NCBI RefSeq assembly: GCF_009847015.1
Contig: NZ_WVEM01000015.1
Location: 1 to 64,000 of the forward strand
Reading direction: 5' to 3'
From: Sunxiuqinia indica
GTDB lineage: Bacteria > Bacteroidota > Bacteroidia > Bacteroidales > Prolixibacteraceae
DNA: 64,000 nucleotides
The position numbers and the translations under genes are program-made. Shown piece by piece: positions 1-64,000 of this stretch. The notes under the pieces are model-generated. The model ran no database searches. It was not told the origin of the DNA and saw nothing but the letters and a program-made list of their open reading frames with translations. Position 1 is the stretch's first letter. The number at the start of each line of letters is the position of its first letter.

Positions 1-2
1 CA

Positions 3-104
3 TCAAATAGTAGGGGCTTATTATTTATGCGATTGCTTGAACAGGCTGTTATTGCAGAGCCTGTAACATATGAAAAAATAATTAAAGAAAATCACGGGTA
101 TTGA
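3..104 (+). CDS. 3' end of an upstream gene (partial)
   Basis: An open frame enters from the left edge and ends at TGA 102-104. It gives about 33 residues ending in KIIKENHGY. The composition looks like a real soluble C-terminus (MRLLEQAVIAEPVTYEK is typical charged and hydrophobic alternation), and it ends about 50 bases before the likely start of the sigma factor. The product cannot be identified from this fragment, and the call rests only on reading-frame quality. Confidence 0.4.
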   Translation, partial: SNSRGLLFMRLLEQAVIAEPVTYEKIIKENHGY

Positions 105-155
105 TTGGATACCCCCATTAAAATATTTAATATTGTTGTCACTTATCTGGTGTTC

Positions 156-743
156 ATGTCTGTTGAAAATGAAAAAAATAAAAGTGATAATGAACTATTT
201 CAAGATTTTCTGAATGGGAATAATCTTTATTTTTCTTATTTTTTTGATAAATATTATCGTGGGCTATGTGTCTATGCCTATAAGATGATTGGCTCTGAGA
301 GTGCAGCTGAAGACCTCGTACAAGATTTATTCGTTAAAATTTGGGAAAACAGAAGTAAATTTTCTATCAAGGCGAACGTAAAATCATATTTCTTGCGTGC
401 AGTCCATAACAAGTGTTTGGATTTTATTGCTCATCAAAACATAAAAGCAAGTCATCGTTCCTATCATTTAAGTCATTTCTCTGAGGCAGAGTTGTTAGAT
501 TATCCGCTGATGGATTTCGAATTAGAGGAAAGGCTAAAACAAGCTATTGATTCATTACCAAAGGGTATTCGGGAAACTTATATAATGAATCGTATTGACG
601 GTTTGACTTATCAGCAAATAGCAGAAAAAGAAGGAGTTTCTGTAAAAGCTATCGAATACCGAATGAGTAGAGCCATCTCATTACTGCGTGAAGACCTAAA
701 AGAGTATTTGCTATTAGCTCTTCTTTTCCTAACCCTACAATAA
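156..743 (+). CDS. ECF RNA polymerase sigma factor of the PUL
   Basis: A sigma-70 family extracytoplasmic-function sigma factor of about 195 residues. Region 2 is visible as ESAAEDLVQDLFVKIWENR (promoter -10 recognition and core binding). Region 4 is the helix-turn-helix segment TYQQIAEKEGVSVKAIEYRM near the C-terminus. The open frame extends to a TTG at 105, but ATG 156 is a better start because family proteins begin about 25 residues before region 2. It lies 60 bases before a FecR-type anti-sigma gene and upstream of susC/susD. In Bacteroidota this arrangement couples glycan sensing at the outer membrane to PUL transcription: SusC signals through the anti-sigma factor to release the sigma factor. 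The family is certain; the glycan trigger is inferred only from the neighbours. Confidence 0.9.
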   Translation: MSVENEKNKSDNELFQDFLNGNNLYFSYFFDKYYRGLCVYAYKMIGSESAAEDLVQDLFVKIWENRSKFSIKANVKSYFLRAVHNKCLDFIAHQNIKASHRSYHLSHFSEAELLDYPLMDFELEERLKQAIDSLPKGIRETYIMNRIDGLTYQQIAEKEGVSVKAIEYRMSRAISLLREDLKEYLLLALLFLTLQ

Positions 744-803
744 AATTCTGATTTCCTTTTAGGGTACTGTTTTATATACTCGTCATATTTATGTGTCATC
801 ATT

Positions 804-1859
804 ATGAATCAAATTAAAAATATACCCGATTTTGTATTTGCCTGTCTAAATGAATCAGCGACAGCGCAAGAAATAGAGCAACTTGACCAATGGTTGGTTG
901 ATCTTGAAAATGCACAGTTATACAAACAACTTAAGACAATCAATATGCTTAGTAACGATTTAAAATTATATCGTTCTTTTAATATTGAGACTGCAAGAAA
1001 AAAAGTTGAACTTGAGATTAAAGAAAGGAAAAGGATAGTATTTTTCCATAGGTTGCAACGCTATGCTGCTGTCTTGCTCGTTCCTGTGCTTTTGACTGCG
1101 GCATTTTTCATATACAAAACTATTCATTTAAAACAAGATATTTCCAGATCAATTGTTGTACAGAATATTTATGCACAACCCGGTACTAGAAGTCATTTCT
1201 TCTTACCTGATAGTACTGAGGTGTGGCTGAATACAGCAAGTTCCATCAAATTCCCTTCAATATTCAAAGGAAAAACAAGACTTGTTGAGTTGGATGGGGA
1301 AGCATACTTTAAAGTATATAAGGATGAGAAAAAGCCGTTCATTGTACAAAAAGATGGCTTCCGGGTACGAGCATTAGGAACCGCATTTAATTTTTGTGCC
1401 TATGATGGAGATCGACGGTTTTCAGCTACTCTTGAGGAAGGAAAAATTCAGGTAACTGAAATTTCTTTAAATAAGACACTTTTAATAAATCCGGGGGAAC
1501 AAGTCGATTTTCTGGTATCCGAAAATAAATTCAAGAAGTCAAAGGTTAATGTTCAAAATGTTATCGCATGGAAAAATGGCCGCCTGGTATTTGATAAAAC
1601 ACCATTATCAGATGTAGTCTTAGCTCTTGGACGTTGGTTTAATGCTGACATTGAGCTTGTTGATCCTTCCATCGCAAACTACAGGTATACAGCTACTTTT
1701 ACAAATGAAAGTTTAAAGCAGGTGATGGAATTACTTGAACTTTCAGCCCCAATAAAATATACCATTAAAGAAAGATCAAAAACTGATGATAACTCATTTA
1801 CTAAAGAACTAGTCAGAATACGTAAAAGTTCCAATATCGAATTCATAAAACAAAACTGA
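804..1859 (+). CDS. FecR-type anti-sigma factor (DUF4974)
   Basis: An inner-membrane anti-sigma factor of 351 residues. It has a cytoplasmic N-terminal part (about 1-85) that would bind the sigma factor, one membrane helix at about 88-104 (YAAVLLVPVLLTAAFFIY), then a periplasmic FecR domain (about 120-220, with the family motif GEAYFK near 165) and a C-terminal DUF4974 domain (about 255-330, resembling a secretin/TonB short domain). It would keep the adjacent ECF sigma factor inactive until contacted by the N-terminal signalling domain of the SusC protein downstream. A strong hairpin follows the stop codon, so the sigma/anti-sigma pair may be transcribed separately from susC/susD. Confidence 0.9.
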   Translation: MNQIKNIPDFVFACLNESATAQEIEQLDQWLVDLENAQLYKQLKTINMLSNDLKLYRSFNIETARKKVELEIKERKRIVFFHRLQRYAAVLLVPVLLTAAFFIYKTIHLKQDISRSIVVQNIYAQPGTRSHFFLPDSTEVWLNTASSIKFPSIFKGKTRLVELDGEAYFKVYKDEKKPFIVQKDGFRVRALGTAFNFCAYDGDRRFSATLEEGKIQVTEISLNKTLLINPGEQVDFLVSENKFKKSKVNVQNVIAWKNGRLVFDKTPLSDVVLALGRWFNADIELVDPSIANYRYTATFTNESLKQVMELLELSAPIKYTIKERSKTDDNSFTKELVRIRKSSNIEFIKQN

Positions 1860-1890
1860 AACGCTTATGGAATAACTGATTTATAAAACA

Positions 1891-1920
1891 AAAGAGGCAG
1901 TCTGCCAACTGCCTCTTTTA
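1891..1920 (+). terminator. Hairpin terminator between anti-sigma gene and susC
   Basis: An 11-bp perfect stem, AAAGAGGCAGT (1891-1901) with ACTGCCTCTTT (1908-1918) and a 6-base loop. It is flanked by A-rich and T-rich sequence, so it could act in both directions. It sits 52 bases before the susC start. Confidence 0.75.
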
Positions 1921-1971
1921 AACCGCCTAAACGGCTAATTATATTTATTAAAAATAAAATCATTCAAATTT

Positions 1972-4900
1972 ATGAAAAAAAAACGTAATCCTTTCATGGG
2001 AATTGGGGAACCAATCCTGTGGGTTAAATTTTTAATCACAATGAAGTTAACAATCGTCTTAAGTTTACTTTTAGTGGTACAGTCTTTTGCTATTCAAACT
2101 TACTCTCAGGAAACGACGCTGAACCTCAACGTCTATGATGTTTCAATAAAGAACGTTCTAAAGGAAATTGAAAACCAGTCGAAATTTTATTTCTTGTATA
2201 ACGACGATCTTATTGATGTTTCAAGGAAAGTTAATATAAACGTGCAGAATTCCAATATTGAGGATATCCTCAACCAGGTTTTAAAAAAACAAAAAATTGG
2301 CTATGTGATTAAGGGGAGGCAGATTGTTCTTTCTCCTCTTGCTGAAAAAGACTATTTGGCTTTACTTCAAGATATTACGGTTGGCGGAAAGGTTTCTGAT
2401 TCATCAGGTGATCCCCTTCCGGGTGTAACGGTTGTAATAAAAGGTACAACGAAAGGTACAATTACAGATTCTAATGGAAATTATGAATTGACAAATGTGT
2501 CTCCTAATCAAGTATTAGTTTTTTCATTTGTTGGAATGCGATCACAAGAAATTCCCGTGAAAGGGAAGCAGCAAATAAATGTTATGCTTGGTGAAGAAAC
2601 GATTGGGTTAAAGGATGTTGTTGTTGTTGGATATGGAACTCAAACTAAAACAATGGTTTCAACAGCAATATCATCCATTGATTCAGAAAAATTATCAAGT
2701 ATTCCTGTAACTAGTCCGGCGGAAGCAATGGTTGGACAGATTGCCGGTGTCAGATTTCAGCAAGCTAGTGGAGATCCTGGAAGCGCACCATACATCAGGA
2801 TCCGGGGAAATGGTTCATTGACAAGTAGTAATAGCCCCCTTTTTGTTATTGATGGATATCCTACTGATGATGCAAGCCTATTTAATGCAATTCTCCCTAA
2901 TGATATTGAGAGCATTGATGTTTTAAAGGATGCTGCGTCAGCTGCAATATACGGGTCCCGGGCAGGAAACGGTGTCATTCTGGTGACAACAAAGCAGGGG
3001 AAACTAGGGAAAACCAAATTTACTTTTGATGCTACGACAGGGATTCAGCAAGTGACACAAAGATATGAAATGGCTGGACCAGAATTATTTGCTGAAGTTG
3101 CTAAGGAGTCTCGAGTAAATTCAGGACTGGATATTCCCGATTTTTTAAACCAACCGGAAAGGTGGGCTAATACTGATTGGCAAGATGTGATTTTTCGTAC
3201 AGCCCCTTTTCAGAATTTCCAAATTGGTGCTTCCGGAGGCAGTGAGAAAATGAATTTCAATATTTCTTTTGGGTATCTGGACAACCAAGGAGTACTTGTC
3301 AATAGTTTTGAAAAAAGATATTCGATGAGAGCTTCATTTAATTCAATGCTTACAAAAAAATTGGAAGTTGGAGTCAACATCGCCCCAACTTATTCTGTCG
3401 TTCGGTCCCAAAATACTTCAGGAGGGAATACTCGTAGTGGAGTCACCGGAGTACTTGCTGACGCTCTGAATAACATTCCAATGCTTCCTGTTTGGAAAGA
3501 AAATGGTGATTATTATGTCAATATCCAGGATGATGAAATGAAAGCTATTTTCAATACGAAAGTGTCTAATCCATTAAACAAACTTGATGCATATCGTGAT
3601 TTTACGTATTCGATTATGCAAACAGCCAACACATTTATTTCTTATACTCCAATTGAAGGATTGACATTGAAATCGACATTTAATGTGGGTTATACAAATT
3701 TTCGAAATGAAATGTATACGGAAGCATTTTTGGCTCTGGGTAATGGAAACACGGGAAATATTTCGACCCCTAATTTGGCACAGATAACAGCAAAAAGAAC
3801 AAATGTGACAAATCTGAATTGGTATTGGTCTAATACAGCAACTTACGATTTCAAGTTAGGGAATAAAAATTTATTCACTGCTCTTCTTGGCTATGATACT
3901 TCAAAACAGGAAAATTACTCTTTAGAGGTAACTCCGAGAACGGACGCTGATAATCCTGTAGCTTTTATTAACACAAACATTAAGAGTGTCGCAGGGGCTG
4001 TTCTAACCTCAGGTGCTTCACTGAAGGATGAGTATGTTTTTGATGCTTTTTTTGCTAGAGTCAACTACTCCTATGACAGAAAATATCTTTTATCTGCGTC
4101 TATTCGAAAAGATAGGTCAAGTCGCTTCGGACCTAATAATCGAGATGGAATTTTTCCGTCTGTATCTGCTGCTTGGAATATCAGTCGAGAACAATTTATG
4201 GAAGAACAAAAATTATTCTCAACAGCTAAGGTCCGGTTAAGTTACGGTGAAACTGGTAATGACAGATTGTCTGGATCATATCCTTGGTTGACAATTTTAA
4301 ATAAAGATTATTATAATTTCGGCACGGTTGATGCCCGTGTATTGACTTATGCTCCTTCTGGATTTTCAAATGCCAATCTGGGGTGGGAAAAAAATAAACA
4401 GTTTGATATGGGGATCGATATAGGAGTATTAAAAAACCGACTCAATTTAAATATCGATGTCTATGAACGAAACAGTAATACAATAATTGAAGCCTCTATT
4501 CCAACAATTAACGGAAAAGCTTCGAGCGCCCTTCAGAATATTGGGAATGTTCAAAACAAAGGGGTTGAGATCACTCTGAACTCTAAAAACTTTACTGAAA
4601 TTTTTCATTGGCAAACCGATTTCAATATTTCATTCAATAAGAATAAGATAACAGAGTTGAATGGAGACGCAAAAGTTTTTGGAACTGAAGATGGCTATAT
4701 TAGGAACTATTTAGGACGCCCCATGGCCGATATTTATGCTTACAAAGTGATTGGAACATTTAATAATGAGCAGGATCTGATCGATTATGCACAATTTGGC
4801 ACACAAGGGATTGGTGATCTTCGATTCGAAGATGTTACAGGACCAGATGGGGTTCCGGACGGTAAAATTGATGGGAATGATATGACCCTTATTGGAAATG

Positions 4901-5415
4901 CTCAACCCAACTTTGTATGTGGTTTGACTAACACTTTTCAATATAAAAGTTTTGACTTAAATATAATTCTTGATGGTTCTTATGGTGGTTATGTTGTAAA
5001 CCAATTTGAAAGGGCTATTACATTAAATAGGCATTTGGAAAATATGACGGCAAGCAGTGCCAAAAACCGCTGGCAATCTGAAGAAAACCCAGGAGATGGC
5101 AAAACTCCGAGGGCTGGTTCACAGCATTTAAGTACAAATATTACAACTAACAGCCGGTATGTTTATAAAACAAATTTCCTAAGGATTAGAAACGTATCAT
5201 TGGGCTATACACTCCCAAGGTCTACTTTACAAAAGTTGAAAATACAAAATATGAGAATATTTTTAACAGTCGCTAACTTATACACTTTTACCAAATATCC
5301 AGGATGGAATCCTGAAGGAAATACTAATGGAGATAATGCGACTTCGAATGGGTATGATATCGGGGCTTATCCTGTTTCAAGGAATAGCTCATTAGGGATT
5401 AATCTTAGTTTTTAG
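1972..5415 (+). CDS. SusC/RagA-family TonB-dependent transporter with STN domain
   Basis: An outer-membrane glycan importer of 1147 residues. Order of parts: a long Bacteroidota-type signal sequence (1 to about 46), an STN signalling domain (about 48-122), a carboxypeptidase-regulatory-like beta-sandwich (about 136-212), a TonB box DVVVVGYGTQ (215-224), the plug (about 226-340) and the beta-barrel to the C-terminus, which ends in a typical aromatic outer-membrane signature (GINLSF). The STN domain is the part expected to talk to the FecR-type anti-sigma factor encoded just upstream, so this is a transducer as well as a transporter. It pairs with the SusD lipoprotein that starts 33 bases later. 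The glycan is not readable from the barrel; neighbours suggest a rhamnose-containing polymer. Confidence 0.95.
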   Translation: MKKKRNPFMGIGEPILWVKFLITMKLTIVLSLLLVVQSFAIQTYSQETTLNLNVYDVSIKNVLKEIENQSKFYFLYNDDLIDVSRKVNINVQNSNIEDILNQVLKKQKIGYVIKGRQIVLSPLAEKDYLALLQDITVGGKVSDSSGDPLPGVTVVIKGTTKGTITDSNGNYELTNVSPNQVLVFSFVGMRSQEIPVKGKQQINVMLGEETIGLKDVVVVGYGTQTKTMVSTAISSIDSEKLSSIPVTSPAEAMVGQIAGVRFQQASGDPGSAPYIRIRGNGSLTSSNSPLFVIDGYPTDDASLFNAILPNDIESIDVLKDAASAAIYGSRAGNGVILVTTKQGKLGKTKFTFDATTGIQQVTQRYEMAGPELFAEVAKESRVNSGLDIPDFLNQPERWANTDWQDVIFRTAPFQNFQIGASGGSEKMNFNISFGYLDNQGVLVNSFEKRYSMRASFNSMLTKKLEVGVNIAPTYSVVRSQNTSGGNTRSGVTGVLADALNNIPMLPVWKENGDYYVNIQDDEMKAIFNTKVSNPLNKLDAYRDFTYSIMQTANTFISYTPIEGLTLKSTFNVGYTNFRNEMYTEAFLALGNGNTGNISTPNLAQITAKRTNVTNLNWYWSNTATYDFKLGNKNLFTALLGYDTSKQENYSLEVTPRTDADNPVAFINTNIKSVAGAVLTSGASLKDEYVFDAFFARVNYSYDRKYLLSASIRKDRSSRFGPNNRDGIFPSVSAAWNISREQFMEEQKLFSTAKVRLSYGETGNDRLSGSYPWLTILNKDYYNFGTVDARVLTYAPSGFSNANLGWEKNKQFDMGIDIGVLKNRLNLNIDVYERNSNTIIEASIPTINGKASSALQNIGNVQNKGVEITLNSKNFTEIFHWQTDFNISFNKNKITELNGDAKVFGTEDGYIRNYLGRPMADIYAYKVIGTFNNEQDLIDYAQFGTQGIGDLRFEDVTGPDGVPDGKIDGNDMTLIGNAQPNFVCGLTNTFQYKSFDLNIILDGSYGGYVVNQFERAITLNRHLENMTASSAKNRWQSEENPGDGKTPRAGSQHLSTNITTNSRYVYKTNFLRIRNVSLGYTLPRSTLQKLKIQNMRIFLTVANLYTFTKYPGWNPEGNTNGDNATSNGYDIGAYPVSRNSSLGINLSF

Positions 5416-5448
5416 TTTTTCTAATGATATTAAAAAGTACAAAATAAA

Positions 5449-6927
5449 ATGAAAATAAATAATTTACTTAGTTTGATAATCATAGTAATTTTCACTGTTT
5501 CTTGTAGTGAAAGTTATTTTGGCAGGTATCCGTTGGATTCCCTAACGGAGAGTAGTTTTTATTCTACTCAAGAAGAACTTGAATATGGACTGAATGATGC
5601 CTATAGCTCTCTAAGAGTTGCGTACGCCAATTATTTAGGTATCGGAGATTTACCTACCGATAATGCATTCAATCTAAAATTCAATAATAGTGCTGACAAC
5701 ATTAGTATGAATGAATCTAATGTTGTTGCTTCAAACGGGATTGTGTCTGATGTATGGGACGGAGCGTATCAAGTGATTTCAAGAACAAACCTGATTTTAA
5801 CAAAGATGGAGCCCGTTAACTTGGACAAAACTTTACGTGACAGGTTTGAAGGTGAAAGCAAATTTTTACGAGCGCTAATGTATTTTAATTTGGTACGGAT
5901 TTATGGATCGGTTCCCTTGGTACTAACAGATATCAAAACAACTCAGGAAGCATTCTCTATTGGGAAAGAGACTGTCGATAATATTTATGTTCAGATCATA
6001 CAGGATTTGACTGATGCAATGAATTTATTGCCTGATCAATATATTGAAAATGAAAATAAGGGAAGAGCAACAAGCCTAGCCGCTAAAACTTTATTGGGAA
6101 AGGTTTATCTCACACTCCATCAATACCAAGATGCATATGACGTTCTACAAGAAGTAATAGACGCAGAAGTCCATCATTTGTTAGATAATTATTTCGATGT
6201 GTTTGATGCTGCAAATCCCAATAATAGTGAGATCATTTTTGCTGTACAATATGCTCGCGGATTTTCGCCTTCAATGGGAAACCCATTTCAGGTCAGGCAT
6301 TTCCCAAATGAACAAATAGGGACTGCTCCTTATCTTAAGATGGGAACAGGAGAATATATGTTGACAACGTCGTTAATTCGGTCATTTGAGGACTCTGATA
6401 AAAGAATGATTTATGTTGATAGTCTTGCTAGTATTACACATGCACCGAGGTATATGTATATTTCAAAAAAATATATTGATCTTGGGCAGACTACAGTGAC
6501 TGATTCAGGGAGCGACCTAATGATTTTACGATATGCTGATGTTTTGCTAATGTGCGCGGAAGCGAAAGCAGGTTTAGATAAACCTCAAGAAGCTCTACCC
6601 TTTGTAGCTGAAATTCGCACTCGTGCAGGATTACCAACTGATAATTCCATTGCAGATAGTAAAGAATCAATGAACCTGGCAATTGAGCATGAACGGAGAA
6701 TTGAATTCTTTTCCGAAGGGCAAAGATGGTTTGATTTGCTTAGGACAGGACGTTTACAGACAGTAATGAACGCACATTTCGCGAATGGAGCAAAATACCC
6801 TGCAGAGGAGACTGGTTATAGTGGAACAACAACTAGTACAATTGAAAACTATGAACTTCTATTTCCAATTCCACAATATGAAGTGCAATTGAATCCTGAT
6901 AAATTGGAACAAAATCCAGGATATTGA
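5449..6927 (+). CDS. SusD/RagB-family glycan-binding lipoprotein
   Basis: A surface lipoprotein of 492 residues that forms the lid of the SusC pore. The lipoprotein signal peptide ends at the lipobox TVSC (Cys at about 19). SusD-like N-terminal helices follow (for example FYSTQEELEYGLNDAYSSL), with TPR-like helices in the middle. The RagB/SusD C-terminal domain carries the usual EHERRIEFFSEGQRWFDLLR segment (IEFF, RWFDLLRTGR) and the ending LNPDKLEQNPGY, which is diagnostic for the family. It lies directly downstream of susC, and a terminator follows, so susC-susD looks like its own transcription unit within the locus. Confidence 0.95.
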   Translation: MKINNLLSLIIIVIFTVSCSESYFGRYPLDSLTESSFYSTQEELEYGLNDAYSSLRVAYANYLGIGDLPTDNAFNLKFNNSADNISMNESNVVASNGIVSDVWDGAYQVISRTNLILTKMEPVNLDKTLRDRFEGESKFLRALMYFNLVRIYGSVPLVLTDIKTTQEAFSIGKETVDNIYVQIIQDLTDAMNLLPDQYIENENKGRATSLAAKTLLGKVYLTLHQYQDAYDVLQEVIDAEVHHLLDNYFDVFDAANPNNSEIIFAVQYARGFSPSMGNPFQVRHFPNEQIGTAPYLKMGTGEYMLTTSLIRSFEDSDKRMIYVDSLASITHAPRYMYISKKYIDLGQTTVTDSGSDLMILRYADVLLMCAEAKAGLDKPQEALPFVAEIRTRAGLPTDNSIADSKESMNLAIEHERRIEFFSEGQRWFDLLRTGRLQTVMNAHFANGAKYPAEETGYSGTTTSTIENYELLFPIPQYEVQLNPDKLEQNPGY

Positions 6928-6940
6928 TTTTTTTGATCAT

Positions 6941-6987
6941 AAAAGGCAGTACTTTGTAACATCTAAACCTATAAGGTGCTGCCTTTT
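6941..6987 (+). terminator. Rho-independent terminator after susD
   Basis: The left arm (6941-6955, AAAAGGCAGTACTTT) pairs with the right arm (6973-6987) over about 15 positions including G-T wobbles, with a 17-base loop and A/T-rich tails. It begins 13 bases after the SusD stop codon. Confidence 0.75.
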
Positions 6988-7045
6988 ACTAAATAGTTAA
7001 TAATTGATTAATACTGGTAGTTTTTAATATAAAATATATACATAA

Positions 7046-10000
7046 ATGCTATTTGTAAAACAGTTATTTGCCATATTTTTAGTGTGTTTTCTCATAATTG
7101 GGATGAATACACATTCTCAAAGTCAAAGTGTTAAATCTAATGTAAATGAAAGGATTTGGCCAGAAGTACAAAAGGCAATGAAGCCTTGGACTCGTTGGTG
7201 GTGGATGGGAAGCGCCGTGGATAAGAAAAACCTTGACTTGCGTTTAACCCAAATGGCCGATGCCGGGATTGGAGGTGTTGAAATCACCCCAATCTACGGT
7301 GTAAAAGGATATGAAGACAGGTACATTGATTTTCTGTCGCCAACCTGGATGGACATGCTTGATTTTACAGAACAGAAAGCAAATTCGTTGGGAATGGGGG
7401 TAGACATGAACACAGGTACAGGCTGGCCTTTTGGCGGACCTCAGATTACAAGTAACTTCGCTGCCGCCAAGCTTATCGTAACACAACCTGGACAAGCAGT
7501 TGCCAGAAAATTATTTACAGCAAAACTGACTACAGGAATCCCAATGCAGGAGAGACTCGGATCTCCATTGGAAACCGTGATTGCCATTAATGAGCAGGGC
7601 AAAAGGATTTCCATTACGGATAAAGTGGATGCGGATCAACTATTAACATGGACACCTGAAGAAGGGAAATGGACCATTTATGCCGCGTTTTGTGGCAAAA
7701 CAGGACAGAAAGTTAAACGGGCTGCTCCAGGAGGGGAAGGTTTTGTTATGGATCATTACACCAAAAAGCCGGTAGAGATCTACCTCAAAAGATTTACTGA
7801 TGCTTTCCAGGGACATCGTAAAGGAATCGATGCATTTTTTAACGATAGCTATGAAGTCTATGAAGCCAACTGGTCGCCCGATCTTTTTGAAACATTTGAA
7901 AAAGAGAAGGGATATGATCTTCGGCCGTATATCAAAGAACTTATGGGTGATGAAGAAACTGATCTGGTGGCACGCTTAAAGTGTGATTACAATGAAGTAC
8001 TGGGAGATATGTTACTCCATAATTTTACTAAAAAGTGGGTTGACTGGGCACATCAGAATGGTGCCAAAGCCAAAAATCAAGCCCACGGTTCTCCGGGAAA
8101 CCTGTTGGATTTGTACAGTGCTGCGGATATTCCTGAATGCGAAGCCTATTTCGGGATATCTAAGTTTTCAATACCAGAATTAATATATGATGAAGCTGAT
8201 CTTGATAGAGACCAATTTGAACATAATCCGGTGATTTTCAAGTATGCTTCTTCTGCTGCGCATTTTTATGAAAAATCGATGACTTCATCTGAAACTTTTG
8301 TTTGGCAAACTGAGCATTTTCGAACGGCTTTTTCACGGTGTAAGCCGGAAGTGGAAAAGCTTTTCCTGTCGGGGGTCAATCATGTCTATTTTCATGGGAG
8401 TACTTTTTCTCCTGAAGATGCAGTATGGCCTGGTTGGACTTTTTATGCATCAACTAATTTTGTGCCAGCCAACAGTACTTGGCCCCATTTAGAGGCCATG
8501 AATAAATACATCACTCGTTGTCAATCTGTATTACAAATAGGTAAACCGGATAATGAAATATTGGTGTACTGGCCAGTCTACGACCAATGGAATAAGGCTG
8601 ACGGTATGGAAAAAAGGTTCAACATGCACGATTTGGATAAATGGTTATTTCCAACAGATTTTTATAAAACAGTTAATATATTACAACGAGATGGTTTTTC
8701 TACCGACTTTGTATCGGACAAAATGATTGCCGAAGCTGCAAGCGGAGAGCATAAGGCCAGTTTTTCAGAAAAAGTTTTAATCGTTCCCGAATGCCATTAT
8801 ATGCCTGCTAAAACTCTGGAGAATATTTTGGCATTGGCAAAAAGTGGCGTGCTGGTGGTATTTAAAAGCCTTCCGAGAGATGTGCCAGGATATGCAAACC
8901 TTGATGTCAATAGGAAGAAATTCACAAAGGATTTAAACGGACTGCAGTTTGCACCCGATGCTAAAGGGATCAAGTCCATGAGGATAGGCTCTGGCAAAGT
9001 CATTTTGGCAACCGACCTAACTGGTGCACTGGAAACAAATTCTGTTTTACCCGAAGAAATAACTGACTTTGGGCTACAGTTTATCCGGAGGAAACTGGAT
9101 GACGGGAAATATTATTACCTAGTCAACCATTCATCCAATGCCATTGATGGTTTTGTGCCACTTCATGTAAAAGATGATGCTGCCATTTTGATGAACCCGC
9201 AGACCGGGACATTTGGTATCGCGTCTTCAAAAACGGATGATGGTAAGCTAGAAGTTCGGATACAATTACAACCGGGAGAAGCCATGATTGTGCGGACTTA
9301 TACCAACTCAAAGAATAGTTTCAATGTAAACCCATGGAGCTATTGGGGATCACCATTGGCTAGCACTGTGATCACTGGCCCATGGAAGCTTCACTTTACA
9401 CAAGGGGGGCCTGAATTGCCGGAAGATAAAACAATTGATGAACTCAAATCATGGACGCTATTGGGCGACGCTAAGGCTGTTGCTTTCTCCGGAAGTGGAG
9501 TATATACGACAACTTTTGAAATGGACTATATTTCTGCCAATGAGTATATGCTTAATTTAGGAAAGGTTAGCGAAAGTGCACATGTTTGGATTAATGGGAA
9601 AGATGCAGGAATTGCCTGGAGTATTCCCTTCCAACTGAAAATAAAACAATTCCTGAAAACCGGAACCAATACCCTGAAAATTGAGGTTGCCAACCTGTCG
9701 GCAAACCGTATCCGGGATATGGACAGGCGTGGGGTTAAATGGCGGAACTATCACGAGATTAATTTTGTGAACATTAAATACCAGCCATTTGACGCTTCCA
9801 ATTGGGACCCCGTGCCATCGGGCTTAATGGGACCTGTTACAATCACTGCATATACCACTGATCAGTATCTGGAATCAAGGGATTGGCTTCATGGCTGGAA
9901 GGCATTGCCCCATCCGTCTATTAACCGGGATGAACTCGCCCTCCAAATAAAGACGAACAAGTCACTATGGGACAAAGCTTTCGATTTTTTGGCGAACACT

Positions 10001-10393
10001 AATCTGGATTCGATTCCTCCAGGTCGGTATCCGATTGTTGGAGACAGTGTCTTTGCCACAGTCACATTGGCTCCTTCCAAGAAAATCGACGTGTCAAAAT
10101 GGGAATCGCACCATGAGTATATTGACATCCATCATGTCATAAAAGGGAAGGAGATGATTGGTATGTCTCCTCTGTTGGCACTGACCATACGGGATGCTTA
10201 TGATCCGGAAAAAGAAATCATGTTTTGGGAGGACCATGGGGGCAGGAGCTACTACGAAGCGACACCAGGTAATTTCTTCATATTTTTTCCGGACAATGCA
10301 CATCGCCCCAATATTGAAATTCCCGGCTATGACCCAGTAAAAAAAGTAGTCGTAAAGATTAGGTACCATCACACAAACAAACCAACATTATGA
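7046..10393 (+). CDS. Secreted GH106 alpha-L-rhamnosidase-like enzyme fused to a C-terminal YhcH/EbgC-type domain
   Basis: A protein of 1115 residues with a signal peptide (about 1-27). The long catalytic part begins with the GH106 hallmark KPWTRWWWMG (about 46-55) and continues to about residue 770. A galactose-binding-like beta-sandwich follows (about 775-935, with LNLGKVSESAHVWINGK and NRIRDMDRRG). The last 160 residues (about 950-1114) match the YhcH/YjgK/YiaL (EbgC) family: KAFDFLANTNLDSIPPGRY, HHEYIDIHHVIKG, FFIFFPDNAHRPNI and KKVVVKIRYH. GH106 enzymes remove alpha-L-rhamnose from pectin-type or other rhamnosylated glycans; YhcH-like proteins are small cupin-like cytoplasmic proteins thought to act on free sugars. 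Here the domain would be exported. The stop overlaps the next start by 4 bases (ATGA), indicating translational coupling. Substrate specificity is inferred. Confidence 0.88.
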   Translation: MLFVKQLFAIFLVCFLIIGMNTHSQSQSVKSNVNERIWPEVQKAMKPWTRWWWMGSAVDKKNLDLRLTQMADAGIGGVEITPIYGVKGYEDRYIDFLSPTWMDMLDFTEQKANSLGMGVDMNTGTGWPFGGPQITSNFAAAKLIVTQPGQAVARKLFTAKLTTGIPMQERLGSPLETVIAINEQGKRISITDKVDADQLLTWTPEEGKWTIYAAFCGKTGQKVKRAAPGGEGFVMDHYTKKPVEIYLKRFTDAFQGHRKGIDAFFNDSYEVYEANWSPDLFETFEKEKGYDLRPYIKELMGDEETDLVARLKCDYNEVLGDMLLHNFTKKWVDWAHQNGAKAKNQAHGSPGNLLDLYSAADIPECEAYFGISKFSIPELIYDEADLDRDQFEHNPVIFKYASSAAHFYEKSMTSSETFVWQTEHFRTAFSRCKPEVEKLFLSGVNHVYFHGSTFSPEDAVWPGWTFYASTNFVPANSTWPHLEAMNKYITRCQSVLQIGKPDNEILVYWPVYDQWNKADGMEKRFNMHDLDKWLFPTDFYKTVNILQRDGFSTDFVSDKMIAEAASGEHKASFSEKVLIVPECHYMPAKTLENILALAKSGVLVVFKSLPRDVPGYANLDVNRKKFTKDLNGLQFAPDAKGIKSMRIGSGKVILATDLTGALETNSVLPEEITDFGLQFIRRKLDDGKYYYLVNHSSNAIDGFVPLHVKDDAAILMNPQTGTFGIASSKTDDGKLEVRIQLQPGEAMIVRTYTNSKNSFNVNPWSYWGSPLASTVITGPWKLHFTQGGPELPEDKTIDELKSWTLLGDAKAVAFSGSGVYTTTFEMDYISANEYMLNLGKVSESAHVWINGKDAGIAWSIPFQLKIKQFLKTGTNTLKIEVANLSANRIRDMDRRGVKWRNYHEINFVNIKYQPFDASNWDPVPSGLMGPVTITAYTTDQYLESRDWLHGWKALPHPSINRDELALQIKTNKSLWDKAFDFLANTNLDSIPPGRYPIVGDSVFATVTLAPSKKIDVSKWESHHEYIDIHHVIKGKEMIGMSPLLALTIRDAYDPEKEIMFWEDHGGRSYYEATPGNFFIFFPDNAHRPNIEIPGYDPVKKVVVKIRYHHTNKPTL

Positions 10394-11652
10394 AACTGAG
10401 TAGACGTAATTTCCTTTCAGCAACAGCATTGGGAAGTGTGGCAACCGCATTCCCGTTTTTATCTTATTCAAAAGGATCAAATCAAAATATTGATTCGATT
10501 TATTCCAAGTTGGATAATGCCATCAAACAACCTGTTTTCAAAAGGGAGTTGTTTCCCTCTCCGGTTATTATTGATTCTGTTGAACTTCTTCGTTATAAAG
10601 ATACTTTTCTTTGCCGTGTTAGGTCAAAAGATGGGGCAGAAGGAATTTCGGTGGGCAACAGCCTCCAACTCCGGTCGCTTTATCCTATTTTCGTAAAAAG
10701 GGTTCAACCGTTTTTCATTGGAAAAGATGCCCGGGACTTAGAACATTTATTAGATCAGGTTTATGTGTACGGAAGTAATTACAAACTGCAAAGTGTTGCC
10801 CTTTGGGTACCGATTGCTACGCTTGAGTTTGCCATCCTTGATATGATGGGACGGATTTCCGGAAAATCAATCGGGGAACTGATTGGTACAATCCACAACA
10901 AAGGAATCGCCGTTTATCAGGCTAACAGCGAAAGAGGGATCACTCCCGAAGAGACAATTGATCACTTAAAAGAGCAACTTTCCCGGACACATGCCAAAGC
11001 CATCAAATTTAAATTGGGTGGTCGTATGAGTCATCCCGAATATCCTCCATATCGTTCGGAAAAGCTCATTCCATTAGTTCGAAAAACTTTTGGCGATGAC
11101 ATGGTTATTTCTGCCGATTCAAACGGGTCTTACGATGTGCCGGAGGCTATTCGCATTGGGAAAATCATGGAAGAATACAACTATGCTTTCTATGAAGAGC
11201 CTGTTCCGTTTGACTGGTATGAAGAGACTAAACAGGTTGCCGACGCCCTTACTATTCCGGTTGCTGGCGGAGAGCAGGAACCGAGCTTGCATAATTTTCG
11301 CTGGTTGATTGCGAATAATGCATTAAAGGTTCTTCAACAGGATATGTTTTATTTTGGAGGCATGGTTCGTTCGATGAAAGTGGCTCGAATGGCTGATATT
11401 ACAGGGAAAGTATGTACTCCGCATATTACTGGCGATGGCTTTGGTTATGTATATATGATGCATTTTATATCCAGTATTCCCAATTCAGGGCCTTATCATG
11501 AGTTTAAGGAATTGAGTAAAGACATTCCGTTTGAATGTAAGACATCATCTTTAGTAAGCGAAGATGGAGTTGTAAAGGTTCCAACCGGTCCGGGGCTGGG
11601 GGTCGATCTTGATCCTGATTATATAGAAAAACATGAGATTGTAAAAGGATAA
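10390..11652 (+). CDS. Tat-exported enolase-superfamily (mandelate racemase/muconate lactonizing type) sugar-acid dehydratase-like protein
   Basis: A protein of 420 residues with a twin-arginine signal (SRRNFLSA, residues 4-11). It has the enolase-superfamily capping domain (about 55-175) and a TIM-barrel. The expected acid/base and metal residues are visible: K206-F-K208, metal ligands D243 (ADSNG), E270 (YEEPVP) and E295 (GGEQE), then D318 and H345 (TPHITGDGFG), which look like the His-Asp dyad of the mandelate-racemase subgroup. Members of that subgroup dehydrate or epimerize sugar acids. It is translationally coupled to the GH106 gene and followed by a DASS symporter, so its substrate is probably a sugar acid derived from the glycan. 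A dehydratase outside the cytoplasm is unusual. The exact substrate is not predictable here. Confidence 0.85.
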   Translation: MKLSRRNFLSATALGSVATAFPFLSYSKGSNQNIDSIYSKLDNAIKQPVFKRELFPSPVIIDSVELLRYKDTFLCRVRSKDGAEGISVGNSLQLRSLYPIFVKRVQPFFIGKDARDLEHLLDQVYVYGSNYKLQSVALWVPIATLEFAILDMMGRISGKSIGELIGTIHNKGIAVYQANSERGITPEETIDHLKEQLSRTHAKAIKFKLGGRMSHPEYPPYRSEKLIPLVRKTFGDDMVISADSNGSYDVPEAIRIGKIMEEYNYAFYEEPVPFDWYEETKQVADALTIPVAGGEQEPSLHNFRWLIANNALKVLQQDMFYFGGMVRSMKVARMADITGKVCTPHITGDGFGYVYMMHFISSIPNSGPYHEFKELSKDIPFECKTSSLVSEDGVVKVPTGPGLGVDLDPDYIEKHEIVKG

Positions 11653-11712
11653 TTCTTTTTTGTTGTTAACAGGAAATCTCTTGTTAATCATATCATTTTA
11701 TTTAATCATATA

Positions 11713-13227
11713 ATGAAAGTATTAAAAAAGCATTCCTTATGGAGTGTAACAGGACTTTTGGCTTTTACATTATTACTCGTTTTTAATGTAGAACCGAAAG
11801 ACCCTGTTGTGGGCAAAGCTTTGGCGATTACGGTTCTAATGGCTATTTGGTGGGTGACTGAGGCAGTTCCGTTGGCTGTTACAGCTTTACTTCCTGTTAT
11901 TCTTTTCCCAATTTTGGGAGTTATGGATGGGAAAGCCATTACGACTACCTATTTTAATAATATCATTTTTCTGTTTATGGGAGGCTTCATAATGGCTCTG
12001 GCTATGGAGCGTTGGAATCTTCACAATCGCATAGCGCTTCAAATTGTCAATTGGATTGGCGTGAGTCCCGGAAGAATCCTGATGGGGTTTATGGTTTCTA
12101 CGGCATTTTTATCGATGTGGATGAGTAATACGGCCACTACGATGATGATGCTACCGATAGCCATGTCAGTGGCTACCAAACTGAAAGATTTAATAAACAG
12201 TAAAGAGTCGGTTAGTCATTACGCTATTGGACTGTTTTTAAGTATTGCATACAGTTCTTCTATTGGGGGAATGGCAACTTTGGTAGGTACTCCTACTAAT
12301 ATGGTAATGGTCAAAATTCAGGATATTCTTTTTGCTGGTGCCCCTGAGATTTCATTTACACAGTGGTTGATGTTTGCTTTGCCTCTATCTGTTACAATGA
12401 TTGGAGTTACGTGGCTGCTTATTTACTTTATCTTTCGTCCGAAAAAAAGGTGGCATGAACTGAATTATGATTCCTTTGACGTTTATTTTAAGAGAATGGG
12501 AAAGATGACTTATGAAGAAAAATGGGTCTTAAGCTTGTTTGGGATGCTGGTTCTCGCCTGGATTTTCCGTCCTGGGATTAAAATAAATGATTTTTTCCTC
12601 CCCGGCTGGGCTGATTTGTTTTCCAATAAAAACTTTATCAGTGACGGGACAACTGCAATTCTTTTTTCAGTAATTTTATTTTTGATCCCGTCAAAAAATA
12701 AGAAAGGAAAGATGTTAATGGACTGGAAAACTGCCAATAAATTGCCTTGGAATATTGTTTTACTTTTTGGAGGTGGATTTGCTCTTGCTAAAGGATTTGA
12801 ATCATCGGGTTTGTCAGTTTGGTTAGGAGAACAAATGCAGTTTGGAGAATATTTCCCAAGTGCTTTATCTCTCCTGCTGATTATTATTTTAATGTCTTTT
12901 CTTACAGAATTAACATCGAATGTGGCAAGTACTACTATCTTATTACCAGTATTTGCAGGAATTGCAATATCAAAGAATATTCATCCTTATTTTTATATGA
13001 TCCCTCTGACCTTGGCTGCAAATCTGGCTTTTATGTTACCAACAGCAACACCCGGAAATGCAATCGTATTCGGGACTGGTAAAATTTCGATTAGACAAAT
13101 GATGAAAACAGGTATTTTGTTGAATATGATTGGAGTACTATTAGTTTTACTTATTTCAATTACGCTCTTGAAATGGGTATTTGAAATATCTGTTCATGAA
13201 TTGCCTTCGTGGGCTATTTTAAAATAA
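11713..13227 (+). CDS. DASS/SLC13-family sodium:carboxylate symporter
   Basis: An inner-membrane protein of 504 residues with about 11-13 hydrophobic helices. It has the two family signature segments: GTPTNMVMV after the first half and SNVASTTILLP plus PTATPGNAIVFGTG in the second half, which form the Na+/carboxylate sites of the DASS fold. The family imports dicarboxylates, other organic acids or sulfate with Na+. Its place directly after an exported sugar-acid dehydratase suggests it imports that enzyme's product, such as a keto-deoxy or unsaturated acid. No strong terminator is seen right after the stop. Confidence 0.88.
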   Translation: MKVLKKHSLWSVTGLLAFTLLLVFNVEPKDPVVGKALAITVLMAIWWVTEAVPLAVTALLPVILFPILGVMDGKAITTTYFNNIIFLFMGGFIMALAMERWNLHNRIALQIVNWIGVSPGRILMGFMVSTAFLSMWMSNTATTMMMLPIAMSVATKLKDLINSKESVSHYAIGLFLSIAYSSSIGGMATLVGTPTNMVMVKIQDILFAGAPEISFTQWLMFALPLSVTMIGVTWLLIYFIFRPKKRWHELNYDSFDVYFKRMGKMTYEEKWVLSLFGMLVLAWIFRPGIKINDFFLPGWADLFSNKNFISDGTTAILFSVILFLIPSKNKKGKMLMDWKTANKLPWNIVLLFGGGFALAKGFESSGLSVWLGEQMQFGEYFPSALSLLLIIILMSFLTELTSNVASTTILLPVFAGIAISKNIHPYFYMIPLTLAANLAFMLPTATPGNAIVFGTGKISIRQMMKTGILLNMIGVLLVLLISITLLKWVFEISVHELPSWAILK

Positions 13228-13482
13228 ATTCTCATGAAATTTTTTAAGGAAAAGAATTAACGGATTTAACCAGGAAATGTTAATCTCAGTAATTATCTAT
13301 TATTTTTTTGTCATTTGTTGCTGTATAATTTGATACGGTCAATTTTAGAGAGAGATTTCAACATAGTCAGTCTATTCATAAAAAATGCAAGATTAGGGAA
13401 AGTGCTCTGCCGTTTTAATGGTTTCCTATTTACAGGTACTAAGTTTTGATTCTAAAATTTAATTTCCCATATAGATTGGATC

Positions 13483-13614
13483 CTAATTAAACATGTTTAT
13501 AATTTCATCGATGGCATCCAATGGTAGATTTGTCATCCATTCTTCTTTTCTAAGGTCCGACATTAAAGCTCTGATAGACAGGGGGGGGAGTGTTTTTGGC
13601 AAAATGATTTTAGG
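13483..13614 (-). pseudogene. Coding-like remnant, unidentified C-terminus
   Basis: On the minus strand an open frame of 43 codons lies between an in-frame TAG and the stop at 13483-13485. It translates to a natural-looking tail containing SDLRKEEWMTNLPLDAIDE and ending INMFN. No start codon with a ribosome-binding site is seen. The frame runs through the C8 tract at 13581-13588, where slippage could have caused loss of the upstream part. The family is not recognized, and chance openness of a short frame is a real alternative. Confidence 0.3.
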
Positions 13615-13831
13615 CTATTTTTTTGCAGGTTTTCTGTACTGATCAATGGCAAACAATCAATTTGGGCGATCATTGATTTTGGGATGTAGACAGGCATTGG
13701 CACTTAAAATTTTACAATTTTTCGAACGACTTTTTCGTCCTGCAATACACTTTTTCGAAGGACTTTTTGAGAAAGGAATGTTTTGCTATTCTATTCATCT
13801 CCATCAAACCTCAAAAAGAAGCCCCAATTTA

Positions 13832-13954
13832 GCCAGTCCGTTACTTAAAAAGTACAAGGCCAAGACAAGTGTCCTGCCGTTTACGATTTTTAATAAGATT
13901 TGGACCCAGTAAATCCAGTTTGGCAGGACAGCCTTGATTTTTCACCGGACTGGC
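13832..13954. repeat. Three-tier nested inverted repeat
   Basis: Three pairs of arms are nested in register: GCCAGTCCG (13832-13840) with CGGACTGGC (13946-13954); CAAGGC (13855-13860) with GCCTTG (13931-13936); GTCCTGCC (13871-13878) with GGCAGGAC (13922-13929). The centre is AT-rich. It could extrude as a long imperfect hairpin in single-stranded transfer DNA, be a structured RNA, or mark an element end. Position just outside the mobilization genes fits a mobile-element function, but none is proven. Confidence 0.6.
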
Positions 13955-14169
13955 AATTGAAAGGACTTTCTTTTTATTTTTTTGACTGTTTTTTCTTTTT
14001 CTTTGAGGAATTTGGGTGCATGTCAATTGATTGATATTGTGTTGTTTTACTGTTTTGTTTTTTGTTTCTATCCCCTAGTTTTACTGGTGACAATATTAGA
14101 GAAAAGTGCGGATAGCAAGATACTATTTTAAAAAGCAACAATTAATGAGCTTTTTTTTGCTTCAAAGTA

Positions 14170-14264
14170 GAAGCGGGCTGGAAGGTATCTTGTGCGGGTA
14201 GTCATTAAGTGCGTAGGCATTGCAAGATGTCAGTTTGTATATACAAACTGCTCTTGCCCGCTTC
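14170..14264. other. Candidate origin of transfer with perfect 20-bp palindrome
   Basis: Just upstream of mobC there is a perfect palindrome CAGTTTGTATATACAAACTG (14231-14250). It sits inside a wider inverted repeat, GAAGCGGGC (14170-14178) with GCCCGCTTC (14256-14264). Inverted repeats next to mobC/relaxase genes are the usual layout of oriT, where MobC and the relaxase assemble before nicking. The nick position is not readable. It could instead be an operator for the mob operon. Confidence 0.5.
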
Positions 14265-14311
14265 CGCTAAGTGATGACACCCAAATGGGGTCATAAAAGG
14301 AGTCTGGAATA

Positions 14312-14614
14312 ATGAACAAGACCAAAAATATTATTCTCAGGTGCAGTGTTGGAGAAAAGAGAATCATACATCAGCTGGCAAAGAAAAGCGGACTAACGCT
14401 TTCCGAGTATTGCCGCAGGCAGGCCATGCATGGTGAAGTAAAAGCCATACCCGCACTAACGCAGCAGGAGATTGAATACTTCCGGATGTTGAAGACTTAC
14501 AGTACCCATTTTAACCGGATAAGCAGCCTGATACGAAAAAAAGACCCTGCATTGGTTGAAGATATAAGGCAACTGGTAAGTGAGCTGACCCGGCTTCAGC
14601 AACGCATTGTTTAA
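14312..14614 (+). CDS. MobC-like mobilization accessory protein (module 1)
   Basis: A protein of 100 residues resembling the relaxosome protein MobC of mobilizable elements: an N-terminal ribbon-helix-helix-like DNA-binding part (KNIILRCSVGEKRIIHQLAK, then GLTLSEYCRRQAMHG) and a C-terminal helical stretch (EDIRQLVSELTRLQQRIV). It would bind oriT and help the relaxase reach the nick site. It is followed after 43 bases by a relaxase gene and preceded by the candidate oriT palindrome. Confidence 0.8.
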   Translation: MNKTKNIILRCSVGEKRIIHQLAKKSGLTLSEYCRRQAMHGEVKAIPALTQQEIEYFRMLKTYSTHFNRISSLIRKKDPALVEDIRQLVSELTRLQQRIV

Positions 14615-14657
14615 GGAGAGCAAAAGGGATTAATGTTTTATAAAACCGTTATAACAG

Positions 14658-15602
14658 ATGATAGCCAAAGCCAAAGCAATAGCGCATGGAAGCAGGGCGA
14701 TAGAATATGCACTGCGGGAATCAAAGAAGGGGTCTTTGGTGGCATCCAACCTGGTTCAAAACGAAACGCCCGGCGCGATTTACAACGAGTTTCTGGAGCT
14801 GCAGGAATGTAATACGCGTTGCAGGAATAAGTTTATCCGGATCGAGATAGGCATTGCCCCCGGAGATGAGAAGAAACTTGGAGAGGAAGACCTTGCCGGT
14901 ATTTGCAGGGAGTTTAGCAGTCGTTTTGGTTTTGAGAATCACCAGTGGATTGGATGTATCCACCGGGATACGGAGCATTTACATATGCACATGATCGTTA
15001 ACCGGATCGGGATAGACCAACGTGTTTATGATACCAGTTTTATCAGCAAACGGGCCGGAAAGATTGCAGAAAGCATCAGCCGGGAACTGGGACTGACCAT
15101 TGCCAACCAGGTAAAACGTAAAAGCAAGTACCGGCCTGAAGTAATGGGCTTTGAACGGATACTGGCCAAAACACTGATCTGCAAGGCTGCCGGAGAAGTG
15201 TTATCGGGGCATCCCACATCCCTGCAAGAATTTACAGCAATGATGAAAAAGCATGATATCGCTGTTCAGCAGGCGGTCAATAAAAAAGGAAACACCTATG
15301 GTTTGCGGTTTACCGGTCACAATCAGACCTTCAAAGCCTCTCAGATCGGCAAAGAGTTTGGCTACCGTACCCTGCTGAATACATTTAAGGAAAACAGAGA
15401 GATCCTCAGTCAGGATTCCGGGCATCTAAACAAGCAGGAACAATCACAAGGTAAATCGGTCAGGAATGCAATTTTGTCTGGTATCGCTTATATATCCGGT
15501 CCGCGGCAATTACTTCGGGAAAATGATTCCAGGATAAGTGAAGAGGAAAGAAAGCGAAAACAAAACCTAAAAAAGAAACGAAGATATGGCCCGAAATTCT
15601 AA
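14658..15602 (+). CDS. MobA/VirD2-family relaxase (module 1)
   Basis: A relaxase/mobilization endonuclease of 314 residues. The metal-binding histidine motif is intact as HRDTEHLHMH (H102, H107, H109, H111), followed by VNRIG. A conserved tyrosine near the N-terminus (Y17 in AIEYALRES) is the candidate nucleophile that attaches to the 5' end of the nicked strand. The lysine/arginine-rich C-terminus is typical. GC content and codon use look higher than in the surrounding chromosome. It overlaps the next gene by 17 bases. The relaxase of module 2 has the same histidine spacing but is otherwise much diverged. Confidence 0.9.
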   Translation: MIAKAKAIAHGSRAIEYALRESKKGSLVASNLVQNETPGAIYNEFLELQECNTRCRNKFIRIEIGIAPGDEKKLGEEDLAGICREFSSRFGFENHQWIGCIHRDTEHLHMHMIVNRIGIDQRVYDTSFISKRAGKIAESISRELGLTIANQVKRKSKYRPEVMGFERILAKTLICKAAGEVLSGHPTSLQEFTAMMKKHDIAVQQAVNKKGNTYGLRFTGHNQTFKASQIGKEFGYRTLLNTFKENREILSQDSGHLNKQEQSQGKSVRNAILSGIAYISGPRQLLRENDSRISEEERKRKQNLKKKRRYGPKF

Positions 15603-16020
15603 TCCACGGACGCAGTCGGTCAAAGATGCGATGCTGGCAGAGATCATCGTAACGGAACTATCAAAGTTCAACACTTCGCATGAAGTAATCATGGAAAGCA
15701 CAGAAAAGATCCTGAGCCGGTACAATGACATAGGGTTGCTGATTAAACGTATGCACCAGCGGGACCAGGCGATTGCCGGGAGTATCAAAGATTTACAGTT
15801 CTCGGCAGAACAAAACCGTTACATGACGGATCTATCCATGCCTATAGTCCGTAAATTGAAAGAGATTGACGAACATGGCATCCGCATTGAGCCCGGGGCA
15901 CTGGATAAGATAACCAGTGCCGTAGAGCAAGGTAACAAACCACTTCTTACACAAATCAAATGGGTTAGTTATGGCTTGCTGGCCGGCTTTGTCATTCTGT
16001 TGCTGATCCTATTGTTTTAA
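15586..16020 (+). CDS. Small coiled-coil protein with C-terminal membrane anchor (mob module 1)
   Basis: A protein of 144 residues that begins inside the end of the relaxase gene (translational coupling). The body is predicted helical and charged. The last 20 residues form a single hydrophobic helix (YGLLAGFVILLLILLF), so it would be tail-anchored in the inner membrane. Module 2 has a gene of the same architecture in the same position, which argues for a shared role, perhaps docking the relaxosome at the membrane. No family is recognized. Confidence 0.7.
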   Translation: MARNSNPRTQSVKDAMLAEIIVTELSKFNTSHEVIMESTEKILSRYNDIGLLIKRMHQRDQAIAGSIKDLQFSAEQNRYMTDLSMPIVRKLKEIDEHGIRIEPGALDKITSAVEQGNKPLLTQIKWVSYGLLAGFVILLLILLF

Positions 16021-16124
16021 TCGTTAAAATATTGTCAGGACACAATTGTCCGGCTAAAGGTTATTAAAATCGTTTGTTACACCTTATCTTTGTACATAAG
16101 AGGTTATACCCTTTCTGCGGATCG

Positions 16125-16169
16125 GGTAGAGACCATCTACCGTAGCCCGCTTTGCCGGGCTACTTTTTT
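16125..16169 (+). terminator. Tandem hairpins with T-tract at the 3' side of the IS110 transposase
   Basis: Two adjacent stems on the + strand: GGTAGA/TCTACC (16125-16141) and GTAGCCCG/CGGGCTAC (16142-16163), followed by six T. The second has the form of a rho-independent terminator reading + and could end transcription of mob module 1 before it enters the transposase gene antisense. The T-tract overlaps the transposase stop codon (16168-16170). A TATCTTTG box at 16085-16092 fits the Bacteroidota -7 consensus, but a matching -33 box at normal spacing is missing. Confidence 0.65.
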
Positions 16170-17232
16170 ATACCGCTACCGGTTCCTGAGAGTCTTGCAG
16201 AACAATATTCTTTTGAGAGTTATTCGTGTGGCCTAAAACATAGTCCGTATTGTTTTTATAAAGCGTGTAAATAAGGATCAGCAATTTACGTTCCAGGGCG
16301 ATAACGCCAGTTTTCCCGGGTTTCCCGTTCTCCTTCATCCGGTTGAAATAAATACGCAGGGTTTGGTTGTGGATAATGGAACATACGGCCGCCATGTATA
16401 AGGCAGCCCGTATATATGCGTTTCCCCTTTTGGATATCCGTGGCCTCCATGCCAGTGTCCCTGATTCCCGGATCACCACATCCAGCCCGGCATAGCTGAC
16501 CAGTTGCCTGCGGTTGCCAATATTGGAGAAGCCATCGGTTTCGGCAATAACCGTTGCCGCAGTTACAAAATTGATCCCGGGAATAGTAATTACATGTTTC
16601 ATCTTTTCGTGCAACACAGGCGATTCGGCAACCAGTTCCTGCATCTGTACTTCAATCTCAGCCAGTTGTTTTGTGGCTAACTTAACCCGTTGCTTCAGGC
16701 GTTTAATACTTTTGGCATACGCTTTATGGGAATGATTTAGAGCATGCAGTTGGTTGGTAAGGGCATTCCTGTCCCGGATGATACTGATCCGTTCCCGGCT
16801 CAACCGTTTAAGAATGCGCAGGTTTTCTGTTGGCCTGTTCCACAAAGGCAAATCTCTTTCCAGTCCCATGCGTGCCAGCATAATGGCATCAATACGGTCT
16901 GTTTTATTCTTCTCATCCAGGCTTCTGGCATATTGTTTTCCTTTGGCAGGTTGGATAATACTCAGCTTAAAGCCCAGGTCACTCAAAAAATAAGCTGCCT
17001 CTTCATGGTAAACACCGGTAGCTTCCATATTAACATGCAGGTAAACCGCCTTGTCACTTTTCTTTTCAATCCATTGCCTGAGTTTCAGCAGCCCTTTACC
17101 GTTGTTCTCAAACCTGCTTGTCGACACTACTTTTACCTGCAGATCCTGCGTATAAACAGCGAGACAACAGTCCACTTTTTTCATGGATACATCAATACCC
17201 ACACATTGCTTAAGAATCGTTTTTGTGTTCAT
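16168..17232 (-). CDS. IS110-family transposase (DEDD recombinase)
   Basis: A transposase of 354 residues. The RuvC-like N-terminal domain shows GIDVS (first Asp near 14), MEATGVYHE (Glu) and KTDRIDA (two Asp). The C-terminal Transposase_20 domain shows VITIPGINFVTAATV and SKRGNAYIRAALY, where the conserved serine of the RuvC-Tnp composite site lies. IS110-group enzymes are guided by a bridge RNA transcribed from the non-coding end upstream of the gene. Here about 550 bases of non-coding, structured DNA lie upstream (17233-17786), in keeping with that group. The gene looks full length and intact. It interrupts the space between two mobilization modules. Confidence 0.95.
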   Translation of the reverse strand: MNTKTILKQCVGIDVSMKKVDCCLAVYTQDLQVKVVSTSRFENNGKGLLKLRQWIEKKSDKAVYLHVNMEATGVYHEEAAYFLSDLGFKLSIIQPAKGKQYARSLDEKNKTDRIDAIMLARMGLERDLPLWNRPTENLRILKRLSRERISIIRDRNALTNQLHALNHSHKAYAKSIKRLKQRVKLATKQLAEIEVQMQELVAESPVLHEKMKHVITIPGINFVTAATVIAETDGFSNIGNRRQLVSYAGLDVVIRESGTLAWRPRISKRGNAYIRAALYMAAVCSIIHNQTLRIYFNRMKENGKPGKTGVIALERKLLILIYTLYKNNTDYVLGHTNNSQKNIVLQDSQEPVAV

Positions 17233-17354
17233 AGAAATGTTTTTAATGGTTTGATTTTGATATCTAGAGAGCTATTATCCCACCGTCCATCCTCATGTAC
17301 TACGCAGGCTCGAAGTTTATACCACGGCTTAAAATACTATCCGGACTCATGGAT

Positions 17355-17446
17355 AAAGAATACAGCAGAGGCCGGTTCTTGCATAAGCATATTCCACAGC
17401 CCGTGGAACTGAAAGATGTGCATGTCGCTCTTCTGCTGTTTCTCTA
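17355..17446 (-). ncRNA. Candidate IS110 bridge-RNA loop (copy A)
   Basis: The outer stem ACAGCAGA (17362-17369) pairs with TCTGCTGT (17432-17439). The inner stem-loop TTCCAC (17392-17397) pairs with GTGGAA (17403-17408). Between them are two unpaired strands of about 22 bases each. This stem, large internal loop, stem-loop shape is that of the target- or donor-binding loops of IS110 bridge RNAs, and it lies upstream of the transposase, read on the minus strand. A TATTTTTG box occurs upstream on the minus strand at about 17475-17482. A second looser fold (ATCCATG pairing with CATGAGGAT) lies between it and the transposase and could be the other loop. Guide pairing with flanks was not demonstrated. 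Confidence 0.5.
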
Positions 17447-17590
17447 TATATCAGCAATTTAACTAATCTTTCTTCAAAAATACGAACAGGCAAAGGATAA
17501 GGCAGGTATAATCTTGCTATACATACACAGGCTTCTCTGTTGCAGGTTTATGTTCGATACTCTCCCTTAACTTTTATCATGACGAAGAAG

Positions 17591-17688
17591 CAAGCAAGAC
17601 AGCAGAGGCAGATTCTTGCAGATAAACATACTCCACTGCGGTGGAGCTAAAAGATGTGTTTGATGCTCTTCTGCTGTTTCTTGCTTTA
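17591..17688 (-). ncRNA. Second copy of the stem/internal-loop structure (copy B)
   Basis: About 80 percent identical by eye to copy A. The outer stem ACAGCAGA (17599-17606) pairs with TCTGCTGT (17670-17677), with a further GCAAG/CTTGC extension. The inner stem CTCCAC (17631-17636) pairs with GTGGAG (17641-17646). Relative to copy A the first inner pair changes from T-A to C-G on both sides, a compensatory change that supports base pairing. Most other differences fall in the unpaired strands. It may be the end of a second, lost IS110 copy or a second guide loop. Confidence 0.45.
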
Positions 17689-17786
17689 CGTTCTAAATAC
17701 ATGATTTTGTAAAAGTATGAGTTTATGTTTTGGTCTTACCAAAACTCCCTTTTCATCCCGTTGGTCTCAATTCAAAATGGCAGAAA

Positions 17787-18140
17787 ATGAAAAACAGGTA
17801 CAAAACCGGCCGGCCTAACAAAAAACTAGGTGAAAAGAAATCGTACCGGGTCAGTGTTAAGATGGCCACTGCCGAGTACTACTCACTAAAAGCCAAAGCC
17901 AGAGAAGCAGGAATAAACAGGAGCGAGTTCATCAGGAAGAGCATCCAGAAAAGTGTCATTAAACAACGTTTATCAACGGAAATACTTGATTTGGTGCGAA
18001 AGCTATGTGGAATGGCCAATAACCTGAACCAGATTGCACGAAAAGCTAATGCAGTGGGATACGCGGATGCCAGGAGTGAATACCTTTTTCTTGCCGGTAA
18101 GATCGATAACCTTTTAGAACAGATCCGCAATGATGGCTAA
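17787..18140 (+). CDS. MobC-like mobilization protein (module 2)
   Basis: ATG 17787 is preferred over the upstream in-frame ATG at 17730 because homologous proteins begin with a short basic tail (MKNRYKTGRPNKKLGEKK) before the ribbon-helix-helix-like part. From there it has about 117 residues. The pattern YRVSVKMATAEYYSLKAKA, then INRSEFIRKS, then LCGMANNLNQIARKAN is characteristic of MobC-family relaxosome proteins. The end overlaps the relaxase start by 8-11 bases, so the two are translationally coupled. Confidence 0.85.
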   Translation: MKNRYKTGRPNKKLGEKKSYRVSVKMATAEYYSLKAKAREAGINRSEFIRKSIQKSVIKQRLSTEILDLVRKLCGMANNLNQIARKANAVGYADARSEYLFLAGKIDNLLEQIRNDG

Positions 18141-19035
18141 GATTGTAAAAGGACAGGATTTTAGGGGAGTCGTTAATTATGTACTTGATAAGGAGAAAGG
18201 CACCCAGCTATTGGAGAGCCAGGGAGTGAGGCTCAAAGACCGGGAGTCCATCATTCAAAGTTTCGCTTTCCAGTCTGAAATGAATCCCCGGATCAAGAAA
18301 CCAGTTGGTCATATTTCTTTGGACTTTTCGGCAAAAGACAAACAAAAACTTGATAACAGGCTCATGGTGGAGGTTTCCCGGGAATATATGCAGAGGATGG
18401 GAATTGAGAATACCCAATACATAGTTGCCCGTCACTACGATAAGGAACATCCACATGTCCATCTTATTTTCAACAGAGTTGACAATACTGGAAGAACAAT
18501 TTCCGACCGGAATGACCGCTACCGAAGTGAAAAGATCTGCAAAGAACTGACCACAAAATATGGATTATACTTTGCCAAAGGGAAGGAAAATGTTAAGGTT
18601 CAGCGGCTCAAAGAACCGGACAAAACCAAGTATGAAATTTATGAAGCTTTAAAGAATCTTATTCCCCAATGCCAAAACTGGGATCATGTCATTGGAAGAC
18701 TCAAAGAACAAAATATAACGGTTGATTTTAAGTTCAGGGGCAAAACCAGCGAGATACAGGGAGTGAGCTTTATTAAAAATGGTTATTCTTTTAATGGATC
18801 AAAGGTCGATAGGCAGTTCAGCTATTCGAAAATTACCTTTCAAATGAAACAGAATCTTGCTCAACAAATGAAACTAGATCATAAAGCCCACGCCCAAATA
18901 TCGGATAGAATGGTTGCTGGAAACTTTTTGGCCAGTCTCATTTACAAAATGGGGAAATACGCTGATGAAAGAAAACAATGGGATAAAAAACATGCAATCC
19001 CAAAAATCAAAAGAAGAAAGGGGCTAAGGAGATAA
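18133..19035 (+). CDS. MobA/VirD2-family relaxase (module 2)
   Basis: A relaxase of about 300 residues (two adjacent ATG codons at 18130 and 18133; either could serve). It has the intact metal motif RHYDKEHPHVHL (histidines at 102, 107, 109 and 111 counted from 18130), FNRVD after it, and an N-terminal VVNYVLD tyrosine as candidate nucleophile. It is of the type found in Bacteroidota mobilizable elements. The spacing of the catalytic histidines is the same as in module 1, but the rest is strongly diverged and the base composition is closer to the host's. It would nick a separate oriT upstream of 17787. Confidence 0.9.
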   Translation: MAKIVKGQDFRGVVNYVLDKEKGTQLLESQGVRLKDRESIIQSFAFQSEMNPRIKKPVGHISLDFSAKDKQKLDNRLMVEVSREYMQRMGIENTQYIVARHYDKEHPHVHLIFNRVDNTGRTISDRNDRYRSEKICKELTTKYGLYFAKGKENVKVQRLKEPDKTKYEIYEALKNLIPQCQNWDHVIGRLKEQNITVDFKFRGKTSEIQGVSFIKNGYSFNGSKVDRQFSYSKITFQMKQNLAQQMKLDHKAHAQISDRMVAGNFLASLIYKMGKYADERKQWDKKHAIPKIKRRKGLRR

Positions 19036-19076
19036 CCAGCGAGCAACAGAAAATCATAATAGAAAAATACGTAGTC

Positions 19077-19700
19077 ATGAAAAACAATGCCATTATTAGC
19101 GAAATGTTCGAGGAGATCAAATCCCGGCTTGTAGCAATTGAAACGAAACTTAATGGCCAGGAGGACAGGCCAAAAGTGATCGATGAAGAAAGAAGGCTCA
19201 GAAATAACAGGACAGCCATTGCATCTGTATTAAAGCAGATTTCCACCTATCTTTCAACCATTCACTTGGAAGCTACTGGAATTCCCGAGAAAATACAGGA
19301 ATCTCAACAAAAAGTCCTTTCCAGCTTGGAACAAGTTCAGGCAATCGTTACTAAACAAGAAAAAGATAGCACAATTCACCATCGTCATGTCATTGACCTC
19401 AAGTCTTCTAAAGTAGTTCTGGCGTTTATTGTATTGGGGTTTGTTTTGCTTGGGTCATTTGTAGGCAATGTTTACCAGTATAGAATGAATAGCCAGATGG
19501 GTGATAATGACTTAATGTTCCGTTATATCAAAGTCCATGATGGGATTAATTCGAAAGACCTTTCAAAATTGGAGGATATCTTTAATTACCATCGCGATAA
19601 AAATCTGATCAAAAAGATTAGGGGAGAGGTTGAAGAATTTGAAATGAAAGTGAGGAAACGAGCTGAGTATATTGAAAAAAAGAGGTTGAATGAAAACTAA
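19077..19700 (+). CDS. Coiled-coil single-pass membrane protein (mob module 2)
   Basis: A protein of 207 residues. A helical N-terminal half with many Glu/Lys/Gln (coiled-coil-like) is followed by one membrane helix at about 113-133 (VVLAFIVLGFVLLGSFVG) and a C-terminal charged helical tail. Its position after a relaxase and its overall layout mirror the 144-residue protein of module 1. No named family is recognized. A role in relaxosome-membrane contact is inferred from context only. Confidence 0.65.
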   Translation: MKNNAIISEMFEEIKSRLVAIETKLNGQEDRPKVIDEERRLRNNRTAIASVLKQISTYLSTIHLEATGIPEKIQESQQKVLSSLEQVQAIVTKQEKDSTIHHRHVIDLKSSKVVLAFIVLGFVLLGSFVGNVYQYRMNSQMGDNDLMFRYIKVHDGINSKDLSKLEDIFNYHRDKNLIKKIRGEVEEFEMKVRKRAEYIEKKRLNEN

Positions 19701-19821
19701 TAATTAAAATTACAGAGATAGTCAATTTTATATAGAATGTTTTCTGAAAACAACAATATTTGATTAATATGTTGTTTCTAAACAACAAAATGAGTAAGTA
19801 CTTTGATGTACATATTCTCAC

Positions 19822-21072
19822 TTATCCACTTGCTTTTTGTTGGTTAGGCTTTTGCACTGAAAGTTTTGACTTTAGCGCTTCCATATCATCCGACAATTTG
19901 GAATCTACAATCCGGGCATAAATTTGTGTTGTTTTAATTGAAGTGTGCCCGAGCATTTTTGAAACAGATTCAATTGGAACACCATTGCTCAAAGTAACTG
20001 TCGTTGCAAAAGTATGACGGGCCAAATGATAGGTCAGGTATTTAGGAATGTTGCAAAAGTCGGCCACTTCTTTTAAATAGCTGTTTAGTTTTTGGTTTGA
20101 AATAACAGGGAAAATAGTCCCATTGAATTTTGATCGGGGATTGTCAATGTATTTTTGAATAAGTTCCCATGCCTTTGGGAGTACCGGAATTCTCATAGAA
20201 ACACCGGTTTTCTGCCGGCTCGAGATGATCCAATGATTTCCGTCGGTCCCCAAATGAATATCTTCAGGTTTTAGTTGAACTGTGTCAATATAAGCGAGAC
20301 CTGTGTAGCAGCTAAACACAAATAAGTCTTTTGCGAGTACAAGTCGTGGAAGCTTAAATTCTGCTTCTTCGATTCTTAAAAGTTCATCAGCTTCTAGGTA
20401 GCCCCGTTCGACCTTCTTGAATCTGATTTGATAATTTCTGAATGGATCAGTTTTAATCCAGTCGAGCTTGAGGGAAAGCTTGACAACAACCCGAAAGCGT
20501 TCGATGTGCTTCATTACGCCGTTGTTTTGAAGGGGCTTTTGATGATCGGTGGGTTTTCTTGTTCGTAGAAAATGGTCAAAATCTGTGATCAGTTTATAGT
20601 TGATTTTTCTCAAGAGGATATTTTCAGTTTTATATTGAGATAACAGAAATTCCTTTACATATTTTTCGGTTGTTGAATAATGATGGAGGGTATTCTTAGA
20701 TATATTTCCTTCTGATATCTTCCTATGGTAATCAAATGCATCCTGGATGGTATTGCCAGCTTCTTCAATACCTAAAAATTGATTTTTAACCATGGTTGCG
20801 GTGGGTAATTCTCCTTCAACCAGAAGCTCCCGGTAAATATTATTCAGCCTAGTTCTAACCTTCTCCAAAAACTGGTTCAGTTCCTTGTTTTTCTTTTTTC
20901 TGCCATTAGCTTTTTCGGCGACAGGATTCCAGTCGCTAGGTTCGACTCGTTGCTTCAGTGAAATTTCTGACCTCGAACCATTAATTGTAATTCGGGCATA
21001 AATGATTTGATTGTTTTTGTCGTTGTTTGATCTTGTTACGAACTGTATACCAAATGATTGTGTCGATTCCAT
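19822..21072 (-). CDS. Tyrosine recombinase (integrase) of the mobile region
   Basis: A site-specific integrase of 416 residues: an N-terminal arm-binding domain (about 1-100), a SAM-like core-binding domain (about 108-205) and a catalytic domain (about 225-400). Visible catalytic residues are K288 (RQKTG), H349 and R352 (HLARHTFAT), H376 (LGHTSIKTT) and nucleophile Y385 (QIYAR). The position of the first catalytic arginine holds alanine (YTGLAYID, A260). The TGLAY form is common in Bacteroidota integrases, which resemble IntDOT-type enzymes in lacking this arginine. It is convergent with the mob genes and closest to the right boundary, as expected for the gene acting on attR. Confidence 0.93.
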   Translation of the reverse strand: MESTQSFGIQFVTRSNNDKNNQIIYARITINGSRSEISLKQRVEPSDWNPVAEKANGRKKKNKELNQFLEKVRTRLNNIYRELLVEGELPTATMVKNQFLGIEEAGNTIQDAFDYHRKISEGNISKNTLHHYSTTEKYVKEFLLSQYKTENILLRKINYKLITDFDHFLRTRKPTDHQKPLQNNGVMKHIERFRVVVKLSLKLDWIKTDPFRNYQIRFKKVERGYLEADELLRIEEAEFKLPRLVLAKDLFVFSCYTGLAYIDTVQLKPEDIHLGTDGNHWIISSRQKTGVSMRIPVLPKAWELIQKYIDNPRSKFNGTIFPVISNQKLNSYLKEVADFCNIPKYLTYHLARHTFATTVTLSNGVPIESVSKMLGHTSIKTTQIYARIVDSKLSDDMEALKSKLSVQKPNQQKASG

Positions 21073-21232
21073 GTCAATTCAATTTGACCTCTTTTTGTTT
21101 AAAATGTCATTTCCTAGTCGTTTACTCACTCCAACTTCTTAAAACATGATCCAAAATGGTTCATTTTAGGGGTATTAAAAGTAGAGTTTGAAAAACGTAT
21201 AAGTCAGTATTTCAAATTATTACAGCGATGCT

Positions 21233-21278
21233 GGTGAGTAAATATAACATAAATAAATCACTCACCGGATCACTCACG
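21233..21278. promoter_or_regulatory. GTGAGT/ACTCAC inverted and direct repeats upstream of the integrase
   Basis: GGTGAGT (21233-21239) is inverted relative to ACTCACC (21260-21266). A further ACTCAC follows at about 21272, and another ACTCAC lies at about 21124. Several short sites in both orientations in front of an integrase gene are the usual layout of arm-type binding sites or of an integrase operator. They mark the likely right end of the element. Confidence 0.4.
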
Positions 21279-21310
21279 AGAACATTGAATTTGATTGGAT
21301 TATTTTGGTG

Positions 21311-21357
21311 TAAGAAAAAAATTAAAAATCCAATAAACATTTGATTTACTGGATTTT
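21311..21357 (-). terminator. Terminator of tRNA-Val
   Basis: On the minus strand the 13-bp stem AAAATCCAGTAAA pairs with TTTATTGGATTTT (one G-T pair, 7-base loop) and is followed by a T-rich run (21312-21323 as A on the + strand). It sits 26 bases after the tRNA 3' end, which shows that the tRNA unit is intact and that the mobile region ends to its left. Confidence 0.75.
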
Positions 21358-21382
21358 AGTTCGATTTGAAGTTTGCCCAAAG

Positions 21383-21457
21383 TGGGTTGTACTGGATTCG
21401 AACCAGTGACCCCTACCCTGTCAAGGTAATGCTCTAAACCAACTGAGCTAACAACCC
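21383..21457 (-). tRNA. tRNA-Val (anticodon GAC)
   Basis: 75 bases on the minus strand. The 7-bp acceptor stem GGGTTGT pairs with ACAACCC with discriminator A. D-arm GCTC/GAGC. The anticodon stem-loop has loop TTGACAG giving anticodon GAC (valine, codons GUC/GUU). T-arm ACTGG-TTCGAAT-CCAGT. CCA is not encoded. The mobile region ends shortly downstream of its 3' end. Confidence 0.97.
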
Positions 21458-21467
21458 GTTTGAGCCA

Positions 21468-21475
21468 CAAAAATA
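21468..21475 (-). promoter_or_regulatory. -7 promoter box of tRNA-Val
   Basis: On the minus strand TATTTTTG matches the Bacteroidota -7 consensus TAnnTTTG and lies 11 bases upstream of the mature tRNA 5' end. The -33 element is weak. Confidence 0.5.
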
Positions 21476-21622
21476 GAAAAAATATGATTCGGTGATCATT
21501 TTTTACTTGAATTGCGGGTGATTCTTACTACTTTTTGTTACTGATTGAATGGTATCGTTATGAATCAAGCCTTTTTATATCTTTGTTAGATTATAAATTT
21601 GATGGTGGATGGTCATTAGTCT

Positions 21623-24190
21623 ATGATACAACAACGAGCAATAAAATATATTCTTCTTTTATTTTCATTCTGTATAACATTTCAAGTTGGAAAAGCAGCT
21701 GAAGATGTTGTTTTTAAGCATTATGATGAAAGTATATTTGTGGTTTCCAATTTTTCAGGAATTGATGCTACAACACGAGAAAATAAAACCGTATCAGAGT
21801 TGCTTGATGCCAATGTTGGAGGCTTTCGGTTTTATTTGGAATGGGATCGGCAGAAAAGTCAGTTGATGTTGCGTGATGCTTATGGGAGATATCAACCTTT
21901 GCAGGACCCGTTGGTTGTTATTCGTAAAGCACTTGAAAATGAGCCGGATAAAATTCTGACCTTATTTCTCGATTTTAACGTTAATGCGAACGAGTTAACA
22001 ACGATTATAGGAGAGACCGGTATTCTGCCTTATCTCTATGTGCATGAGGAGGAAAATGAATGGCCGACCTTGAAAAACATGGTAGAGACCGGGAAACGAA
22101 TTGTTATTTTTACGATGCAACAACACCGAAACAGTCCCGAGTGGTTGCACTATGTTTGGGATTATGCGGTTGAACCTTATTTTTCAATTTTGGAAGCTCC
22201 GGATTTTGCCGGTGAGTTTTTAAAAGGAGATGCTAAAAACAGCTTATTGATTTATAACGACTATAACTTCCCCAAAAGAGCCGGTCAGCCAGATGAATCA
22301 TTTTTCAATACAACTCAGAACCCATACTTGATTGAGCATATTAAGAGTGTTTGGAAAAGTACCGGAAAGACTCCGAATTTTATTATGCTTGATCGCTATC
22401 AAGACTGGATTTTGCAGGTGCTATATCAACTTCGAGATTTCAAAACAATAAAAGGAACGGTTACGTTTAATGCACAACCTTTAAATTACGTGAGTTGGGC
22501 AGGGACAAATAGTCTTAGCTTTGGCAACTATAGTTTTCCTGTAGGGCCGGGAGAAACACTGGTTTTAACTCCTAAAAGCCCGGGATATCAGTTTAAGCCG
22601 GAATCGGTTGTTTTTGAAGAGCCCGAACAAAACAAACAGCAACATTTTGTTGCAATACCATTGGAAATTACGGAAGGGCTGGAGGCCTATTACAGTTTTG
22701 AGAACGGCTCAATGGACTATAGTATCAACAGCTTTAATGGGAAAGATGTTGATATGCAATATCAAGATGATGAGCAACGTGACATGGTCGCAGTTTTTGA
22801 AAAAGACAGCTATATTATTTTACCGAAGGCTGAAGATTTGAAGCTCAGAGATCATGATTTTACGGTTTCAACATGGATAAAAATAAAGGACTATAATGTG
22901 ACTGAGCGTGACATTAGTATTCTCGGAACCAAAGGAAGTTCCTACCAACAATCCATTCACCTTGTGTTGCGAAACCAAAAACCGTATTTCGGATTTTATG
23001 CCAATGACCTGCAGGGAAATACGACAATAGAAGCAGGGCGATGGTATCATTTGGTTTGGCGTTACAACAAACTTACGGGTGAGCAAGCCATTTATGTGGA
23101 TGGTAAACTGGATAGTCGTTCGCTCGGACATCCGTCGTATAAAGGCCGCGAAAATATTTATGTTGGAATGACCGGTTATAGTGCCAGTACGCATATGAAT
23201 GGTCGGATTGACGATTTGGTAATCTGGTCGCGTACTTTGGGTGATGAAGAAATCTGGAGTTTGAGTAAGGATTTGGTTGATTTGGCTCAAAGCAAGAATA
23301 TTTTCCTACGCTACCCGCTATTATCGAAAATCGGTATAATTACTTTGGCGCTATTATTACTGTTGCTGATCTACCTAAAGCTTCCCATGCGTTTGGGACG
23401 AAAAAGCTATCTTCCGAAAGAAAAGCTTAAGGAATTGGAGGATCTACAGAATGACTATCCAGAGCGGAATTACATCCAGCTTTTTGGGGATTTTCGGGTA
23501 GTTGATAAAGAGGGAGATGATGTTACACCTCAGTTTACTCCAAAAATAAAGCAGCTCTTTTTATTGATTCTGGTTTACTCGCAACACCGAAAGAAAGGGA
23601 TTTCAACAAAGGAGCTATCAGAGATTTTGTGGCCGGGAATGAGCTATCAAAATGCAAAGAATAGTAGGGGCGTCACAATCCGGAAGTTGCGGATTATTCT
23701 TGAAAGACTGGATTCTGTTGAGGTTGTTTTTAACGTCGACTGTTGGAATATTCATTTTGGAAATTCGGTTTACTGTGATTATGTAGAATGCTTGAAAATA
23801 TTGAAAGAGAATAAAGAGAAAGAGCCAACATTTTACCCCGATTTTTATAAAATTGTCCGTGCTGGGGAAGTTTTGAAAGATGAGAACCACGATTGGCTTG
23901 ACGACTACAAAGGTTTTGTTGGAAATAATATTGTAGACAATCTACTAAAGTTTATTCACCGATTGGAACTGGAAGTTGATCACGACTTGATTTTAAAACT
24001 GGCAGATCGTATTTTGCTTACCGATCCGATTAATGATCAAGCACTGTCTTATAAGCTTCGAGCATTGGTCGTTCAGAACAACCTCAATACAGCAAAATAT
24101 ACCTATGAGAAGTTCGTAGTGCTTTACGAGAAACTTTATGGTGAACGATTTGAGCTCTCATTTGATGAACTAATTCACACTCGCAATTAA
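21623..24190 (+). CDS. Membrane-spanning regulator: phosphodiesterase-like and LamG sensor, TM helix, SARP-type DNA-binding domain
   Basis: A protein of 855 residues with a signal peptide (1 to about 25). The extracytoplasmic part begins with a region resembling PI-PLC-like TIM-barrels (about 30-260; GGFRFYLEWD, then DPLVVIRKALENEPDKILTL). A LamG/concanavalin-like domain follows (about 350-545; GLEAYYSFENGSMDYSIN, FTVSTWIK, GRWYHLVWRY, GRIDDLVIWSRTL). One membrane helix lies at about 566-588. The cytoplasmic part starts near 615 with a winged-helix domain of the SARP/OmpR type (IQLFGDFRVVDKEG, STKELSEILWPG, NSRGVTIRKLRIIL) and ends in BTAD-like helical repeats. I infer a one-component transcription factor that senses a polymer or lipid outside and binds DNA from the membrane. 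The target genes are unknown; the cytochrome-oxidoreductase pair directly downstream is the obvious candidate. Confidence 0.8.
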   Translation: MIQQRAIKYILLLFSFCITFQVGKAAEDVVFKHYDESIFVVSNFSGIDATTRENKTVSELLDANVGGFRFYLEWDRQKSQLMLRDAYGRYQPLQDPLVVIRKALENEPDKILTLFLDFNVNANELTTIIGETGILPYLYVHEEENEWPTLKNMVETGKRIVIFTMQQHRNSPEWLHYVWDYAVEPYFSILEAPDFAGEFLKGDAKNSLLIYNDYNFPKRAGQPDESFFNTTQNPYLIEHIKSVWKSTGKTPNFIMLDRYQDWILQVLYQLRDFKTIKGTVTFNAQPLNYVSWAGTNSLSFGNYSFPVGPGETLVLTPKSPGYQFKPESVVFEEPEQNKQQHFVAIPLEITEGLEAYYSFENGSMDYSINSFNGKDVDMQYQDDEQRDMVAVFEKDSYIILPKAEDLKLRDHDFTVSTWIKIKDYNVTERDISILGTKGSSYQQSIHLVLRNQKPYFGFYANDLQGNTTIEAGRWYHLVWRYNKLTGEQAIYVDGKLDSRSLGHPSYKGRENIYVGMTGYSASTHMNGRIDDLVIWSRTLGDEEIWSLSKDLVDLAQSKNIFLRYPLLSKIGIITLALLLLLLIYLKLPMRLGRKSYLPKEKLKELEDLQNDYPERNYIQLFGDFRVVDKEGDDVTPQFTPKIKQLFLLILVYSQHRKKGISTKELSEILWPGMSYQNAKNSRGVTIRKLRIILERLDSVEVVFNVDCWNIHFGNSVYCDYVECLKILKENKEKEPTFYPDFYKIVRAGEVLKDENHDWLDDYKGFVGNNIVDNLLKFIHRLELEVDHDLILKLADRILLTDPINDQALSYKLRALVVQNNLNTAKYTYEKFVVLYEKLYGERFELSFDELIHTRN

Positions 24191-24405
24191 CTAAGTATTC
24201 ATCAGGGTTAATTTATTTTATTAATCTTTTATTCGTTTGTTTTTTAGTGCATTATGTATTTTCAGAATTGCTGAAGAGCATAAAATTAACCCGCTTTATA
24301 ACCCGAAAGTAACCTTTGTTTAAGCCGTTGTTAAGGTTTGAGTAACTGGTGTATGCTAGATTCGTTTCGTCTTTATACAGCACACTGTAAATATTTGGAA
24401 ACTTA

Positions 24406-25932
24406 ATGAAACGGAAAAGCATTTTGGGTGGTAAGCGAATTTATTTGGGTCTTGTATTGATCGGAGTTGTTGCATGTGTGGTTATTCTTCAATTAAGTAA
24501 TCAAGCAATTGAATATACTTCTACTGATGACTATTGTATGTCGTGCCACGTTCATCCACATGCTGAACAAAGTTGGAAACTTTCAACTCACTACAACAAC
24601 AGCGCAGGTGTAATTGTGCATTGTGTTGAGTGCCATTTGCCACCAAAAGGACATGGACATCTTGCAGCCAAAGCCAAACACGGCTTTAATGATGTTTATG
24701 GCATGTTGTTTAAGGATAGTGCAGACTACAACTGGGAGGATAAGCGAAAGCTTGAAAATGCCAAACACTTTGTTTACAAAGATGCTTGCTTAAAGTGTCA
24801 TCAAAACTTATTTCCTACAACGCTTTCCACCGAAGGAGATGATGCTCATTTATATTACCTGACGAGCGAAGATGAGTTGCGATGCATCAATTGTCATTTA
24901 CATGTTGGCCATTATGACCCTAATGCTAAACACGAACACAACTTAGGTTTTGGCAAAGTGCCGGAAATAAATACTGAAGTATACGAAAAACCAACTGAAG
25001 TAACTTCATTTAGCGATTTTACTGAAAAAATTCCAGGCACAAGTGTTTCCTTCGAGATGGTTGCTGTTCCGGGGGCGACTTTTACAATGGGAAGTCCTAA
25101 AGATGAACCGCTGCGAGATGAAGATGAAGGACCCGTTTTTCAGGCAAAAGTTTCTGACTTCTGGATGGCAAAAGTAGAAGTTAGCTGGGATGAATATCTG
25201 GCATTTTTTAAAGCAACCTCTTCGCAAGGAAGAAAAGAAGCAATGGACATTGATGAAGAGGTTGATGGAATTACCGGGCCAACACCGCCTTGGGGAGCAC
25301 CTGATCAGGGATGGGGAAAAGGAGCAAAACCGGCTATTACCATGAGCTGGCATGCCGCTAATACTTATTGTAGGTGGTTAAGCCAGGTGACTGGCAAGAA
25401 ATATCGCTTACCAACAGAGGCGGAATGGGAATATGCATGTCGTGCCGGTCAGTCAACCCCATACCCGTTTAAAGGCAATCCAAAAGACTATTCTTCAAAA
25501 GGAATATTGAGAAAGATATTTTCGCCGGATACTGCAATTATCAATTCGTTTGTTGCCTATGAGATGAACAGCGAGGGGATGACAGTAGATCCTGCTAAGG
25601 TGAAAGCCAATGCTTTTGGGTTGAAAAATTTGCCGGGGAATGTTGCTGAATTCTGTTTGGATTATTACGATCCTCATATCTACCAGAAGTACAGCGAGCA
25701 AGATATAGTGGTAAATCCAAGAGGACCACAAAAAGGACGAGAGCATGTCATTCGTGGCGGATCGTTTAAAAGCGATGCTAAAGATGTGCGATGTGCTGCC
25801 CGGGATTACACAAAAACGAAAGCCTGGTTAATGACTGATCCGCAGATGCCTAAATCAATTTGGTGGTATTCTGATGTCGTGGAAGTGGGTTTCCGCGTTG
25901 TATGTGAAGTAGATGAAACATTAGAGCAATAA
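24406..25932 (+). CDS. NapC/NrfH-like tetraheme cytochrome c fused to a sulfatase-modifying-factor (FGE-like) domain
   Basis: A protein of 508 residues. An N-terminal membrane anchor (about 12-32) is followed by four CxxCH heme sites: C44-C47-H48, C73-C76-H77, C128-C131-H132 and C160-C163-H164, laid out as in quinol-oxidizing NapC/NrfH proteins. From about residue 214 it continues as an FGE-sulfatase/SUMF1-fold domain (VPGATFTMGS, KVEVSWDEYLAF, RLPTEAEWEYACRAG, NLPGNVAEFC, VIRGGSFKSD, VEVGFRVV). The catalytic cysteine pair of true formylglycine-generating enzymes is not evident before RCAARD, so this may be a binding or structural version. The next gene, 13 bases on, is a Tat-exported oxidoreductase, so the pair probably passes electrons between a periplasmic substrate and the quinone pool. 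The direction is not known. Confidence 0.88.
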   Translation: MKRKSILGGKRIYLGLVLIGVVACVVILQLSNQAIEYTSTDDYCMSCHVHPHAEQSWKLSTHYNNSAGVIVHCVECHLPPKGHGHLAAKAKHGFNDVYGMLFKDSADYNWEDKRKLENAKHFVYKDACLKCHQNLFPTTLSTEGDDAHLYYLTSEDELRCINCHLHVGHYDPNAKHEHNLGFGKVPEINTEVYEKPTEVTSFSDFTEKIPGTSVSFEMVAVPGATFTMGSPKDEPLRDEDEGPVFQAKVSDFWMAKVEVSWDEYLAFFKATSSQGRKEAMDIDEEVDGITGPTPPWGAPDQGWGKGAKPAITMSWHAANTYCRWLSQVTGKKYRLPTEAEWEYACRAGQSTPYPFKGNPKDYSSKGILRKIFSPDTAIINSFVAYEMNSEGMTVDPAKVKANAFGLKNLPGNVAEFCLDYYDPHIYQKYSEQDIVVNPRGPQKGREHVIRGGSFKSDAKDVRCAARDYTKTKAWLMTDPQMPKSIWWYSDVVEVGFRVVCEVDETLEQ

Positions 25933-25945
25933 AACTCAGTGAACA

Positions 25946-27295
25946 ATGACAAATAAATCAAAAAATATTAATCGTCGCCGGTTTCTCGAAGCAACAGCTT
26001 TGGCAGGAATTGGAGCAATGGGAGCAGGTGCAGTTTTATCGTCGTGCAAGTCAACGAAAGATGCAAGTGAACTTGGATTGCCGCCAATACTAAGAGCAGC
26101 GCCAAGTGGCAAAAAACTACGAGCAGGATTGGTTGGAGTTGGTAATCGCGGAACGGGGGCTGCGATAAACTTTATCAGTGCCGGACCCGATTTGGAAATT
26201 GTTGCTTTGGCTGATGTTTTTCAGGATAAAATTGATGCTTGTCGGAAGCGATTTGCAGGTTACAAGCGACCAATCCCGGAAGAGAATTGCTTTGTAGGAT
26301 TTGATGCCTACAAGAAATTAATGGCTTTGAAAGAAGTCGATGTCGTTATTTTAGCAACACCACCACAATTCAGGCCGGAGCATTTTAAGGAAGCAGTTAA
26401 ACAAACAAAGCATGCTTTTTTAGAAAAACCTATGGCAGTCGACCCAGTTGGAATTCGTTCAATAATTGCGACGGCTAAAAAAGCGGAAGCGATTGGCTTG
26501 AATGTGGTTACCGGAACGCAACGTCGTCATCAGGAAGATTATATCGAAACCTACAAGCAGGTTGCCAATGGAGCCATTGGACAAATCACTTCAGCAAAAG
26601 CTTTCTGGAATCAAAATCATGTTTGGTTTCGCACGCGGGAAGACGATTGGGATGATATGACTTACATGATCCGTAACTGGAATAATTTCTGCTGGTTGTG
26701 TGGCGACCATTTTTTGGATACGCACGTGCACAACATTGATGTGGTGAATTGGTTCATCGGCAAACATCCCGAAAGTGCAATAGGCTATGGAGGAAGAGCA
26801 CGGCGAATTACAGGCGATCAGTACGACTTTTTTAGTGTCGATTTTGACTTTGGAAACGGAGTGAGCTCCCATAGTATGAGCCGCCAGATTGATAACTGTG
26901 CCAATGGAACCGGCGAAATGGTTGTTGGAACTGAAGGTTACACGAATTGCCAGAACACAATCTGGAACCTGGATGGTTCGGTAAAATGGAAGTTTGAATA
27001 CCCGCTGGGGGAAGATGGTGAACCAATGAGCAAGGTGAAAATCCCACCCTACGTTCAGGAACATATGCATTTAGTGCATGCCATTCGAACCGGAGAGTAT
27101 GTTAATGAAGCAGAACAAACGGCAATTTCAACCCTGACTGCGATTATGGGACGAACTGCGGCTTACACCGGGCAAAAAGTTAGCTACGACGAAATTTTTA
27201 AATCAGATATGGATCTTGGGCCAAAAGAAATCAAGTTTGGTCCTGTTGATCTTGAATTTCCGGTTCCTGTGCCGGGAACAGCACACAAAGCTTGA
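25946..27295 (+). CDS. Tat-exported Gfo/Idh/MocA-family oxidoreductase (probable lipoprotein)
   Basis: A protein of 449 residues. The twin-arginine signal NRRRFLEA (9-16) precedes a lipobox LSSC (Cys 34), so it is probably exported folded, with NAD(P) bound, and lipid-anchored. The Rossmann motif GLVGVGNRGTGA (61-72) and the family motif EKP (160-162, the Lys is the usual catalytic residue) are present. The C-terminal dimerization and substrate domain contains HFLDTHVHNIDVVNW with conserved His/Asp residues. Related exported enzymes oxidize or reduce sugars and glycosides using a tightly bound cofactor. Its position behind a tetraheme cytochrome suggests re-oxidation of the cofactor by the respiratory chain. 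The specific sugar is unknown. Confidence 0.88.
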   Translation: MTNKSKNINRRRFLEATALAGIGAMGAGAVLSSCKSTKDASELGLPPILRAAPSGKKLRAGLVGVGNRGTGAAINFISAGPDLEIVALADVFQDKIDACRKRFAGYKRPIPEENCFVGFDAYKKLMALKEVDVVILATPPQFRPEHFKEAVKQTKHAFLEKPMAVDPVGIRSIIATAKKAEAIGLNVVTGTQRRHQEDYIETYKQVANGAIGQITSAKAFWNQNHVWFRTREDDWDDMTYMIRNWNNFCWLCGDHFLDTHVHNIDVVNWFIGKHPESAIGYGGRARRITGDQYDFFSVDFDFGNGVSSHSMSRQIDNCANGTGEMVVGTEGYTNCQNTIWNLDGSVKWKFEYPLGEDGEPMSKVKIPPYVQEHMHLVHAIRTGEYVNEAEQTAISTLTAIMGRTAAYTGQKVSYDEIFKSDMDLGPKEIKFGPVDLEFPVPVPGTAHKA

Positions 27296-27338
27296 GTATA
27301 TAACTAGCAAGCCAACTAAACCACTATTAACCTGAATT

Positions 27339-27366
27339 GGGGGAGCCATTTGGCTTCTCCATTTCG
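27339..27366 (+). terminator. Weak hairpin terminator after the oxidoreductase
   Basis: A 9-bp stem GGGGGAGCC (27339-27347) with GGCTTCTCC (27352-27360), including two G-T pairs and an ATTT loop, then ATTTC. The T-tract is poor, so read-through into the glycosyltransferase gene is possible. Confidence 0.45.
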
Positions 27367-27400
27367 AAACGAGCAAAAGAACGAACTAAAAATGAAGTAA

Positions 27401-28330
27401 ATGATATCTCTGGTAGTTCCAATATTAAACGAAGAAGAACTGATTAATGAATTAGTTTCAAGATCTGTCAGTGTGCTCGAAAAGCTTTCTGAGGAATTTG
27501 AGTTGATCTTTGTAGATGATGGAAGTACCGACACGAGCTTACACAAATTAATCGGTCATCAGGAGCATGATTCCAGGATAAAAGTTATTTCCCTATCCAA
27601 GAATTTTGGACATCAAGCAGCTTTTACGGCGGGCTTGGAGAATGCTTCGGGAGCTTATGTAGCTATGATGGATGGAGACTTGCAGGACCCCCCCGAAGTG
27701 CTTGAGGCGATGTATCAGAAAATCGTTAACGAAGATTACGATATTGTAAGTGGTAGAAGGTCTGATCGGAAAGGGAGCCAAACGAAAAATGGAATGACAC
27801 GCCTGTTTCATCAGGTTTTTAAGTCAGTGGCCAATCTGGAGGATCTTGAAAATGCCGGCAATTTTTCCATGATGAACCGCCAGGCGTTAACGGCGCTTTT
27901 ATCAATGAAAGAACGGGTTCGCTATCTTCCCGGCTTACGAAGTTTCGTGGGATTTAAACAGGGATTTGTAGATTATGTGCGGGACGAACGCTTGCAAGGG
28001 CAGGCTAAAATGACCTTTGGGAAGCTATCGCTTTTAGCAGCTGATGCCATCTTTTCCTTTTCAAAATTTCCAATTCGCTTATGCCTCATTTTAGGCTTCG
28101 TCGGAACCATTGTTTTCATGTTTGCAGGTATTTATGTGTTGACCGCTAAAATATTGGGATTTGCCATTACTGGATGGCCATCAACAGTTTTGAGCATTTA
28201 TTTCTTAGGCTCAATACAACTGATTTTTTTAGGAATTATTGGCGAGTACGTTTATCGTATTTATAAAGAATCGCAAAAGCGACCACTTTATTTTATCAGG
28301 AAAATATATCAGAACGAAGAAAAAAAATAA
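27401..28330 (+). CDS. GT2 polyprenyl-phosphate glycosyltransferase (DPM1/GtrB type)
   Basis: An inner-membrane glycosyltransferase of 309 residues. The GT-A domain begins MISLVVPILNEEE, with DDGSTD (about 40-45) and the DXD-like MDGDLQDPPE (about 90) for nucleotide-sugar and metal binding. Two membrane helices lie near the C-terminus (about 228-250 and 262-285). The family transfers one sugar from a nucleotide donor to undecaprenyl or dolichyl phosphate. The stop codon overlaps the start of the next gene (TAATG), which encodes a GT39-like membrane enzyme that would use the lipid-linked sugar, so the two form a pathway. Confidence 0.92.
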   Translation: MISLVVPILNEEELINELVSRSVSVLEKLSEEFELIFVDDGSTDTSLHKLIGHQEHDSRIKVISLSKNFGHQAAFTAGLENASGAYVAMMDGDLQDPPEVLEAMYQKIVNEDYDIVSGRRSDRKGSQTKNGMTRLFHQVFKSVANLEDLENAGNFSMMNRQALTALLSMKERVRYLPGLRSFVGFKQGFVDYVRDERLQGQAKMTFGKLSLLAADAIFSFSKFPIRLCLILGFVGTIVFMFAGIYVLTAKILGFAITGWPSTVLSIYFLGSIQLIFLGIIGEYVYRIYKESQKRPLYFIRKIYQNEEKK

Positions 28331-30402
28331 TGCAACAACGTCACCTGAAGATCATATTTTATGCGTCGGCAATAGCACTGCTTTTGAGCTTGCTGTTTAT
28401 TAGCCGCGATGCAGGTATTTCAGGAGATGAGCAGGTACACTATCTGCATTCAGAAAAAGTGTACGACTATTTTGCATCGATGGGTAAAGATCGTGACGCA
28501 TTGAAAACCCCTAAAACCCATCTTCAATATTATGGACAGCTCCCCGATAATCTTGCAACCTTTTTAATCCACTGGTTCAATATTGAAGATGTTTATGGTT
28601 TTCGACATCTGGTTAGCAGCGTTATTGGTTGGCTGTGCATTTTTGTTACAGCCTTGTTTGCTACCTGGCTAAAAGGGTATCGCGTCGGTATTATTACGCT
28701 TATTCTTTTTGCAGTTTCCCCCCGCTTTATCGGACATTTACAAAATAATTTAAAAGATATTCCTTTTGCCCTGGCTTATATTGCCGGTGTGTTTTACACA
28801 CTGAAATTAACCTATGCCAGATTTAAAACCAGCTCGTCGCATTCGATTTCACTTTTAATTGCGAGTATTGCTTTTTCCGTCAGTATCAGGGCAGGAGGAA
28901 TCTTATTAGCTTTTTATTTGCTCCTGGCCGGAGTGCTCTTCTATTTGGTTGAGTACTTCGACAGAGGGCAGATAAATTGGGCTCAGGTACAACGAACAGT
29001 TGTTAAGTTAGTTGTATTTTCAATTGCAGGTTATTTGCTCGGTCTTTTGTTTTGGCCGTACGCCCTCCAAAATCCAATTGTCAACCCCTGGAAATCATAT
29101 CAGGTGATGACAGATTTTCCGACTACAGTTCGACAGATTTTCGAGGGCGAATTTATTTGGTCAGACTTTCGGCCGTGGTATTATCTTCCCAAGTACATGT
29201 TAATTACCATCCCAATAATTGTTTTTGTTGGAGTGGTCATGTTTTTTTATCATTGGAAAGCGGTGTCTGGTAACAGCAGGCATCGCTTCACCTACTTTTT
29301 TCTGATCCTGACCACTGTCTTTCCAGTGGTTTTTGTAATTTTATTGAAAGCTAATTTGTATGGTGCCTGGCGGCATTTCCTTTTTATTTACCCTGGTATC
29401 GTAATTTTAGCTGCCGTTGGAATTCACGAATTTTACAGCCGCATTAAATTGAAGTCGGTAAAAATTACGTCAATCGTCATTTTGTTATTCTTGTTAATTC
29501 ACCCGTTAAGGTTTATGGTAAAAGCTCATCCATATTACTACTTATATTACAATCAGTTTATTGGTGGATTAAAAGGTGCATATGGAGATTATGAGACTGA
29601 TTATTATTACCATACCATGCGAAGTGGAGCCGAATGGTTGAACGATTATATGGAGGAGAATAATGTGAGCGGGCAGGTCGTTGTGGGCAGTAATTTCCCT
29701 GTGGATTGGTATTTTCGAGATCAGCCTAATCTGAAATTTACGTATTTTCAATACCGGCTCCGGAGTGATAAGGATTGGGATTATGCGATTATCGGTAACA
29801 GCTATATTTCACCTGATCAATTGGCAAATGGAAACTTCCCACCTGAAGGAACAATTCATGTGGTTGAGGTTGATGAGGTGCCGGTTTGCGCCGTTGTAAA
29901 AAGAAAGTCAGAAGCTTCTCACCTTGGCGTAAAGGCCATTCGAAACGAGAACTATGAGCTAGCCGAAGATTATTTTTGGAAGGCGTTGGAGTTTTATAAA
30001 AAAGATGAACATATTTACTATCGTTTGGGAAAAACCTTAAGTTTGCAAAACAAGAATGATCAGGCAATTCTAGCCCTTGAGGGTTCTTTGAAGGTAAATC
30101 CGAATTATGAGCCTACATTAAGTTTGATGGGGCGATTGAAGGAAAAGGAGGGAAGTTTTGTGGAAGCAAAATATTATCTTGAGCATTTGTTGGATGTTAA
30201 CCCAAAGTATTTCAGTGCCTACGTTAATTTGGCAGAAATTTATGAAACGACCCAACCTGAAAAAGCTCGGGAAGTATTGAAGCGTTGTTTAAAGATTTAT
30301 CCGCAATATAAACCGGCAATTCGGGCTTTGGCTGATACCTATCAGGAAACACATCCCGAAATTGTGGATAAATACAAGGAATATTTGAATACATTTAATT
30401 GA
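28330..30402 (+). CDS. GT39-like membrane glycosyltransferase with C-terminal TPR domain
   Basis: A protein of 690 residues. The first roughly 400 residues hold about 10-12 membrane helices with the acidic first-loop motif ISGDEQVHYLHS (about 31-42) expected of GT-C enzymes that use polyprenyl-phosphate sugars. A periplasmic stretch follows, and then three to four tetratricopeptide repeats (about 535-690; NYELAEDYFWKALEFYKKDE, then AILALEGSLKVNPNYEPTL). It overlaps the GT2 gene by one base. Likely role: transfer of the lipid-linked sugar made by the GT2 protein to a cell-envelope acceptor, with the TPR part selecting a partner. The acceptor is unknown. Confidence 0.82.
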   Translation: MQQRHLKIIFYASAIALLLSLLFISRDAGISGDEQVHYLHSEKVYDYFASMGKDRDALKTPKTHLQYYGQLPDNLATFLIHWFNIEDVYGFRHLVSSVIGWLCIFVTALFATWLKGYRVGIITLILFAVSPRFIGHLQNNLKDIPFALAYIAGVFYTLKLTYARFKTSSSHSISLLIASIAFSVSIRAGGILLAFYLLLAGVLFYLVEYFDRGQINWAQVQRTVVKLVVFSIAGYLLGLLFWPYALQNPIVNPWKSYQVMTDFPTTVRQIFEGEFIWSDFRPWYYLPKYMLITIPIIVFVGVVMFFYHWKAVSGNSRHRFTYFFLILTTVFPVVFVILLKANLYGAWRHFLFIYPGIVILAAVGIHEFYSRIKLKSVKITSIVILLFLLIHPLRFMVKAHPYYYLYYNQFIGGLKGAYGDYETDYYYHTMRSGAEWLNDYMEENNVSGQVVVGSNFPVDWYFRDQPNLKFTYFQYRLRSDKDWDYAIIGNSYISPDQLANGNFPPEGTIHVVEVDEVPVCAVVKRKSEASHLGVKAIRNENYELAEDYFWKALEFYKKDEHIYYRLGKTLSLQNKNDQAILALEGSLKVNPNYEPTLSLMGRLKEKEGSFVEAKYYLEHLLDVNPKYFSAYVNLAEIYETTQPEKAREVLKRCLKIYPQYKPAIRALADTYQETHPEIVDKYKEYLNTFN

Positions 30403-30420
30403 TAACTAAAATACGATACG

Positions 30421-30675
30421 ATGAAAAAATTATTCATGATTTTGACACTTTTTGGTATGTTGGCAGTGGGTGGAATGAGCCCGGCACTTGCCCAGGAACA
30501 AGAAGATGATTTATTTGAAATGGCAGATACCTTATCAATTGACGATATGGATCCGGTTTTTTACGAGGAAAATGAGGAAGCCAAGGACAGCCAGACGGTG
30601 ACAATCGTAGTTATAGCTGCAGTGGTGATTGTTGGCGCCGGTATTTATTTTGTTTCAAAGAAGAAAAAGAAATAA
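30421..30675 (+). CDS. Small exported protein with C-terminal membrane anchor
   Basis: 84 residues: signal peptide 1-25 (cleavage after ALA), a very acidic middle (about 26-58, rich in Glu/Asp), a hydrophobic helix (about 59-78, TIVVIAAVVIVGAGIYFV) and a lysine tail (KKKKK). The tail would lie on the cytoplasmic side and the acidic part outside. It follows the GT39-like gene after 18 bases and is followed by a strong terminator, so it is the last gene of that operon and may be an accessory or an acceptor of the glycosylation pair. No family recognized. Confidence 0.75.
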   Translation: MKKLFMILTLFGMLAVGGMSPALAQEQEDDLFEMADTLSIDDMDPVFYEENEEAKDSQTVTIVVIAAVVIVGAGIYFVSKKKKK

Positions 30676-30694
30676 CAATCTGCGTAAAAAAAAG

Positions 30695-30728
30695 AAAAGC
30701 GGCTTCAGATGAGGCCGCTTTTTTTTTA
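30695..30728 (+). terminator. Rho-independent terminator
   Basis: AAAAGCGGC (30695-30703) pairs with GCCGCTTTT (30714-30722), 10-base loop, followed by a run of T to 30727. A-rich sequence on the left side lets it also serve the minus-strand gene ending at 30753. Confidence 0.88.
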
Positions 30729-30752
30729 TGTCTTCTTTTTGATAGCGATTCG

Positions 30753-31283
30753 TTAATAACGGAATTTTTTAAATAAATCCCATAAAACAATGCCGGCACT
30801 CACCGAAATGTTGAATGAATGCTTGATACCAAATTGCGGAATCTCAATGGCTCCATCGCACATATTTACAACTTGTTGCTGAACACCTTTCACCTCGTTC
30901 CCAAAAACCAATGCCAGACGATCGGTTTCTTTAACTTCAAAATCAGGAAGCATAATACTCTTTTCAACTTGCTCGATGGCAAAAACTTGGTATCCTTTTG
31001 CTTTTAACTTTTGTACCGAATCTTCTGTTCGCTCAAAGTAAGTCCATGGAACCGACTTTTCGGCATCCAGTGCCGTTTTATGAATTTCTTTATTCGGAGG
31101 AGTTGCCGTTATGCCACATAAATGAATCCCTTCAATTAGCAAGGCATCGGAGGTACGAAAAACTGATCCGATGTTGTTGCAGCTCCGAATATTATCGAGC
31201 ACAACAATTAGGGGCGTTTTTGTTGTTCGCTTGTATTCTTCGGTGCTAATCCGGTCCAGTTCGTTTGTTCTAAGTTTTCGCAT
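30753..31283 (-). CDS. SpoU/TrmH-family RNA methyltransferase
   Basis: A SPOUT-fold RNA 2'-O-methyltransferase of 176 residues. The three family motifs are present: NIGSVFRTSDA (motif 1, with the arginine that binds the RNA ribose), LVFGNEVKGV (motif 2) and PQFGIKHSFNISVSAGI (motif 3), which form the knotted S-adenosylmethionine site. It uses the methyl donor to modify a tRNA or rRNA ribose. The exact target cannot be read from the sequence. It lies 6 bases after arginine deiminase on the same strand and is probably co-transcribed with it. Confidence 0.9.
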   Translation of the reverse strand: MRKLRTNELDRISTEEYKRTTKTPLIVVLDNIRSCNNIGSVFRTSDALLIEGIHLCGITATPPNKEIHKTALDAEKSVPWTYFERTEDSVQKLKAKGYQVFAIEQVEKSIMLPDFEVKETDRLALVFGNEVKGVQQQVVNMCDGAIEIPQFGIKHSFNISVSAGIVLWDLFKKFRY

Positions 31284-31289
31284 AATTAA

Positions 31290-32561
31290 CTACCATTCAA
31301 GTGGTTTTCGACGGAAGGGCATGGTCATACATCGGGCTCCACCTCCACCACGAGCGAGCTCCGAACCGGCAATGGTTATCACACATTTTTGGCCTTTCGT
31401 AATTTCGGCATTTCCGTTGATAAAATCTTTCGCCTTTATAACTTCAAATCCGTGCTTGTTGAGTTCCTCTACGGTGTTGACATTCCGTTCGTAGCCAATA
31501 ACCTGGCCTGGAGCAATGGCAAAGAAATTAGCCCCGCTATGCCATTGTTCGCGTTCCTGTGTCCAAATGTCTTTACTACCTCCACATTGCACCGGCTTTA
31601 AGTCAATGCCTAGTTTTTTTAATGCTTTTGGGAGGTTCTTTCTTTCTGTTATATGTGAAACCTTTCCGTTTTCAATTTGGATATGAATGGTATGATACCG
31701 GTTTGTTCCCAGGATGAGCGGTTCGTATACCATGCAGGTGTCGCGGTCTAAAAAGGTAAAAACCATATCCAGGTGAATGAAAGATTCCGGCATGTCAGGC
31801 AGTTCCTGAACAATTACGTGTCTGATTTTTTCCTTCTTCGATTGAATTTGTTCCAGAATAAAGTCAATGCCGGTGGTGCTTGTTCTGAGGCCGGTTCCAA
31901 TGACAAGAACATCTTCGCGGGCAACCTGAAAATCGCCGCCTTCAATCATAATATCCGGACTTGAGTTCAATCGGTTTGTTTGAAGTGGGTTCACCGTTTT
32001 GGCTTCCAGCAATGGGTGGTGATTAAAGATTGCTTCCATAATCAAAGCTTCCCGATCGCGTACTTTATTAGCCATCTTACCAATCACAACTTCATCGCGA
32101 AACGACATCGAAGCATCGCGGGTAAACAGAAAATTGTGCAAAGGAGCCAGACTAAAACGCTCTTGGCTTAAATAACGGGTCAGGTTGTCTCGTTTTATAG
32201 GAACCCCCTGAATGAGTTGTTTTGCCAATTCGTCAGCATTGATTTCCCGTAATGAGGGAAGAATATCCAAAGCTCCTTCGGTGTGGCAAATCTCCTGCAA
32301 TAAGCTGCTGCGCGCTGCATCATTCGTTAAAACATCGCTTAATAAATCCTTCACTTCAAAACACCGGCTAACTTTTGATAGCACGCCTTTTAGTTGCTGA
32401 TATTCTTTCCCGGCAACAGCCAAATTCAGGATGTCGCTATACAGTGCCCGCTTAGCGGTTTCCGGTGTCATTTCCTCTACTTCGAGCCCCGGAGTATGTA
32501 CAATAACGCCTTCGAGTTCCCCAAACTCTGAAGTTACGTTTACTTTTAGTCTTTCAGACAT
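31290..32561 (-). CDS. arcA: Arginine deiminase
   Basis: Hydrolyses L-arginine to citrulline and ammonia. ATG at 32561 is preferred (MSERLKVNVTSEFG follows, preceded on the minus strand by AAAGGGG as ribosome-binding site); a further in-frame ATG lies at 32588. About 423 residues. Catalytic features: the C-terminal cysteine in GGGGARCMTMPF, the FTRDAS segment near residue 150 (Asp and Arg), IEGGDFQV and HLDMVFTFLD (His). Ornithine transcarbamylase and carbamate kinase genes, needed for ATP formation by the deiminase pathway, are not nearby. It may serve nitrogen acquisition or acid tolerance. Confidence 0.92.
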   Translation of the reverse strand: MSERLKVNVTSEFGELEGVIVHTPGLEVEEMTPETAKRALYSDILNLAVAGKEYQQLKGVLSKVSRCFEVKDLLSDVLTNDAARSSLLQEICHTEGALDILPSLREINADELAKQLIQGVPIKRDNLTRYLSQERFSLAPLHNFLFTRDASMSFRDEVVIGKMANKVRDREALIMEAIFNHHPLLEAKTVNPLQTNRLNSSPDIMIEGGDFQVAREDVLVIGTGLRTSTTGIDFILEQIQSKKEKIRHVIVQELPDMPESFIHLDMVFTFLDRDTCMVYEPLILGTNRYHTIHIQIENGKVSHITERKNLPKALKKLGIDLKPVQCGGSKDIWTQEREQWHSGANFFAIAPGQVIGYERNVNTVEELNKHGFEVIKAKDFINGNAEITKGQKCVITIAGSELARGGGGARCMTMPFRRKPLEW

Positions 32562-32676
32562 CATTAACCCCTTTCTTAAGTTTGGCACAAATATAGTAAC
32601 TCTAAACCGGAAGATAATCTGAAACTTCTATGATTCATTTCAGGTTAAATAACATGTGATTATCTTCGTATTTTGA

Positions 32677-33267
32677 ATGATGAAACAGCTGTTGATTACC
32701 TCCATATTTGTTTTGATTTTGTCTGGACTTGGACTCGGACAGGAATCTGATACACTTCATTTTCTGGAAGGAGTTGAAGAGAATGGAGATACGCTGCCGC
32801 ATCAGGATTTAAAAACGATATCGGTGTATCCAAAAATTGTTTTTAAATCGAAAAGGTGGGAGCGACGTTATTATCGACTTGAACGGAAAGTAAAAAAAGT
32901 ATATCCCTATGCTCAAAAAGCAGCTGAGTTACTTAAAAAATACGAAGATGAATATTTAGCAGCCGAAAGCAGGCGCGAGCAAAAAAAATACATCAAGAAG
33001 GTTGAGGAAGAGTTGTTTGATGAATATGGCGATGAGTTGAAAAAACTGTCGATTTCTGAAGGTCGGATCTTGATTAAACTGATTGATCGGGAAACCGGGC
33101 ATACCTCTTATGAGTTAATCAAAGATTTAAAAGGAGGGTTAGTCGCCTTTTTTTGGCAGGGAGTGGCTCGGATTTTTGGAAACAATTTAAAAGATGAATA
33201 TGATCCCGTTGAGGAGGATATTCTCATTGAGCAAATTATTTTTAAAATTGAAGCTGGTATCATTTAA
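32677..33267 (+). CDS. DUF4294 family exported protein
   Basis: 196 residues with a signal peptide (about 1-22). The DUF4294 signature is clear: WERRYYRLERKVKKVYPYA, then LIKLIDRETGHTSYELIKD, then AFFWQGVARIFGNNLKDEYD. The domain is conserved across Bacteroidota, usually near housekeeping genes, and has no known function. A lysine/glutamate-rich helical region occupies the middle. It is followed after 14 bases by a 2',3'-cyclic phosphodiesterase gene on the same strand. Confidence 0.85.
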   Translation: MMKQLLITSIFVLILSGLGLGQESDTLHFLEGVEENGDTLPHQDLKTISVYPKIVFKSKRWERRYYRLERKVKKVYPYAQKAAELLKKYEDEYLAAESRREQKKYIKKVEEELFDEYGDELKKLSISEGRILIKLIDRETGHTSYELIKDLKGGLVAFFWQGVARIFGNNLKDEYDPVEEDILIEQIIFKIEAGII

Positions 33268-33281
33268 AAGAATGGTAGTTG

Positions 33282-33845
33282 ATGATGAAAACGAAGCGTG
33301 TTTTTATTGCTGTAAACGTTGAGCTAAATTGTGACCTTGAGCGTGTTTTTCAAGAACTGAAAGATGAACTGGAAGGTGAACGGATTCGGTGGGTGCCTGA
33401 AAATAACTTTCATATTACCTTACGATTTATAGGTGATCTTCAGCCAGATCAGATAGAAATCGCAAAATTGATTTTGGATCAGGTTTGTTCGCAAAGAAGA
33501 GCTTTTGGTTTCAAATTGCATCAGGTTGGTTTTTTCAAACACCGGGGAAATCCTTCTGTGTTATTTTTCAATTTAGATCACGTTGAAGATCTCATTTGTT
33601 TATCCGGCATCATTCAGAAAAGATTGGATGAGAAAGGTATTTCTTCGAACAAAAAGTTTACTCCGCATTTAACATTGGCACGAATAAAGAAAATTAAAGG
33701 CCTTTCTAATTTCTATCATGTCGTTGATAAATACAAGGAAATACCGACTCAGGAGATAAAGGTGGATCGAATTGTTTTTTATGAGAGTGTTTTAAAGCCT
33801 TCTGGAGCTGAATATCATGTTTTAGATGAATATAGATTGTCATAA
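33282..33845 (+). CDS. thpR: RNA 2',3'-cyclic phosphodiesterase (LigT/ThpR family)
   Basis: A 2H-phosphoesterase of about 187 residues. The two catalytic HxTx motifs are FHITLRFIGD (His/Thr near residues 44-46) and FTPHLTLARIKK (near 129-131). It opens 2',3'-cyclic phosphates at RNA ends and may act in the reverse ligase reaction. Adjacent ATG codons at 33282 and 33285 both fit; a TTG at 33279 is less likely. Confidence 0.92.
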   Translation: MMKTKRVFIAVNVELNCDLERVFQELKDELEGERIRWVPENNFHITLRFIGDLQPDQIEIAKLILDQVCSQRRAFGFKLHQVGFFKHRGNPSVLFFNLDHVEDLICLSGIIQKRLDEKGISSNKKFTPHLTLARIKKIKGLSNFYHVVDKYKEIPTQEIKVDRIVFYESVLKPSGAEYHVLDEYRLS

Positions 33846-33988
33846 ATAGCGCATCACTAAAAAAAAAACTTGCCGCAACCCGGTTTGAATTTAGAAAATG
33901 GGAAGCATCTAAAATTCACTCGTTTGTAAATTGTTTTCAGGCTTGTTCTGCTGTTCTAAAATAGGTTGTTCTTCGGGTTCACCAACAA

Positions 33989-35404
33989 CTACTTGCCATC
34001 TCCTTTAAAGCAAGCGATGATCGTATAGATGAGTATTTTAAAGTCGATGTATAATGAGATATTTTTCAGGTAAACCATGTCGTATGGAAGCCGTTCAAGC
34101 ATTTCATTCAGGGTAGAGGCGTAGCCATATTTAACTTGCCCCCACGATGTAATGCCAGGCCTTATTTTATGCAGGTGAGTATAGTGGGGGGCTATTTTAA
34201 CAAGCTGGTCAATGAAATATTTACGTTCGGGGCGAGGTCCAACCAACGACATTTCCCCTATAATGACATTGTAAAATTGCGGTATTTCATCCAGATGAGT
34301 CCGCCTTAGAAACTGTCCGATTTTTGTTATCCGGTCATCGTGATTGCTGGATAATTTTGGGCCATTTGTCTCGGCATTATGAATCATTGTACGAAACTTG
34401 TAAATTGTAAATGCCTTGCCAAATCGTCCAATGCGCTTTTGCGTGTATAAAATCGGTCCCTTATTTTCCAGCTTTATGAGTAGGCCAATAAGTAAAAAAG
34501 CCGGAAGAAAAATGATGATTGCCAGAATTGAAAAGCTAACATCGATCAATCGTTTCATATTGGCTTGCCAAGCCGACATGATGCCGTTTGAGATTTTTAA
34601 AAGCGGGCTGCTGAAAATGCTGTTCGTCTTTGTATTGCCTGAGAGCAGGTCAAAGAGGTCGGGAATTCCCCATATGGTCAAGGTTCGATTTTGTAATCTG
34701 GTTAAAATTGATGACAGTAACTCGTGTTGAGATGATTCAATGGCGATGATCACTTCTTCCACATCATATTTGTCGGTAATTCCTGAAAACTCATAAATTG
34801 TACCTAGCTTCGGCAAGTGCTTCTCCAGCGGGTATTGTTCGCTTTCATCAACACTTAAAAAGCCGATAAATTTGTACCCGGTAGGTCGAATTTGGGTGTT
34901 TAACTCCTTATATATTTTTAAAGCTTTCTCATCTCCGCCAACTAATAGTGTGTTAAATCCAAACTTCCGATTATGAATCCGATGAATAATTCGACTGGTT
35001 TGTATTAAGCGAAAAATATAGGTTAAGCCAAAATGAAGCCCCAAAAGAGTGAGGAATAAACTGTAGTAGTTTTTATACGAGCCGATAAAATCGTCCAACA
35101 TCAGTGCAAAAAAGATTATTAGAACGCCAACTAGCGAAGTTAAGAAGGTTTGTCCCAGTTCAATCAATCTTGATTTGCGATAAATATTACTGTAATAGCC
35201 GGTAACGTAGTAAAACAAAATCCACAACGCTGGTATAATAATTAGGCCCAGAAAAAAACGATTATTAAACTCAAGCGGAACGTCTGTTCCGAAATATTGA
35301 GGTTCAATATAAAGCTTACGGTAAATGTAAAACAGAATCCAGCTTGCAGCTGCTGCAAACAAGTCAAAAAATAAGTACTTGGCAACTTGTACCTTCTTGC
35401 TCAT
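33989..35404 (-). CDS. Polyprenyl-phosphate sugar phosphotransferase (WbaP/WcaJ type)
   Basis: An inner-membrane enzyme of 471 residues starting a polysaccharide chain. Four N-terminal membrane helices (to about 130), a CoA-binding-like Rossmann domain (about 140-260), another hydrophobic segment (about 285-308) and the bacterial sugar transferase domain (about 280-471) with MKRLIDVSFS, YKFRTMIHNAE, RRTHLDEIPQFYNVI and SLVGPRPERKYF. It transfers hexose-1-phosphate (often glucose or galactose) from a UDP-sugar to undecaprenyl phosphate. No capsule cluster follows; the only neighbour on this strand is a degenerate oxidoreductase-like gene upstream. Confidence 0.93.
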   Translation of the reverse strand: MSKKVQVAKYLFFDLFAAAASWILFYIYRKLYIEPQYFGTDVPLEFNNRFFLGLIIIPALWILFYYVTGYYSNIYRKSRLIELGQTFLTSLVGVLIIFFALMLDDFIGSYKNYYSLFLTLLGLHFGLTYIFRLIQTSRIIHRIHNRKFGFNTLLVGGDEKALKIYKELNTQIRPTGYKFIGFLSVDESEQYPLEKHLPKLGTIYEFSGITDKYDVEEVIIAIESSQHELLSSILTRLQNRTLTIWGIPDLFDLLSGNTKTNSIFSSPLLKISNGIMSAWQANMKRLIDVSFSILAIIIFLPAFLLIGLLIKLENKGPILYTQKRIGRFGKAFTIYKFRTMIHNAETNGPKLSSNHDDRITKIGQFLRRTHLDEIPQFYNVIIGEMSLVGPRPERKYFIDQLVKIAPHYTHLHKIRPGITSWGQVKYGYASTLNEMLERLPYDMVYLKNISLYIDFKILIYTIIACFKGDGK

Positions 35405-35495
35405 TAGAAAGCGGAGTTTTGTCTGGTCAATCCTTCAGTGTTTAGTAGTTCGAAAACGACAAAACACCTTATTTATTGCGGTAAAAATAGGCTTT

Positions 35496-36332
35496 TTACA
35501 TCAAGGGTGTATTGTTCAGGTACTTTAATTTGTCCTTGATTTCATTTAACGATGTTAAAGCTTCTTCTAACTCGCTAAGAGATATAATAATAGCTGGGTT
35601 TTTCTGAATGGAGTGAATGAAATTCTGAAGGGCATTCTTTTCCGTGCTCTGGATCGCACGATTTTCGATATGATTGGACGGTAATGAGATAATTGACTCA
35701 TCATTTTGAAAAATCTCAATAAACGCGTGCTTGCTGCTGAATTTTTCGCTCAGGTCTATTTGGGCAATTGAGCCGGTCGAGAACGAAATCCGCAAATTAA
35801 TTAGGCTCAATTGGGTTTCTCCTTCTAATGCAAAAACATCAATTCGTTTAATTTCGCTCTTTTCAATGGTTTTGAGATAAAGCAAGAGGCTTAGAATCTG
35901 TTTTTCGAATTCCTCCGGATCAAGTTTGAGCCTGATGCTAATTAGCTTGAGCTTGGTTAAATGATCCAGAATTTGGATGTTTTCATTCACATAGGTGAGC
36001 GGATTGAAGATCATCAGACATGTTCCGGCTTCGTTCACCAGATTATTTAGCTGACGGGTTTCGTAGATGGATAGTGCCGGAATAGACCGTAAAAAAAGAT
36101 GATTACTCTTTTTGATTCCCATTTGAATTAAATCAAAAGAAGGCTGGCCAACATCAATATAACAAGCATCCGAATTGGTAATCAGTTCTTCAATGGTATA
36201 TTTTTGGTGACTATTGTCTTGACTTACAATGTCATCAACAATTCCGGTAATCTTGAAACTTTTAAAATGTTGGATCAACTTTATTGATGCTGATGGCGAA
36301 GCCACCTTTGAAAGAATTCCGATTCTGATCAT
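35496..36332 (-). CDS. Degenerate Gfo/Idh/MocA-like protein
   Basis: 278 residues beginning MIRIGILSKVASPSAS, the shape of a Rossmann first strand but without the normal glycine-rich loop. It continues with VDDIVSQDN, SDACYIDVGQPSFDLIQMGI and LFLRSIPALS (where family members have the EKP motif). The C-terminal part is shorter than usual. I read it as a Gfo/Idh-fold protein that has lost cofactor binding and the catalytic Lys, so it may be a scaffold or sensor. It lies 92 bases upstream of the sugar phosphotransferase on the same strand. Assignment to the family is by eye and moderate. Confidence 0.6.
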   Translation of the reverse strand: MIRIGILSKVASPSASIKLIQHFKSFKITGIVDDIVSQDNSHQKYTIEELITNSDACYIDVGQPSFDLIQMGIKKSNHLFLRSIPALSIYETRQLNNLVNEAGTCLMIFNPLTYVNENIQILDHLTKLKLISIRLKLDPEEFEKQILSLLLYLKTIEKSEIKRIDVFALEGETQLSLINLRISFSTGSIAQIDLSEKFSSKHAFIEIFQNDESIISLPSNHIENRAIQSTEKNALQNFIHSIQKNPAIIISLSELEEALTSLNEIKDKLKYLNNTPLM

Positions 36333-36473
36333 AGCTGCAAATTAGAAATAAAAAGCTATTTTAATGGGCTCAAAATGCCAGAACTTTTCAACGCTTTTTG
36401 TTGATAATGTAGGCTATTCAGCGCTGGGCGAAATAAGCATTTTGGACTATTTTTACAAAAAAACTAAAAACAG

Positions 36474-37124
36474 ATGGATTCCCGCGACAGTTTAAGACAT
36501 CAGGGCTTACGAAAACGCTTAATCGATGGCATTCGAATAAAAGGAGTCCGGGATCAACGGGTATTGGATGCAATTGCCAAAGTTCCACGCCATTTATTTA
36601 TGGATAGCAGCTTTATTCAGTTTGCATACAAAGACCAAGCTTTCCCGATTGGCGCCGGCCAAACAATATCTCAGCCATATACCGTTGCTTTTCAATCTCA
36701 ATTACTCGATGTACAACCTAACGAAAAAATACTGGAAGTGGGCACCGGAAGTGGTTATCAGGCAGCCGTTTTGGTTGAAATGGGAGCTCAGGTATACACC
36801 ATCGAACGTCAGCGCGAGTTGTTCCTGAAAGTGCAGGTGCTGCTACCTGAACTAGGGTATAATCCCAAATTCTTTTTTGGCGACGGCTACAAGGGACTGC
36901 CTACTTATGGCCCATTCGATAAGATTATAATTACCGCCGGAGCACCGATGATTCCTCAGGATTTGTTGATGCAGCTTCGGATTGGAGGCGTTTTGGTAGC
37001 ACCAATAGGGCCAACCGAAAAACAAATTATGTACAAAGTTACACGGGTTTCCGAAGATGAATTTGAAAAGGAAAAGCACGGAACATTTGTTTTTGTTCCG
37101 ATGTTAAAGGGAACAACAAACTAA
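36474..37124 (+). CDS. pcm: Protein-L-isoaspartate O-methyltransferase
   Basis: A 216-residue S-adenosylmethionine-dependent repair enzyme that methylates isoaspartyl residues in aged proteins. Family features: VPRHLFMDS near 37-45, QTISQPYTVAFQSQLL (substrate-side motif), the methyl-donor loop KILEVGTGSGYQAAVL and PFDKIIITAGAP. Full length and intact. Convergence or divergence with neighbours gives no further clue; an MBL-fold hydrolase follows after 7 bases. Confidence 0.95.
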   Translation: MDSRDSLRHQGLRKRLIDGIRIKGVRDQRVLDAIAKVPRHLFMDSSFIQFAYKDQAFPIGAGQTISQPYTVAFQSQLLDVQPNEKILEVGTGSGYQAAVLVEMGAQVYTIERQRELFLKVQVLLPELGYNPKFFFGDGYKGLPTYGPFDKIIITAGAPMIPQDLLMQLRIGGVLVAPIGPTEKQIMYKVTRVSEDEFEKEKHGTFVFVPMLKGTTN

Positions 37125-37131
37125 TATTAAA

Positions 37132-37773
37132 ATGATTCAAGTTAAAAAGTTTACGTTCAATCCAATTCAGGAAAATACCTACGTTCTTTACGATGATACC
37201 AAGGAATGCATTATTGTTGATGCGGGGTGTTTTTTTGATTATGAATGTCAGGAATTGGATAAATTTATAGCAGAGAACCAACTAAAACCGGTTAAGTTGG
37301 TGAATACCCATTGTCATTTTGACCATATTTTGGGAATCAACCATTGCCGGACAAAGTATAATATTCCTTTTTATGCACATGAAGAAGATGCTTTTTTAGT
37401 AGAGGGCATTGTGGCGAGTGGCGATCGGTTTGGAGTTCCCGTGGAACCTGTTGATCCGGCAGACCACTTCTTGAACGAGGGAGATCAGGTTTCTTTTGGT
37501 GAATCAACCCTGGATGTTATTCATGTTCCGGGTCACGCTCCGGGTCACGTGGTTTTACATCAGCCGAGTCAGCAGTTTATGCTGGCAGGCGACGTCCTGT
37601 TTTACGGAAGCATTGGTCGCACAGATCTTCCCAAAGGTAATTTCGAGCAGCTGATAAGCAACATTAAAAGTAAGTTGTTTACACTCCCCGGCGAAACGGT
37701 TGTTTACAGTGGCCATGGCCCCGAAACAAGCATTGGGTTTGAGCAAGAGAACAACCCCTTTCTTATTGACTGA
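37132..37773 (+). CDS. MBL-fold metallo-hydrolase (glyoxalase II-like)
   Basis: 213 residues of metallo-beta-lactamase fold. The metal motif is THCHFDHILG (H60, H62, D64, H65). Further ligands appear in HVPGHAPGHVVLH, LAGDVLF and SGHGPETS. The short length without the extra C-terminal domain of true glyoxalase II fits the broad group of hydroxyacylglutathione-hydrolase-like enzymes. It starts 7 bases after pcm and is probably co-transcribed with it. The substrate is unknown. Confidence 0.9.
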   Translation: MIQVKKFTFNPIQENTYVLYDDTKECIIVDAGCFFDYECQELDKFIAENQLKPVKLVNTHCHFDHILGINHCRTKYNIPFYAHEEDAFLVEGIVASGDRFGVPVEPVDPADHFLNEGDQVSFGESTLDVIHVPGHAPGHVVLHQPSQQFMLAGDVLFYGSIGRTDLPKGNFEQLISNIKSKLFTLPGETVVYSGHGPETSIGFEQENNPFLID

Positions 37774-37788
37774 TAAGAACTTTGTAAA

Positions 37789-37813
37789 CGGATAAAAATC
37801 ATTTTTTTATCCG
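37789..37813. terminator. Hairpin between MBL hydrolase and gcvP
   Basis: CGGATAAAAA (37789-37798) pairs with TTTTTATCCG (37804-37813) with a short loop. The T-run lies inside the stem, so it works in principle in both directions but is weaker than a standard terminator. Confidence 0.45.
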
Positions 37814-37861
37814 CATCTTCTATATAGTATTGTCTCAAATTTCAGAAATACATACAAAAAC

Positions 37862-40726
37862 ATGGGAAGTGATAAATTTGTAGCCCGTCATATTGGGCCT
37901 CGTGATTCGGATATAACAGCTATGCTGGAGGCCATTGGGGTATCTTCTTTGGATGAACTGATTGATCAGGCGGTGCCTGCAAATATCCGGATGGAGAAAC
38001 CACTTCAGTTAGCCGATGGCTTAACTGAACGAAAGTATTATCGCCGGATTCACGATCTGGCTAAAATGAATAAGGTTTTTAATACCTACATCGGAATGGG
38101 CTATTACGACACCATTACTCCGGCTGTAGTTCTTCGGAATGTGCTGGAAAATCCGGTGTGGTACACGTCATATACGCCTTATCAGGCTGAAATTTCACAA
38201 GGTCGGCTGGAGGCCTTGCTGAATTACCAAACCATGGTTTGTGAATTAACCGGCATGGAATTGGCCAACGCGTCATTACTTGATGAAGCTACCGCTGCGG
38301 CAGAAGCTATGGTATTGATGTTTAACTCCCGATCACGGGCGAAAGCGAAAGCTGGTGCCAGCGTGGTTCTTGTTGATAAGCACATTTGGCCTCAAACGCT
38401 CGATGTATTGCAAACGCGGGCAACTCCATTAGATATTGATTTGAAAATTGGGAAAGCTTCTGACTTTTCGTTTGATGAAAATGTCATTGGGGTGATTGTT
38501 CAGTACCCAAATTCGAATGGCGAAATTTTGTCCTATGCTGATTTGGTTGAACAAGCGCACGCCGTTGATGCGAAAGTGGCTGTGGCAACTGACTTGCTGA
38601 GCCTTTCCTTGCTTACTCCTCCGGGAGAGTGGGGTGCCGATGTGGTTTTTGGAAACTCGCAACGCTTTGGAGTACCCATGGGATATGGTGGTCCACATGC
38701 GGCCTTTTTTGCTGCTCGTGCTGATTTCAAACGAAATATGCCGGGACGTATCATAGGTGTTTCAAAAGATAAACATGGCAACCATGCTTTGCGAATGGCT
38801 TTGCAAACTCGTGAGCAACATATTAAGCGCGAACGCGCAACATCAAATATTTGTACAGCGCAAGCACTTTTGGCAACAATGGCCGGATTTTACGGTGTTT
38901 ATCATGGACCGGAAGGAATTCGTGCGATTGCCGACCGGGTGCATTGCATTGCTGTTTTACTCGATAAAGAAATTACTGCTCTTGGTTATCAGCAGCTCAA
39001 TACCAACTACTTTGATACCATCCGATTTGCATTACCAAAACATGTGAAACGAGAAGATATTGAATGGTTGTCGCATGAGTTGGAAATGAATTTCCGCTAC
39101 CTGGAAAATGGAGAAGTTGGACTGAGTATTGACGAAACAACCAATCTCGATGATATCAACTGGATGATAGAAGTGTTTGCCAAAGCGGCAAATAGGCCTT
39201 ATCCAAACATTGTAAATTACCCGGAAGATGCCAATATCGATAAAGATTTTTTGCGAACTTCTGCTTTTATGCAGCAGGACGTATTCAATAAATACCGGTC
39301 GGAAACGGAAATGCTTCGGTACATTAAACGCTTGGAACATCGCGATATATCGCTGACGCACTCCATGATTCCATTGGGATCGTGCACGATGAAACTGAAT
39401 GCGGCTACAGAAATGCTGCCATTAAGTTGGTTTGAGTTTGGAAGCATTCACCCATTTGTACCCAAAAACCAGGCAAGGGGTTATCAGGAAATGATGGAGG
39501 AACTGCGCCGTGATTTAGCCGAGATAACCGGTTTTTCAGATGTTAGCTTGCAGCCAAACTCAGGTGCTGCCGGAGAGTATGCGGGTTTAATGGTAATTCG
39601 CGAATATCACTTGAGTCGAGGTGATGAGCAACGGAATGTTGTTCTGATTCCATCATCAGCTCACGGAACAAACCCAGCGAGTGCAGTGATGGCCGGAATG
39701 AAAGTCGTTGTTGTGCCTTGCGATGAAAAAGGAAATATTGATGTGGAGGCACTTCGCCAGAAAGCGGAAGAGTTCAAAGATTCGCTATCGGCATTTATGG
39801 TGACTTACCCGTCAACACACGGTGTTTTCGAAGCATCAATCGTTGAGATGTGTGAAATCATTCATCAAAATGGAGGGCAGGTGTACATGGATGGTGCCAA
39901 CATGAATGCTCAGGTTGGCTTAACTAATCCAAAGCGTATTGGCGCTGACGTTTGTCATTTGAATCTGCATAAAACATTTGCCATTCCTCACGGAGGTGGT
40001 GGTCCCGGTGTTGGGCCAATTGCTGTGGCTGAACACCTGGTCGACTTTTTACCTTCCCATCCGGTGATGAATAACGGACATGTGGGAATTTCAGCTGTTT
40101 CGGCCGCTCCCTGGGGAAGTGCTTCGGTGCTGCCAATTACGTATGGTTATATCAAAATGTTGGGTGCCGACGGATTGACCCAGGCGACCAAAGTTGCCAT
40201 ATTAAATGCCAACTATATCGCCAGCCAATTGAAAGATTCATACGGAATTTTATATGTTGGAGAAGAAGGGAGAGTAGCTCATGAAATGATTTTAGAATGC
40301 CGTCATTTTAAAGCTGACTCAGGAATTACGGAGGCGGACATCGCTAAACGATTGATGGATTATGGCTTCCACGCACCAACCTTGTCTTTTCCCGTGCATG
40401 GTACGTTGATGATTGAACCAACTGAAAGTGAATCGAAAGAAGAGCTTGACCGGTTTATTTCTGCATTAAAGTCAATTTATAAGGAGATTCAGGCTATCAT
40501 TAAAGGAGAATCTGATCAAGTGGATAATCCGTTGAAGAATGCACCACATACTGCCGAAACGGTGGTTGCAGATAAATGGGAGCACTCTTACACCCGTCAG
40601 CAAGCTGCGTTTCCTTTACCTTATTTGGTTGAAAATAAGTACTGGCCCCCTGTAGGACGTGTCGACGATGCTTATGGAGATCGAAACCTGATGTGTACCT
40701 GCGATCCGATCGAAACTTATCAATAA
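37862..40726 (+). CDS. gcvP: Glycine dehydrogenase (decarboxylating), P protein of the glycine cleavage system
   Basis: A pyridoxal-phosphate enzyme of 954 residues that decarboxylates glycine and passes the aminomethyl group to the lipoyl arm of GcvH. The single long polypeptide is of the one-chain type. The N-terminal half begins FVARHIGPRDSDI; the C-terminal half contains the cofactor lysine K704 in HLNLHKTFAIPHGGGGPG, with PLGSCTMKLNAA and SAHGTNPASA as further cofactor-site segments. GcvT and GcvH genes are not in the window. A strong terminator follows. Confidence 0.98.
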   Translation: MGSDKFVARHIGPRDSDITAMLEAIGVSSLDELIDQAVPANIRMEKPLQLADGLTERKYYRRIHDLAKMNKVFNTYIGMGYYDTITPAVVLRNVLENPVWYTSYTPYQAEISQGRLEALLNYQTMVCELTGMELANASLLDEATAAAEAMVLMFNSRSRAKAKAGASVVLVDKHIWPQTLDVLQTRATPLDIDLKIGKASDFSFDENVIGVIVQYPNSNGEILSYADLVEQAHAVDAKVAVATDLLSLSLLTPPGEWGADVVFGNSQRFGVPMGYGGPHAAFFAARADFKRNMPGRIIGVSKDKHGNHALRMALQTREQHIKRERATSNICTAQALLATMAGFYGVYHGPEGIRAIADRVHCIAVLLDKEITALGYQQLNTNYFDTIRFALPKHVKREDIEWLSHELEMNFRYLENGEVGLSIDETTNLDDINWMIEVFAKAANRPYPNIVNYPEDANIDKDFLRTSAFMQQDVFNKYRSETEMLRYIKRLEHRDISLTHSMIPLGSCTMKLNAATEMLPLSWFEFGSIHPFVPKNQARGYQEMMEELRRDLAEITGFSDVSLQPNSGAAGEYAGLMVIREYHLSRGDEQRNVVLIPSSAHGTNPASAVMAGMKVVVVPCDEKGNIDVEALRQKAEEFKDSLSAFMVTYPSTHGVFEASIVEMCEIIHQNGGQVYMDGANMNAQVGLTNPKRIGADVCHLNLHKTFAIPHGGGGPGVGPIAVAEHLVDFLPSHPVMNNGHVGISAVSAAPWGSASVLPITYGYIKMLGADGLTQATKVAILNANYIASQLKDSYGILYVGEEGRVAHEMILECRHFKADSGITEADIAKRLMDYGFHAPTLSFPVHGTLMIEPTESESKEELDRFISALKSIYKEIQAIIKGESDQVDNPLKNAPHTAETVVADKWEHSYTRQQAAFPLPYLVENKYWPPVGRVDDAYGDRNLMCTCDPIETYQ

Positions 40727-40737
40727 TCGATATTTGA

Positions 40738-40775
40738 TGGCTGCTGTTTTGTATCTTTACAGCAGCCATTTTTTT
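40738..40775 (+). terminator. Rho-independent terminator after gcvP
   Basis: TGGCTGCTG (40738-40746) pairs with CAGCAGCCA (40760-40768), 13-base loop, followed by seven T. The next gene (ispE) starts 6 bases after the T-run, so it must have its own promoter within gcvP or depend on read-through. Confidence 0.88.
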
Positions 40776-40780
40776 ATGCC

Positions 40781-41593
40781 ATGATTGTTTATCCCATTGC
40801 AAAAATAAATTTAGGCTTGCTGATCACCGAAAAGCGGGCCGACGGGTTTCATAACCTTGAAACCATTTTTTATCCGGTTCCTGTTCAGGATGCCTTGGAG
40901 GTTGTGCATGCGAATGAGTTTCAAATAACCATTACCGGTATTGATTTGCAGGAAGACCCGACATCAAACCTGGTAGTAAAAGCTTATCGGTTACTAAAGG
41001 ATGATTTTGACTTACCGCCGGTTCGTATTCATTTACACAAAAATATTCCGGTTGGAGCAGGACTTGGCGGCGGATCGGCTGATGTGTCGTACATGTTGAA
41101 ATTGTTAAATGACTTATTTCAGCTAAAACTTGACCAACAGAAACTAATGGACTATGCGTTGAAATTAGGCAGCGATTGTCCGTTTTTTATTCAACCAAAG
41201 CCTGCTTTTGCAAGAGGTAGGGGAGAAAGACTGGAGGAGATTCCACTTGATCTGTCCGGCTATTATTTGGTGCTTGTAAAGCCTCCGGTTCATGTTTCCA
41301 CTGCCGAGGCATATCAGCATGTTCGTCCTGCTCACAGTCGGATATCGCTAAAGGCATTATCGAAGTTTCCGGTGCGCCGATGGCGGGGCAATATAACCAA
41401 CCAGTTTGAGAAACATGTGTTTGAGAAACACCTCGAGATTGGAGAAGTTAAACAGAAGTTATATGACATGGGTGCCGTTTTTTCGTTAATGTCGGGCAGT
41501 GGTTCTGCTGTATATGGTTTATTTCGTACCGAAAAAAAATCTATTCAATCTTATTTTCCGGAGAACTATCGTTTTTTCTTCCAAAAGCTTTAG
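40781..41593 (+). CDS. ispE: 4-diphosphocytidyl-2-C-methyl-D-erythritol kinase
   Basis: A GHMP kinase of 270 residues in the non-mevalonate isoprenoid pathway. The ATP-binding glycine loop PVGAGLGGGSAD (90-101) and catalytic residues K8 (AKINLGL) and D132 (GSDCPFF) are present, and the C-terminal SGSGSAVYGLF loop completes the fold. The start is immediately behind the gcvP terminator, so the ribosome-binding region overlaps the end of its T-run. Confidence 0.96.
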   Translation: MIVYPIAKINLGLLITEKRADGFHNLETIFYPVPVQDALEVVHANEFQITITGIDLQEDPTSNLVVKAYRLLKDDFDLPPVRIHLHKNIPVGAGLGGGSADVSYMLKLLNDLFQLKLDQQKLMDYALKLGSDCPFFIQPKPAFARGRGERLEEIPLDLSGYYLVLVKPPVHVSTAEAYQHVRPAHSRISLKALSKFPVRRWRGNITNQFEKHVFEKHLEIGEVKQKLYDMGAVFSLMSGSGSAVYGLFRTEKKSIQSYFPENYRFFFQKL

Positions 41594-41721
41594 TTTGCGT
41601 TTAAGATTTCATTAAGAAATTCTTTACAAGCTTTAACATTTTCCGCTTTAACCTTTGTGCTGTTTGTTGGTCTATCTAATTAGAAAACATTTAGAAACAC
41701 AAACAAGTAAGTTTTAAGGTT

Positions 41722-41967
41722 ATGAAAACAAAGTTTGGGAAATTAGCTTTAGTAATTGCAGTAATCGTCTTAACCGGAGTTCAGGCAAAATCATCAGGTT
41801 TATTAAGTAATGTTGAAGTTGAACCAGAACTGCAAATTGAAAGTTGGATGGTAGATGCAGCATTTTGGAATGATGAGTTAATTGATTTAACTCCAGCTAC
41901 TGAAAAGAGTTTATCTATTGAAAAATGGATGTACGATGATGCTTATTGGAAGTATTATTCTAGGTAA
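41722..41967 (+). CDS. Small exported protein with two WM-D-A-W repeats
   Basis: 81 residues with a signal peptide (1 to about 22). The mature part contains two copies of one short motif, IESWMVDAAFWN (39-50) and IEKWMYDDAYWK (67-78), consensus IE-x-WM-x-D-x-A-aromatic-W, separated by about 16 residues. The second ends the protein. A ribosome-binding-like AAGTTTTAAGG stretch precedes the ATG, and a terminator follows 33 bases after the stop, so it is a monocistronic gene. No named family is recognized; the repeated aromatic motif suggests binding to a partner or to the envelope. Confidence 0.8.
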   Translation: MKTKFGKLALVIAVIVLTGVQAKSSGLLSNVEVEPELQIESWMVDAAFWNDELIDLTPATEKSLSIEKWMYDDAYWKYYSR

Positions 41968-42000
41968 CTTTCCATTACTGGCAAGCAAACAGTAAATAAA

Positions 42001-42032
42001 AAAAGAAGGGGTTTTAACCCCTTCTTTTTTTT
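42001..42032 (+). terminator. Rho-independent terminator
   Basis: GAAGGGGTT (42005-42013) pairs with AACCCCTTC (42016-42024), followed by eight T. The A-run on the left allows function for the minus-strand gene ending at 42031. Confidence 0.88.
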
Positions 42033-42366
42033 ATAATCGTTTGATTTCTAGCATTAAATGTTTTTTCGGTATTTTTTGTCCCGGTTTAACATGTATCTTT
42101 ACAATTTTGCCATCAAAAGGCATTTGTACATTGTTGTGCATTTTCATTGCTTCCAAAATCAAAAGGCTGTCGCCTTCTTTTAATTTCTCACCGGGTTTTA
42201 CGTGAACATCAATAATTGATCCCGGCATGAAAGAAAAAATATGATTTTCATTTGGGTATTCCCAAACTGGACGATTGATGTACTTTTGCGTATATTCTGT
42301 CTTGTAGACGGCGCTGTGTACAATTATCGTATCGTATTGCTTTTCTTCAACTTTTTTCTCAGCCAT
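42031..42366 (-). CDS. Biotinyl carrier protein (biotin carboxyl carrier)
   Basis: 111 residues. The C-terminal biotinyl domain has the canonical attachment motif LEAMKMHNN with K75 as the biotinylated lysine, flanked by FSFMPGSIIDVHVKPGEKL and GKIVKIHVKPGQKI. The N-terminal 40 residues are a linker-like segment. It carries CO2 between a carboxylase or decarboxylase and the carboxyltransferase encoded 16 bases upstream on the same strand. A biotin carboxylase or membrane decarboxylase subunit is not in the window. Confidence 0.93.
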   Translation of the reverse strand: MAEKKVEEKQYDTIIVHSAVYKTEYTQKYINRPVWEYPNENHIFSFMPGSIIDVHVKPGEKLKEGDSLLILEAMKMHNNVQMPFDGKIVKIHVKPGQKIPKKHLMLEIKRL

Positions 42367-42382
42367 ACTATTAAAATTTCGA

Positions 42383-43927
42383 TTAAAACGGAGGAATTCC
42401 GTGCTTCTTGTTTGGTCCCATTACCGATTTGTTTGCAGAAACCTGTAAGGCATGTAAAAGCATTTTGCGTGTATCTTCAGGCTCAATAACTTCGTCAATG
42501 TATCCCTTGCCAGCAGCGACATATGGGTTGGCAAATTTTTCTTTGTATTCATCAATTTTAATCTGGCGCATAGCATCCGGATCTTCTGCTTCAGCAATTT
42601 CTTTGCGGAATACAATGTTTGCAGCACCCTCAGGTCCCATAACAGCAATCTCGGCAGTAGGCCATGCGAAAACAAAGTCGGCACGCAAGTGGCGTGAGTT
42701 CATCGCAATGTAACCACCTCCGTAGGCTTTTCTAATAATAACTGTAATTCGAGGAACGGTAGCTTCACTATATGCATATAGAATTTTTGCACCGTGACGA
42801 ATAACTCCAGCATGCTCCTGGTCAACTCCCGGCAAGTAGCCCGGTAAATCTTCAAGAGTGATAATTGGAATATTGAATGCGTTACAGTAGCGAATAAAAC
42901 GAGCAGCTTTATCAGAACTGTCACAATCCAAAACACCTGCTAGCACTTTAGGTTGGTTGGCAACAAATCCGACAGTTTCTCCATTTAATCGTCCAAACCC
43001 GATCACAATATTTGGCGCAAACAATTCCATGATTTCGAAGAACTCGGATTTGTCGGTGATAGCCTCAATAATATCCCGAATGTCATAAGGCATTTTAGGA
43101 TCACTGGGAACGATATTCTCGACTTTTTTTCTTCTCTTTGGATTGGCAGGCTCAACTCTGGTAGCCTTTTGTTTATTGTTCCATGGAAGAAATTCCATGA
43201 GCTTTTTGATTTGATCAAAACATTCCAATTCACTTTCGGCGTAGAAATGAGCATTTCCGGTAATCTCGGCATGTACTTTTGCTCCACCCAAAGCTTCCAT
43301 TGAAATTTCTTCACCCAAAACAGTTTTAATAACACTTGGGCCTGTGATAAACATTTTTGAAATGTTATTTACCACAAAAACAAAGTCGGTTAATGCAGGA
43401 GAATAAACTGCTCCACCGGCGCACGGGCCAAGAATAACCGAAATTTGAGGAATAACACCGGAGGCCAGTGTGTTTCTGAAGAAAATTTCGCCATACCCAG
43501 CCAGTGAGTTCACACCTTCCTGGATTCTGGCACCACCCGAATCATTGATTCCAATTAATGGTACTCGCATTTTCAAGGAGTGGTCCATAATTTTGGTGAT
43601 CTTACGTGCATGCATCAATCCCAGCGATCCACCGGCAACGGTAAAGTCTTGAGCAAAGATGCAGATGGGAGCACCATGAATGGTTCCTGTTCCGATGATA
43701 ACACCATCGCCATGCAATTTTTTATTTTCCATATCAAAATCGCGTGCAACATGTTCAACGAACAGATCATACTCATGAAATGAACCCTCATCAAGGATGT
43801 ATAAAATACGTTCGCGGGCAGTGAGTTTCCCCATTGCAACTTGTTTCTCAATGGCTTTTTCTCCGCCACCTTTGAGAACTTCACTTTTCCTTTTTCTAAG
43901 GTCCAGGATATTCCGTTTCAACGACAT
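42383..43927 (-). CDS. Acyl-CoA carboxyltransferase subunit (propionyl-CoA carboxylase beta / methylmalonyl-CoA decarboxylase alpha)
   Basis: 514 residues of the crotonase-like carboxyltransferase fold, two halves (about 1-260 and 265-514). Typical segments: RIQEGVNSLAGYGEIFFRN, GPCAGGAVYSPAL (first oxyanion hole), FEIMELFAPNIVIGFGRLNG, LPGYLPGVDQEHAGVIRHGA and RKAYGGGYIAMN (second). It moves a carboxyl group between biotin on the adjacent carrier protein and propionyl/methylmalonyl-CoA. In Bacteroidota this pair takes part in succinate-propionate metabolism. Direction depends on whether a biotin carboxylase or the OadB-type sodium pump is the partner, and neither is encoded here. Confidence 0.93.
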   Translation of the reverse strand: MSLKRNILDLRKRKSEVLKGGGEKAIEKQVAMGKLTARERILYILDEGSFHEYDLFVEHVARDFDMENKKLHGDGVIIGTGTIHGAPICIFAQDFTVAGGSLGLMHARKITKIMDHSLKMRVPLIGINDSGGARIQEGVNSLAGYGEIFFRNTLASGVIPQISVILGPCAGGAVYSPALTDFVFVVNNISKMFITGPSVIKTVLGEEISMEALGGAKVHAEITGNAHFYAESELECFDQIKKLMEFLPWNNKQKATRVEPANPKRRKKVENIVPSDPKMPYDIRDIIEAITDKSEFFEIMELFAPNIVIGFGRLNGETVGFVANQPKVLAGVLDCDSSDKAARFIRYCNAFNIPIITLEDLPGYLPGVDQEHAGVIRHGAKILYAYSEATVPRITVIIRKAYGGGYIAMNSRHLRADFVFAWPTAEIAVMGPEGAANIVFRKEIAEAEDPDAMRQIKIDEYKEKFANPYVAAGKGYIDEVIEPEDTRKMLLHALQVSANKSVMGPNKKHGIPPF

Positions 43928-43941
43928 ATCATTTAGTTTTA

Positions 43942-43973
43942 ATTAAAAAAAATGCTCCGGTAAAATCCGGAGT
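43942..43973 (-). terminator. Rho-independent terminator of the tgt-lpt operon
   Basis: On the minus strand the stem CTCCGG/CCGGAG (43972-43955, 6-base loop) is followed by CATTTTTTTT. It lies downstream of the permease gene and upstream of the carboxyltransferase start. Confidence 0.8.
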
Positions 43974-44126
43974 TTGAAAAATAGTTGACTTTTTTCTTTT
44001 TAAGAAGTGTCAAAATTATAACTTTTTCACACATCAAGGAATTATTTCACAACATTATACCCTCTGGGCTTACGTGTGGCTTGTAATTTGGTTTTGAACA
44101 ATTAATTGAATGGTTTGAAGTTTCAT

Positions 44127-45224
44127 TTATCGGCTTCCCATTTTGTATAAATAAGCGGCTAGCGCACCAAAAATCATGTTCGGAATCCAAGCTGCTAAAA
44201 GAGGGGAGACGGCCCCCGAAAGAGCAAAAACGGTCGATATCTGCATAAACATGATGTACGTGAATACGAGTAAAATTCCCAATCCTAAATGAAATCCAAT
44301 ACCTCCTTTTACTTTTCTGGATGCCAGCGATGCTCCGATTAGTGTAAGTATAAAAGCAGAGAATGGCCCGGAAAGTCGCTTGTGTTTTTCAATCTCAAAT
44401 TCAAGGGTATTTACTCCCCGTAGCTTCATGTCTTTTATTTCTTCATTCAGCTTGGGGAGTGTCATCGTTTCAACAATGTTTTTCACAACCCGGTAATCTT
44501 CCGGCGACATATTAAGGGTTGAGTCCATTTTAGTGCCCGTTGTTAAGGTTTCTTCGTATCCATCAAAATCGCGGATGACGTAATTGTGTATCACCCATTT
44601 TTTTTCTTCCCGATCCCATTTGACATAGTCGGCCTGTAGCTTTGATTTTAGTTTTCCTTCTGCAAATTCCTCAATTGTGAACCGATGGCCGACATCACTC
44701 GAGGTATTGTAACTGCTGATGTAGATATAAACTCCGGGTGATATTTGGCGGTGAATATTTCGTTCGTTATAGCTGCGGTTCGAATCGATGTACGTATTCC
44801 GAAAATCAATTCGCTTTTTGTTTGAAGGAGGAATAATATAGTTGCCAAGTGTATACGAAAACAGAGCGATAATAAACGCCCCAACCATGTATGGAAGCAT
44901 TAGCCGCCGATAGGAAACCCCACTACTCAGGATGGCAATAATCTCTGAATTGTATGCCATTTTGGAGGTGAAATAAATAACTGCAATAAAGGTAAAAAGT
45001 GAACTAAACAGGTTGGCAAAAAATGGGATAAAGTTCATGTAATAATCAAAGACGATCGCGTTTAAAGGCGCATCTTTCGAGATAAATTCATCCAGGTTTT
45101 CAGAAATGTCAAACACCATTGCAATACTAATGATGAGTGCAATAGCGTAAAAGAACGTTCCCAGAAATTTCTTAATAATATAGAAGTCAATTGTCTTTAG
45201 TCCTGATATTTTCATATCCACCAC
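44127..45224 (-). CDS. LptF/LptG-family lipopolysaccharide export permease
   Basis: 365 residues of the YjgP/YjgQ family: three membrane helices in the first third (to about 130), a periplasmic beta-jellyroll domain (about 135-275; NIHRQISPGVYIYISSYN) and three helices at the C-terminus (about 280-365). It forms with LptB the ABC engine that extracts lipopolysaccharide from the inner membrane. Sequence alone does not tell LptF from LptG. It lies 15 bases after tgt on the same strand, so both form one unit ended by the terminator at 43.95 kb. Confidence 0.92.
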   Translation of the reverse strand: MVDMKISGLKTIDFYIIKKFLGTFFYAIALIISIAMVFDISENLDEFISKDAPLNAIVFDYYMNFIPFFANLFSSLFTFIAVIYFTSKMAYNSEIIAILSSGVSYRRLMLPYMVGAFIIALFSYTLGNYIIPPSNKKRIDFRNTYIDSNRSYNERNIHRQISPGVYIYISSYNTSSDVGHRFTIEEFAEGKLKSKLQADYVKWDREEKKWVIHNYVIRDFDGYEETLTTGTKMDSTLNMSPEDYRVVKNIVETMTLPKLNEEIKDMKLRGVNTLEFEIEKHKRLSGPFSAFILTLIGASLASRKVKGGIGFHLGLGILLVFTYIMFMQISTVFALSGAVSPLLAAWIPNMIFGALAAYLYKMGSR

Positions 45225-45239
45225 TAATTTTCTGAGAAT

Positions 45240-46370
45240 TTATAATCGGTTTCCTAGTTTTTGTACCATTTCTTCTTTCCAATCTTTAAACGTATTCGCC
45301 AATATTTGCTTTCGGGCTTCTTTTACCAACCATAAATAAAATGCCAAATTATGTTGGCTGGCTATTTGAGATCCCAGCATTTCGTTGGAAACAATTAGAT
45401 GACGTAAAAAAGCCTTCGAATATTGCGTGTCTACAAAAGAAGTTCCATCTGCGTCAATCGGAGAGAAATCATCGGCCCATTTTCTGTTTTTTATATTGAT
45501 CAGTCCGTTCTTTGTGAAAAGCATTCCGTTACGACCGTTTCTGGTTGGCATTACGCAGTCAAACATATCAATACCGCGGTCAATGGCTTGTAAAATATTG
45601 ATCGGGGTTCCCACTCCCATCAGGTAACGAGGTTTTTCCTTTGGCAGAATTGGCGTAACCACTTCAATCATGGCGTACATATCTTTTTCAGTTTCACCTA
45701 CCGAAAGGCCGCCAATAGCGTATCCATCACTTGGGATATTCGTCACAAATTTAGCCGCTGCTTCTCGCAAATCCGGATAAACAGCTCCTTGCACAATTGG
45801 AAACAGCGACTGGCCGTGTCCATACAACGGGTTTGTTTTTTCCATTTGGTTTACACAACGGTCAAGCCAGCGTTGGGTGAGCTCCAACGATTTTTTAGCG
45901 TAATCATATTCTGCATCGCCGGGTGTGCATTCGTCAAAAGCCATAATGATGTCGGCTCCAATCTTTCGCTGAATGTCAATGACACTTTCCGGTGTAAATA
46001 AATGACGCGAGCCATCAATGTGGGACTGGAATTTTGCTCCTTCTTCCGTCAATTTTCGAATATCGCCTAATGAAAAAACCTGGTAGCCACCGCTGTCGGT
46101 TAAAATTGGGCCATTCCATCCGTTAAATTTGTGCAGGCCGCCCGCTTCTTCAATAATTGCAGTTCCGGGGCGCAAATACAAATGATAAGTATTTCCAAGG
46201 ATGATCTGGGCTTGAATATCTTCATGTAAATCCTTTACATGAATGCCTTTTACAGACCCAGCCGTTCCGACCGGCATAAAAATCGGAGTTTCAATTTTCC
46301 CATGTCCGGTTTCCAGTGTTCCTGCCCGGGCGCTGCTGTTAACTGCTTGATGATGAAGCGTAAAATCCAT
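45240..46370 (-). CDS. tgt: Queuine/preQ1 tRNA-ribosyltransferase
   Basis: 376 residues. It exchanges guanine at the wobble position of GUN-anticodon tRNAs for preQ1 on the queuosine pathway. Motifs: TPIFMPVGTAGSVKG, ILTDSGGYQVFSL (the Asp that contacts the base), CVMPTRNGRNGMLFT and HNLAFYLWLV. The usual zinc ligands CxCxxC are absent: the place after FSPIDADG reads TSFVD, while the distal histidine region remains. First gene of the tgt-lptF/G unit. Confidence 0.94.
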   Translation of the reverse strand: MDFTLHHQAVNSSARAGTLETGHGKIETPIFMPVGTAGSVKGIHVKDLHEDIQAQIILGNTYHLYLRPGTAIIEEAGGLHKFNGWNGPILTDSGGYQVFSLGDIRKLTEEGAKFQSHIDGSRHLFTPESVIDIQRKIGADIIMAFDECTPGDAEYDYAKKSLELTQRWLDRCVNQMEKTNPLYGHGQSLFPIVQGAVYPDLREAAAKFVTNIPSDGYAIGGLSVGETEKDMYAMIEVVTPILPKEKPRYLMGVGTPINILQAIDRGIDMFDCVMPTRNGRNGMLFTKNGLINIKNRKWADDFSPIDADGTSFVDTQYSKAFLRHLIVSNEMLGSQIASQHNLAFYLWLVKEARKQILANTFKDWKEEMVQKLGNRL

Positions 46371-46510
46371 GCACTAATTTTTGAGTGCTCAAAGATAGGC
46401 ATAAAAGTTAAACGGCCAGAGAATACCTGTTTTCTGTACGAGTTAAAATAGTTTAAAAATGATGTTTATATAGTCTGTGTGATTGTTATTTTTGCTGTCA
46501 AACTCAAAAT

Positions 46511-47647
46511 ATGATTCTTGATTTCTTTGACCGAACGGGCGCGGAATGGATTGCTCCGGCTATTTTCTTTTTTTCTGTTCTGACTGAGCTCTTTTTTCTG
46601 TTGTTTTTCTATTTGAGGCTACTGTTTCAGAAAAGAACTACGGATACGCTGCTTGAGAAGCCGATGAGCATTTGTATGTGTGTGCGTAACGAAGAGGAGC
46701 AAATTGAAGCGGTGTTAACCCGGCTTCTGAAGCAAAACTATTCTAATTTCGAAATTATTTTGGTTGATGATTTCTCAGAAGACAATACCATTCAAAAAGT
46801 AGCTCAGTTGGCCAGGAAGTATCCTAAACTGAAATTTACCTCGATCAATCAGGAAACAAATTTTTCTGAAAAACTGGCCATTAACCTGGCCATGAAGGCA
46901 GCAAGTTCGGAGCAGGTGATTATGTTGCGTCCGGAGCTTGGAGAGATTGACCCCAACTTTCTTAAGAAGATGAACGATCTTTCAGACGAATCAGAATTTT
47001 TGATCAACTATTCAAACATCATTCCTCAGAAGAAATTTATCAATAAACTGATTCGGATAGAACGCTTCTTGTCGTTTTTAAATTCAGCAGCTTATTCTTT
47101 GGCAGGCATCCCCGTCTTTTTTAATGATACAAACGTTCTTTTTAAAAAGACAGTCTATTTTCAGCGGTCGGGTTTTCGCGGAAAAATGAACTGTCATTTT
47201 GGGAATCTGGAGCTCATTTTTAACGACCGGTTTAAGAAGAAAGTACTTGTTTCGATTGAACCAGAAACTTTTATCAGGGAAAATGCGACTCTTCAAAAGG
47301 GGGATTTTTCTGGATTGTTGAAAAAGAAAATTCGTTTGAATCAGCAAGTTGGATTTGGAAAGCGCCTTATTCAATGGGTTGAGGAGTTTGGTAAGCTAAC
47401 CCTAATCATATCGTTGACTTGGATGTTGGTTACTGAACCTGCAAATTGGTTATTTGTGTCAACTCCCATGGCAGTTCTAATCGGTCTTCAGATTTTTATC
47501 ATTAAAAGAATGACTACCCGTTTGCGGGAAAGGAAAATCTTTTTATCTTCGTTAGCATACGTTTATGTTCGGCCGGTTCTGTATTTTGTCAGGGCTTTCG
47601 AAATTTATTTATACGATAAAAGGATTAAAAGTAATAAATGGAATTGA
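46511..47647 (+). CDS. Membrane GT2-family glycosyltransferase
   Basis: 378 residues. An N-terminal membrane helix (about 14-38), a GT-A domain (about 48-270: ICMCVRNEEEQIEAVLTRLL, then IILVDDFSEDNT) and two or three C-terminal helices (about 295-365). The donor and acceptor are unknown. The MLRPELGEIDP segment replaces the usual DXD-type motif, so activity is not guaranteed. The stop overlaps the next gene, an ECF sigma factor, by 10 bases, an unusual coupling. Confidence 0.82.
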   Translation: MILDFFDRTGAEWIAPAIFFFSVLTELFFLLFFYLRLLFQKRTTDTLLEKPMSICMCVRNEEEQIEAVLTRLLKQNYSNFEIILVDDFSEDNTIQKVAQLARKYPKLKFTSINQETNFSEKLAINLAMKAASSEQVIMLRPELGEIDPNFLKKMNDLSDESEFLINYSNIIPQKKFINKLIRIERFLSFLNSAAYSLAGIPVFFNDTNVLFKKTVYFQRSGFRGKMNCHFGNLELIFNDRFKKKVLVSIEPETFIRENATLQKGDFSGLLKKKIRLNQQVGFGKRLIQWVEEFGKLTLIISLTWMLVTEPANWLFVSTPMAVLIGLQIFIIKRMTTRLRERKIFLSSLAYVYVRPVLYFVRAFEIYLYDKRIKSNKWN

Positions 47648-48249
47648 ACCCCAATTTATCAGATAAGGCTCAACAAGATTTTGCCTTGGTTGAATCCGCA
47701 CTAAAAGGGGATGAAAAAGCATTTGCAAAGCTTCTGAGTAAATACAAAGATGCCATTTATTTCATGTTGCTGAAAATGGTTAATAATAAGAGTGATGCAG
47801 AAGATTTAACCATTGAAGCGTTTGGAAAAGCTTTTAAAAACCTTCATCAATATTCGCCGAGTTACGCATTTAGCACGTGGCTTTTTAAAATTGCCTCAAA
47901 CAATTGCATCGATTTTTTGCGTAAAAAGAAAGGAGTTCACGTCTCGATCGAGAATAGCCAGGACGGTAATGATAATGAGCAATCGGTGAGGTTGAAATCG
48001 AAAGATCCCGATCCGGAAGAAAAATTGATCCGCATTCAAAAAGCCATTTTGCTGCGTCGCATCGTTCATAAGTTAAAGCCTCGTTACCGAACCTTGGTGG
48101 AGCTCAGGTACTTCCGGGAGTTTTCTTACGAAGAGATCGCCAAGGAACTTGATCTGCCGCTTGGTACGGTAAAAGCACAATTGTTTCGTGCCCGGGAAAT
48201 GCTTTTTAGAATGATTGAATCTACCGAAATGGACGATCACGAGTCCTGA
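47638..48249 (+). CDS. Sigma-70 family (ECF) RNA polymerase sigma factor
   Basis: 203 residues. Region 2: KSDAEDLTIEAFGKAFKNL, then FSTWLFKIASNNCIDFLRKK. Region 4: FSYEEIAKELDLPLGTVKAQ, then LFRAREMLFRM. Between the two is an acidic linker (about 100-125). No anti-sigma gene is adjacent. Starts inside the end of a glycosyltransferase gene; rsmG follows after 35 bases. The type resembles housekeeping stress sigma factors conserved in Bacteroidota and not PUL sigma factors. Confidence 0.92.
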   Translation: MELNPNLSDKAQQDFALVESALKGDEKAFAKLLSKYKDAIYFMLLKMVNNKSDAEDLTIEAFGKAFKNLHQYSPSYAFSTWLFKIASNNCIDFLRKKKGVHVSIENSQDGNDNEQSVRLKSKDPDPEEKLIRIQKAILLRRIVHKLKPRYRTLVELRYFREFSYEEIAKELDLPLGTVKAQLFRAREMLFRMIESTEMDDHES

Positions 48250-48284
48250 TCGTATTTCATTTCTTGCCCAAACCGTGAAGTTTT

Positions 48285-48908
48285 ATGGAAATCATCAAAA
48301 AATATTTTCCTGATTTAACAGCTCATCAAATTGAACAATTTAGCCGGCTGGAGCCACTTTATCAGGAGTGGAATGAAAAAATTAATGTGATATCGCGTAA
48401 AGATATTGATCAATTATACGAGCGTCATGTGTTGCATTCGCTGGGAATAGCACGATACATTCAGTTTGCTCCGGGAACATCGGTTATGGATGTAGGATGT
48501 GGTGGTGGATTTCCCGGGATTCCGTTGGCCATATTATTCCCCAGAACGAATTTCTTTTTGGTCGATTCGATTGCCAAAAAAATAAAAGTAGTGGAAGAAG
48601 TTAGTTCAGCCTTGGGACTAGAAAATTTGAAGGCTCAACAAAACAGGGCTGAGAAAGTGAGCGGACAATTTGATTTTGTGGTGAGCCGTGCTGTTACCGC
48701 CTTTCCGAAATTTGTATCGCTGGTTCGAAAGAAGATTGCGGTGAATCAAAAAAACACGTTGGCAAATGGCATTCTATATCTCAAGGGAGGCGATTTTGAC
48801 GAAGAGCTAAAATCGTTTAAGTCAACAGTGCAGATTTATAATCTGAGTGATCAATTTGACGAAGAGTTTTTTGAAACTAAAAAGGTGATTCATTTGCCTT
48901 TGCGCTAG
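48285..48908 (+). CDS. rsmG: 16S rRNA (guanine527-N7)-methyltransferase
   Basis: 207 residues of the GidB/RsmG family. The methyl-donor loop is VMDVGCGGGFPGIPLAILFP, with an N-terminal helical part (YQEWNEKINVISRKDIDQLYERHVLHS, residues about 28-54, broken here only by naming) and the FVVSRAVTAFPKF motif. It methylates G527 in the 530 loop of 16S rRNA. Full length. No strong terminator is seen after the stop. Confidence 0.96.
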   Translation: MEIIKKYFPDLTAHQIEQFSRLEPLYQEWNEKINVISRKDIDQLYERHVLHSLGIARYIQFAPGTSVMDVGCGGGFPGIPLAILFPRTNFFLVDSIAKKIKVVEEVSSALGLENLKAQQNRAEKVSGQFDFVVSRAVTAFPKFVSLVRKKIAVNQKNTLANGILYLKGGDFDEELKSFKSTVQIYNLSDQFDEEFFETKKVIHLPLR

Positions 48909-49113
48909 CGGTTCATTTCTTTCGTTGGCTTTTGAGCCCAGTCTAGATCTCCAAAGAGGGGTCGCCCGGATATTCTGCCGAGCAGTTTCCCGCTTGGCGT
49001 AAATCCAGCTCTATTGAGTAAGAAAAACAGATAGCTTGTGAGCCTTTCTAACTTTACAGCGCTATGTGTGGAATTGATTGTGGAACAAATAGAAGAAAAT
49101 AGTTATCAACTAT

Positions 49114-49144
49114 TTTGGATGGAATAAAAAAAGGATTATTTTTG
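49114..49144 (+). promoter_or_regulatory. Bacteroidota-type promoter of rpmH
   Basis: The -33 box TTTG (49114-49117) and -7 box TATTTTTG (49137-49144) are separated by exactly 19 bases, a full match to the Bacteroidota primary-sigma consensus TTTG-N19-21-TAnnTTTG. Transcription would start near 49150, about 43 bases before the rpmH start codon. Confidence 0.85.
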
Positions 49145-49192
49145 CAGTCCGAAATAAAACAAGAGTAGAATTACACATAAAAATATTGACAA

Positions 49193-49351
49193 ATGAAAAG
49201 GACATTTCAACCATCAAACAGAAAGCGCAAAAATAAACATGGTTTTCGCGAAAGAATGTCTTCTGTCAGCGGTCGTAAAGTATTAAAATTACGTCGTGCA
49301 AAAGGAAGAAAGAAATTGACTGTTTCTGACGAGCCTCGTCACAAGCGTTAA
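49193..49351 (+). CDS. rpmH: 50S ribosomal protein L34
   Basis: 52 residues, strongly basic, beginning [18 protein letters not shown] and continuing with [20 protein letters not shown], the L34 signature. It is a structural component of the large ribosomal subunit that helps fold 23S rRNA. It has its own consensus promoter and its own terminator, so it is monocistronic here and not followed by rnpA. Confidence 0.98.
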
Positions 49352-49384
49352 GCTGTAGGCAACAGTAAAATTTAAGATACATAC

Positions 49385-49420
49385 AAAAACCGTCTCAAAT
49401 CTGATTTGAGACGGTTTTTG
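49385..49420 (+). terminator. Rho-independent terminator of rpmH
   Basis: A 16-bp perfect stem AAAAACCGTCTCAAAT (49385-49400) with its complement (49404-49419) and a 3-base loop, rich in A before and T after, so it may act both ways. Confidence 0.92.
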
Positions 49421-49444
49421 TTTTGCCTTTTTTCTGGCTCCACA

Positions 49445-49474
49445 CAAAAAAATGGGCACTCAACGAGCGCCCAT
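49445..49474 (-). terminator. Rho-independent terminator of trxA
   Basis: On the minus strand ATGGGC pairs with GCCCAT (49474-49452) around an inner CTC/GAG stem with a 3-base loop, followed by seven T. It begins 25 bases after the trxA stop. Confidence 0.85.
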
Positions 49475-49498
49475 AATTCTTTTCTCAATCTATATTCC

Positions 49499-49816
49499 TT
49501 ACAGTAGTGCGTCTACTTTGGTTGCTAAAGCCGATTTTGGTGCTGCTCCAACGTGTTTGTCAACTATTTCGCCATCTTTAAAAAACAAGATGGTTGGAAT
49601 ATTGCGGATGCCAAACTTGGTTGCGGTTTCAGGGTTGCTGTCTACGTCTACTTTGGTAACCAGTAGTTTTCCCTCATAATCTTGCGACAATTCTTCAACA
49701 ACAGGAGCTACCATGCGACAAGGTCCGCACCATTCAGCCCAAAAATCAACTAAAACCGGTTTGTCTGATTTAAGTACAACTTCTTCAAAGTTTGCATCAT
49801 TTACTTCTTGTGCCAT
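49499..49816 (-). CDS. trxA: Thioredoxin
   Basis: 105 residues with the active site WAEWCGPCRMVAP (C30 and C33) and the cis-proline segment RNIPTILFF. A cytoplasmic disulfide reductase serving ribonucleotide reductase and other partners. It has no signal peptide. It lies 46 bases after dnaE on the same strand and ends the dnaE-trxA unit with its own terminator. Confidence 0.97.
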   Translation of the reverse strand: MAQEVNDANFEEVVLKSDKPVLVDFWAEWCGPCRMVAPVVEELSQDYEGKLLVTKVDVDSNPETATKFGIRNIPTILFFKDGEIVDKHVGAAPKSALATKVDALL

Positions 49817-49862
49817 AATTCAAATATTTTTATGAGTAATTATTCTATTTTAAGCCGTAAAG

Positions 49863-52800
49863 CTAATTAATTTTAAAATTCAGATTTTTATGATCGCGGA
49901 AAAACTTTTCCAATTCGCGAGTCATTTCAACCCTTGTGTTTCTTGAAAACAGGTTAACCATACTTTTTGTTTCTGAATCCCAGATATTAAATCGCAAAAG
50001 AGCTTTTCCCTTATTTTTAATACTGATGCTTTCAATTTCCTGGATTAATTTGGGTGTAACCACTTGAAGAGGAACTTGTAGAGTAACCGTCTTGATGTTA
50101 TTCTTTCTTATTTCAGAAAGAAGCTCAATACTTCGGATTTTAAATTCCAGCTGGTCGGAGTTAAAGCGAGGTTGAACCTGTCCTTTTATCATTAGAAAGA
50201 GACCGGTTTTGCTGTATTTTGAAAACTCGACATAGTTTCTCCCAAAAAAGAAGAAGGTATAGGAGTCGGTATAGTCCGACAGGGTTAGTGTGCTGTATGG
50301 CTTTCCCGTTTTTCCAACTGCTTCCCGGCTTTCAGTAACCATGCCGGCAAATGTAATATCTCTTCCCTGAAGGGTTTCAATGTTGTTGTTGAGGTCTTTC
50401 AGTGCAAATTCCTTGCTGGTGAAATTATCAATCTCCAATTTGTAATCGTCCAGCGGGTGTGCCGAAAGATAAATACCGATCAAGGCTTTTTCTTTTTCCA
50501 GAAGCACAATTTTTGGCCACTCCTGTACATTGGGTATGTCAGGTGTTTTAACCGCCTGCGCCGACATTGCCTCGCCAAATAACGATTGTTGCGCATTGTT
50601 GCTTTCCAGTTGCATCTGTTGCCCGTATTTCACTATTCGTTCAATAAAAGAGGGTTCGTTTTCCTCGTTGCTTGCGAAAAGCTGGCTGCGCTTCAGCCCA
50701 AAGCTATCAAAGGCTCCGGCCATGGCAAGTCCTTCCAGGTTTTTTTTATTGACGGTATGCAGATTAACCCGTTCAACAAAATCGAAAATGGAAGTAAATA
50801 AACCGTCTTTGCGGGCTTTCACGATATCGGACACGGCGCCAGCACCAACACCTTTGATGGCTGCCATTCCAAAGCGAACGTGACCTTCCTTATTTACCAT
50901 GAACTTGTTGAAACTTTCGTTTACATCCGGTCCAAGTACGTTGATTCCCATTCGTTGCGATTCTCCCATCAGTTTCGTGATGTCGATCATGTTACTCAGG
51001 TTTCGGCTCATATTGGCTGCCATAAACTCTGATGGGAAGTGTGCTTTCAGGTAACCTGTTTGATAGGCAATGTGTGCATAGCAAACCGAGTGCGATTTGT
51101 TGAATGCATAGGAAGCGAAGGCCTCCCAGTCTTTCCATATTTTCTCGATAATTACCTCGGGGTCCTTGCCCTTTTCTTCGCAGCCTTCAACAAACTTAGG
51201 GTTAGCCTTGCATCCCTCGATAAACTTAACTTTCAGTTTGTCCATCATGGCAATAATCTTTTTACCCATTGCCTTACGCAGCGAGTCGGAATCACCACGT
51301 GTAAAGTTGGCCAGGTGTCTCGAGAGTAACATCACCTGTTCCTGGAAAACTGTAATTCCGTATGTGTCTTTCAGGTATTTTTCCATCATTGGGTGGTCAT
51401 ACTCTACCTTTTTGCGGCCATGTTTCCGGTCAATAAAATCGGGAATGTATTCCATTGGTCCCGGGCGGTATAGGGCGTTCATGGCTACCAGATCCTCAAA
51501 CCGGTTGGGTTTCAGGTTGCGCAAGTGTTTTTTCATTCCGGGCGATTCAAACTGGAAGATGGCAGTCGTGTCTCCATGACTAAACAGCTGGAATGTTTTT
51601 TCATCATCGTCGGGAATTGCATCAATGTCTACTTCTAATCCCTTGGAAAGACGAATGTTTTCGAGTGTCTCCTTGATAATCGAGAGTGTTTTCAAGCCCA
51701 GAAAGTCCATTTTCAGAAGTCCGATATCTTCAACATAACGACCATCGTATTGGGTTGTGTACAAGTCCTCTTCTTTGGTGGGCATCAGAGGAATATGCTC
51801 GTTCAATGGGTCGCGACCAATCAGAATTCCGCAGGCATGAACGCCGGTTTGGCGAACAGAGCCTTCCAGCGTTTCGGCAAATTTTAAGGTGGCAGCCACC
51901 AGTGGAATATCCGATTTCCGTTCTTTCTTCAATTCCGGACTTTCCTTATAAGCTTTTACAAAACTCATTTTTGGAGCTTCGGGAACCAGCTTGGCCAAAC
52001 GGTCGGCCTCGGGAAGTGGCAGCTTTAGCACGCGGGCAACATCGCGAATGGCTAACTTTGTGGCCATTGTTCCGAAGGTACAAATGTGTGCCACACGATC
52101 GCGACCATATTTTTCCGTTACCCAGTCTAATACGAGTTGTCGGCCATCATCATCAAAGTCAATATCGACATCGGGCATGGAAATCCGGTCGGGGTTTAGG
52201 AAACGCTCAAACAGCAAATCGTGCTTGATTGGGTCGATATTGGTAATTCCAACGCAGTACGAAACTGCAGCTCCCGCGGCGGAACCACGCCCGGGACCAA
52301 CTAAAACTCCCATTTCGCGTGCTGCGTTAATAAAATCCTGCGTGATCAAGAAGTAACCGGGAAATCCCATTGTTTTAATGGTGGCTAATTCGAAGTCGAG
52401 CCGTTCTTTAACATCGTCAGGGATTGGATTTCCATAGCGATAATCTTCCTGGGCTCCTTGGTAAGCCAGATGCTTTAAATAGTCAGCTTCCAGTTTAATA
52501 CGGAGTACGCTTTTGAAACCACCCAGCCGTTCAAAAGCTCCGTCTTTAAATTCTTCTTTTAATGCTTCCTCGGTATATTTTTTTGCATAATCTTCCTCCG
52601 TTCCAAACTCTTCAGGAATGGGGAACTCCGGCATAATGGGCGAGGAGTTGAGTTCGTATTCTTCAACCTTATCGGCAATTTCCTGCGTATTGGTGAGCGA
52701 CTCTGGTACATCGCCAAAGAGCTGGTTCATTTCGGCCGATGTTTTAAACCACTCCTGCTTGGTGTATCGCATCCGGTTGGGGTCGTCAACATCTTTCCCG

Positions 52801-53504
52801 GTATTCAGGCAAATGAGCAAGTCGTGTGCATCGGCATCTTCAGCATTAATAAAATGGACATCGTTGGTGGCAATCAGTTTGACATCGTGCTTTTTTGCCA
52901 ACTCAATAATTTCCTTGTTGACAATCACCTGGTTTTTGTATACATCTTCGTTACGTGCGGGGTCATCTGACTGGTGTCGTTGCAATTCCAGATAATAATC
53001 TTCACCAAAAACTGATTTAAACCATTTGATTGTTTCTTCGGCAGCTTCAAGATCATTTTTCATGATATGCTGAGCAACCTCGCCACCAAGGCAGGCTGAA
53101 GAGACGATGATTCCTTCGCTGTGTTTTTCGAGTATCTTTTTATCGATACGGGGTTTGTAGTAGAATCCTTCGTTGCTGGCTATGGAAATAAGTTTCACCA
53201 GGTTGCGGTAGCCTTTCATGTTTTTGGCTAGCAAAATCAGGTGATTACCCGAGCGGTCGACTTTGTCTGATTTCGACTCTATTGCTCTGTTGGCCACATA
53301 GGTTTCGCATCCCAAAATTGGTTTGATTCCTTCGCGTTTGCAAGCGTCGTAAAACTCTTTTATTCCGAACATCATTCCATGGTCGGTTAAGGCCAGGGCT
53401 TTCATGCCGTCGCCCTTTGCTTTTGCAACAAGCCCTTTAACGCTGGCGGCTCCGTCTAAAATTGAATATTGCGAGTGTACGTGTAAGTGAGTAAAAGGAA
53501 TCAT
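49863..53504 (-). CDS. dnaE: DNA polymerase III alpha subunit
   Basis: About 1213 residues. Start ATG 53504 (MIPFTHLHVHSQYS) is preferred over the longer in-frame start at 53543, since the PHP domain normally begins within the first residues. Parts: PHP domain (about 1-270; HLHVHSQYSILDG, DHGMMFG), polymerase domain with catalytic aspartates in MPDVDIDFDDDGR (near 445), helix-hairpin-helix region, OB-fold with FAGMVTESREAVGKTGKPYS and a C-terminal tail. Chromosomal replicase core. The PHP metal residues look largely kept, so a residual exonuclease or phosphatase function is possible. Confidence 0.97.
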   Translation of the reverse strand: MIPFTHLHVHSQYSILDGAASVKGLVAKAKGDGMKALALTDHGMMFGIKEFYDACKREGIKPILGCETYVANRAIESKSDKVDRSGNHLILLAKNMKGYRNLVKLISIASNEGFYYKPRIDKKILEKHSEGIIVSSACLGGEVAQHIMKNDLEAAEETIKWFKSVFGEDYYLELQRHQSDDPARNEDVYKNQVIVNKEIIELAKKHDVKLIATNDVHFINAEDADAHDLLICLNTGKDVDDPNRMRYTKQEWFKTSAEMNQLFGDVPESLTNTQEIADKVEEYELNSSPIMPEFPIPEEFGTEEDYAKKYTEEALKEEFKDGAFERLGGFKSVLRIKLEADYLKHLAYQGAQEDYRYGNPIPDDVKERLDFELATIKTMGFPGYFLITQDFINAAREMGVLVGPGRGSAAGAAVSYCVGITNIDPIKHDLLFERFLNPDRISMPDVDIDFDDDGRQLVLDWVTEKYGRDRVAHICTFGTMATKLAIRDVARVLKLPLPEADRLAKLVPEAPKMSFVKAYKESPELKKERKSDIPLVAATLKFAETLEGSVRQTGVHACGILIGRDPLNEHIPLMPTKEEDLYTTQYDGRYVEDIGLLKMDFLGLKTLSIIKETLENIRLSKGLEVDIDAIPDDDEKTFQLFSHGDTTAIFQFESPGMKKHLRNLKPNRFEDLVAMNALYRPGPMEYIPDFIDRKHGRKKVEYDHPMMEKYLKDTYGITVFQEQVMLLSRHLANFTRGDSDSLRKAMGKKIIAMMDKLKVKFIEGCKANPKFVEGCEEKGKDPEVIIEKIWKDWEAFASYAFNKSHSVCYAHIAYQTGYLKAHFPSEFMAANMSRNLSNMIDITKLMGESQRMGINVLGPDVNESFNKFMVNKEGHVRFGMAAIKGVGAGAVSDIVKARKDGLFTSIFDFVERVNLHTVNKKNLEGLAMAGAFDSFGLKRSQLFASNEENEPSFIERIVKYGQQMQLESNNAQQSLFGEAMSAQAVKTPDIPNVQEWPKIVLLEKEKALIGIYLSAHPLDDYKLEIDNFTSKEFALKDLNNNIETLQGRDITFAGMVTESREAVGKTGKPYSTLTLSDYTDSYTFFFFGRNYVEFSKYSKTGLFLMIKGQVQPRFNSDQLEFKIRSIELLSEIRKNNIKTVTLQVPLQVVTPKLIQEIESISIKNKGKALLRFNIWDSETKSMVNLFSRNTRVEMTRELEKFFRDHKNLNFKIN

Positions 53505-53742
53505 TTTCAATCTGTTTTGTCGTTCTCCAACTATCTTTTCCACTGAATAAATCAGCCCCCTAAAATTAAGTTTTTCATTGTGCTTATGAAACCGATTGTT
53601 AATAAAACGTGATAAAACCGGAATTGGTTTTCAGGTAGTAAGTTGAGGCTTTTTTAGTTGGGCTTTTTCTGATTTTCCGGTTCGCCCAAGTCCTAATGGG
53701 AGCCGGACAATTTCCATATATTCGAATTGCTTCAGTGGGATG

Positions 53743-54210
53743 TTATTTCAAAATTTCGTCCAATGCCATATAAATCAAATCCATTTCAAATCCACGGCTT
53801 TGGGCAAAACGAACCAACTTGCCTTTTCGATCGTATTGGTTCGCGGCTTTTATGTTTTTGTTCTTTTCTTTAACAAGGTCAATCAAAGCCTCCCAGTAAT
53901 CATCGCCGTCAATTTCTTCCATGGCTGCACTAACGGTTGTTGAATTGATCCGGTTAGCTCGAAGTTGATAAGCGATTTTCGTTTTTCCCCATTTGTTGAA
54001 CCGAAATTTGTCGCGCACGAAGCTACGGGCAAAACGTTCATCATCGATGTACTTTTCTTCGATTAACCGATCGAGGATTAACTCGGCATCATCTTCATTT
54101 ACGCCCCACTGGCTGAGTTTTACCAATATGTCGTTGGAACATTTTTCGGCCCGGCTGCAAAGAGCTGCTGCGCGATGGAAAGCTTGTGTTTGTTCTCGGT
54201 TCAATTCCAT
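53743..54210 (-). CDS. recX: RecX family regulatory protein
   Basis: 155 residues built of three-helix repeats typical of RecX (SQWGVNEDDAELILDRLIEE, then KYIDDERFARSFVRDKFRFN, then KWGKTKIAYQLRANRI). RecX binds RecA filaments and limits their activity. recA itself is not in the window. It lies between dnaE and a two-domain ABC ATPase on the same strand. Confidence 0.93.
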   Translation of the reverse strand: MELNREQTQAFHRAAALCSRAEKCSNDILVKLSQWGVNEDDAELILDRLIEEKYIDDERFARSFVRDKFRFNKWGKTKIAYQLRANRINSTTVSAAMEEIDGDDYWEALIDLVKEKNKNIKAANQYDRKGKLVRFAQSRGFEMDLIYMALDEILK

Positions 54211-54248
54211 ATTTTAAATTCAAATTGAAAGCAGTTGTGGACTCAAAT

Positions 54249-55805
54249 TTAAGCATTCCATTGAAAACTGTCTTGATTAAACGGGCCTTGATTTTTGACT
54301 TTCCCTTTTTCAAGCTCCAGGAGGTGGGTAACCGTAGAAGGGATTTCATTTATTCGGTGGGAGACATAAATTAAAGTTGGTTGAAACTGTTGACTGATGA
54401 TCGTTAGCAGGTGGTTGAAACGGGCGGTTTGCTGCTGATCCAGACCTTGGCACGGTTCGTCCAGAATAAGCAGTTGCGGCAATTTTACCAATGCTCTGGC
54501 TAGTAGCAAAACACGCTGTTCGCCGAGCGAAGTGTGGGTAAACGCACGGTTGTGTAATTTTTCCAGCCCTAGTATTTTGAGCCAGGTTTGTCCCATTTTT
54601 AGCTGATGACTGGTTGGGGAAGAAGTAAATCCAACTTCGTCATTTATGCCCGAAAGAATGACCTCTAAACACGATAGAGAGCTGTGGATGGTGGTGTTCG
54701 GGTTTGAAAGTCCCGGGATGGTGTTGTAGATGCCCGCGCCTCGCAGAAAGTAAAGATGCAGCTCGGGAGAAACAAAGCCAATTCGTTTTTTGATGTCCCA
54801 AATGCTTTCACCACTTCCCCGCTGGCGGTCGAATAAAATGAGATGATTGTTGTAGCCTTGTGGATTGTCGGCTGTTATCAAGCTTAGTAAAGTACTTTTG
54901 CCGGCTCCATTGGGCCCCAGTAATGCCCATTGTTCTCCGTTCTTAACTTGCCAGTTGATGTTTTTGAGAATCGATTTTCCATTGAGTTCGACCTGGAGGT
55001 TTTTCATGGAAATAACATCGTTCGAAACTTCGTTCTTAGTCGGAAGCAATGAAAGGAGCCCTAGGTCAATTTCATGCCGGAGTTGAGGTGAATGATCGAT
55101 TTTGGGAATGTACTTATTGCGTTGCGTAAGTTGTGTGATTCTCCCTTGATCCAATTCTAACACATAGCTTGAATTTTCGGGAATCGTTTGGGGATCGGTG
55201 ATAATAATCAGGCACGTTTTGGCATCGATTTTTTCATCAAGTAGTATTGCTAATTTTTTGCGCGAGAGAAAATCCAAGCCCACAAAAGGTTGATCGAGTA
55301 CCAGTAAATCCGGCTTTTTTAGAAGAGCCAAAGCCAGTTGGGTTCGTTTGCGTTCGCCATTACTCAGTTCAAGAATCTTGCTGTTTGCCAGATGTGAAAT
55401 CTCCAATTCACTCAGCATACCTGTTAGTTCTTGCATGCTCGGTCGGTTGGGTTTTTGCGCCAGGCTGCGCTCCAGGAATTTTAAAAGAGTGGGAACGCTT
55501 TCCATCCCTGAGCTTTCGTAGCGCTGCCCGTGGTGCATACTTCGGCGACCCGAATAAGCAATGAAGTGGTCTTGCTGATCAACCATAAGACGGTTCTCAA
55601 TTCCACCAAGAAAAAGTTCTCCGGAAGTCGGTTTTCGAATGCCGGCTAATATCCGACCCAGTGTGGTTTTTCCACTTCCGGAAGCCCCCGTGATTGTGAG
55701 TGATTCTCCGGGATTTAATCGGAAATTAACGTTTTCCAGAATGGCTTCACCGTCAATTTTCAGATTGATATTAGTTGCCTCCAGCTGGTATTTTGAAATT
55801 GGCAT
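54249..55805 (-). CDS. Tandem ABC ATPase (ModF-like), no membrane domain
   Basis: About 518 residues from ATG 55805 (MPISKYQLEATNINLKIDGE); the open frame upstream to 55934 runs into repeat DNA and is unlikely to be translated. Two nucleotide-binding domains: first with Walker A GASGSGKTT, signature LSNGERKRTQ and Walker B LLVLDQPF; second with GPNGAGKST, signature-like TSLGEQRVLL and LLILDEPCQGLD. In the first, the catalytic Glu after Walker B is Gln. The layout resembles ModF/PhrA-type proteins. No permease gene is near, so a transport role is uncertain. Confidence 0.87.
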   Translation of the reverse strand: MPISKYQLEATNINLKIDGEAILENVNFRLNPGESLTITGASGSGKTTLGRILAGIRKPTSGELFLGGIENRLMVDQQDHFIAYSGRRSMHHGQRYESSGMESVPTLLKFLERSLAQKPNRPSMQELTGMLSELEISHLANSKILELSNGERKRTQLALALLKKPDLLVLDQPFVGLDFLSRKKLAILLDEKIDAKTCLIIITDPQTIPENSSYVLELDQGRITQLTQRNKYIPKIDHSPQLRHEIDLGLLSLLPTKNEVSNDVISMKNLQVELNGKSILKNINWQVKNGEQWALLGPNGAGKSTLLSLITADNPQGYNNHLILFDRQRGSGESIWDIKKRIGFVSPELHLYFLRGAGIYNTIPGLSNPNTTIHSSLSCLEVILSGINDEVGFTSSPTSHQLKMGQTWLKILGLEKLHNRAFTHTSLGEQRVLLLARALVKLPQLLILDEPCQGLDQQQTARFNHLLTIISQQFQPTLIYVSHRINEIPSTVTHLLELEKGKVKNQGPFNQDSFQWNA

Positions 55806-55868
55806 AAACATGAGTTTCAGGAGAAGCAAAGATACAAAACCGAGAGATAATTGACGCGGTACTTGCCA

Positions 55869-56149
55869 CGCGTACCTTGGGGATAAGCTCTCGCCCCTTG
55901 GGGATGATCCTTTTCCCCTTGTGATTTGTCGCACGCCCCTTGGGGATAAGCTTGCGCCCCAAGGGAATTGCTCCAGTTACCTTGGGGATAAGCTTGCGCC
56001 CCAAGGGAATTGCTCCAGTTACCTCGGGGATAAGCTTGCGCCCCAAAGGGATTGCTCCAGTTACCTCGGGGATCATGTCGCGCCCCTTGGGGAAAACAAG
56101 AAGTACCTTGAGGATCGGGCCTTGCCCCTGGGGGATAAAGACAATTCCC
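55869..56149. repeat. Thirteen-unit 21-bp phased repeat array
   Basis: A G-run or its variant recurs at exact 21-base steps from 55879 through 55900, 55921, 55942 and so on to 56131 (13 units). Units carry CCTTGGGG or CCCCAAGG, so neighbouring units alternate and form TTGGGG-11 bases-CCCCAA hairpins. In the middle, pairs of units make a near-identical 42-bp repeat (55942-56068). 21 bases equals two helical turns and seven codons; all three + frames and at least one minus frame stay open across most of it. It lies between the DUF2007 gene and the ABC ATPase, both on the minus strand. Confidence 0.93.
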
Positions 56150-56190
56150 AACTGCTGTAGAAAAGCAAAAAGTAGTATTTAAACTATCTT

Positions 56191-56421
56191 CTACGAGTTC
56201 TGTGTTAGGTCTTTAATGATTGAGCTTGCTTGTGCCAGATTTTCCTCCTGAATGTAAAGGTCGATTGCAGAGGGAATTCCTCCTGAAAAGCCCGCTATTG
56301 CACCAGAATTAAAATCATCTTGAATAACGGATGGTATTCCTTGTTTTTCGAGCTCTCCCTTAATATAGGATATGTCGACCTTGTTTCCCGTAAATATTCT
56401 TACTGTTTTAGCTTTTCGCAT
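56191..56421 (-). CDS. DUF2007 domain protein
   Basis: 76 residues: VRIFTGNKVDISYIKGELEK, then QGIPSVIQDDFNS, then SAIDLYIQEENLAQASSIIK, the pattern of DUF2007 (putative signal-transducing, PII-like ferredoxin fold). Function unknown. The 21-bp repeat array begins 42 bases after its stop codon. Confidence 0.85.
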   Translation of the reverse strand: MRKAKTVRIFTGNKVDISYIKGELEKQGIPSVIQDDFNSGAIAGFSGGIPSAIDLYIQEENLAQASSIIKDLTQNS

Positions 56422-56594
56422 TGTTTAATTTTTTTATGGTGGTAATTGCAGACACTTATGGTTGTACAAGTTAATGAATCGTGTTAAACAACTGCAGTGA
56501 TAAATAAATATGTTTTCCGCTTGGTATTTATTATCAACGAACAAAAGCCCCCAATTTGGAAGCCGCTGTTGGTTGGAGCAAACCACTTATTTTC

Positions 56595-57290
56595 CTATTG
56601 TAATACAAACGTTATGGGTACGCTAAATGCCACCCGGACAGGTTGCCCGCGTTGTTTGCCCGGGCTCCACTGAGGCAGGCTGTTTACAACACGCAATGCT
56701 TCCTTATCCAGCGATGGATCAACACTGCGGATTATTCTTGCATTGGTAACATAGCCATCTTTGCCTACAACAAACGAGACATACACTTTCCCTTCGACAC
56801 CATTTTCCTGAGCAATAACCGGATACTTGATGGAATTGGCCAGAAACTTTCTCAGGGCAAGTTCGCCGCCCGGAAATTCCGGCATTTCCTCAACAATATA
56901 GAAGATCTGTTCTTCTTCCTCTTCCTCCTGTTCTTGTTCGTAGGCGGTAACGACCGGAGTAATGTCGATAGCTGTTTGATCATCGGCTTCCGTGTCTTCA
57001 ATTTCCAGTTCCTCATCAATTTCAATATCGTCGGAAACAATGTTGAGAACTTCTACTACTCTTGGAGGCGGAGGAGGAGGTGGCGGTTTAACTTGTTCTT
57101 GTCTGGTAATTGGTATGATTTCGTTGTCGATATCCTGAGTAACAATTGAGCCGGTAATTTCACTTTTTTTGACCGTTGTTTTCGTCTCAAAAGCCAATAA
57201 GCAAATCCCAAGAGAGAGGATTAAACCAACCTCAATAAGTAGACCCCGATAACGATTCAAATCGCAATATGGATACTTCTTGACTTGCAT
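56595..57290 (-). CDS. TonB-family energy transducer
   Basis: About 231 residues from ATG 57290 (MQVKKYPYCDLNRYRGLLIE). One membrane helix (about 17-36), a proline stretch KPPPPPPPPRVVEVL, an acidic linker (repeated Glu/Asp, about 90-125) and the C-terminal TonB domain (about 145-231; FPGGELALRKFLANSIKYP, YVSFVVGKDGYVTNARIIRS). It transmits proton-motive force to TonB-dependent transporters such as the SusC encoded at 2-5.4 kb. ExbB/ExbD genes are not nearby. Confidence 0.92.
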   Translation of the reverse strand: MQVKKYPYCDLNRYRGLLIEVGLILSLGICLLAFETKTTVKKSEITGSIVTQDIDNEIIPITRQEQVKPPPPPPPPRVVEVLNIVSDDIEIDEELEIEDTEADDQTAIDITPVVTAYEQEQEEEEEEQIFYIVEEMPEFPGGELALRKFLANSIKYPVIAQENGVEGKVYVSFVVGKDGYVTNARIIRSVDPSLDKEALRVVNSLPQWSPGKQRGQPVRVAFSVPITFVLQ

Positions 57291-57573
57291 GATTTTTAGT
57301 TTTAATTTATTTGGATGATAGGGGGCGGTGCAGGAACGATGGTGGCGATTAAATGTCCTTTTGGAAAAGGATATGAACACGGTTCATGAGCTGCTTTTAA
57401 GCGTATCGGTTTTGGTTTAATATACGTTTTCCCGGCTCAGTGTGTTTCCTTTTACTCAACAAAAGAAATATGATTATTGACAGCTATTTGTGTTTATTTC
57501 GTAGGAAAGTATTTGTTTCACTATCCTCATTCAACTTACTTTTTCTATTTTTGATGAAAACTATTTAGCTACT

Positions 57574-60111
57574 ATGAAATCAATACTCCTAAACCTAATG
57601 CTTGTTTTATTGGTGTCGAGCACCTTCTTCTCTTGTCGGCAAAAAGAAGTAAAAAAAGATCTCAAACTTTGGTACAATGAGCCCGCCAGCGAATGGATGG
57701 AAGCCTTGCCTATTGGAAATGGCAGCTTTGGAGCGATGATTTTTGGGCGGCCTGATCATGAAGTTATTCGATTGAATCATGACGAATTCTGGTCGGGATA
57801 TCCACGGGATTTGACAAATGCGGACGCTGCCGGCTATGCTGCGAAGGTTGCCCGATTGGTTGAGGATCGAAAATATACGGAAGCCGATGAAGTAATACGA
57901 AACATCCAGGGGCCTTACACCGAATCCTATCAGCCCCTGGGAGACTTAGTGCTTGAAACCGGACATCAGACATTTTCGAATTACAAGCGGCAGTTGAATA
58001 TTTCTGAGTCTGTTTCCGAGGTGACTTATGAAACAAACGGGGTTGGATACAAGCGTGAGGTTTTGGCCAGTTATCCCGATCAAGTCATTGCAGTAAAACT
58101 TACAGCTTCAGAGCCCAGTCAACTTAGTTTTTCGTTGTCGCTGAATAGCCTGCTGAAACATAAAATTCTTTCAGAAGATGGGGTTTATAAAATGATTGTT
58201 CAGGCTCCGAAACAGGTAGCACCTAATTATCGGGATGTTGATCAACCCATTGTTTATGATGATTGGACTGGAGAAGGGATGAAGGCTCAGGTGAATGTGC
58301 AGATTCGCTCGGAAGACGGCGAAGTCCAGGTAGCCGATGACAAAATTTCCCTGAAAAGTGGAACAGAAGCAATTGTATTAATTTCAGCGGCCACCAGCTT
58401 TAACGGGCCGTTTAAGTCTCCGGGCTTGGAGGGGAAAGATTTTGAAACGATTGCAAATCGAAATTTGAAAGAAGCGGCTCAGTTGGACTGGGAGACCTTA
58501 AAGAGCAATCATGTTACGGATTATGAGCAGCTTTTTGATCGGGTTGCCCTGACACTGGGCGAGGAGCAGCATGTAGACAGTTTTCCAACTGATGAGCGAA
58601 TTATTTCATTCAAGGAAAACAAAGATCCGGATATGGTTGCGCTGTTGTTTCAGTATGGTCGTTATTTGCTTATATCTTCATCAAGACCTGGAACGCAAGC
58701 GGCCAATTTGCAAGGGATTTGGAGTAGCACCGTTCAGCCTCCGTGGAGTAGTAACTATACCCAAAATATTAATGTTGAAATGAATTATTGGCCGGCCGAA
58801 GTAACCAACTTGTCAGAGTTGACCGACCCGCTGATGAATTTAGTAACGAATAACAGCCTAAAAGGGAGGGCTATTGCTGACTCGTATTATGGCTTGGAAG
58901 GTTGGGCGTCGCACCATAATGGCGACATTTGGGCGCATTGTGCACCTGTTGGCGAAGGAGGAACTGCTGACCCGGCGTGGGCGAATTGGAGTATGGGAGG
59001 CGTTTGGATGCTCAGTCATGTTTGGGAGCATTATTTATTTACGGGTAATCAGGATTTTTTGAAAACGATGTATCCGGCAATGAAAGGAGCCGCTCAGTTT
59101 CTTATTGGGATGTTGAATACAAATAATAGTGGTTACCTGGAAACCCAGTTTGGGACCTCTCCTGAAAATAAATTCATCGATCCGGAGACTGGCCGTGCGG
59201 TGGCTGTTTGTGCGGGGCCTGCATGCGATTTGGCTATGACCAATGAGTTGTTAAACAATTGTTTAAAGGCAACGCTTGTTTTGGGTATTGATCCGGAGTT
59301 CCAGTCGGAGTTACAAATGCTGATTCCTAAGTTGCAACCTTTTCGGATTAATGACAACGGCATTTTGATGGAGTGGAACGAAGATTTTGAAGAGACAGAC
59401 CCGCATCATCGACACTTGAACCACTTGTATGGAATTCATCCGGGGAACCAAATTAATCCATGGGATACCCCGGAATTGTTTACGGCCGTTAGAAATTCAC
59501 TTGAGCGACGAGGTGATGAGGCCACTGGTTGGTCTATGGGCTGGAAATCGAACATGTGGGCACGAATGTTAGATGGTGATCATGCTTTAAAGATTATTCA
59601 GAATTTGTTTACTCCCATTAATTTTGGAGATCAAGCTGGCCATTCAGGAGGAGGTCTCTATAAAAATATGCTTGATGCTCACCCGCCATTTCAAATTGAT
59701 GGTAATTTTGGTGTAACTGCCGGTGTTGCCGAAATGCTGGTGCAAAGTCATGCCGGAGCCATTCACTTTTTGCCTGCATTACCCAGTTCCTGGTCAAAAG
59801 GCGAAGTTAAGGGGTTAAAAGCTCGGGGTGGTTTTACTATTGACGTGAGTTGGGCTGACGGAAAATTTGAGCGTGCAACCATTTATTCTTCTTTGGGGGG
59901 AAAAGCAATTATTCGTTCGGAGTGGCGACTTAATTTGCCCGGGTACGATCCGGGCTCCGGGAAAGCGAATTCGTTGATGAAAGCAACAGCGATTCCAGAG
60001 CCTGAAATAGCTGGTGATCCTGATTTGCAACCGAAAGAGCTGAAAACATATTTTTTATACGAACTTGAAACGAAAGTGGGAGAGCATGTTTTGGTTGAAA
60101 GGGCAGATTGA
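57574..60111 (+). CDS. GH95 alpha-L-fucosidase-type lipoprotein
   Basis: 845 residues with a lipoprotein signal (lipobox FFSC, Cys 21). N-terminal beta-sandwich begins LWYNEPASEWMEALPIGNG with GAMIFGR. An (alpha/alpha)6 catalytic barrel follows, with QNINVEMNYWPAE (N398, N400), GPACDLAMTNELL and FQIDGNFGVTAG (D709), which are conserved in GH95 inverting enzymes. GH95 removes terminal alpha-1,2-L-fucose or alpha-L-galactose. No other PUL gene surrounds it; a terminator follows. Confidence 0.93.
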   Translation: MKSILLNLMLVLLVSSTFFSCRQKEVKKDLKLWYNEPASEWMEALPIGNGSFGAMIFGRPDHEVIRLNHDEFWSGYPRDLTNADAAGYAAKVARLVEDRKYTEADEVIRNIQGPYTESYQPLGDLVLETGHQTFSNYKRQLNISESVSEVTYETNGVGYKREVLASYPDQVIAVKLTASEPSQLSFSLSLNSLLKHKILSEDGVYKMIVQAPKQVAPNYRDVDQPIVYDDWTGEGMKAQVNVQIRSEDGEVQVADDKISLKSGTEAIVLISAATSFNGPFKSPGLEGKDFETIANRNLKEAAQLDWETLKSNHVTDYEQLFDRVALTLGEEQHVDSFPTDERIISFKENKDPDMVALLFQYGRYLLISSSRPGTQAANLQGIWSSTVQPPWSSNYTQNINVEMNYWPAEVTNLSELTDPLMNLVTNNSLKGRAIADSYYGLEGWASHHNGDIWAHCAPVGEGGTADPAWANWSMGGVWMLSHVWEHYLFTGNQDFLKTMYPAMKGAAQFLIGMLNTNNSGYLETQFGTSPENKFIDPETGRAVAVCAGPACDLAMTNELLNNCLKATLVLGIDPEFQSELQMLIPKLQPFRINDNGILMEWNEDFEETDPHHRHLNHLYGIHPGNQINPWDTPELFTAVRNSLERRGDEATGWSMGWKSNMWARMLDGDHALKIIQNLFTPINFGDQAGHSGGGLYKNMLDAHPPFQIDGNFGVTAGVAEMLVQSHAGAIHFLPALPSSWSKGEVKGLKARGGFTIDVSWADGKFERATIYSSLGGKAIIRSEWRLNLPGYDPGSGKANSLMKATAIPEPEIAGDPDLQPKELKTYFLYELETKVGEHVLVERAD

Positions 60112-60174
60112 TCTGATTTTTGTATGCAAACGCGTGCTTTAGGATTAACTTCCTTGGCATAACTAGATAAAAAG

Positions 60175-60206
60175 AAAGACTCCATTATTCGAATAATGGA
60201 GTCTTT
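60175..60206. terminator. Bidirectional terminator, perfect 32-bp palindrome
   Basis: AAAGACTCCATTATTC (60175-60190) is followed at once by its exact reverse complement (60191-60206), then TTTC. It separates the convergent GH95 and NTF2-like genes and can serve both. Confidence 0.88.
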
Positions 60207-60227
60207 TCAATAATTGATGTTATTCAA

Positions 60228-61139
60228 TTATTCGTAATGATTGCTGCTGTAGTAGCCCATCGAATTCACAATTTTTCCCTCGTCGTTAAAAGTATGCGAA
60301 AGCATCATTGGGAATTCTATTTTCTTCCCATCTGCAATCGACGTTGCCGTAAAAACCCACCAGGAGTAAACAACATAGTCATCATTTAAAGCATAGTAGA
60401 TGCAATCCGGATATCCAACTTGCTTCATGTTGATGTCGTCCATTTCAGAAAACTGTGATTCCCATACCTTAGTCTGAGCTTCCATGTCATTTTGTTCTTT
60501 CAGTTTCATGGTGGTGTTTGAGAAGAAAACATCATCTGCATAGAACGCTTTCATGGCGTCAAGATCTTTGTCGCAATAGGCATTAGCAAGTTTTCGAACT
60601 TTGGTGATGTAAGGGTGTCCGATATAGACTTTACCGTTTTCTCTCGTTGTTTTACTTCTGTTTATTTCCTGAAAAACATCGTTGTTTGAATAGTGATGGA
60701 TTGAGGTTATTTGTCCCTCATCATTAAAACTATACAAATTATGAATAGATAAATCGAGCTTAATTCCTGTTTCTTTGTGCGTCCCTTTTAATCGTAACCA
60801 ATCCTGAACCCATACGCCACTCTCTTTATAATCAATAGCATCGGCATAAGCAGGAGTGTCCGTTGCAACTTTCAGATCTTCAAATTCTTTGTTCCACCAA
60901 TCAACACTCTTGACCTGTTCATCACGAGTTTTTAAATTTCGATTTCCGTTGATAACAACCATTACAGTGTCTGCCAACAAGCTGCCATAAGTTGTTTTAT
61001 CACCTTTTTCGAGGGCATTCCATAGTTTATCCACTTTATCCATTGCTGGATGCTCAATAAATACTTCGCCGTTTTTTTTCTGTGCCAAAGCGGCCATCAT
61101 AGCCAATAGCAGTACAATAAGAATAGGAATTTTTTTCAT
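60228..61139 (-). CDS. Exported protein with two SnoaL/NTF2-like domains
   Basis: About 303 residues from ATG 61139 (MKKIPILIVLLLAMMAALAQ, a signal peptide). Two related halves follow (about 30-155 and 170-300). Both contain the pattern of NTF2-like cone folds: EHPAMDKVDKLWNALEKGDK, then LYSFNDEGQITSIHHYSNN in the first; GHPYITKVRKLANAYCDKDL, then LSHTFNDEGKIVNSMGYYSS in the second. This shows an internal duplication. The fold hosts many ligand-binding or enzymatic functions; none is predictable here. A palindromic operator-like site lies 39 bases upstream. Confidence 0.8.
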   Translation of the reverse strand: MKKIPILIVLLLAMMAALAQKKNGEVFIEHPAMDKVDKLWNALEKGDKTTYGSLLADTVMVVINGNRNLKTRDEQVKSVDWWNKEFEDLKVATDTPAYADAIDYKESGVWVQDWLRLKGTHKETGIKLDLSIHNLYSFNDEGQITSIHHYSNNDVFQEINRSKTTRENGKVYIGHPYITKVRKLANAYCDKDLDAMKAFYADDVFFSNTTMKLKEQNDMEAQTKVWESQFSEMDDINMKQVGYPDCIYYALNDDYVVYSWWVFTATSIADGKKIEFPMMLSHTFNDEGKIVNSMGYYSSNHYE

Positions 61140-61177
61140 CGTCAATTCAGTTTTAAGATTAATAAATGCAAGCTGAC

Positions 61178-61198
61178 TATTTAGATACAGTCTAAATA
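61178..61198 (-). promoter_or_regulatory. Palindromic operator upstream of the NTF2-like gene
   Basis: TATTTAGA (61178-61185) - TACAG - TCTAAATA (61191-61198), a perfect 8-bp inverted repeat with 5-base spacer at promoter distance from ATG 61139. The TTTAGA-N5-TCTAAA form resembles metal-regulator boxes, but the regulator is not identified. Confidence 0.5.
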
Positions 61199-61450
61199 AA
61201 AATAAGCAAAAGAATCTTCAAAAGAAATGCTTTTTAACATGTTGATTTTTAGTTGGTAATTGTGTTTTTTAATTTCGGGGGTTGGATCGTTTGTTTATTG
61301 CGTTGACAACAGGAGCTGTATCATGAGCGATTTTGTTTTCGTCTAGCAATATAACTCTTCATTTTATTTTTTCTCTATCGAATTTAAAAGTGCTCAATAC
61401 CTACCATAATTAGCAAGTATTGTTGACTCTGTTATGTTTGTGTCATCCCA

Positions 61451-61654
61451 TCAGTTTTTCAGTGGGTTGACAATTGGTTTTAACTCCCGTAAAGAAACAG
61501 GAGTATCTATTTTAGTTGGTTTGGACGAAGAGTGACCTAAAAGCTCTTGTATGAATGTTAAATCAATACCTTGTTCCAACAAACGCGAAGCCAAACCACG
61601 CGAAAAGATTTGCTCGGGAGCAGGAGTTGCACGAGGTGAAAAGAGGTCGTTGTT
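61451..61654 (-). pseudogene. C-terminal fragment of a XerC/D-like tyrosine recombinase
   Basis: On the minus strand 67 open codons include RLLEQGIDLTFIQELLGHSS, then SKPTKIDTPVSLRELKPIV, ending NPLKN. This is the tail of Bacteroidota integrases (normally HLLEQG-D-IQELLGH-SSKTTEIYTHVS). The nucleophilic tyrosine of EIYTHV is replaced (KIDTPV), the upstream HxxR motif is eroded, and there is no start or catalytic core. It is a relic of a former integrated element. Nearby bases to 61781 hold nothing recognizable. Confidence 0.8.
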
Positions 61655-61781
61655 TCACTTGGAATAGGCGTTGATGCAGGTAAAGCGCCCATTGCACGAC
61701 TTGAAGTTGTCATTGTTTGACCCACAGGTTACTTTTGCTTTTTCAAAGCAAGACCCGGGTCACAGACCTGCGCCAGCGGGG

Positions 61782-62741
61782 CTACTGCTTCAACCATTTT
61801 TTCTTTTTGAAGTAGATAAAAGGCAACAGGGCCGATAAGATCATAGCCACCAGAGCGATTGGGTAGCCATAAGTCAATTCAAGTTCAGGCATCGTTTCAA
61901 AGTTCATTCCGTAGACACCTGCTATAAAGGTTGGTAGAGAAATACACACGGTAACCACTGTGAGCATTTTAAAAATATGGTTTTGCTCTAAATCAATCTT
62001 ATTCGATACGTTTTCTTTTAAATCGTCCAGGCGCTCGAAATTAAAATGGATATAGTCGGAAACAGCCGACAAGTCGGTCAATTCAACAGAAACACTTTCT
62101 TTTATTCTGGTTGTTTGTTCCCAATTGCTCTTCATATACAATGTGAAAATCCTGGAGGTTTCCAACAGTGCCTCTTTGATTAACAGGTTGTTGAAATTGT
62201 AGGTGGTAATGACATCCAGCTCTTCCTTCGAAAACTCTTTTTCGATTAAAATTCTGCTTGCAAGCGTTTTAATTTTTTTCGATTGATGTTCAGTAATATC
62301 TGCGAAATAGTCTGAAATGAACTCAAACTGGAATTTAAAGATACCTTCAGTATCCGATGATTCCTGGATGGATCTGATCTTGTTGGAATAAGCTTCGTTA
62401 AAAACCGTATCCAGCTTGCAACTTGAAAACAGAAAAACGCCATCCTTCGTGACAATGATAAAAACAGGCTCTTCAACCATTTTCTTTTCACGATCCAGGT
62501 AGGGAATGGAAAAATGGAATGAGGCCTGGTAGGTGGTTTCTAAAAAGTGAGAGCTGATTTCAATGTCTTCATAATTTTTCATGATTGTGAAGTCGAGCCC
62601 ATAATTCTCCGATAGCCAATCCAATTCAACATCCGTGGAATCATGAAACTGCATTAAATGAAAGTCGAGCTTGGAAGACGAAATGTCGCTAACGGCTTGA
62701 AAAGTCAAGCATTCCTTATTTTTTAATAATATTTCTATCAT
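61782..62741 (-). CDS. corA: CorA-family magnesium/cobalt transporter
   Basis: About 319 residues from ATG 62741 (MIEILLKNKECLTF); the frame upstream to 62810 contains no family-like sequence. A long cytoplasmic alpha/beta funnel domain is followed by two membrane helices at the C-terminus with the signature GVYGMNFE in the loop between them, then a basic tail KKKKWLKQ. It conducts Mg2+ as a pentamer. No operon partner. Confidence 0.93.
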   Translation of the reverse strand: MIEILLKNKECLTFQAVSDISSSKLDFHLMQFHDSTDVELDWLSENYGLDFTIMKNYEDIEISSHFLETTYQASFHFSIPYLDREKKMVEEPVFIIVTKDGVFLFSSCKLDTVFNEAYSNKIRSIQESSDTEGIFKFQFEFISDYFADITEHQSKKIKTLASRILIEKEFSKEELDVITTYNFNNLLIKEALLETSRIFTLYMKSNWEQTTRIKESVSVELTDLSAVSDYIHFNFERLDDLKENVSNKIDLEQNHIFKMLTVVTVCISLPTFIAGVYGMNFETMPELELTYGYPIALVAMILSALLPFIYFKKKKWLKQ

Positions 62742-63043
62742 AGTTGTTCGCTTTGAGTGAAGGACAACAAATGGGTTGCGGACAGGCAGCCAGGTGAAAA
62801 GCCAAGCCATTCAGATACCGCAATAGCCAAGCCATGTTCCCTTCGGGTTTGGTGTCTGCTGCGACCCGATATTAATGAGCTAACAATTTACACAGTATAA
62901 CGGTTAAATCAAACCGACATCTGAACCTTTTACTTCAGCGAAATTGGTGTATTGAATAATCGTATAAATACGTTCACGTTCAAACTTCGGCAACCATTAT
63001 CCGAGTATGCAGGAACGTGTAGCGTTTTTGATAAAATACAGTT

Positions 63044-63130
63044 CTACCAATCGGTATGAAAGGTACCCTCTTCTCCAATTCGTTGGTAACCAAAATATTC
63101 GCGCTGCGCCTGAATCAGATCAATCCAAAA
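63044..63130 (-). pseudogene. gnd: Last residues of a lost 6-phosphogluconate dehydrogenase gene
   Basis: On the minus strand, after an in-frame stop, 28 codons read with LIQAQREYFGYQRIG, then EEGTFHTDW and stop. LIQAQRDYFG and EG-FHT-W are hallmark C-terminal sequences of decarboxylating 6-phosphogluconate dehydrogenase. The rest of the gene is missing; the transaldolase gene stands directly upstream. I infer a deletion in a former gnd-tal pentose-phosphate operon. The stretch 62742-63043 shows no gene. Confidence 0.7.
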
Positions 63131-63210
63131 TCATATTTTTCCATAGCTGTATTAAACCGTTATGTTGAGTATCTTCTCCGTGTCAAGTAATAATTCTCAC
63201 ACGCTAAGTC

Positions 63211-64000
63211 TTAATTTGCTTCTTTTTCAATGCTTTTGAGTAAGCTGTCAAACGGGTCGGTGAATTTTTCGATACCTTCTTTCACCAGTTGATCTGTGAT
63301 CGCGTCTAAATTGAGTTCAATTTTTTCAAGATCACTAAAAACGCTTAAAGCCTTTTTAACATCCTCGTTGACGGTATTGGGAAGAACTTTACCATGATGT
63401 TTAAATGCTTCGATGGTTTCGGCGGGCATTGTGTTTACAGTGAACGGACCAATAAGTGGTTCTACATATCGGGTGTCACTGTATCCCTCGGTTTTATTGC
63501 TGGTACTTGCCCAAAGTGGACGTTGCACCCGAGCGCCTTTCGAGGCCAGTTTCTCCCAGCGGTCGCCGCTGAATGCATTCAAGAAACTTTGGTATGCAAT
63601 TTTGGCGCTTGAAATAGCCGTTTCACCCAGCAGATTTTCTGCTAATATTTTTTTATCGCCGTGTGAATTGGGAATAATATCATCCGACAGTATTTTATCG
63701 GTAAGCACATCAATCCGGCTTAAGAAGAAACTGGCTACTGATGCTATTTTATCAATGGGTTTGCCTTCTTCAGCCCGACGTTCCAGAGCTTTCAAATAAG
63801 CTTCGGCAACGGCTTCATAGCTTTCAATGGAAAAAAGCAGCGTGATGTTGATGTTAATTCCTTCATACAACATTTCTTCAATGGCCGGAATTCCTTCCGG
63901 GGTTCCGGGTATCTTAATCATACAGTTTGGGCGGTCAACCGATTTATACAGTCGTCGGGCTTCGGCCTTGGTTTTTTCTGTTTCCCTTGCCAAATAAGGC
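63211..64000 (-). CDS. tal: Transaldolase (5' part beyond the window edge)
   Basis: A partial gene. The frame stays open to the right edge (PYLARETEKTKAEARRL precedes the first in-window TTG, which is not the true start). The Schiff-base lysine is in MIKIPGTPEGIPA. Further family motifs: ININITLLFS, RIDVLTDKIL, LWASTSNKTEGYSDTRYVEP (in two pieces) and LIGPFTVNTMP. Length and motifs fit the longer TalB-like bacterial form. It moves a three-carbon unit between sedoheptulose-7-phosphate and glyceraldehyde-3-phosphate. Downstream lies the relic of gnd. Confidence 0.93.
   Translation of the reverse strand, partial: PYLARETEKTKAEARRLYKSVDRPNCMIKIPGTPEGIPAIEEMLYEGININITLLFSIESYEAVAEAYLKALERRAEEGKPIDKIASVASFFLSRIDVLTDKILSDDIIPNSHGDKKILAENLLGETAISSAKIAYQSFLNAFSGDRWEKLASKGARVQRPLWASTSNKTEGYSDTRYVEPLIGPFTVNTMPAETIEAFKHHGKVLPNTVNEDVKKALSVFSDLEKIELNLDAITDQLVKEGIEKFTDPFDSLLKSIEKEAN

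What the first reader, a model, noticed from the sequence alone, without database searches (positions are those of the whole stretch)
17233..17690. Two bridge-RNA-like loops with covariation upstream of the IS110 transposase
Copies A (17362-17439) and B (17599-17677) share an identical outer stem and an inner stem in which one base pair changed from T-A to C-G on both sides. The remaining differences gather in the unpaired strands (for example GTGCATGTCGC versus GTGTTTGATGC), where guide bases of bridge RNAs would be. One explanation is one IS110 with a bridge RNA plus a relic end of a second IS110; the other is an element carrying two programmable loops of the same scaffold.
Basis: partly seen in the sequence, partly recalled or inferred. 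Interest (0 to 1): 0.72.

Follow-up and report, generated by a model that had tools for sequence, protein, structure and literature searches.

The report
Multi-guide IS110 transposon targeting transfer origins
This mobile element seems to carry a row of RNA loops, several of which spell the address of a different DNA-transfer origin, so that one RNA-guided enzyme could insert it into several kinds of other mobile DNA, whereas its studied relatives are described with a single target address.

Summary
The two loops are real, lie inside an IS110-family element and look like bridge-RNA target-binding loops. There are three of them, followed by one donor-binding loop before the transposase. The element is larger than thought: 3,604 bp (window 14118-17721), with its own mobilization genes as cargo, inserted at a CT core into an oriT-like site of another mobilizable element. 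Its left and right flanks match the two guide strands of the middle loop (9 + 8 nt). A 95%-identical copy in Draconibacterium (L008) sits in a different site, which matches the distal loop (10 + 7 nt). For both, 0 of 17,865 control CT sites score as well. Copies from Mucilaginibacter and Flavobacterium have four and two loops; again one loop matches the occupied site best, though weakly discriminating in Flavobacterium. One further loop predicted AACACAAA-CT-TGCT; that sequence follows an inverted repeat in 7 of 30 MobC loci fetched later. Unoccupied sites were found for three of five complete copies. Best reading: a natural multi-guide bridge-RNA array aimed at transfer origins. Expression, loop use and nicking are untested.

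The parts
14118..17721 (-). whole element, 3,604 bp including both CT cores
   Evidence: ends found by guide-predicted right half and by comparison of five complete copies, 3,571-3,623 bp
17722..17745 (-). left target flank: inverted repeat GTTTTGGTAAGACCAAAAC (17727-17745) + ATAAA, half of the split oriT-like site
   Evidence: intact homologous site in L078
17720..17721 (-). left CT core
17708..17719 (-). left end CATACTTTTACA
   Evidence: CATACTTTWRCA in all six loci that keep it
17499..17568 (-). target loop W_2 (missed by reader); left guide 17546-17554, right guide 17513-17520; matches the site occupied here
17276..17355 (-). donor-binding loop; left donor guide ATAGTATTT 17332-17340, right donor guide ATGAG 17292-17296
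   Evidence: conserved in seven loci; coordinates
16168..17232 (-). IS110-family DEDD transposase, 354 aa
   Evidence: PF01548, PF02371; NF033542 above its cut-off; PDB relatives ISCro4 and IS621
16100..16163 (-). conserved hairpins behind the transposase (terminator-like, and GTAGATGGTC..ATAACCTC)
15586..16020 (+). cargo: third protein of the mob module, 144 aa, one hydrophobic C-terminal stretch by eye
   Evidence: no NCBIfam match
14658..15602 (+). cargo: relaxase, 314 aa
   Evidence: PF03432 above cut-off
14312..14614 (+). cargo: NikA/MbpA-like mobilization protein, 100 aa
   Evidence: PF21983 above cut-off
14221..14249 (-). candidate oriT of the cargo mob module: inverted repeat + GACAT-CT-TGCA
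   Evidence: similar layout before a relaxase relative in L110
14120..14127 (-). right end AATAGTAT
14118..14119 (-). right CT core
14110..14117 (-). right target flank TGCTATCC, other half of the split site
17787..18140 (+). invaded element: MobC-like gene (frame open from 17730)
   Evidence: PF21983, PF05713
18130..19035 (+). invaded element: relaxase
   Evidence: PF03432
19822..21072 (-). invaded element (probable): tyrosine integrase, near a tRNA at 21383-21457

Best explanation
A 3.6-kb IS110-family transposon whose left end encodes a bridge RNA with several target-binding loops in tandem and one donor-binding loop. Each target loop has its own left and right guide. The loops whose sites are known match oriT-like sites (inverted repeat, short spacer, CT, NGC) of mobilizable elements. 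The single donor loop fits the joined ends of the element (ATAGTAT-CT-CATAC). One transposase with any one of the loops would therefore insert the element into one of several transfer-origin types, splitting the site at CT. The element carries its own mob genes as cargo. Shown by sequence: the array, the ends, unoccupied sites, guide-to-site matches, and different loops fitting the sites of two sister copies. Inferred: that the array is transcribed, that each target loop can work with the one donor loop, that the sites are functional oriTs, and that insertion disables the host's oriT.
For: Window site best fits W_2 (score 17; other loops 10 and 9) and L008 site best fits L008_1 (17; others 11 and 13), although both arrays hold both loops and the elements are 95.0% identical. 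0 of 17,865 control CT sites reach 17 for either. L009 and L028 sites fit loop 3 (15; next 12), L010 fits loop 1 (14; next 11); 2, 3 and 3 control sites reach these scores, and 2 of the 2, 2 of the 3 and none of the 3 are the loop-1-type inverted-repeat sites themselves. Joined flanks of L009, L028 and the window align across the junction with intact sites L054 (116 of 120 by the score), L044 and L078. 26 of 30 Mucilaginibacter MobC loci hold the intact loop-3 target; of the other four, three are element-bearing loci and one (L055) has none. Loop 1 target, predicted, follows an inverted repeat in 7 of 30 loci and the W_2 target in 3; 20 have neither. Donor guides fit both ends in the five complete copies. 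Inner hairpin: 5 of 6 predicted pairs show compensatory change.
Against: No expression, processing or activity data. Only five complete copies, of which two pairs are related. L010 does not discriminate: its site scores 12-15 with every array, and its right guide matches 5 nt plus a G-T wobble. W_2 and loop 1 have C where the second core base should pair with T. Four loop types (W_3/L008_3, loop 2, loop 4, L010_2) have no site found. The genus-wide pattern search was below its reversed control (11 against about 24 matches). Guide windows were set after the first matches were seen, and outer arms of several loops pair as well with arms of other loops (up to 17 of 19). The right donor guide is only 5 nt. 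Nic was not mapped.
Confidence: 0.86

Rival explanations
1. Ordinary IS110 with one working target loop, the proximal one next to the donor loop; the other loops are decayed duplicates or remains of nested insertions.
For: Known bridge RNAs have one target and one donor loop (PMC11208160). The proximal loop lies next to the donor loop in all six arrays.
Against: The proximal loop is never the best match to the occupied site in five complete copies. Left-end sequence occurs once per locus. Loops are kept across three genera with changed guides and compensated stems.
Confidence: 0.07
2. The RNA-guided enzyme rearranges mob modules (module exchange or inversion) rather than simply inserting; the array lists sites for such exchange.
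For: The window and L008 share element and cargo but lie beside different mob modules. The IS110 family includes invertases (recalled; the Piv protein is named in a passage of PMC11187229).
Against: Both flanks differ between window and L008, each set fits one loop, and unoccupied sites exist, as plain insertion would give.
Confidence: 0.04
3. The loops are host or oriT-related hairpins (REP-like repeats) that only resemble bridge RNA.
For: The sites themselves contain inverted repeats; whole-leader folding is not exceptional.
Against: The loops lie inside the element ends, move with it between genera, and carry the two halves of the target on opposite strands of an internal loop.
Confidence: 0.03

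Closest known systems
IS621 / IS110-group bridge RNA system (Durrant et al. 2024, PMC11208160; listing, passages and section 12 seen)
   Same: DEDD transposase; RNA encoded in the left end; left and right guides on opposite strands of an internal loop; CT core; donor loop before the transposase gene
   Different: Two to four target loops per element instead of one; mob genes as cargo; oriT-like targets
seekRNA of IS1111/IS110 (Siddiquee et al. 2024, PMC11187229; passages seen)
   Same: RNA-guided site choice by the same enzyme family
   Different: No tandem loops, oriT or passenger genes in the term search of that paper
TIGR-Tas stem-loop arrays (PMC12045711; passages seen)
   Same: Tandem array of stem-loop units with paired spacers; related RNA-binding domain; weak HMM match of this transposase to the Tas endonuclease model, far below cut-off
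   Different: Those guide a Nop-domain effector, not a transposase with a donor loop; [quoted passage not shown]
Bacteroidota mobilizable elements with NikA/MobC and relaxase, or BfmA/BtgA and MobB relaxase
   Same: Cargo and invaded modules belong to these gene families
   Different: Here such genes travel inside an RNA-guided transposon

Membership tests
IS110 family (IS110 group) with bridge RNA | DEDD N-terminal domain and Transposase_20 C-terminal domain | tested here: met
   PF01548 and PF02371 above cut-offs; NF033542 210 bits, cut-off 140
IS110 family (IS110 group) with bridge RNA | Core dinucleotide shared by both junctions and the target | tested here: met
   CT at both ends in five of five complete copies; intact sites with CT
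IS110 family (IS110 group) with bridge RNA | Guide loop complementary to both sides of the target | tested here: met
   weakest in L010
IS110 family (IS110 group) with bridge RNA | Donor loop complementary to both element ends | tested here: met
   ATAGTAT in loop and right end, ATGAG against CTCAT; no statistic was computed
IS110 family (IS110 group) with bridge RNA | Single two-loop RNA (one target loop, one donor loop) | tested here: not met
   2 to 4 target loops in each of six arrays; this is an architectural difference within the family, so it is filed as a variant
IS110 family (IS110 group) with bridge RNA | RNA expressed and bound by the transposase | not testable with these tools
   no expression data
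TIGR-Tas system | Nop-domain Tas protein scoring above the family cut-off | tested here: not met
   NF052498 26.8 bits, cut-off 100
oriT as the target class | Inverted repeat next to a nic region in front of mob genes | tested here: inconclusive
   Inverted repeat + CT-NGC near MobC in 26 of 30 and 10 of 30 loci; nic not mapped, and the MOBP nic consensus is recalled

The most novel reading that the evidence does not exclude
A natural multiplexed RNA-guided transposon: a tandem, evolving array of target guides, in function like a CRISPR array for transposition, aimed at the transfer origins of competing mobile elements. It would hop between mobilizable elements, break their oriT and bring its own relaxase, and its array would be a living intermediate between TIGR stem-loop guide arrays and the two-loop bridge RNA.
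Probability: 0.5. Interest if true: 0.95.

Novelty: new variant of a known kind. Interest (0 to 1): 0.88.

Why it matters
Bridge RNAs are described with one target loop and one donor loop, which ties an element to one kind of site. Here one transposase seems to be served by two to four interchangeable target loops, and two sister copies sit in sites that fit different loops. That would make multi-target programming a natural feature of IS110, give a model for multiplexed recombinases, and show guides evolving by loop duplication. The targets, transfer origins of other mobile elements, point to RNA-guided parasitism among mobile elements that can be tested directly with plasmids.

Tried and rejected
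Rejected: the conserved stretch GTAGATGGTC..CATAACCTC just behind the transposase as the right end; its flank did not fit the right guides and the true end was found further on. Rejected: the proximal loop as the loop for the occupied sites. Led nowhere: Rfam; viral contigs (87 stretches matched a pattern, none a relative); phage records (none at E 1e-40); a second whole copy in the own genome (only partial matches on two other contigs); class-wide protein search at E 1e-100 (1 of 395, the window's own); leader DNA in the order (1 of 393, its own); Flavobacterium at E 1e-90 (1 of 348, the known one); a repeat of the tRNA region at the far side of the integrated element (only 12-nt matches). 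Direct repeats of 16 nt or more in the 0.7 kb before three distant transposases: none. The genus-wide guide pattern was not above control. RNAalifold on the 20 loops recovers only the inner hairpin, as outer stems differ in length; the outer stem was tested by swapping arms instead. The loop score counts contiguous matches only, and its windows were chosen after the first matches, so its counts are indicative. Dropped before the counts: L011 (array truncated) from the loop set; L012 from the site test (right end beyond its contig).

Full report
What was reported. Both are there, with the identical outer stem and the one compensated inner pair. The transposase (16168-17232, minus) belongs to the IS110 RNA-guided family; ISCro4 and IS621 are the two PDB sequences found at E 0.01.

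Relatives. A pattern scan of genome contigs gave five loci: Draconibacterium aestuarii (L008, 97% aa), Mucilaginibacter (L009, L011, L012) and Flavobacterium (L010). A further Mucilaginibacter copy came from a genus search (L022, read as L028). They are rare in what was searched: 1 of 395 genomes of the class at E 1e-100, the window's own; 3 of 149 Mucilaginibacter and 1 of 348 Flavobacterium genomes at E 1e-90. The plasmid collection has only relatives of about 42% identity or less (16 records at E 1e-40); three of them show no direct repeat of 16 nt or more in the 0.7 kb before the gene.

Array. In the transposase sense the leader holds 3 loops in the window and L008, 4 in L009, L012 and L028, and 2 in L010 (20 in all), followed by one conserved donor-type loop (seven loci). 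L011 is truncated and was left out. Single folds mostly show an outer stem, a middle region and an inner hairpin, but L010_1 has only a weak outer stem and some proximal loops fold other pairs in the middle. The inner hairpin has compensatory change at 5 of 6 predicted pairs. Outer arms pair on average better with their own partner than with other arms (-8.8 against -5.6 kcal/mol), although for single loops 0 to 17 of 19 foreign arms do as well. L028_1 and L028_2 share an identical inner hairpin and W_1 and W_3 an identical outer stem, which suggests loop duplication or conversion.

Ends. The left end CT-CATACTTTWRCA is shared by six loci. I first took the right end to lie just behind the transposase; the right guides did not fit. 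Searching for the right half led to AATAGTAT-CT about 2 kb further on in the window, L008, L009, L010 and L028. The element is then 3,571-3,623 bp in five of five complete copies and holds mob genes: NikA/MbpA-like protein, relaxase and a third protein in the window and L008; BfmA/BtgA-like protein and MobB relaxase in L028 by HMM, and their tblastn relatives in L009 and L010. The donor loop fits these ends: ATAGTAT in loop and right end, ATGAG against CTCAT of the left end.

Targets. Each complete copy splits a site of the form inverted repeat (imperfect in L008), short spacer, CT, NGC. In four of five, MobC and relaxase genes follow on the left; in L010 they do not, and the nearest relaxase-like match lies about 2.7 kb beyond the right end. 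Of 30 Mucilaginibacter MobC loci fetched, 26 hold the intact site GTTT..AAACATAGCTGGC, three are loci with the element itself, and one has none. Unoccupied sites: L054 aligns with the joined flanks of L009 over all 120 bp, L044 with those of L028 over 117, and L078 with those of the window across the junction with gaps. For L008 only the left half aligned (L112); for L010 the best match was weak (L111).

Guide against site. The score is the longest shared stretch of left half + CT with the 5' strand, plus that of CT + right half with the complement of the 3' strand. Window: W_2 17, others 10 and 9. L008: L008_1 17, others 11 and 13. L009: loop 3 15, others 7, 9, 12. L028: loop 3 15, others 7, 9, 12. 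L010: loop 1 14, other 11. Among 17,865 distinct CT sites of eight loci with the arrays masked, 0, 0, 2, 3 and 3 do as well for window, L008, L009, L010 and L028. Both controls of L009 and two of three of L028 are the loop-1-type sites described below, since those loci were part of the pool. The window and L008 are the key pair: one element, 95.0% identical over its length, two sites, two different loops. Across elements, window and L008 sites score 11-12 with unrelated arrays, the Mucilaginibacter sites 8-9 with the arrays of window, L008 and L010; the L010 site is not discriminated, 12-15 with all.

Prediction. Loop 1 of L009 and L028 had no known site. Its guides predict AACACAAA-CT-TGCTA, part of the search pattern, before the mob loci of the window's order were fetched. 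In one search the pattern was below its reversed control (11 matches against about 24, by my count, in 149 genomes). Four of the 11 stand behind an inverted repeat; the three examined further lie 0.8-1.8 kb from a tyrosine integrase, with no match to the mob proteins used as queries. The better test was: of 30 loci with a MobC homologue, 7 carry inverted repeat + AACACAAACTTGCT, 3 carry AACATAAACTTGCT (W_2 type), and 20, the window's own among them, neither. A Spirosoma plasmid mob operon has AAAACACAT-CT-TGCTA, the W_1/L008_1 left type. Four loop types remain without a site.

Working model. An excision circle would join right and left end. The joined sequence has TTG, 20 nt, TACTTT in four of five copies (L010 has TTA), which resembles the Bacteroidota promoter TTTG/TAnnTTTG (consensus recalled). 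The array RNA would offer any of several target loops with the one donor loop, and the transposase would insert at CT. As the recalled MOBP nic consensus puts nic just 3' of this position, insertion should part the inverted repeat from nic and disable the host oriT, while the cargo supplies another relaxase and a candidate oriT (14221-14249). That candidate scores only 12, 9 and 12 with the element's own loops, so the element may avoid itself. These steps are inference.

Print. Durrant 2024 (PMC11208160: listing, passages, section 12) describes one target and one donor loop; the words tandem, array and two loops do not occur in its main text. The seekRNA paper (PMC11187229: passages) has no oriT, tandem or passenger. 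[quoted passage not shown] Searches for arrays or several loops of bridge RNA, and for IS110 with oriT, nic site or relaxase, listed nothing whose title or abstract start describes this (listings only). The library holds no preprints and few subscription papers, so a description elsewhere is possible.

Verdict.

Noticed in passing
window 16100-16163: Behind the transposase stop lie a terminator-like hairpin GTAGCCCG/CGGGCTAC and GTAGATGGTC[hairpin]ATAACCTC; the second is present in L008-L012 and L028 with compensated stem changes by eye, and in the relic L002. Its role is unknown; it may be a two-way terminator or part of the RNA.
   Followed up: no
L073 (own genome, contig 13, 3267-5283): A relic of a related element: cargo mob genes 69-79% identical, only the C-terminal 45 aa of the transposase, right end AATAGTAT-CT-TGCATTCC, whose right half fits the right guide of W_3 (CTTGCAT).
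   Followed up: partly
L070 8001, L071 7957, L072 8019: Inverted repeat followed by AACACAAACTTGCTAC close to a tyrosine integrase, with no match to the mob queries used: possibly small islands that carry only an oriT-like site.
   Followed up: partly
window 14312-19700: Two complete mob modules lie tail to head around the transposase, one invaded and one cargo.
   Followed up: yes
L011 (Mucilaginibacter pineti): Truncated copy: array cut within the proximal loop, beside other genes, transposase reading frame interrupted.
   Followed up: no
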